Shown here: piece by piece, positions 1 to 24,310 of the stretch
Layout of the letters: the number at the start of each line of letters is the position of its first letter
Numbering within the stretch: the first letter of the stretch is position 1
Source: a virus
DNA length: 24,310 nt
Direction: 5' to 3' (one strand)
Virus record (IMG/VR): IMGVR_UViG_3300024317_000016
Span: 1-24,310 of that record
Notes under the pieces: generated by a model
What the model saw: the letters and a program-made list of their open reading frames with translations, nothing else
Told to the model about the DNA's origin: nothing
Databases searched by the model: none
Program-made: the position numbers and the translations under genes

Positions 1-2893
1 TCACGGAGGGATCCGAGGACAGGAGACGTACTTTAGTAATCGTGCCGGTCGCCGGGACACTGACGAACCCTGCGATCCCGGTCGCGATCACCGCCACGCC
101 GTCGCCGATGATCATCCCGATCACGCGCTTGAGTGTCGACGCGCTGTAGACGCCGGAGGCCGCGTGTACGTAGCCCGTGCCTGTCGCGCGCTTGACGAGT
201 TTCCCCGTCGTACTGTCGAACAGGACGATCTCTGCGTCGACCGCCGAGGACGGCCCGACGACGTCCCCCACGGCCGGCGCCGCGATCGTCAGCGTCGATC
301 CGGCGCCTCCATCCGTCAGTGTGATCCCGGTGCCGGCCGTGAGGACCCGCTCCGCTGACAGCGTCGCATCGGTGCCGAGCGTCAGATAGGAGGCCCCCGT
401 CGGAGCGCCGCCGCCGCCGCCGGAGGACGCGATCGTCAGCGTCGATCCGGCGCCGCCGTCCGTGAGTGTGATGTTGCTTCCGGCCGTGAGGACCCGTTCC
501 GACGTGAGCTCCGCATGGGTAGCGAGCACGACGTATTGCGGCGTGTTGGGCGCCGCGGCGAGGTTTCCGCGCGCCGTCGCCGCGGCCGCCACGTCCGACA
601 GATTGAGCGATCGCCGCAAATACCGTGCATCCCCTTGCGCCTCCGTGATACCGGATCCGCCGCTCGAGCTTGATCCCCCGGCCTGAAAACTGACGTCATC
701 GATATAGAAACTGAACGCGCCGCCGTTCCCGACGCCGGCGATCCGTACTTGGTTGATCGTGGTCCCAACCGGGACGGCAAAACTCCCGATCGGGATCGCG
801 ACCTGCTGATAGACGCCCGTCACGCTCGAATCAAAGCCGAGAAATCCCGTCACGATCGAGACGAGCGATCCTTTCAGGACGCCGCCCGAATAGAGGCCGA
901 CGCGCAGGATCCGATTGTTGCCCCAGGCCGCGAGCGATCGAATGTAGAGGACAAGCGACGTCAACGAGGACGGATCCATAGACCCGGCGCCGATCTGCCC
1001 TTGCGCATAGGCGCCATTCGTGACAGTGGTTCCCGCGATCGCCTTTGTCCCGGTCCGCGGCGCCGTGGTGGACGCGAGACTGAACCCCGATCCCGATGTC
1101 GACCAGTCCCACTCCCCGGATCCACTCCCGAGGTTTTCGGCGTAGAGGACAGTGGCCGTCACACTGGCGGCGCTCGAGGCCGCCGGGACCAGTACGATCC
1201 CGAGTTTGACTTGTGTCGCCGGATCCGTGTCCGGTTCACTCGGCGTCGCCGCCGGCGTCCCGGTGACGACCACGACGGCGCCGGCGGTATCTACGGCGAT
1301 CACGTCGATCCGATCGAGCGTCGCATCCGCCGCCGTCAGAGTCACGATTTGTTCCGGCGCGCTGTAGAGCAGTCCGCCGATCGCATAGGTCGCCGCACTG
1401 ACCCGAAACGTGTAGGCAGAGATCCACGCGATCTGTCCGCCAGAGATCAGGAACGTGCCTTGCGCTTGCGCGCCGCCAGGGACGATCGCCGCGAGCGTCT
1501 CGAGGACATACGCCTCCGACGCGACCCGTTCCCCATTCACGAGCATGTGCCCATGCACGTGAAACGTGTTCGCGTCACCGTCCGTGTGATCCTCGCCGTC
1601 GAGGCCGAAACTGATCGCGAGCGGCGCCGTGACGTCCGTATAGGCGCCGGCGATCATCGATCCAAGAATCGCCCGCGGCCCTTCCGCGATCGCGAGATAC
1701 AAGATCGCATCGGCGACTCCGGACACACTCGAGAATGCGATCGTGGCATCCGTCGACGTGACGGCCGACACGGTGGCTTGGAGCTCCACCGATCCGGAAC
1801 TGGCGGCCCGTGTCTCGAGGACGAGATCGGTATAGGTCGCCCGCCGATACACGGAGGGATTTGCGGCATCCACACCGCCGATCCAGATCCCTCCGCTGTC
1901 CGACCCGGACCCGCCGCCATCCGTCCAGGCGCCGAAGGCCAGGCCCATATCGGCCTTATTCGCGCTGGCGGACCCTTGCAAGGTTTGCAGGATGATCCCG
2001 CGCGCCTGAAATCCCGGCGTGATCGTCACGTTGCCCGGTGACGTCGGCGCCGCCAGGGTCCCGAGCGCGAACCGCACGCCGGCGAGCGCGAGAATGTGTT
2101 GGACGGGTTGATGTGTCAGTGTGCCGGCGTCGCGCGTGATCGTGAACCCGTTCCCGGACGCCGCCGTGATCGAGGCGCCCATAAGCTCCGTGCCGCCCGA
2201 CAAGTTGGCGAGGCGCACCGACGAGACGCGATCGGTATGCTGCCCGCGGTAATTGTCCGCGGCGCCGCCGGTACCCCGTCCCAGGGTCCAGCCACAGATA
2301 TTGTCGGAGGCATTCGAGAATCCGAACCCGTGAATGGATCCGAACGGCGCGCCGAAGCTGTAATCCCCGGTGCCGAATTCGTCCGCGGCGCCGCCCATCA
2401 CGATAAACGCCGTGGGTGCAAACCCTAACCCCGTGACATCGATCGTTCCGCCGCTCGAGACGTTGATTTTTTGCTGGACAAATCGCGCCTCGATATCGCC
2501 GCCGAGGACCAGCGCATGATAGAGCGCCGCGGATCCGTCGTTCGTGATCCAGTTGATCGAGAATCCGTCGGCCGTGAACGCGACGAACTGGCCCTCCACA
2601 GTCGCCGCCGGATCGGCGCCGGACGTCGCGCCACTTTTCCATGCGATCCGGTTCGTCCGTTCCCCTTGCGCGGATGTGGTCGCCGCTTCGCCGCCCGGAT
2701 GATGGATGAACCGAACGGATTGTTTGACGCCGTCCGTCATCCCGAGGCCGAGCGTCGCCGCCGTGGTCGCGCCGGAGGCCGTTTGACCCGTCGACCAGAG
2801 GAGGAGCGCTTTCCCCTGAAATCCCACACCCGTGATCGTCTGGACCCCGGCCGCGGTCGCTTTCGCAAATTGCAGGTATTGCGAGGACAGCAC
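1..2893 (-). CDS. Tail fibre / receptor-binding protein, C-terminus cut by window edge
   Basis: A frame open from a GTG at 2893 to the left edge gives 964 visible residues with no stop. A GGAG lies 9 nt before this GTG. Residues about 1-140, 140-275 and 280-410 look like three diverged copies of one beta-rich domain. About 420-560 resembles a common phage fibre/baseplate segment with the phrase LDRIDVIAVDT. About 560-735 looks like a jelly-roll, carbohydrate-binding-like domain ending near YIDDVSF. From about 745 there is a fibre repeat (GITEAQGDARYL, then LNLSDVAAAATARGNL), followed by two copies of ERVLTAG..ITLTDGGAGSTLTIA near 796 and 846. These are typical of trimeric receptor-binding fibres. 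It lies directly downstream of the tail hub gene, in the same frame and separated by one TGA. The fibre role is well supported; the ligand is unknown. Confidence 0.85.
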   Translation of the reverse strand, partial: MLSSQYLQFAKATAAGVQTITGVGFQGKALLLWSTGQTASGATTAATLGLGMTDGVKQSVRFIHHPGGEAATTSAQGERTNRIAWKSGATSGADPAATVEGQFVAFTADGFSINWITNDGSAALYHALVLGGDIEARFVQQKINVSSGGTIDVTGLGFAPTAFIVMGGAADEFGTGDYSFGAPFGSIHGFGFSNASDNICGWTLGRGTGGAADNYRGQHTDRVSSVRLANLSGGTELMGASITAASGNGFTITRDAGTLTHQPVQHILALAGVRFALGTLAAPTSPGNVTITPGFQARGIILQTLQGSASANKADMGLAFGAWTDGGGSGSDSGGIWIGGVDAANPSVYRRATYTDLVLETRAASSGSVELQATVSAVTSTDATIAFSSVSGVADAILYLAIAEGPRAILGSMIAGAYTDVTAPLAISFGLDGEDHTDGDANTFHVHGHMLVNGERVASEAYVLETLAAIVPGGAQAQGTFLISGGQIAWISAYTFRVSAATYAIGGLLYSAPEQIVTLTAADATLDRIDVIAVDTAGAVVVVTGTPAATPSEPDTDPATQVKLGIVLVPAASSAASVTATVLYAENLGSGSGEWDWSTSGSGFSLASTTAPRTGTKAIAGTTVTNGAYAQGQIGAGSMDPSSLTSLVLYIRSLAAWGNNRILRVGLYSGGVLKGSLVSIVTGFLGFDSSVTGVYQQVAIPIGSFAVPVGTTINQVRIAGVGNGGAFSFYIDDVSFQAGGSSSSGGSGITEAQGDARYLRRSLNLSDVAAAATARGNLAAAPNTPQYVVLATHAELTSERVLTAGSNITLTDGGAGSTLTIASSGGGGGAPTGASYLTLGTDATLSAERVLTAGTGITLTDGGAGSTLTIAAPAVGDVVGPSSAVDAEIVLFDSTTGKLVKRATGTGYVHAASGVYSASTLKRVIGMIIGDGVAVIATGIAGFVSVPATGTITKVRLLSSDPSV
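282..516 (-). repeat. Imperfect direct repeat in the fibre gene, period 147 bp
   Basis: Two copies of about 88 bp, near 282-370 and 429-516, start with the same gcgatcgtcagcgtcgatcc and share gccgtgaggacccg. The offset of 147 bp equals 49 codons, so the protein repeats in frame. Each copy encodes ERVLTAG plus ITLTDGGAGSTLTIA, a beta-strand unit seen in phage tail fibres. The copies differ mostly by single bases, which suggests an old internal duplication under protein-level selection. Confidence 0.8.
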
Positions 2894-2896
2894 GGA

Positions 2897-4441
2897 TCAG
2901 ATCTCCGCATCCGTAATGTGATTGTCGTACCCGAACACTTGGCAGGACTCGAATCCCCCTGTGGCCGTGATGGCACTGCCGCCGCCGCCGACCACGATCG
3001 AGTTTTCGGTTTTGTAGTACAGGAAATCGGCGTCGCCGCCGAATCGGCCGCCGTCGTTGTACTGCACGGCGCGATTCGGCCCGCCCGGCCCGACCTGATG
3101 CACGCCGCCCTCACCGCCACTCGAGATTCCGGACGTCTCGCCGGCCTTGTCCCCGAGCCAGTCTTTATAGAGATCGCGCCATCCGCGGCGCCCCAAGTTG
3201 GTTTCGGCTCGGATCTCCGCCGTGATCTCCCGGATCAAACGGTTCTGACTGTCGCGCGTGACGACGTCCGTCAGGATGGCGGCGCCGGACAAATTCCGCG
3301 CCGGGACCGTCACGGTTTGCGTTTGCCCAGGCCGGAGGCCTTGCTCGAATGTTTTATAGGTGAGCGTTTGCGTCGCCGTCAGCGCTTGCGCGAGATAGCC
3401 CTCCGCGAGACTTTGCGCGGTCGCATCCGTGGGCACTGAATCGACAACTACGACTTTTTCCCACAGCCCAACCGCAGCCTGTGAGGCGAGATCGTCCGCT
3501 TGCCCGAGGCCCTCAAACGTCCCGTTAAAGATGATCTCGATCAGCGATCCGAGCGCCGGCGTCCCGATATTCCGCGTGATCGTGTTCGTCCCGGGATCGT
3601 AGGTCCACATCGCGGCGTCCGCGTCGCCCGTGACGTTCAAGGTTTCGTTGGCGTCCTCCCCCGGCGTAAAGACCCCGTCGGCCGCATAGGCCACATACCC
3701 GCGTGTGGCACTCGGAACGTATTGGAGCTGAAACGTCGTCGCCGATCCGTCGCCTGTGAACGATTCGAGGTGATTATCTTCCTGTTTCGCGGGGACCTTC
3801 ACGATCACCCGGTTCGCGAAATGATCGCGCCGTGGTTCGACTTCGATATCGCCGACGACCTCCGGGAGCAGGTTTCCGATCAGATCGAACGGCGCCGCGA
3901 GTGTCGACGGTTGCGCCATACTCAGGACTTTGAAACTGTCGATCGTCCACGCGAACTGCTCGCCGAATCCTGCCGTCAGCGTCGATAGTTCGTTGAGGAC
4001 CTCCGTCAGCGGACGATAGACATAGATGAGCTCCGGGAGCGTCGGCCCGTCGACCTGTCCGGCGTCGAGCGTCACGCCATATCCGGCCAGATAGCTTGTC
4101 ACCACGATCAGCGCCGCTTTGAGGGTCCCGGCAGGGATCGTTTCGTTGACATACCGGCGATCCGTGTACGCGGTGAAATCCCCGGCCGATACGATCGTCT
4201 CGATCGCCGGTTTGGCGCCGCCGTGAAACCCGCGTTCTGTGACCCGTTCGACCAGGCCGCCGAACACGCGACCGCCGTCCTCCTCGATAATGACTTGCGC
4301 GTCCATCGCAGGCCGATAGGTCCCATCGAACGACACGATCGCAAAGGCCGCCGTGGTCCGGCCGTTCAAGGTTTCGGAGAGATGCAGCGACCCCGCGCGG
4401 ATCGCTTTCGGGACGCCGGCGATCGTCAGGGTCCAGATCAT
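2897..4441 (-). CDS. Tail tip / baseplate hub-like minor tail protein
   Basis: 514 residues starting at an ATG that overlaps the tape measure stop as ATGA. Position directly after the tape measure and before the fibre is where siphophages encode distal tail, hub and Tal-like proteins. The N-terminal half (WTLTIAG..., DGGRVFGGLVERV, FTAYTDRRYVNETIPAGTL) has the strand-rich look of hub proteins that cap the tail tube. The C-terminal part is rich in Gly and contains AVQYNDGGRFGGDADFLYY, a phrase typical of adhesin-like tail proteins, so the end may carry a fibre docking segment. No peptidase or lysozyme motif was recognised. Assignment rests on position and general resemblance; the exact sub-family is unsure. 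Confidence 0.7.
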   Translation of the reverse strand: MIWTLTIAGVPKAIRAGSLHLSETLNGRTTAAFAIVSFDGTYRPAMDAQVIIEEDGGRVFGGLVERVTERGFHGGAKPAIETIVSAGDFTAYTDRRYVNETIPAGTLKAALIVVTSYLAGYGVTLDAGQVDGPTLPELIYVYRPLTEVLNELSTLTAGFGEQFAWTIDSFKVLSMAQPSTLAAPFDLIGNLLPEVVGDIEVEPRRDHFANRVIVKVPAKQEDNHLESFTGDGSATTFQLQYVPSATRGYVAYAADGVFTPGEDANETLNVTGDADAAMWTYDPGTNTITRNIGTPALGSLIEIIFNGTFEGLGQADDLASQAAVGLWEKVVVVDSVPTDATAQSLAEGYLAQALTATQTLTYKTFEQGLRPGQTQTVTVPARNLSGAAILTDVVTRDSQNRLIREITAEIRAETNLGRRGWRDLYKDWLGDKAGETSGISSGGEGGVHQVGPGGPNRAVQYNDGGRFGGDADFLYYKTENSIVVGGGGSAITATGGFESCQVFGYDNHITDAEI

Positions 4442-7400
4442 CCGAGGCGATACCGTTGCACGACGCCCGGGAGATGTGGAACGAGAAATTCCGCCGCGGC
4501 CCGGCCATCCTGTTCAAAAATCACGCGCATCCCCTCGAGCGCCGGCGTCAGGCCCCCCGACAGCGGCACGATCGCTTCCGGTCCACGCTCGCCGATAAAC
4601 GCGAGGGTTTTTTTCATCACGATCCCGCCGTCCCCGAGCGCCGGGATGCCGGACGTATCAAACCCGAATTGGATCCGCGGATCCCCTGTCGCGAAGCGGT
4701 CCCAATCATCCGGGAGATCGAGCTCGACCGGGACCGTGATCGGCGGGACCTTAATCCGCCCGAACGTGCCCGCGATATCGTCCGCGGCCGCTTTCGAGGA
4801 CCCCGCCAGGCCGGACAGACTCCCGCCGACTTTGGTTTGAAACGCTGCGCCGCTCTGTTGCGCGGCGCGCGTCAGTTCGTTTTCAATGAACCGCGCGGCG
4901 TCCGCTGATTGCTTCCGGAATACCTCGCCCATCCCGTTTGCGGACTCCTTCGCCGCGATGGGGATCTGCGTCAGGATCTTGTCCCTGAACCCATCCAGCG
5001 ACGGGAACGCTCCCGTGATCCCTGTGGAGAATGCCGCGCCGATTGTCGCGCCCGCGTCCGCGGCCGCCGGCGGGATCTGCGTCCGGATCTTGTCTGCGAA
5101 CGATCCCACGGAGGCGCCGGCCGCATCGACGCCGGTACTAAAGGCCGTGCCGATCGTTGCGCCGGCATCGACGGCCGCGGCCGCGGTCGCCCGGATGCCG
5201 TCCGGGATCTTGGCGCCGAACGTATCCGCGATCGCGAGGAGGACCTCGAGGGTTTTCTCTTGTGTCGATTTGAACTGATTCCCGACGATCCCTTGCGCCT
5301 CGGCCTGTTTGAGAATCCCCTCCGTGGTCGCATCGGTGATCGATCCGAATTGCTGCTCCGCCTCAAATAGCGCTTGGAGTACAGGTTGCGACAGCGCCAA
5401 CGCTTGCGATAGATCCCCGCCGTGATTCGCCACTTCCTGCAGCGATTGCCCGATGTCGGCCGCGAGCGCTTGAAACCCGGCCGGATCCAGATCCTTCGCC
5501 TCGAACAGGCCCCGGAAAATCTGTCCCGACGTCTGGACGTTTTGGAGGAACGGCCCGGTGATCTCCGAGTTGATGAGATCGAACTGTCCGAGGAGCTTGT
5601 CAATAACCGGCGTCGACCCGGCCCCGAACTCAGCGACGCCGGACTTGAGCGCTTGGAAGGACGGCGCGAGCGCTTGAATCGCGGCGAACCCGTCCCCGGT
5701 TTCCTTGACGATCCCCGCGAACGTCGACTGGACGATCACGCCGAGGCGTTCAAATTCCGGTTGCGTCCGCGCCGCCACGGCCTGCAACTGCCCCTGCAGA
5801 TCGGCCAGTTTCTTCCCTTCGTCCCCGGTGAGGAGCTCCGGCGGACGGCCGGCGAGCAGTTGCGTCCGTTGTTCGATCAGCGCCGCGAACTGATTGGTAT
5901 AGAGCGCCGTCCGTGCGTTGACCGCCGTTTGCGCCTGATCTAGGCCTTTGAGGTGCGCCTGATAGGCCGCGAGCGCCTCATTGACATCAGAGACCGCCCG
6001 CGTGAATTTGTCCGCCTCGACCGTTGTAAACGCTCGCGCCAGGGCCGCCGCGACCTCCGGTCCGGCCCGTTGCGCGAGCGCGCGGATCTTCTCGAGGCCG
6101 CCGAGCTGCGCCTGCAGTTGCAGTTGCGAGGCCCGGACGCCGCTCTGCTCGACCTCGAGCGCATTGGGACCGATCGCGCCGCCGAGGAGGCCCGCCGATA
6201 GGCCGACGGCGCCGCCGACGGGACCGCCGAGCGCAAACCCCTGCAGGCCGCCGGCGATCGCCCCGGAGATGGACCCCGCGAATTTGCCCATTTGCTGCGC
6301 GAACTGCGCGCCCTGTGCAAACGCGACGAGACCTGTCCCGATGTTCCCGGCGAGCCGTTCCCCGATCGTGATCGCGGCCCCGCCGTCCGCGGCCCGTTTG
6401 GCGGACTCCGCGAACGTGTCCACAAAGGCCGATCCGAGCGCCGCCCCAAACCCCGCGACCGCGCCGACCGTGTTCCCGCCCTGTAACGCGGTGACTGCCG
6501 TCTCGAGCGCTTGTGGCAGGTTATGCGCGAATTCCGCGGAGGCCCGCTGGAAGGCGTTGGAAAATTCCTTGCCGGCTTTCTGCCCGAACAGCGCGAAGGA
6601 CGCGAGCTGGCCCGACGTGAATCCGATCCCACTCAGGCCCATTCCGAACCCGGGGAACGTCCCGATCACTTGATCGATCTGCCGCCACTGCCGCTCCACG
6701 TCGGCCCCGAATCGATCTAAGCGATCGCCGATCGAACGAATAGAGTCACCGGCGATCTTCGCCAGTTCCTTCATTTCGTCCTGCATGTCCTTCGTACTGA
6801 ACGCTTTCATCCGGCGATCGAGCGCGTCCACGTCCCCGACGATCGTGAGGATCTCTTTTTTCGCCGCCAGGGATTCAAAGGCGGCCGCGACCCGTTCCAC
6901 GCTTTCCTTGATCGCGATCTCCCAGACGTGCGCTTTTTCGGCGGACTTGGCCGCCTCCGGGCCGAAGAGATCCACGAGTTGGGACAGCGTCGCGCCGTGC
7001 GCGGCCGCCCGATCGATCTGTTGCGTGAGCTCCGCCAGGCTCTTAGTGAACGATTTGAACGCCTCCACACTGTCGGCGTCCGGCGGAGGCGGGACCCCTT
7101 TCAGCTTCGCCCGCATCGCGTCGGCGGCGTCCGCGATCTCGGATTGGATCCGCGCGAACGTCGATCCGAAATCATCCCCGGCGGACTTGGCGGCCGCGGC
7201 GATCCCTTGTGCCACGGTCCGCACGGTTGCGCCCGCGAGCGCCGCGCCGGCCGCGACACTGTCCAGCGGTTTCCGCAGGGCCGCCAGGTTTGCCTCGAGC
7301 GCATCAAAGGCGGATTGATGTGTCCCGCCCCCGAGCGCGAGGTCGAGCGCCCGGCCCACGGAGATGATCGCCGGCGCGAGGTCGAGAAAATCTTTGGTTT

Positions 7401-8430
7401 CCTGCGTGACGCGCGCCGAGATGTCGACGGCCCACTGCGCCACGCCGTCGACCATCCGCGCGAGGACCTCGAGGAGGTGCGCGGCCGCCTCGCCGACGAA
7501 CACGACAAACCGATCGAAGGCCTCGCCGGCGCCCTTCGTCCCGGTGACGATTCCCTTGACCGCATCCAGGAAAATCCCGCCGAACACTTCGGTAAACGCG
7601 ACCGCGGCCGGGAGCAGCTTGGCGCCGAGCTGTTGCGTGAGGCCGTCCGCCGCGGCTTGAATCGCGCCGAGGCCATCGTGGAAACGGTCCGCCGCGACCG
7701 CCGTCCGCGTGGACATCACGATCCCGAGATCGTTCGCTTGATCGAGGAGTTTTTTGATCCCGTCGGATCCTTCCGCCGCCAGGCTCGCGACGTCCTTGAA
7801 CGACTTCCCGAAAATCGCGACGCCGGCCGCGGCGCGTTGGCTGGCATTCGGGAGATCACCAATCGCGCCGAGGATTTGCTGAAAGGCTTTTTCGGGCGCC
7901 TCGCTTTTGAGCGTTTGGAATGACAGGCCAAGACTCTTGACCGCCTCGCGCGTTTTCTCCGCTCCGGCGCCGAGGTTTGCCTCGAGCTTGAACACGGCGC
8001 CCGTGATCGACTCGAGCGACGTTCCGCTCTGTTGCGCGGCGAATTTGAACCCGGAGAGCGCCTCGACACTAAGGCCGGTTTGCTGCGCGAGGGTGAAAAA
8101 CTGATCGCCGAGCTCCGCGGTCTTTTTGAGCGCCTCGTTCGCGGTCCCGGCGATCGTTTCGACGCCCGCTTGGACCGCCTTAAACGCGACCGCCGCGCCG
8201 GCCGCGGCCGCGGTGACGCCGACCACGGCGACGCCGATCGTCCCAACGACGGATCCGAACTGCGAAAACGCCTTACTGACGCCGTCGATCGTCCCGGTGA
8301 TCTTTGCCGCGAACTGATCGAACCCGCCTTTAAAGTCCTCGACCGTTTTGGTCGCGTCTTTGAATGACGTCTGGAATTCGGCGAGTTGCGCCGACAGGCG
8401 GACAGCGAGCGTCGCGATCGGTCCGGCCAT
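4438..8430 (-). CDS. Tail tape measure protein
   Basis: 1330 residues, the largest complete gene, in the standard place between tail chaperones and tail tip genes. The tape measure sets tail length and leaves the tail at DNA ejection. At roughly 1.5 angstrom per residue this would fit a tail of up to about 200 nm. Visible features: long Ala/Gln/Lys-rich helical stretches, a hydrophobic stretch at about 62-88, another Gly/Ala-rich hydrophobic stretch around 700-745, and a 37-residue duplication (DAGATIG.AFSTG ... DKI.TQIP.AA) near 1085-1160. The C-terminus has the phrase LAFIGERGPEAIVPL, widespread at tape measure C-termini. The ATG lies 3 nt after the stop of the small upstream gene. No lytic transglycosylase motif was recognised. 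Confidence 0.95.
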   Translation of the reverse strand: MAGPIATLAVRLSAQLAEFQTSFKDATKTVEDFKGGFDQFAAKITGTIDGVSKAFSQFGSVVGTIGVAVVGVTAAAAGAAVAFKAVQAGVETIAGTANEALKKTAELGDQFFTLAQQTGLSVEALSGFKFAAQQSGTSLESITGAVFKLEANLGAGAEKTREAVKSLGLSFQTLKSEAPEKAFQQILGAIGDLPNASQRAAAGVAIFGKSFKDVASLAAEGSDGIKKLLDQANDLGIVMSTRTAVAADRFHDGLGAIQAAADGLTQQLGAKLLPAAVAFTEVFGGIFLDAVKGIVTGTKGAGEAFDRFVVFVGEAAAHLLEVLARMVDGVAQWAVDISARVTQETKDFLDLAPAIISVGRALDLALGGGTHQSAFDALEANLAALRKPLDSVAAGAALAGATVRTVAQGIAAAAKSAGDDFGSTFARIQSEIADAADAMRAKLKGVPPPPDADSVEAFKSFTKSLAELTQQIDRAAAHGATLSQLVDLFGPEAAKSAEKAHVWEIAIKESVERVAAAFESLAAKKEILTIVGDVDALDRRMKAFSTKDMQDEMKELAKIAGDSIRSIGDRLDRFGADVERQWRQIDQVIGTFPGFGMGLSGIGFTSGQLASFALFGQKAGKEFSNAFQRASAEFAHNLPQALETAVTALQGGNTVGAVAGFGAALGSAFVDTFAESAKRAADGGAAITIGERLAGNIGTGLVAFAQGAQFAQQMGKFAGSISGAIAGGLQGFALGGPVGGAVGLSAGLLGGAIGPNALEVEQSGVRASQLQLQAQLGGLEKIRALAQRAGPEVAAALARAFTTVEADKFTRAVSDVNEALAAYQAHLKGLDQAQTAVNARTALYTNQFAALIEQRTQLLAGRPPELLTGDEGKKLADLQGQLQAVAARTQPEFERLGVIVQSTFAGIVKETGDGFAAIQALAPSFQALKSGVAEFGAGSTPVIDKLLGQFDLINSEITGPFLQNVQTSGQIFRGLFEAKDLDPAGFQALAADIGQSLQEVANHGGDLSQALALSQPVLQALFEAEQQFGSITDATTEGILKQAEAQGIVGNQFKSTQEKTLEVLLAIADTFGAKIPDGIRATAAAAVDAGATIGTAFSTGVDAAGASVGSFADKIRTQIPPAAADAGATIGAAFSTGITGAFPSLDGFRDKILTQIPIAAKESANGMGEVFRKQSADAARFIENELTRAAQQSGAAFQTKVGGSLSGLAGSSKAAADDIAGTFGRIKVPPITVPVELDLPDDWDRFATGDPRIQFGFDTSGIPALGDGGIVMKKTLAFIGERGPEAIVPLSGGLTPALEGMRVIFEQDGRAAAEFLVPHLPGVVQRYRLG

Positions 8431-8433
8431 GTG

Positions 8434-8592
8434 TCAGCGCCTCCCGTACCACCAGAGGACCGCGAGGCCCACGAGGAGCAGGGTCCCGGTCCCGACTTCG
8501 TCACAGACCGCCGGCGCGCGGCGCGCCAGCCCGGCGACCGGGATCGCGGCCGCCATCCACAGGCCGGCTAGGAGCACCAGACGACGGATCAC
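8434..8592 (-). CDS. 52-residue protein with two predicted membrane segments
   Basis: A short gene whose GTG start overlaps the upstream stop as GTGA and which ends 3 nt before the tape measure ATG. The protein has two hydrophobic stretches (about residues 5-23 and 33-49) separated by a short charged loop with RRAPAVCDE, and ends in WWYGRR. It looks like a two-pass membrane mini-protein. Function is unknown. The spacing on both sides, with no room for anything else, makes it a credible translated gene. A holin or ejection accessory role is possible but nothing in the sequence decides it. Confidence 0.6.
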   Translation of the reverse strand: MIRRLVLLAGLWMAAAIPVAGLARRAPAVCDEVGTGTLLLVGLAVLWWYGRR

Positions 8593-9002
8593 AACGTCCG
8601 ACCGCGGGACAGATCCCGCTCGAGCTTGGGACCGATGTCGCGCATCCGCCGAATGAACGGATCCCGTTCCTGTTCCGCCGCCGGCCGGAACATCGGCCGC
8701 GCCGGCATCCGCACCGTACCGTATTCCACAAAGCGCCAATAGACCTCCGGTCCCGGCCGGCCGCCGATCCCGAACCCCGGCGCGATCCCAACGCGCCCGG
8801 CCGTCCCCGTACTCTTCGACGTGATCGCCGCGCGTAAGCGGCCCGTGAGGCCTCGAGGCGCCCGCGCCCGCGCCGCTTGTTCCACGGCAAAGGTGGACTT
8901 GGCGATCGCGTCCGCGGCGAGCGCTTTGGCGGCCTCCGGGACCGCGGCGATCGCCCGCTTCGTTGCCTCGAACCCCTCGAGGGTCGCCGTTACTGTAGCC
9001 AC
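8589..9002 (-). CDS. HK97 gp10-like neck / tail-terminator family protein
   Basis: With the GTG start chosen here the protein has 137 residues. It has the family pattern: LEGFEATKRAIAAVPEAA at the N-terminus, an alanine-rich helix, then a region reading GLTGRLRAAITS, and the conserved WRFVEYGT followed by MPARPMFRPA. These hallmarks match HK97 gp10-like proteins at the head-tail neck. The GTG at 9002 overlaps the stop of the frameshifted chaperone by 13 bp. An ATG at 9038 would add 12 residues (MGGGRIALSAQT) but would overlap that gene by 49 bp, so the start is uncertain. Its place after the tail chaperones, rather than beside the head-closure gene, is unusual. Confidence 0.82.
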   Translation of the reverse strand: MATVTATLEGFEATKRAIAAVPEAAKALAADAIAKSTFAVEQAARARAPRGLTGRLRAAITSKSTGTAGRVGIAPGFGIGGRPGPEVYWRFVEYGTVRMPARPMFRPAAEQERDPFIRRMRDIGPKLERDLSRGRTL

Positions 9003-9636
9003 GGTTTGAGCGGATAGCGCAATACGGCCCCCTCCCATCCCAGGACCCGCTCGGGACTCGCCGGCTTGGGATCCTTGTAGCTCACCGTGAGAAACGCCTG
9101 CAGGCCGACGAGCCACTCGAGGCGGTTTTGTGCGCGACGAAATCCCGCCTCTTTAAGATAGAACTCACGGACCGTCAGCGCACCGAATTCGGCCGGCGTT
9201 AACCCGAGCTCCCCGAGGCCAAAGGGTTCAGCCCACTCGAGCCACTCCGCGAACGTCGCCGGCCCCGTCAGTTTCCCGCGTCGCCCTCCGCCGGTGGCAG
9301 TTCGTCCGCCGATCGAAATAGACCCGTGCGATCGAGCGCCTCCGACAGCGCGTCCGCCAGGACCTTGATCCGCTTGCCCTCACCGCCGGCAGACATCGGC
9401 CGAATGTACTGATCGAGCATCTTCTCCACCAGGCTGACTGTCAGGCTTTTATCGTCATCCTTTAGCCCGACATAGAGCGCCGCCACGATCGCATTGATCC
9501 CGATCTGCGCCAAGTGACTCATAACAGCGCCCGTCGGAATAGATCCGAGTTGGGTTTCGAGCTCCCGCAGTTGCTTGATCCCGAACATCAGATCGCGCGT
9601 TTTGCCGCCGAACTCGATCCGTACCGCATCCGTCAT
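8990..9636 (-). CDS. Tail assembly chaperone G-T fusion, made by -1 frameshift
   Basis: Shifting by -1 at the heptamer 9271-9277 joins the 122-residue chaperone to a second frame of 93 codons that ends with TAA at 8990-8992, a 215-residue product. The second frame starts exactly at the slip site, has no ATG, and its first codon there is CTG. This suggests it is made only as a fusion. It encodes FAEWLEWAEPFGLGELGLTP, then LTVREFYLKEAGFRRAQNR, in the style of gpT-like or GTA-type chaperone domains. In lambda, gpG and gpGT bind the tape measure and recruit tail tube subunits. The gene lies between the major tail protein and the tape measure region, as expected. Coordinates span both frames. Confidence 0.85.
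9268..9636 (-). CDS. Tail assembly chaperone, unshifted form (GTA gp10-like / gpG-like)
   Basis: 122 residues beginning MTDAVRIEFGGKTRDLMFG, with an AAAGGGG ribosome site 8 nt before the ATG. The short beta start followed by helices (IKQLRELETQL; AQIGINAIVAALYVGLK; VEKMLDQYI) resembles the GTA gp10-like family of tail chaperones and tube-linked proteins. It ends at a TGA directly after a slippery heptamer, so it is the 0-frame product of the pair. It should coat the tape measure and keep it soluble before tube assembly. The tail is rich in Asp, Glu and Ala (SADELPPAEGDAGN), as is common before a frameshift junction. Confidence 0.85.
   Translation of the reverse strand: MTDAVRIEFGGKTRDLMFGIKQLRELETQLGSIPTGAVMSHLAQIGINAIVAALYVGLKDDDKSLTVSLVEKMLDQYIRPMSAGGEGKRIKVLADALSEALDRTGLFRSADELPPAEGDAGN
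9271..9277 (-). promoter_or_regulatory. -1 frameshift slippery heptamer GGGAAAC
   Basis: On the minus strand the bases are G GGA AAC in the reading frame of the chaperone, followed at once by its TGA. This matches X XXY YYZ exactly, and lambda uses GGGAAAG at the same place. Re-pairing one base back lets the ribosome read CTG ACG and continue for 93 codons. A GC-rich stretch follows that could fold, but I could not confirm a stimulating structure. Confidence 0.88.
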
Positions 9637-9660
9637 CGTGTCGCCCCTTTCCAGAGAGAG

Positions 9661-9684
9661 GCGCGCCGCCCGTGAGCGGCGCGC
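9661..9684. terminator. Stem-loop between major tail protein and chaperone genes
   Basis: A perfect 9-bp inverted repeat, GCGCGCCGC and GCGGCGCGC, with a 6-nt loop (CCGTGA on the + strand), lies in the only non-coding gap of the tail module (9637-9711). No T-run follows in the minus-strand direction, so it is not a classical intrinsic terminator. It could be an attenuator or an RNA-stability hairpin that keeps major tail protein mRNA more abundant than downstream mRNA. Confidence 0.6.
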
Positions 9685-9711
9685 GGCTAGATGGCGGGGA
9701 CCCGGCCAGGA

Positions 9712-10134
9712 TTAGCTCGGGGATCCGCCGTTAAACGTGTCCGTGGTCTCCGACGTGATCGCGATCTCGAACGTGAACGTGGTCACACCATTGACCGTGG
9801 AGATCGCGCCCGTGTACTTGCCCGTGTTGCCCTGTCCGTGATAGCGGACTTGCCCGGTCGCGTGCCCTTGCGGCCCGTACACCCATTCGATATCGGTCAG
9901 GCCCATCAGATCGCCGAGCGCGTCCTCCGCCTCCTGCGACCACTTCCCGCCGACCGTCAAGCGCTTGTCCTCGAACCCGTAGAGAATGTTTTTCTTCGGA
10001 TTCGCGACGTCGGGCTGAAACGTCGTCCCGTCCTGTTCGTCCTGATTGTTGGACTTGTTGACACTGTCGCAGTACGTGGAGATGTTCGTACCACCGAGTT
10101 TGAGATAGACCTTTTTTCCGGTGATCACAGGCAT
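9712..10134 (-). CDS. Major tail tube protein
   Basis: 140 residues beginning MPVITGKKVYLKLGGTNIS, with a strong ribosome site (GGAAGGA, 9 nt before ATG). It begins with a strand, contains ITSETTDTF near the end, and has alternating polar and hydrophobic residues as in tail tube beta-sandwich proteins. The mid-region WSQEAEDALGDLMG is a helix typical of this family. It sits after tail completion genes and before the chaperones, and is followed by a stem-loop, all expected for the most abundant tail protein. Subunits would stack as hexameric rings around the tape measure. The specific family is not certain. Confidence 0.85.
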   Translation of the reverse strand: MPVITGKKVYLKLGGTNISTYCDSVNKSNNQDEQDGTTFQPDVANPKKNILYGFEDKRLTVGGKWSQEAEDALGDLMGLTDIEWVYGPQGHATGQVRYHGQGNTGKYTGAISTVNGVTTFTFEIAITSETTDTFNGGSPS

Positions 10135-10152
10135 AGCGATCCGTCCTTCCGC

Positions 10153-10443
10153 TTACAGGCCAGGACGGCGCGCCCCAGGAGGCCGCGAGCGGCCGGCCGG
10201 GGACACCCCAGGCGGATGATCTGATCCGACGGAGGCGCCATCCGCGCCGGCGTCGATCAAAAGACCGTCAATCACTTCGAGCGCCGCCCGCGCAAATAGC
10301 GCGATCGCGGTCCGCTCTTGTTGGATCTCGAGTGGCGAAAGTTTCTGATCGCGCATCTTATGCGCGTATGCCTCGAGCGCGTTGATCATTCCGCGGCCGT
10401 GCCGCGAGAGATGCGTCAACAGGCCGACGGTTTCAGGCCTCAC
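10153..10443 (-). CDS. Small helical protein of unknown function
   Basis: 96 residues. A GTG start at 10443 overlaps the preceding stop as GTGA, which I prefer over an upstream ATG. The first 75 residues are helical (TVGLLTHLSRHGRGMINALE, then KLSPLEIQQERTAIALFARA). The tail is rich in Pro, Gly and Arg and looks disordered. I do not recognise the family. Its position between tail completion and major tail protein genes suggests a tail-related or accessory role. It ends 18 nt before the major tail protein ATG, so the two are probably on one transcript. Confidence 0.55.
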   Translation of the reverse strand: MRPETVGLLTHLSRHGRGMINALEAYAHKMRDQKLSPLEIQQERTAIALFARAALEVIDGLLIDAGADGASVGSDHPPGVSPAGRSRPPGARRPGL

Positions 10444-10661
10444 GGCAACGGCCCGTCGAACGTCTGATCGCAGACGTCGCACATCCAGCGCGGCCCGACG
10501 TCGCCGCCCGTGGTGACGTCATGCCGATGATCCTCCGGATGGAGACAGGCCCCATTCGACGCCGCGGCCGCCGTGGTCGGACCGGCCTCGAGCAGACCGA
10601 TCGCGAGCTCCACTTGCGCGCGAACGATATATAGCTGTTGCAGCGCGGCGTCCGTGTTCAT
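10440..10661 (-). CDS. Small protein with a likely zinc-binding motif
   Basis: 73 residues. The ATG shares one base with the stop of the tail completion gene (TAATG). An N-terminal helix (about residues 3-25) is followed by an Ala/Thr-rich linker. A possible metal site is formed by C39, H41, C61 and C64 (CLH ... MCDVCDQTF), a zinc-ribbon-like spacing. The function is unknown. Tight coupling to both neighbours argues that it is a real gene. Partner or nucleic-acid binding through the zinc site is a guess. Confidence 0.6.
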   Translation of the reverse strand: MNTDAALQQLYIVRAQVELAIGLLEAGPTTAAAASNGACLHPEDHRHDVTTGGDVGPRWMCDVCDQTFDGPLP

Positions 10662-11137
10662 TATGTGGACCCGTTCACGCCGGAAAGGTGCGCCCGGAAG
10701 ATGATCGGGAGCGACCGGACCGCGAGGCCGCGCACCGATTCTACGAGGACATCTGGGAGGATCTCAAAGGCGATCTCGACTGTGCCAAATCCGGACACCG
10801 GGAGATCGGCATCATCCAGGCGATCCTTGATCAGCGTCCCGAGCGCATAACACTCGTCCTCATTTGGTTGACTGGACACGGGTTTCACGTGGAATGTGCA
10901 CTCTGATCCCCCGCCAAACTCCCCGAACGTGAGCAGCGGGATCTCTGTCGGCGCGCCGACCGTGACATAGGGAAACGCCGCTTTTGGCGGAACCGCCGTT
11001 TCACCGTAGACCGCCGGACCGGATCCAAACCCGGACGGGACGTCCGCGAGGAGGGACGTCAGCGCGGTATCCGCTTTCAGACTCGCCACGACGGCCGCGA
11101 GGAGCGCCGGGACCGCGAACGGTGACGGTGACGGCAT
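10661..11137 (-). CDS. Tail completion / tail terminator-like protein
   Basis: 158 residues from an ATG at 11137, chosen because GGAGG lies 10 nt upstream and only two bases separate it from the preceding stop. The pattern is an N-terminal helix (VPALLAAVVASLKADTALTS), a Gly/Pro loop, FPYVTVGAPTEIPLL, then FHVKPVSSQ and a C-terminal strand pair with LPIIFRAHLSG. This fits DUF3168-like tail completion proteins, which join the tail tube to the head-closure ring. Its position after the head-closure gene agrees. It could also be another neck protein of similar fold. Confidence 0.7.
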   Translation of the reverse strand: MPSPSPFAVPALLAAVVASLKADTALTSLLADVPSGFGSGPAVYGETAVPPKAAFPYVTVGAPTEIPLLTFGEFGGGSECTFHVKPVSSQPNEDECYALGTLIKDRLDDADLPVSGFGTVEIAFEILPDVLVESVRGLAVRSLPIIFRAHLSGVNGST

Positions 11138-11139
11138 CG

Positions 11140-11472
11140 CTATTGCGCCTCCACACAAGTGAGCTCGAGCGTCGCATGTCGATTGTCCACGTCGACCACG
11201 GAGGCGATCTGCAGCGTCCGGCCCTCGAGGACGACGGTCATATAGGACTCGATCCCCGGCCGATACCGGATGCGGACAACGCTCGCGATCCCCGACTGGA
11301 TGGCGCCGACTTGCAGCGCCTCGCCGAGCGGCCCGGACGTGATCTCCGCCGGGATGCGCGACGCGACCGTGACCGGCCCACTCGGGACCGTCCCGCCCGT
11401 CCCGGATTGCGTCCCGGCCGGCGCGACGATGTCCACGCGCGATCGGAGCGCCCCGGCTTTTACGTATGGCAT
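11140..11472 (-). CDS. Head closure / head-tail adaptor protein
   Basis: 110 residues beginning MPYVKAGALRSRVDI. A longer frame to 11961 exists, but its N-terminal part is a shadow of the GT8-like gene; I chose the ATG at 11472, which overlaps that gene by 13 bp. The features fit a small beta-barrel joining protein: LRSRVDI near the start, the VTVASRIPAEIT strand, a central region RIRYRPGIESYMTVVLEGRT and the phrase LQIASVVDVDNRHATLEL at the end. This matches SPP1 gp16-like / HK97 gp9-like adaptors that stop DNA leaking after packaging. The gene is separated from its natural partner, the gp6-like connector, by a six-gene enzymatic cassette. Confidence 0.8.
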   Translation of the reverse strand: MPYVKAGALRSRVDIVAPAGTQSGTGGTVPSGPVTVASRIPAEITSGPLGEALQVGAIQSGIASVVRIRYRPGIESYMTVVLEGRTLQIASVVDVDNRHATLELTCVEAQ

Positions 11473-12128
11473 CGGGATCCCCACGGCGCCTCGAGCGCCG
11501 GGACCTGCCAGGGTTTCGGCCGACCGTGGAAACAGACCACGCGCGCCCCCGGCGGGATCTGGCCGTTCAGGCAGTGGACCTTGTACGAGACGAGCGCCGC
11601 AGGGCAGACGTCCTGCCAAAACGTGAGCTCCGACCACGTCCCGCCGACAGTAAGCGCCGTTTCGATGTAGCGTTGATCGCCCCCGTACCCGCACGCGCGC
11701 ATGTACGTCTGCGGATCCGACGTGAATTCGTGATACCACGACGCGACCAGCGGATCGCCGGCCGTCCAGCCCATCACACCGGACCCCAGGCCGCGCGCAT
11801 ACTCCGGCGGACGGCGATAAAAGTCCTCGAGCGCGAGGAACCGCTCCCGGCGCGCCAGCAGCGGCGCGAGCGATCCCACGACCACCGAATCGAGATCGAG
11901 ATACAACAGCCGGAGGCCGTCCGGAAACAGCCCCGGCCGGAACAGCTCGATCTTCGACCACCAGCCCGGCCAGTCATGCGCGAGCTTATGTGTCAGGACC
12001 CCAGGGATCACGGTATCCGTCAGACAGCCGAAGGCCTCACCCGGCGCCCATAGCGCGATCTGCGCCCGGAGCTCCCGGACGTGGTCCGGCCGATACATCC
12101 CGCCCGATCGGAGGACCGCGACGATCAC
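11460..12128 (-). CDS. GT8-like glycosyltransferase
   Basis: 222 residues from a GTG at 12128 that overlaps the upstream stop as GTGA. A much longer open frame upstream is a shadow and was not used. Family marks: a DxD-type metal site in LLYLDLDSVV (D78, D80), GGDQ at 149-152, and FHGRPKPWQ at 200-208. The last is the HGxxKPW signature of GT8 and related GT-A enzymes and supplies the other metal and nucleotide contacts. The reaction should be transfer of a sugar from a nucleotide sugar to an acceptor I cannot name. It is the last gene of a six-gene block and overlaps the head-closure gene by 13 bp. No membrane segment is seen. Confidence 0.82.
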   Translation of the reverse strand: MIVAVLRSGGMYRPDHVRELRAQIALWAPGEAFGCLTDTVIPGVLTHKLAHDWPGWWSKIELFRPGLFPDGLRLLYLDLDSVVVGSLAPLLARRERFLALEDFYRRPPEYARGLGSGVMGWTAGDPLVASWYHEFTSDPQTYMRACGYGGDQRYIETALTVGGTWSELTFWQDVCPAALVSYKVHCLNGQIPPGARVVCFHGRPKPWQVPALEAPWGSRCHT

Positions 12129-12862
12129 AACGCGCCCCCGATCCGTTCGTGGTCCCACTTCCCGCCGCGGCGCCGCCGTTCCGCTTGCATCGCGAGGAAT
12201 TCCGCCCGATGGCCCTTGCCGTACCAGTTTTCCCGCGGCCCCAGGTGCGCGACTCGGAACGGGACCCCGCGGATCGGCCGTTTCGCCGTGCGCCATCGGT
12301 CCATCAGCCGATTGTCGTAATTGCCCGCATGGATCCAGCAGGTATCGATCAGCGGTTCCACGCCGACCACCACGGGATCCCATTGATGGAAGAGTTGAAA
12401 ATACCCGACGCCGAGAACATCCCCCGGCACGTGCGGCTGTCCGCGATCCTCCAGTGTCTGCGGCGTAGCGTCGAACCGATGGCACCCGTAGAGCGTTCCG
12501 ACCGCGAGGCCGCCCTCGAGGCGCGCGGCCCAATCGGACGGCGGGACCACGTCCGCATCGAACAGGAGGATCCAGCCGGGATTGCCATTCGTCCGCGCGC
12601 AGAGATCCGCGCGAGCCTCCTCGAGCGCCCGGCCTTTGTTGAACGCGGCGCCGTCGAGGTAAAAACTATTCGTCACTACAAGTGTGGAGCGATCCAGCGG
12701 CAGGCCGTCCGGCCCGCCTTTCAGGATCAGATCGATCGTGTCCCGATCGCGATGCACGGTGATCACCGTGAGCGACGCGAGGCCCGGGAGCCAGCGCGGC
12801 AGGCCGATCGCGAGCTCCGCCGCATAGTCGACACAGACGGTGATCCCGTGGATCGTATTCAC
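12125..12862 (-). CDS. GT-A fold glycosyltransferase, GT2-like
   Basis: 245 residues from a GTG at 12862 that overlaps the methyltransferase stop as GTGA; an ATG at 12880 would give a longer overlap. The sequence carries strand VCVDYAAELAIG near the start, a TVITVHRD strand, FNKGRALEEA at about 74-83, and the metal-binding DAD motif in LLFDADVVPP at residues 102-104. This order fits GT2-type and related GT-A transferases. C-terminal residues near ENWYGKGHRAEF are likely part of the acceptor lid. Donor and acceptor are not predictable. No membrane helix is evident, so the enzyme is probably soluble in the host cytoplasm. Confidence 0.75.
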   Translation of the reverse strand: MNTIHGITVCVDYAAELAIGLPRWLPGLASLTVITVHRDRDTIDLILKGGPDGLPLDRSTLVVTNSFYLDGAAFNKGRALEEARADLCARTNGNPGWILLFDADVVPPSDWAARLEGGLAVGTLYGCHRFDATPQTLEDRGQPHVPGDVLGVGYFQLFHQWDPVVVGVEPLIDTCWIHAGNYDNRLMDRWRTAKRPIRGVPFRVAHLGPRENWYGKGHRAEFLAMQAERRRRGGKWDHERIGGAL

Positions 12863-13407
12863 GCCGGTTTCTCCATCCACCAGGATCGGTATTCGTTCAG
12901 ATCCGCCGTGACATGGACCTCGAGGCCGTGCAGCTCCGCGAATTCATTCACGGCCCGAATGACGCCGGCGTGTTCCGCCATGTAATCGTGACCCGCAAAA
13001 ATCCCGCCTGTGGCGAGCGTCGGCCACCAGGCGTCGAGATCGTCCCGGACCGCAGACCAGGTATGCGCGCCGTCGATATAGATAAACCCCGGCCGATAGT
13101 ACCCGCCGATCGGCCGCGCGAGCGCCAGTGAATCGCCGCGGATCAGTTTCACACGGCCCCGGAACGGCGCGAGGAGGACCGCCGCCATCATCAGATCGGG
13201 CGTTCTGTCGTACGGCATATCCGCATACGGCGCCCAATGATCGACACAGATCAGGATCTCGCCTTTCCAGACCGTGAGGAATTGCTCTGCGAAGATGCCG
13301 CGATCGGTCCCGACTTCGATCGCCCGCACGATCCCCCGCGCGTTGCAGAGCTCCGCGAACTGCAGCCGATTCTCGAGCGGATAGGGCGGCGCCTCGATTA
13401 AGTCCAT
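12859..13407 (-). CDS. Class I SAM-dependent methyltransferase
   Basis: 182 residues with a GGGAG ribosome site 10 nt before the ATG, overlapping the upstream gene by 10 bp. The SAM-binding motif I is AIEVGTDRGIFAEQFL (about 29-44), followed by an acidic D56 in CVDHW, LIRGDS (about 88-93), and YIDGAHTWSAVRDDL near 110-124, then GGIFAGHDY. This is the typical layout of the Methyltransf_24 group, found in sugar and small-molecule O-methylation. Lying between two glycosyltransferases, it may methylate the glycan being made. A nucleic-acid target is less likely, since no target-recognition domain is visible. Confidence 0.82.
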   Translation of the reverse strand: MDLIEAPPYPLENRLQFAELCNARGIVRAIEVGTDRGIFAEQFLTVWKGEILICVDHWAPYADMPYDRTPDLMMAAVLLAPFRGRVKLIRGDSLALARPIGGYYRPGFIYIDGAHTWSAVRDDLDAWWPTLATGGIFAGHDYMAEHAGVIRAVNEFAELHGLEVHVTADLNEYRSWWMEKPA

Positions 13408-14366
13408 ACGGGGACCGCTCCCGCCGGCCGCGACGCGAGATAGAGCGACAGCGCGAGGCGCCGGCCGATCGCGCGATAGTCGTAGAACGATCGCGCTTTT
13501 GCCGCCCAGGCCGTCGCGGTGATCGGATCCCAGGCCTCGACCGCTGCGCGAATCACGGCCGCGAAGTCCGGCGGATTAATCGTGGAGGGAACCCGGATCA
13601 GCGCCGCGTCGATCTCCGGCAGGACATCGTACGCAGGCAGATCGGTAATCACGGTGCAGCCCACGGCGACCGCTTCAATGATCTTCCGGAGCGCAAACCC
13701 GTACATGGACGCCGTCGCGACCGAGACGCGGTACCGCGCCAGTTCCCGACAATACGCCGGCGTCACGGCGCCGCGATTCCCGTATCCCGGATGCCGGAGC
13801 ACGTCCAGACCGAGCGCGACTCGGTCCCGGACGGCCCGCTGCCGCAGCGGATAGGCCATCGACAGCGCGCCCGAGACGACGGCCGGCCGGCGAGTTGCGC
13901 CCATCGGGATCCCCGCGAGATCGTCCGCGTCGACCGAGTGGTAGGTGCGAATCAGCGGCACCGTCTGCAGCCACGGGGCATTTTTCCGGATCGAGATGGC
14001 ATGATAGTACGTGATCGCGGCGTGCGCGCCGACCTCCCGATAGACGTGTTCCTGATAGGCGAGCGATGAGGCCGCGTCCTTCACCACGACGGCCTTAAAC
14101 GCCTCCGTATCACGCAGCGCCGCGACCCGCTGAAACCCGAGATCCTTCCGGAACGCGATCGGGGACGCCGGATCCCAGTCCCGCGGATCATGCACGACGA
14201 TCCGCGTCGGCCGGTACCGCGCCAGGATCGTTGGCACATCTAACAGATCATCGAACCCGCGCCCGCAGAGGACCCATCCCGCCAGGTGCAAACCGGACTG
14301 GAATTGGTCGCCCTCCGTCGTCATATGCCGTCTATAGTCGACGTTCCCGAGGAGGATCTCCGTCAC
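13398..14366 (-). CDS. GT-B-like glycosyltransferase
   Basis: 322 residues from a GTG that overlaps the radical SAM stop as GTGA. An in-frame ATG at 14555 exists, but the extra part is out of frame with the radical SAM gene and looks like a shadow. Two Rossmann-like halves are suggested. The C-terminal half has the sugar-nucleotide binding pattern FALRKIIEAVAVGCTVITD at about 224-242, like the helix and following strand of GT4 and GT1 enzymes. Residues 136-146 contain PLIRTYHSVDA. The chemistry would be sugar transfer without a metal ion. The family within GT-B is uncertain, and a related sugar-processing enzyme is possible. Confidence 0.7.
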   Translation of the reverse strand: MTEILLGNVDYRRHMTTEGDQFQSGLHLAGWVLCGRGFDDLLDVPTILARYRPTRIVVHDPRDWDPASPIAFRKDLGFQRVAALRDTEAFKAVVVKDAASSLAYQEHVYREVGAHAAITYYHAISIRKNAPWLQTVPLIRTYHSVDADDLAGIPMGATRRPAVVSGALSMAYPLRQRAVRDRVALGLDVLRHPGYGNRGAVTPAYCRELARYRVSVATASMYGFALRKIIEAVAVGCTVITDLPAYDVLPEIDAALIRVPSTINPPDFAAVIRAAVEAWDPITATAWAAKARSFYDYRAIGRRLALSLYLASRPAGAVPVWT

Positions 14367-15265
14367 GGTTTCAGACTCCGGAGGCCTTGATAGTCCGTCG
14401 GCCGCGCGGTTTCGGGCGCCTCGAGATCGGTATGCGGGACCGCGGCGATCTTGCGAGACTTGAGACGCCCCGCGATGAGGGGAATGAACGTTTCTGAATA
14501 GTCGTACGTCGCCTCCGTGTCGAGATGCCCTAGGCGTCGCAGCGGGACCCCGCATCCCGCGTCACAACACTTGGCGACCTGATCCCCGAACCCCTCCATT
14601 CGATTCTTCCACCAGCCCGGGACGGCCGGGATCCCGTGATTCTCGCCACGGATCCCATCGAGCGCGCCGGCGACTTCACAGAAGTACGCGAACGGCGCGC
14701 CGTCCCGTTCAAAGACCGCCGCGGACCATGTTCGGTTAATATCGCACCCCTCACGCGCCGTGACCCATTGATCCGGCGTCAGGCCGACGTCTCGCCAGTG
14801 GAGGAGGATCGGCGCGTGCCAGGAGGCCCGGTTGCGCGAACTCGGGATCACCTTCCCCGGCAGATAGCGATCCATCACCGCGGCCGCGGCCGGATTCGCG
14901 TGCGCGTTGAGATTGAATCGTCCATGCGGGAAAAACGTGTCACGGATGAGCGCCCCGTGTCCGCGCAGATCGTTCGTCCAGATCCCCCGGTGACGTTGAT
15001 CGGGGACTTCCTCCCGGAGGATCGCCATCAGCGCAGGGAATTCCGGGTGCATACAGGGATTCCCGCCGAACACACCGCGGATCCCCGGCCAGCCGGCGAG
15101 CGATCGAAGCGCAAGGCGAAACACGTCCGGCGCCATGTGGACCGGATCGCGTCGGAAAGGCAACAACTGCGTACAGTTGGAGCACCAAAAGAGATCGCAG
15201 GATCGCGAGATCACGATCTGGATCGTGTCGTTGGTTTTCTCCGTGGGCGCCTTCACGGCCGACAC
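14363..15265 (-). CDS. Radical SAM enzyme with a C-terminal Cys-rich region
   Basis: 300 residues from a GTG. N-terminal cysteines C23, C28 and C31 lie in SRSCDLFWCSNC, so spacing is CX4CX2C rather than the usual CX3CX2C. They should hold a 4Fe-4S cluster. FGGNPCMHPEF (66-76) matches the GGEP-type SAM-binding motif. C174, C196, C233, C234 and C238 could bind further clusters, as in SPASM or twitch domains. The chemistry would be radical-based modification of an unknown substrate. It overlaps the DUF115-like gene by 13 bp and is followed by a glycosyltransferase with a GTGA overlap, so it is part of the same unit. Possible roles are sugar or peptide modification. GTG at 15265 has no strong ribosome site. 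Confidence 0.78.
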   Translation of the reverse strand: MSAVKAPTEKTNDTIQIVISRSCDLFWCSNCTQLLPFRRDPVHMAPDVFRLALRSLAGWPGIRGVFGGNPCMHPEFPALMAILREEVPDQRHRGIWTNDLRGHGALIRDTFFPHGRFNLNAHANPAAAAVMDRYLPGKVIPSSRNRASWHAPILLHWRDVGLTPDQWVTAREGCDINRTWSAAVFERDGAPFAYFCEVAGALDGIRGENHGIPAVPGWWKNRMEGFGDQVAKCCDAGCGVPLRRLGHLDTEATYDYSETFIPLIAGRLKSRKIAAVPHTDLEAPETARPTDYQGLRSLKP

Positions 15266-15918
15266 TCTAGCAGAGCGCTTCGCTGATTGTCTAGGCGACC
15301 GTCGAGGACCTCCTCAAGCGCCGCGCGAGGGAACCAGTTGATCGCGGTCTGCCGCGAGCAGTTGACGACGTCGACGCCGGCCGCTTGGAGTGGTTCAACC
15401 AGCGTCGAAAACGCGGCGCGCCAGGATCGAAAAATAAGCTCCGTTGGCCCGGCGCCATGCGGATGATCCCCGTGCCAATGCGTGCGGCCGTCCGGTCCGG
15501 CCTGCAGATCGTAGCCGAGGAGGATGATCCGCCGCGCGCCGAGGAGGACTGCGACATTGATCGCCGCGTATCCGCTGTTCCGGCCGTTACAGATCCGTTC
15601 CGGATCGAGCGACAGACCCCAAATCCCGGCGTTTTTGAGCAGGATACACCCGGCCGCTTGTGAGGCTTTCGTGCGCTCGAGTGAGAATTTCAGGCCCGGG
15701 AACTGCGCCAGGCGATCCGCTTCCCAGTCCCACATGCGCCCGTCTGAGGCATAGAAGGCATCCGCCCACGGCGCGAGGATCACCGACTTGTTGACGGCGA
15801 CCACGCGCGCCCGGCCGCGGCAGTACTCGACATCGGCCGCCGTCAGACTGGGACCCGCCGCGATACAGACCACGGTTGATCCCGGCCAGGCCTTCGGGAC
15901 CACGCCGAACGGATTCAC
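15253..15918 (-). CDS. DUF115-like / putative sugar-transfer protein
   Basis: 221 residues; the GTG start overlaps the connector stop as GTGA. The N-terminal part reads VVCIAAGPSLT, which resembles the start of DUF115 and MptE-like proteins, followed by VVAVNKSVILAPWADAFYASD. The C-terminal half contains NSGYAAINVAVLLGARRIIL, LLGYDLQ and HWHGDHP. This pattern recurs in phage proteins annotated as DUF115 or sialyltransferase-like. A nucleotide-sugar enzyme is the likeliest role given the neighbours, but no catalytic residues can be assigned. It is the first gene of the six-gene cassette that splits the connector genes. Confidence 0.65.
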   Translation of the reverse strand: MNPFGVVPKAWPGSTVVCIAAGPSLTAADVEYCRGRARVVAVNKSVILAPWADAFYASDGRMWDWEADRLAQFPGLKFSLERTKASQAAGCILLKNAGIWGLSLDPERICNGRNSGYAAINVAVLLGARRIILLGYDLQAGPDGRTHWHGDHPHGAGPTELIFRSWRAAFSTLVEPLQAAGVDVVNCSRQTAINWFPRAALEEVLDGRLDNQRSALLECRP

Positions 15919-16256
15919 GCGATCACCGCCTCGATCCAGCGTCCGAGATAGCGCCGGACCTCCGGCGAGAGATCCGCCGGGACCGGGAGCGTCGGCGCGA
16001 CCGTCCGCACTTCGTAGAGCTCGGCGAGTTGCGCCATCACGGCCGCGCGGATCCCTTCCGGGACCGTGTCCGCGTCCCAGTTTGCGATCACGCCGAGCAC
16101 GAGACTGTCTGTGGTCGCGAGCTCGAGGTAATTGATCACGATCGATTGCGCCATTTGCGCGTACAGCGCGATCAGATCGTCTTCGTCGGCAAACGTGACC
16201 CGGAGGACAGCTTTCGCCTCCGCGAGCGTCAAAAAGACGTCACCACTTCCCGCCAT
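15915..16256 (-). CDS. gp6-like head-tail connector protein
   Basis: 113 residues from the ATG at 16256. The longer frame to 16430 adds a basic N-terminus that is antisense or off-frame to the collagen gene and was discarded. The remaining protein reads [31 protein letters not shown], then helical repeats with [18 protein letters not shown] and a C-terminal YLGRWIE. This is the all-helical pattern of HK97 gp6-like connectors that form a ring under the portal. It overlaps the collagen-like gene by 17 bp and the next gene by 4 bp (GTGA). Its natural partner, the head-closure protein, lies about 4.4 kb further on. Confidence 0.85.
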
Positions 16257-17028
16257 CAGGCCCCACTTGATACCGATCGACGCCCGGCCGGCCGTCGGCG
16301 CCCGGTCGCCCGTCGTTGCCCTTCGTCCCATCACGGCCCCGCGCCGCGAGGAGCGCCCATTTCGTGCCGCCGTCCTCCGGAGGACTCGAGACGGCCTCGA
16401 GCGCGACCCAGGAGGATCCCTTGTACACAATCACGTCGCCGGCGTCATACGCCCGGCCGGCCTGATAGGCCTTGCGAAAGATGAGCGCCGGCGCCGCGAG
16501 CTCCCCGCCTTCGATCGGCGTCCCGTCCGCAAACACCCATCGGGATCGGCGTTCGTCCAGGCGTTCGATCCGGCACCCCTTCACCGTCCCGTCGCGCCCG
16601 GCCGGCCCGATCGCCCCGTCCCGGCCGTCCCGTCCCGGAGGCCCCGGCGGCCCGTCAGAACCACGCGCGCCCGGAACCCCGTCAGACCCCTTCGCGCCGT
16701 CCGATCCGGGCGCACCGGGACCGCCAGTCGGCCCCGGAGGCCCCGGGGGACCGACCTTCCCGGCCTCGCCGGCCGGGCCGACGTGACCCATCAGGCCGGC
16801 CTCGCCTCGCGGTCCCGGCGGTCCCGGCGGTCCCGGCGGTCCGACCTTCCCGACCTCGCCCGGCGGTCCCGGCGGTCCGGCCGGTCCGGCGATCGCCGCT
16901 TTCCTTCGGAGCTCCGCGGCCTCGCCCTCGAGCGCCTTGATCCGCGCGACCAGCGGCGCGGTCGCCGTTTCGATCGCCTCCCGAAACACCCCGGCAAATG
17001 CGTCGATCTCGTCAGACGTCAGCGGCAT
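16240..17028 (-). CDS. Collagen-like protein with a carbohydrate-binding-like domain
   Basis: 262 residues. A short helix (about 5-46) that could trimerise the chain is followed by 34 uninterrupted Gly-X-Y triplets at residues 48-149, many of them GPP. Next is a compact segment at about 181-228 ([18 protein letters not shown], then TKWALLA) that resembles CBM5/12-type modules. A short second collagen stretch (7 triplets) follows. It overlaps the portal gene by 17 bp and the connector gene by 17 bp, so it is made with the head proteins. A head fibre or decoration that sticks to glycans is the best inference. Lys and Pro positions could be modified; no hydroxylase gene was seen. The triplets also create repeated GC-rich DNA. 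Confidence 0.85.
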
Positions 17029-18415
17029 AGCGAATCGCTTTCACTTCCGACAGGAACCGGGATCGGAGATACCCGACGTCGAGCGCTTTGGCGGCCGGGA
17101 CCGGCGAGGCCTCCGGCGCCGCGGCCGGGATCGCCGGCGACGTTGAGGCCGGCGCCGGCATTTGATCGCGCCTGTTGAGCGCCTCGATCGAATAATCCTG
17201 CTGTTGCCGATAGACCGTATCCCCACCCGACACCGGCGGCAGGTTCAGCCGGCGCCGCGATTCGTTGACGGTTTTGATCCCGGTCGCCTCTTTTTCCGAA
17301 TCGATCAGGGTTTTCGTGTCCATCCGGAGGAGCGCGTCGAGATCGAACTCGATCCCATACGGCCGCGGGAGCTCGAGGCCCTCCGTCAGCAGGGTTTCGG
17401 CTTTTTCGAGTTTTTCCTGCAAACAATTCGAGTAGTACTGCGTATCGAGCGCCTGAATATTGTTGTAATTCGGCATTCCGCCCACGCTGATCTTGTGCGG
17501 GGGGACCCGGAACGCTTGACAGACCATTTCGGCGGAGAATTTCAACTGCTCGAGGAGTTGCGCATCGTGCGCCGGGATCTGGATCGCCTGATAGGTGAGG
17601 CCGTCCCCCAGGACAGCGACCGCGCCGACGTCGAGGCCTTCCCATTTCGCCTTCGCACGGTCCGCCGTCGGTTGCGAGATCGGCCCCGGTGCCGTGAGGA
17701 TCCCGGCCGGTTGCGAGGCGTTCTGGAAAAACTCGGTAGAGTTTGACTGAATCGTGAGGCCTTGAATCGCCGCCCGGCCACAGGCATAGATCGGCCCGAC
17801 GCCGATCAGGGGATGCCAGATCGCGAGATAGATATCGTGGATGATCTCGCGCGCCGGGACGATGATCGCGGACTCAATCGCGGCCGTCGGATCCGGCATG
17901 AGCGCATAAAAGACGGACGTATCGGGCGCCTGCAGGACCCGCACGCGCGAGGGATCGAGCACGTACAGCCCATTGACCACACCCCGCGCGTCACGCCGTT
18001 TCAGGATATAGGCATTCCCCGTGAGGAGTTTACTCGTCTGCCAGTACTCAAAGAGCTGTTGTCGGATCTGAAACCCGTTCGGCTTCCGGAGGACGGGACT
18101 ATAGGCGGAATTCTCGACCTCTGTGGTGATCCCGTCGGCGTCCGCGATCGTCAGCATCGGCCGGGACTTCCCGAAGTCCGACGCGATCAGCGATACGCAC
18201 GCAAAGACCGCGACGTGCGCCGTGACGTTTTCGACTGTGCATTCTTGGTTCTGTTGCCAGGCGCAGGCGAATGGTTCCCGTATCACCGGAACCCACGCGC
18301 GGCCGCTCCCGCTCACTGGACGCGCGCCGTCGCCGATCGCCTTGATCCGCTCGAGCCCGAGTGTCGACTCGGCGCCATACGGTTGATGCCGGAGCTGCAG
18401 TCCGAATACGTCCAT
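17012..18415 (-). CDS. Portal protein, HK97 family
   Basis: 467 residues. Matching features are [19 protein letters not shown] near residue 70, the stem region [20 protein letters not shown], then [20 protein letters not shown] and [20 protein letters not shown]. These follow the HK97 portal order closely. Twelve copies would form the DNA-entry ring and bind the terminase. The C-terminal end is Pro/Ala-rich and looks disordered. The ATG shares one base with the stop of the 72-residue gene upstream, and the end overlaps the collagen-like gene by 17 bp. Confidence 0.95.
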
Positions 18416-18633
18416 CAGGCCGCCGGTTTGCGGGATCGCCGTTTCGGCGGATCCGGTTGCGTGGGTTGCTCGAGTGGCGGCGCCGGCCGCCGGGACAGGC
18501 TCACGATCCCGCGCGTTGCTAACTTCAACGCCTCGAGGACCGGGACCGCGAACCGTTCGCCTTGTGCGATGCGCCGCGCGCCGGCGTCATACGGCCGGCG
18601 CGCGATCACATAAACGTCCGTGGATTTGCCCAC
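18415..18633 (-). CDS. 72-residue basic protein of unknown function
   Basis: The start is GTG with only a weak ribosome site. The protein begins GKSTDVYVIARRPYDAGARR, has a GERFAVPVLEALKLATRGIV region that may be a small fold, and ends in a Pro/Lys/Arg tail (RRPAPPLEQPTQPDPPKRRS). It lies between the capsid and portal genes, overlapping the portal ATG by one base. A small head-assembly helper or DNA-contacting protein is possible, but I do not recognise the family. Confidence 0.55.
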   Translation of the reverse strand: MGKSTDVYVIARRPYDAGARRIAQGERFAVPVLEALKLATRGIVSLSRRPAPPLEQPTQPDPPKRRSRKPAA

Positions 18634-18654
18634 TAGTGAGCGCCCCCGGCGCCC

Positions 18655-20622
18655 TTAGCTCGGACTGGCGACGCCGCCCCAGTTGACGGACTGGATCACC
18701 GCGACTACACCGGACCGCCGCAGCCCCCACGAAATGAACCGCTCGGCTCGGAACGCGACCAGGTTATCCTGCCAGAGGCTCACCAGCGATACGCCTGTCG
18801 TTCCGCTTTGCGTCGGCGCGTCGTTCATTTCGAGCGACGCCTCGCGCGACATGTCGACCGTGACCTCGCCGTCGTCCGCGAGATTGATCTCCGGTGCCAC
18901 GACGGCCACAACCAGGTTCCCGTACCCCGCGAGCGCGAGATAGTTGCTGACGATCACCGGGATCCCTTGCAAGGTGCCGCCATTGATCCCGATCGTCGGG
19001 AACTCGACCGCGCCGACCGACGTCCGCATGAGCGAGGCCGCCAGCGCGACGCCCGGCGGCATCAGGAGCACGACGCCGCGCGGATCGATGTTGTCCGTGG
19101 TCCCAAGGCCGATCGCGCCGACCGCGGAGAAGAGGCTCAGGATATCCGTCCGGACGTCGTCCGCCGTATTCCCCGCCGAGCTCCCCAGGCTCACGCCGTA
19201 GGTCAGCGACGCCGGATTGACGTTGGACACGGCCGCGAGCGTCGGATCGACCAGACTCATATCGATCTTTTTCACGACGGCGCGCGTCAGCGCGTCTCGC
19301 ATGGCGGTTTCTGTGCTCAGCCCCGGAATATTCCCGAATCGGAGGATCTCCTCACTGTCGATCACGATCGCGGCGATCTTCGTGTGGCCCAGGGTTTGCG
19401 CGGTATATCCGCCCTTCGTGACCGGCTTGGGTTTCGCCTCGCCGACCCAGTTGGCCGTCATCGCCTGCGATTCCACCAACTGCCGCATATTGAACGGCAC
19501 GCGATTGAGCGCCGGGATCCCGTTCGCCCCGAATTGCCCGATGATCGTCCGTGGTTGCAGGTACGTCACAAAGTCCGCGATCGTCTGGTTGTAGATGAGG
19601 TTTCCGGCCCACGTCGCATCGGTGCTCACCGCCGGCGCGACCGCCGCTTTCACCGCCATGTGTAGCGAATCGGCGGACGGGTACCACTTGCGCGCGACCT
19701 CGAGCGCGTTGAGCGCGTTCCCGCGCATGTGCGCGTACTGCGCCGCGCACTTGCACATCATCACGCGGACAAACCCGATGCCAGGCGGCAGTTTGGGTTC
19801 CTCGATACTGACTGATCGCTGGACGTTCGGATCGGGCGCCGGCGACCGACGCGGCGCGACCGTGATCGCCTGTTCCACCGCAAGGCTTTCGAGCACGCGA
19901 TAACTTTTGATCTGCGCGCCGATCCGCTCGAGCTCCGATGTCAGACTGTCTCGATCCGTGGTTTCGTCGTCCGTCAGGGTATCTTTGGCGAGGAGCGCCT
20001 CGAGCGCGTCCTGTTTCGTAGTCCGCTCGAGACCGAGCGCCGAGATCCGTTCGCTGTGAGTCATGATCTGATCCTTCTGCAATGACCCCGCGACCGCGGG
20101 AGGACTGCCGGGACGTCGGCCGGACTCGGCGCGGTGACGTTGATCGGCGGATTTGATGGCGGTGATTGTCGTTTGACTGTTCGCCGGGACCGTGACCGTC
20201 GACGTCTCGAACCAATCCCACTCCGACACGCGGAGGCCGTAACTGCCTTTGATTGGCGTCGCCTTGATCGGGCGCCAGCCGATCGACAGGCCCGGCACGA
20301 GACCGGCCTTGATGAGCGGCCACACCGTCTCGTCAATGAACGCAATCCCCTTCGAGATTTGCGCGCGGATCTTGATCCCCGCGGCCGTCACGGTCGCCGA
20401 CAGGACTTTCCCGATCGGTTTGTTGGGATCGTGTTGCCAGAGGAGCGGCATCGGGAGCGAAAATTGCGCGCCCTCGGGTTCCATAATGTCGCCGCCGCGG
20501 TCCGGCGCCGGTGTCGACGCGAGGCCTTCAATGATCCGGAGCTCGGGATCGATCGCTTTAAACGCGACCGTCGCGATCGCAAACGAATCCCGGAACGGCA
20601 CCGGCATCGTTGAGGAGGCCAA
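18655..20622 (-). CDS. Prohead protease fused to HK97-fold major capsid protein
   Basis: 655 residues if the TTG at 20622 is used; the ATG at 20607 gives 650. The start is uncertain because neither has a clear ribosome site. Residues about 20-155 match the S78-type prohead protease: IIEGLASTPAPDRGGDI, catalytic His in WQHDPNKPIG (H64), Ser in GLSIGW (S113), and Glu in WFETSTVTVPAN (E139). A basic linker follows, then a scaffold-like helical stretch (about 187-265) and the HK97-fold capsid domain to the end (for example GQFGANGIPALNRVPFN). Capsid and protease are normally separate genes. The fusion may be partly bypassed by an in-frame internal start at 20064, which would give a 469-residue capsid protein. 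Confidence 0.9.
   Translation of the reverse strand: MASSTMPVPFRDSFAIATVAFKAIDPELRIIEGLASTPAPDRGGDIMEPEGAQFSLPMPLLWQHDPNKPIGKVLSATVTAAGIKIRAQISKGIAFIDETVWPLIKAGLVPGLSIGWRPIKATPIKGSYGLRVSEWDWFETSTVTVPANSQTTITAIKSADQRHRAESGRRPGSPPAVAGSLQKDQIMTHSERISALGLERTTKQDALEALLAKDTLTDDETTDRDSLTSELERIGAQIKSYRVLESLAVEQAITVAPRRSPAPDPNVQRSVSIEEPKLPPGIGFVRVMMCKCAAQYAHMRGNALNALEVARKWYPSADSLHMAVKAAVAPAVSTDATWAGNLIYNQTIADFVTYLQPRTIIGQFGANGIPALNRVPFNMRQLVESQAMTANWVGEAKPKPVTKGGYTAQTLGHTKIAAIVIDSEEILRFGNIPGLSTETAMRDALTRAVVKKIDMSLVDPTLAAVSNVNPASLTYGVSLGSSAGNTADDVRTDILSLFSAVGAIGLGTTDNIDPRGVVLLMPPGVALAASLMRTSVGAVEFPTIGINGGTLQGIPVIVSNYLALAGYGNLVVAVVAPEINLADDGEVTVDMSREASLEMNDAPTQSGTTGVSLVSLWQDNLVAFRAERFISWGLRRSGVVAVIQSVNWGGVASPS
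20062..20078 (-). promoter_or_regulatory. Internal ribosome site and ATG for the capsid part of the fusion
   Basis: On the minus strand AGAAGGA lies at 20078-20072, followed by 7 nt and an in-frame ATG at 20064 (residue 187 of the fusion: MTHSERISALGLE). This is one of the clearest Shine-Dalgarno sites in the window, and it lies just after the protease domain and just before the scaffold-like helix. It could start a separate capsid protein in excess over the fusion. Independent initiation is inferred, not shown. Confidence 0.65.
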
Positions 20623-20773
20623 ATTGATCGCTATTGTGCGATATCGTCCGCTCGAGCCGATTTGTTCTATCTCAAAAACACGACGGATCTATCGGTTTGC
20701 CATAATCGATCGTTCCCACTTCGAGCCGTTCTGACGCATCCGCAACACTTCCCGGCAGGAGGCCGGCCGCCTA
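20623..20773. promoter_or_regulatory. Divergent intergenic region with promoter and ribosome site
   Basis: This 151-bp gap separates the minus-strand protease/capsid gene from the plus-strand PAP2 cassette and is AT-richer than its surroundings. On the + strand TGCCATAAT at 20698-20706 matches an extended -10 element (TGn plus CATAAT). No good -35 was found, which extended -10 promoters do not need. AGGAGG at 20757-20762 sits 11 nt before the ATG at 20774. No convincing promoter was found for the minus strand, though one may be needed. Confidence 0.45.
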
Positions 20774-21016
20774 ATGTCGAAAAACGTCTTATTTTTGCTC
20801 GGCATGTGCGCGTCGATCGCGGTCGCCATTGCGCCAAATGCGAAGGAATTTGATCACCCGTGGGATCATATTCTGAGCTTGGGAGGCCTCGCCGGAACGG
20901 CGATCACTGGGTATCTCTCACAGAAACCGCGCCGGGAATGGTCCGACGAACGGCGCCAGGAACACCGTGATCAACTGGACCTCGATCGCTTGGCCGATGA
21001 GGACCCCGAAGCATGA
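20774..21016 (+). CDS. Holin-like small membrane protein
   Basis: 80 residues on the opposite strand to nearly everything else. Two hydrophobic stretches (about 4-20 and 34-48) with a short loop (NAKEFDHPWDH) are followed by a strongly charged C-terminal tail (about 50-80: KPRREWSDERRQEH, then LADEDPEA). This layout fits a two-pass class II holin, but no family hallmark was recognised, so holin is only a shape-based idea. AGGAGG precedes the ATG. The stop overlaps the next gene start as ATGA, so the two products are made together. Confidence 0.6.
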   Translation: MSKNVLFLLGMCASIAVAIAPNAKEFDHPWDHILSLGGLAGTAITGYLSQKPRREWSDERRQEHRDQLDLDRLADEDPEA

Positions 21017-21495
21017 AAGTCCTACTCCTGATCCTCCTGATCGCCGCGCCCGCCGGCGCCGGCGAGCGCACCCCGTTTTTGTGGACCCCTCCGCATCGAC
21101 ACACCGCCAACGCGATTAGTTGGGGCACGGCGATCGGATCGGTCGCCCTCGATACGGTCCGATCGTTCAAGTCAGAGCACCGAAAAACCGCCTTGCTCGA
21201 GCAAACCTGCGGACTCGGCGTCGCCGGCCTTGCGATGCGGACCACGAAACACTTTGTCAGCCGGACGCGGCCGGACGGATCCGATAATCGATCCTTTTAC
21301 TCCGGGCATACGACGTACAGCGCCGTGAGCGCCCGCACCGGATACGGGTTTGGGTTTTCCGTGATCCTGTCGATTGATACCGCGTTTTTCCGTCAGGCCG
21401 CGGGCAAACACTTTGCCTCAGATACGATCGTCGGCGCCCTCGCCGGCGTCGGCTCGGAGGCCCTCTGCCGCGCGATCATCCCCGGCGACCGCTAA
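21013..21495 (+). CDS. PAP2-family phosphatase with signal peptide
   Basis: 160 residues. All three phosphatase motifs are visible: K79-x6-R86-P87 in KHFVSRTRP, S97-G98-H99 in SFYSGHT, and R127-x5-H133-x3-D137 in RQAAGKHFASD. The last lacks the usual Ser before Arg (Phe instead) but keeps the catalytic His and Asp. Residues 1-16 (MKVLLLILLIAAPAGA) look like a signal peptide with a possible cut after AGA. The protein is short compared with the usual six-helix lipid phosphatases, so it may be peripheral or anchored by few segments. Known relatives remove phosphate from lipid carriers, phosphatidate or lipid A. Here it could act on a lipid-linked sugar or a host envelope lipid. No endolysin was seen beside it. 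Confidence 0.78.
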   Translation: MKVLLLILLIAAPAGAGERTPFLWTPPHRHTANAISWGTAIGSVALDTVRSFKSEHRKTALLEQTCGLGVAGLAMRTTKHFVSRTRPDGSDNRSFYSGHTTYSAVSARTGYGFGFSVILSIDTAFFRQAAGKHFASDTIVGALAGVGSEALCRAIIPGDR

Positions 21496-21615
21496 CGGCA
21501 CCACGATCGCACTGTCCGGGGATTCGTACGGCAGGACGTACCCGGCGCCCCGTGGGTTTCCCTCCGCATCGGCCGGCAGCCAGAGCACGCCATTACCGCA
21601 ATACAGAAGACTCAT
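21418..21615 (-). CDS. 65-residue protein of unknown function
   Basis: ATG at 21615, 13 nt after the stop of the RHH gene and in the same direction, so it can belong to that transcript. The first 45 residues (MSLLYCGNGVLWLPADAEGN, then RGAGYVLPYESPDSAIVV) have the composition of a folded small protein. The last part is acidic and alanine-rich and overlaps the 3' end of the convergent PAP2 gene by 78 bp, which may be forced by the other frame. No ribosome site of note. Existence is moderately supported; function is unknown. Confidence 0.45.
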   Translation of the reverse strand: MSLLYCGNGVLWLPADAEGNPRGAGYVLPYESPDSAIVVPLAVAGDDRAAEGLRADAGEGADDRI

Positions 21616-21628
21616 TCAGGATGCCCGT

Positions 21629-21835
21629 CTATTCCCGGCGATCGATCATGGCGGCGTACGACTTCAACAGGAGGCGCGCGGTACTCGAGACAGACCCGCG
21701 GCGCCGCGCGGCGAGCGACTCGATCCGCGCCTGTTCCCGCGCGGAGATCCAGACCGTGATCGGTAGCAGCGGATCGCGGGACTTCGGCCGGCCGCGCCGC
21801 CGCGGCGTGAGGACCTCGAGCGTCGGATCTCCCAT
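21629..21835 (-). CDS. Ribbon-helix-helix DNA-binding protein
   Basis: 68 residues. Residues 24-31 form a short strand (LPITVWIS), followed by helices AREQARIESLAARR and VSSTARLLLKSYAAMI, the RHH order. A basic RRRGRPKSR at about 12-20 contains the GRP core of an AT-hook and may add minor-groove contacts. AAAGGGG lies a few bases before the ATG, which directly follows the stop of the 74-residue gene (TGAATG). RHH proteins bind DNA as dimers, so a local repressor of phage genes is likely. The operator is not visible. Confidence 0.75.
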   Translation of the reverse strand: MGDPTLEVLTPRRRGRPKSRDPLLPITVWISAREQARIESLAARRRGSVSSTARLLLKSYAAMIDRRE

Positions 21836-22060
21836 TCACGTCCCCTTTCGACCTGTTCCGCGACAGGCCGCGCAGCCGTCCGGATCCGCGGCGCCCTGCT
21901 GACCGCCGGCCCAGGCCCAGGCCTCCTCGAGCGCCGTCAAGAGATCGGCGACGCGGACCCGCGCCGCGGCGAGCTCCGCGCGTTGCCGATCGACGGTACA
22001 GATCCAGCAGATCGCGTCAATCACCCCATGCGGACACGCGGCGTTCGTCAGGATCGCCAT
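21836..22060 (-). CDS. Small zinc-binding protein with DnaJ-like CxxCxGxG
   Basis: 74 residues, 14 nt after the large terminase stop. Two metal sites are suggested: C9, H11, C18, C21 near the N-terminus (CPHGVIDAICWIC), and C63-x2-C66-R-G-T-G near the end, which is the CxxCxGxG pattern of DnaJ zinc modules. An alanine-rich helix separates them. No J domain is present. The function is unknown. Similar mini-zinc proteins are common beside phage packaging genes. Confidence 0.6.
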   Translation of the reverse strand: MAILTNAACPHGVIDAICWICTVDRQRAELAAARVRVADLLTALEEAWAWAGGQQGAADPDGCAACRGTGRKGT

Positions 22061-22074
22061 TTTTTGCTCGCCAT

Positions 22075-23820
22075 TTATCGGCCCCCGTAGACGTCGATGA
22101 ACGGATCGCGCGACTGCGTCCGTTCCCGACGGATGATCCCGCCATCGATCCCCATCACGAGCGCGGCGATCCCGTCGATCTTCTCCGGCGATCGTTCCTT
22201 TGCGAGCCGGAGCTCCCCCTTCGTCCCCTCGATCGTCACGGTGTTACTTGCCATCCAGGACAGGATCGGATCGCCGCCGTGACACAGATTCGCCGTATGG
22301 ATCAACGTGCCGAGGCGCCGGATCGCTTCATTCATAGCAAACCCCTGTCGCATCCCGATCATCAAGATCCCCTCGCCCGTGAGGATTTGCGCGGTTTCGG
22401 TCGCGTACGCCGTATCGTAAAAGATGGACTCGAGGCCCTCCGCCGCGACGTCGGCCCGGATGTCGACGCGCACCCGTTCATAGTCGGTCGCCGCGCCCTC
22501 CGTCACCGTCAGGAGGCCGGACCGCCGCCAGGCATCATACGGTCGCGCCGGGAACCGCTTGAGCGCGTCCGCCGGCGTGTAATAGCGAAAGCGGACCGCG
22601 ACCCGTCCATCGGCGAGGACCCACAGGCGGCCCCAGGCCGTCAGATCGTTATTCAGCCCGAAGTCCAGACAACCAAACGCCGGCGCCCCGAGGAGCTCTG
22701 AGGCCGGCGGGAATGGGCGACAGGCCGCCCATGCACCCATATCGATCGCCCGCGCGGATCCTTGCGTCCAGACACAGAAATTGAACCGCAGGACGTCGGA
22801 GATCGCCGTCGGCATTCCGATCGCTTTTTGCACCCGTTGCCGGACGTACTCCCACGGGAGGCTGACCCCAAGATTTGGATTCGCTTTCAGCCAATGCGGC
22901 CCTTCGGTTTGCCAGTCATCGCAGGCCGGACACTCGTCAGAAGGAAACCATCGGCCCTTCGCCGCGCAAGCCGTACAGGGATCGAGGCCGCAGATAAACG
23001 CGAACCACGACTCATTCTCGATCGTGCCGTCGAGGACCTTGCGCGAGTAATCGTGTTGGTACCAGCAGACGGATGTCCGATCGAATCCGGAATTCGTCGT
23101 TTTCACGATCAAGGCATTCCGGTTGCCCTTCGTGCCGGCCGTGACTTTGTTGACGACGTCGGCCGTCGGATGTTCGTGAACTTCGTCAATCAACGCCCCG
23201 TGCACGCGCTTCCCGTCGAGGCCGCGTTTTTCACTCGAGATCGGTTTGAGGATCCCACCTTCGCCCGGCACGATCAATTCATGTGCACGGTACCCGTCGG
23301 CCCCGAAGAATTCCCGGAGCTCCGGCGAGGCGTCGACCATTTTGCGGACGTCGGCCCAGGCCAGATTTGCCTGTTCCCGCGTCACGGCCGCGAGGTAATT
23401 CTGCGATCCGGGTTGCCCGTCGGCGACGAGCATATAGATCATCATCCCGGCGCCGAGCGGCGTTTTCCCGGACCCCTTCGCCGTTTCGATGTAGGCCTCG
23501 CGAAAGCGCCTGAATCCGGCCGCGGTATACCAACCGAACAGGGATCCGACGATGAACGCTTGCCACGGCGCGAGGACGAACGGCCGCGGATTGCTCGAGG
23601 AGGCCGCCGCGGCGTCGCCGGCATCGGTGTTTTCTGGCAGGTACAGGATCTCCGCGAAGAATGCGATCGCCCGTTCCGCCCTATCAACGTCCCATACTAG
23701 ACCCCGAACAGAGGCCGTCCGGACGTCCTCGAGATGTCGGCCACAGGCCGCCCGGACCAGGCCGCCAGCCACAATCGACCCCGCTATGACCCGACGCGCG
23801 TAGTCGGTCGCCTGATCCAT
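22075..23820 (-). CDS. Terminase large subunit (packaging ATPase/nuclease)
   Basis: 581 residues. The ATPase part carries Walker A AKGSGKT (residues 114-120) and Walker B in ALIDEVH (D212, E213). The nuclease part has three acidic residues at the usual places: D386 in CLDFGLNND, D469 in FYDTAY and D549 in EKIDGIAAL. Between them (C282, C285, C297, C300; CTAC and CPAC) there is a zinc-ribbon-like insert. It packages DNA into the prohead through the portal. HK97-type (Terminase_1) relatives match in length. The ATG lies 7 nt after the stop of a small membrane gene. No intein or frameshift is seen. Confidence 0.95.
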   Translation of the reverse strand: MDQATDYARRVIAGSIVAGGLVRAACGRHLEDVRTASVRGLVWDVDRAERAIAFFAEILYLPENTDAGDAAAASSSNPRPFVLAPWQAFIVGSLFGWYTAAGFRRFREAYIETAKGSGKTPLGAGMMIYMLVADGQPGSQNYLAAVTREQANLAWADVRKMVDASPELREFFGADGYRAHELIVPGEGGILKPISSEKRGLDGKRVHGALIDEVHEHPTADVVNKVTAGTKGNRNALIVKTTNSGFDRTSVCWYQHDYSRKVLDGTIENESWFAFICGLDPCTACAAKGRWFPSDECPACDDWQTEGPHWLKANPNLGVSLPWEYVRQRVQKAIGMPTAISDVLRFNFCVWTQGSARAIDMGAWAACRPFPPASELLGAPAFGCLDFGLNNDLTAWGRLWVLADGRVAVRFRYYTPADALKRFPARPYDAWRRSGLLTVTEGAATDYERVRVDIRADVAAEGLESIFYDTAYATETAQILTGEGILMIGMRQGFAMNEAIRRLGTLIHTANLCHGGDPILSWMASNTVTIEGTKGELRLAKERSPEKIDGIAALVMGIDGGIIRRERTQSRDPFIDVYGGR

Positions 23821-23827
23821 CGGCGCG

Positions 23828-23962
23828 TCAGACGAACTCAGCGACCGCCAACAGGATCACCGCCAGCGTCAGCAGCGGGAGCGGAGGGACGTACACCGGG
23901 ATCAGACTTAGGATCGCCAGGAACAGCGCGAGGAGGACACAGGCCTTGCGTTCTCGAGTCAT
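23828..23962 (-). CDS. 44-residue hydrophobic protein between terminase subunits
   Basis: ATG overlaps the stop of the small terminase as ATGA; the gene ends 7 nt before the large terminase ATG. After a basic start (MTRERK) there is a hydrophobic run (VLLALFLAILSLIPVYVPPL) and a second one (LTLAVILLAVAEFV), so two short membrane segments joined by a proline-rich turn. It is too short to appear among ordinary gene calls. Function is unknown; the overlap suggests real translation. Confidence 0.5.
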   Translation of the reverse strand: MTRERKACVLLALFLAILSLIPVYVPPLPLLTLAVILLAVAEFV

Positions 23963-24310
23963 CTGAACCTACCTAACTTAGAGGCCGGCAGAGTTTCGAC
24001 GGCGCCGGCGCGTTGCGGCATCGGGCGCCCATTCGGGCTCAGCAGAAAACGGAGCTCGAATGCGTCAAGCTGTTTCAGGAGGCCGCGATGATTGGACCCG
24101 CCGCGGCCCGAGCTCTTTCCTTCGTGCCGCTCGAGTACCACGATCTGACAGTAGCGCGCAAACGCCGCGACGGACGCGGCATCGAGGGTCCCAAACGCGA
24201 TCGCGTGCGGCGCCCGTTCGTCCCAAATCGCCCGTTCCTCCGGATCGAGCGTCGCCGGGATCGTGATCTCCGCCGGCGGCGCGAGGAGCGCGGAGGCCGG
24301 CGGGATCGAC
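23959..24310 (-). CDS. Terminase small subunit, P27-like, N-terminus cut by window edge
   Basis: 116 residues are visible; the start lies beyond the right edge. The visible part reads TLDPEERAIWDERAPHAIAF, then LDAASVAAFARYCQIVVLE, LKQLDAFELRFLLSPNGRP and a basic C-terminal LGRFR. This helical pattern, especially the WDERAPHAI and FARYC regions, fits P27-like small terminases that recognise phage DNA. Position directly before the large terminase supports this. Upstream regulatory signals lie outside the window. Confidence 0.72.
   Translation of the reverse strand, partial: SIPPASALLAPPAEITIPATLDPEERAIWDERAPHAIAFGTLDAASVAAFARYCQIVVLERHEGKSSGRGGSNHRGLLKQLDAFELRFLLSPNGRPMPQRAGAVETLPASKLGRFR

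Follow-up and report, generated by a model that had tools for sequence, protein, structure and literature searches.

An uncultured virus carries six overlapping genes between two head-tail connector genes. The block is conserved as a unit at this site and includes a radical SAM enzyme, whose family we have seen only in environmental phages. With modest confidence, we believe that this block is a late-made glycan pathway, most likely decorating a virion protein.

Organization of the six-gene cassette

The window, that is, the whole stretch of DNA analysed in this study, is the 24,310 bases of IMG/VR record IMGVR_UViG_3300024317_000016, whose minus strand carries the genes for the terminase, capsid, portal, connector and tail. 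Six overlapping open reading frames (C1 to C6) occupy positions 11460-15918 of the minus strand, exactly between the adaptor gene Ad1 and the head closure gene Hc1. From the upstream to the downstream flank, the features are:

15915..16256, minus strand: Ad1, gp6-like head-tail adaptor, upstream flank (PF05135, 2.7e-7; PHROG_40, 4.6e-11)
15253..15918, minus strand: C1, DUF115/MptE-like protein of PHROG_4603, the 'alpha-2,3-sialyltransferase' family (PHROG, 1.1e-43; PF01973, 2.9e-4)
14363..15256, minus strand: C2, radical SAM enzyme of an environmental-phage family (CDLFWCSNC and GGNP motifs)
13398..14366, minus strand: C3, GT-B-fold glycosyltransferase (AlphaFold pLDDT 80, pTM 0.78; Foldseek match to PimA, E 4.9e-7)
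12859..13407, minus strand: C4, SAM-dependent methyltransferase (Methyltransf_24, PF13578, 1.7e-13)
12125..12862, minus strand: C5, divergent and putatively GT2-like GT-A glycosyltransferase (invariant DxD, D102 and D104, in the 20-member alignment A12)
11460..12128, minus strand: C6, GT8/glycogenin-like glycosyltransferase with an LDLD motif (PHROG_1962, 1.6e-38)
11140..11472, minus strand: Hc1, head closure, downstream flank (PF05521, 1.8e-15; PHROG_25, 1.4e-12)

The first-pass annotation of this DNA had proposed that a six-gene block splits the connector genes and that all genes are joined by overlaps of 4-13 bp. All six minus-strand reading frames were present, both flanks were verified by their Pfam and PHROG matches, and the overlaps were 4, 10 and 13 bp after the starts were refined. 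Most junctions are 4-bp GTGA overlaps (Ad1/C1 at 15918, C1/C2 at 15256, C2/C3 at 14366, C4/C5 at 12862 and C5/C6 at 12128), and the longer ones are C3/C4 (10 bp) and C6/Hc1 (13 bp). Given the GTGA overlaps at most junctions, translation of the cassette genes is probably coupled to that of the structural genes beside them. The earlier statement that these genes must be made late was too strong in its 'must'; late expression is inferred from the tight overlaps and the operon position. The GC content of the cassette genes (63-68%) showed no difference from that of the window (65%), and a foreign origin by composition was therefore rejected.

Conservation of the cassette

Related contigs were found by IMG/VR scans and local tblastn. 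Contigs of two further metagenomes encode the cassette with identical proteins (100% identity), so an assembly chimera was rejected. The complete block with both connector flanks was found in L004 at 64-87% identity. The blocks of L005 and L006 start in the same arrangement and are interrupted by contig ends, which in L005 (71-84% identity) falls inside C3. Two 43-kb contigs, L007 and L008, have all six genes in unchanged order at 49-73% identity. Wherever a contig includes both connector genes, the block sits between them; in L007, C1 lies closely behind Ad1 and C6 abuts Hc1 (PHROG_25, 1.5e-8, in L026, a copy of the same contig). The search for the same gene order in related phage contigs, which the first-pass annotation had suggested, was thus successful in L004, L007 and L008.

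The cassette of L007 shares 49-73% identity with that of the window, yet the portal, capsid and Ad1 share 43%, 37% and 31%, respectively. L021 has a closer portal (52%), but its C1 homologue stands alone after the adaptor. Judging from these sequence comparisons, gain, loss or exchange of the cassette is independent of the backbone, but the cassette is retained at one site. The dN/dS values were 0.13-0.34 for the cassette and 0.09-0.29 for the structural genes; the two ranges overlap, and selection on the cassette is purifying. The first-pass annotation had named a recent, random insertion of broken genes as the outcome that would speak against a functional unit, and the relatives did not show this. 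Diverged relatives keep the block intact and its order unchanged, and it is under purifying selection, so we rejected a recent random insertion.

The glycosyltransferases and the methyltransferase

Three glycosyltransferases of different folds (GT8-like, GT2-like and GT-B-like), a SAM methyltransferase and a DUF115-like protein had been predicted in addition to the radical SAM enzyme. C3 matched no sequence family, and the structure comparison that had been recommended was carried out with AlphaFold and Foldseek and supported the GT-B fold. PimA was the top match of the C3 model (probability 1.00), followed by many GT4-type matches, with a modest TM score of about 0.45; by this comparison, the protein has two Rossmann-like domains and a GT4-type C-terminal motif. 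The GT8-like nature of C6 agreed with PHROG_1962 and with profile matches in the PDB to the Skp1 galactosyltransferase (3.7e-7) and glycogenin (2.6e-4). Its GT-A fold, DxD motif and likeness to glycogenin and Skp1 galactosyltransferase were recognised by sequence profile only, and the Pfam GT8 match had an E of 0.27. C6 is homologous to PmgQ of phage P1 and HdmD of phage P7. The GT2-like assignment of C5 held for its homologues, which match PF00535 significantly (2.5e-8), but not for the window protein alone (Pfam GT2, E=0.19, not significant); PF13704 was matched by 5 of the 20 homologues. C4 proved to be a Methyltransf_24 protein, as a SAM methyltransferase had been expected. The earlier view that the transferases act on sugars was supported.

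The DUF115-like character of C1 was recovered weakly through PF01973, and C1 belongs to PHROG_4603, but the count of three glycosyltransferases may have to become four: C1 is probably a glycosyltransferase. Its homologues include orf7 of D3, gp10 of PAJU2 and PmgO of P1, with 34-38% identity to these three phages. The name 'sialyltransferase' of its PHROG rests on annotation, and the profile comparison of C1 with the GT42 CstII sialyltransferases gave a best E of 0.17, which is not significant and does not place C1 among them.

A radical SAM family of environmental phages

The C2 protein of the window had no direct family match, and its cluster motif is CX4CX2C in place of the canonical CX3CX2C. 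An alignment-based IMG/VR scan found at least 103 relatives in viral contigs, 80 of which were kept; together with earlier loci, these made 96 C2 loci, which a 90% identity threshold reduces to 53 representatives. The canonical CX3CX2C is present in 43/53 representatives, CX4CX2C in 10/53 (including the window clade), and GGN in all 53, and the three-Cys cluster motif together with this GGE-type motif places the family in the radical SAM superfamily. PF04055 was matched by C2 homologues at 2.7e-5, beneath Pfam's own cut-off score. We considered that the radical SAM enzyme might be misassigned and rejected this, because homologues carry the canonical motif (among them L028, L029 and L031, about 50% identical to the window protein) and match PF04055. 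Four further cysteines (C171, C193, C231 and C235) are common to 29 diverse members and probably form an auxiliary Fe-S cluster, which may be of the twitch/SPASM type. AlphaFold prediction of C2 from 8 sequences gave a pLDDT of 44 and no usable fold.

Two scans of 84,980 prokaryote genomes, begun from short peptide motifs, confirmed no C2 relative, and no plasmid homologue was found for L095, a distant member. Among 50,697 cultured phages, there was no counterpart of C2, C3 or C5, and the fusion protein of L058 (see below) was matched there through its GT47 part only. The restriction of the C2 family to viruses is provisional, since genome scans that start from short peptide motifs could miss divergent members. 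The view that the radical SAM enzyme is the unusual part of the cassette was borne out.

Looking up to 3.5 kb away from each of the 53 representatives, we counted C5 at 23 loci, a C4-like methyltransferase at 21, C3 at 17, C1 at 7 and C6 at 6, and these counts are lower bounds as many contigs are short. Many distant homologues (the 38-44% clade) had no recognised C3 or C5 within the same distance. The commonest annotated neighbours include capsid, prohead protease, portal and terminase families. Other phages also have the core trio C2-C3-C5, with variable methyltransferases and transferases in between, and repeatedly in the head-tail region; the trio of L031 is flanked by a gp6-like adaptor and by a gene that is Hc1-like by reading and has no PHROG match. 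These results support a conserved unit that is recurrently found near structural genes.

An N-terminal GT47-exostosin domain is fused to the radical SAM domain in 7/53 representatives, for example in L058 (PF03016, 1.8e-30; PF04055, 2.7e-5). In L045 and L046, the radical SAM domain is followed by a C-terminal GT2 domain (PF00535, 2.7e-27). That C2 works on the glycan pathway is best supported by these fusions, which involve glycosyltransferases of two unrelated families. The nearest solved chain to the C2 family profile in the PDB was BtrN (5.5e-5), which we take to be a dehydrogenase acting on an aminocyclitol, a sugar-like alcohol; unlike C2, BtrN is a bacterial antibiotic enzyme and not a phage protein, and the radical SAM core alone aligned. 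C2 might instead mainly modify a peptide or protein by epimerisation, crosslinking or thioether formation, with the glycosyltransferases decorating the same RiPP-like or structural product. The extra conserved cysteines, suggestive of a twitch/SPASM-type cluster, and a weak profile match to the peptide-modifying YydG (E 0.008) fit this idea, but no small precursor-peptide gene was recognised in the cassette, and both the glycosyltransferase fusions and the aminocyclitol substrate of BtrN point away from it, so we think it improbable.

A possible glycan pathway

We propose that the block is a glycan-modification pathway made together with the late structural genes. The soluble glycosyltransferases C3, C5, C6 and probably C1 would use host nucleotide sugars to build a short glycan, whose acceptor would be cytoplasmic and most likely a virion protein encoded around the block. 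C4 would methylate the glycan, and C2 would carry out a hydrogen abstraction, for example an oxidation or epimerisation, on a glycan sugar or on its peptide acceptor; the order of these steps is our assumption. Three points led us to prefer a late-made glycan that is attached to a virion protein: where the block lies in the operon, the lack of genes for membrane proteins or nucleotide sugars, and the precedent of phages Corndog and Che8. PmgO and PmgQ of P1, the homologues of C1 and C6, are non-essential for laboratory plaques (PMC10695390), which fits a decoration role but proves nothing.

As possible targets, the first-pass annotation had named a virion protein (collagen-like protein, tail tube or fibre) or a host glycan. 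The window capsid and major tail protein share a C-terminal ...SPS, which was kept as a lead only because it is not conserved in L007. A collagen-like protein as the obligatory target was not favoured, as we noticed none when reading open reading frames of L010 and L031, two phages with the cassette.

The cassette could also alter a surface glycan of the host (LPS or capsule) late in infection and so keep progeny from adsorbing again or other phages from superinfecting. Glycosyltransferase clusters of cyanophages and pelagiphages have been interpreted as host surface modification (PMC7029224, PMC7824862), and the GT2 domain of the L045 fusion is similar to GtrB-like PHROGs for O-antigen conversion. 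However, the cassette has no membrane protein, flippase or polyprenyl-phosphate transferase, and none of the six proteins has a clear transmembrane segment. No nucleotide-sugar epimerase family was found in the 7 related contigs scanned, and the cassette lies in the connector operon, not in a lysogeny or tail-fibre module. We regarded host-surface modification as unlikely, although it is the most serious competitor of virion decoration.

Hypermodification of phage DNA with glycosylated bases against restriction was judged highly improbable. DNA-acting phage glycosyltransferases are known, and the Foldseek matches of C3 include the phage glycosyltransferase HY126 and, weakly, T4 AGT. Against this, the scanned parts of the partial genomes of a 34-kb and a 43-kb relative (G001 and G002) list a DNA methylase and otherwise ordinary phage genes, with no family for hydroxymethyl-base synthesis or other base hypermodification, and it is this gene content that makes DNA modification unlikely. 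Base-modification genes are also usually early genes and do not lie in the connector operon.

Returning to virion decoration, the C2 family seems confined to phages and tied to glycosyltransferases. We tentatively suggest, as a possibility that we would not yet call probable, that phages put a radically altered sugar (of the keto-, epi- or deoxy-type), which hosts do not make, on their particles. To our knowledge, virion glycosylation has been recognised in only a few phages, and in these it shields particles from antibodies. If our reading is true, a widespread environmental family adds radical chemistry to this process, and phages have sugar structures that they build themselves. This would bear on how stable the particles are, on recognition and on the discovery of new enzymes that modify glycans. 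A single-polypeptide handle on this chemistry is offered by the GT47-radical SAM fusions.

Comparison with known systems

The first-pass annotation had spoken of an undescribed late modification pathway. This stands for the radical SAM branch, which is apparently new: in the literature, as far as our partial coverage reached, no description was found of the C2 family or of GT47-radical SAM phage proteins. It does not stand for glycan cassettes in structural operons, which are already known from Corndog and Che8; D3 and PAJU2 have single-gene versions of C1 in the same connector region. Like the window, the mycobacteriophages Corndog (cluster O) and Che8 have glycosyltransferases embedded in the virion structural operon, in Corndog together with a methyltransferase, and by gene content the window is of this kind, with several glycosyltransferases and a methyltransferase. 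The methyltransferase and glycosyltransferase genes of Corndog lie between the portal and protease genes; their proteins are made in infected cells, but the first analysis did not place them in the virion (PMC4351075). The virions of Corndog and Che8 have been shown experimentally to be glycosylated (PMC12363180, PMC12619734). The position of the Corndog genes differs from that in the window, and the available text mentions no radical SAM enzyme; the likeness is drawn from the described gene content.

The Pseudomonas phages D3, PMG1 and PAJU2 resemble the window in having a C1-family gene in the head-tail connector region. In D3 it lies between the capsid gene and Ad1, and in PAJU2 it is beside Hc1 with a methyltransferase two genes on. 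In contrast to the window, no homologue of the radical SAM enzyme, C3, C5 or C6 was found in these phages. Similarly, pmgO and pmgQ of P1 (hdmD in P7) and a pair in Citrobacter phage phiNP encode C1 and C6 homologues close together, but these pairs lie outside the connector module and have no radical SAM gene.

Host-recognition clusters of pelagimyophages and cyanophages also combine glycosyltransferase and radical SAM genes in one region (PMC7029224). They differ from the window in lying near the tail fibres of myophages and in being read as host LPS modification, and they are likened here by description (PMC7029224). The radical SAM cassettes of pelagimyophages could be related to C2.

Additional genes in related cassettes

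In seven related viral loci (L058, L063, L067, L068, L070, L072 and L078), an exostosin-GT47 and a radical SAM are fused in one protein of approximately 616-625 aa, and these fusion proteins come from environmental phages. Two further ORFs were also found in other cassettes:

L012:12236-12913, terminal ORF of a C1-C6-C2-C5-methyltransferase cassette, with a P-loop-like start, GPPRSA
L028:8488-8991, small ORF with the P-loop-like motif GGTAVGKKRFIDRAV, within the cassette

The L012 ORF, which had no match in the Pfam search, is possibly a sulfotransferase. A small ORF resembling that of L028 is present in L031.

Virion proteins

Window 16240-17028, collagen-like protein, between portal and adaptor
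Window 18655-20622, protease-fused capsid protein (655 aa), C-terminus GGVASPS
Window 9712-10134, major tail protein, C-terminus GGSPS

The C-terminal part of the collagen-like protein weakly matched CBM_5_12, and similar genes occupy the same location in the relatives L005, L006, L007, L008 and L021. The capsid and major tail proteins share the C-terminal end SPS. Compared with the window, the C-terminal SPS was not kept in L007 and was retained in the L005 capsid. In mycobacteriophages, the C-termini of the capsid and major tail proteins are glycan sites.
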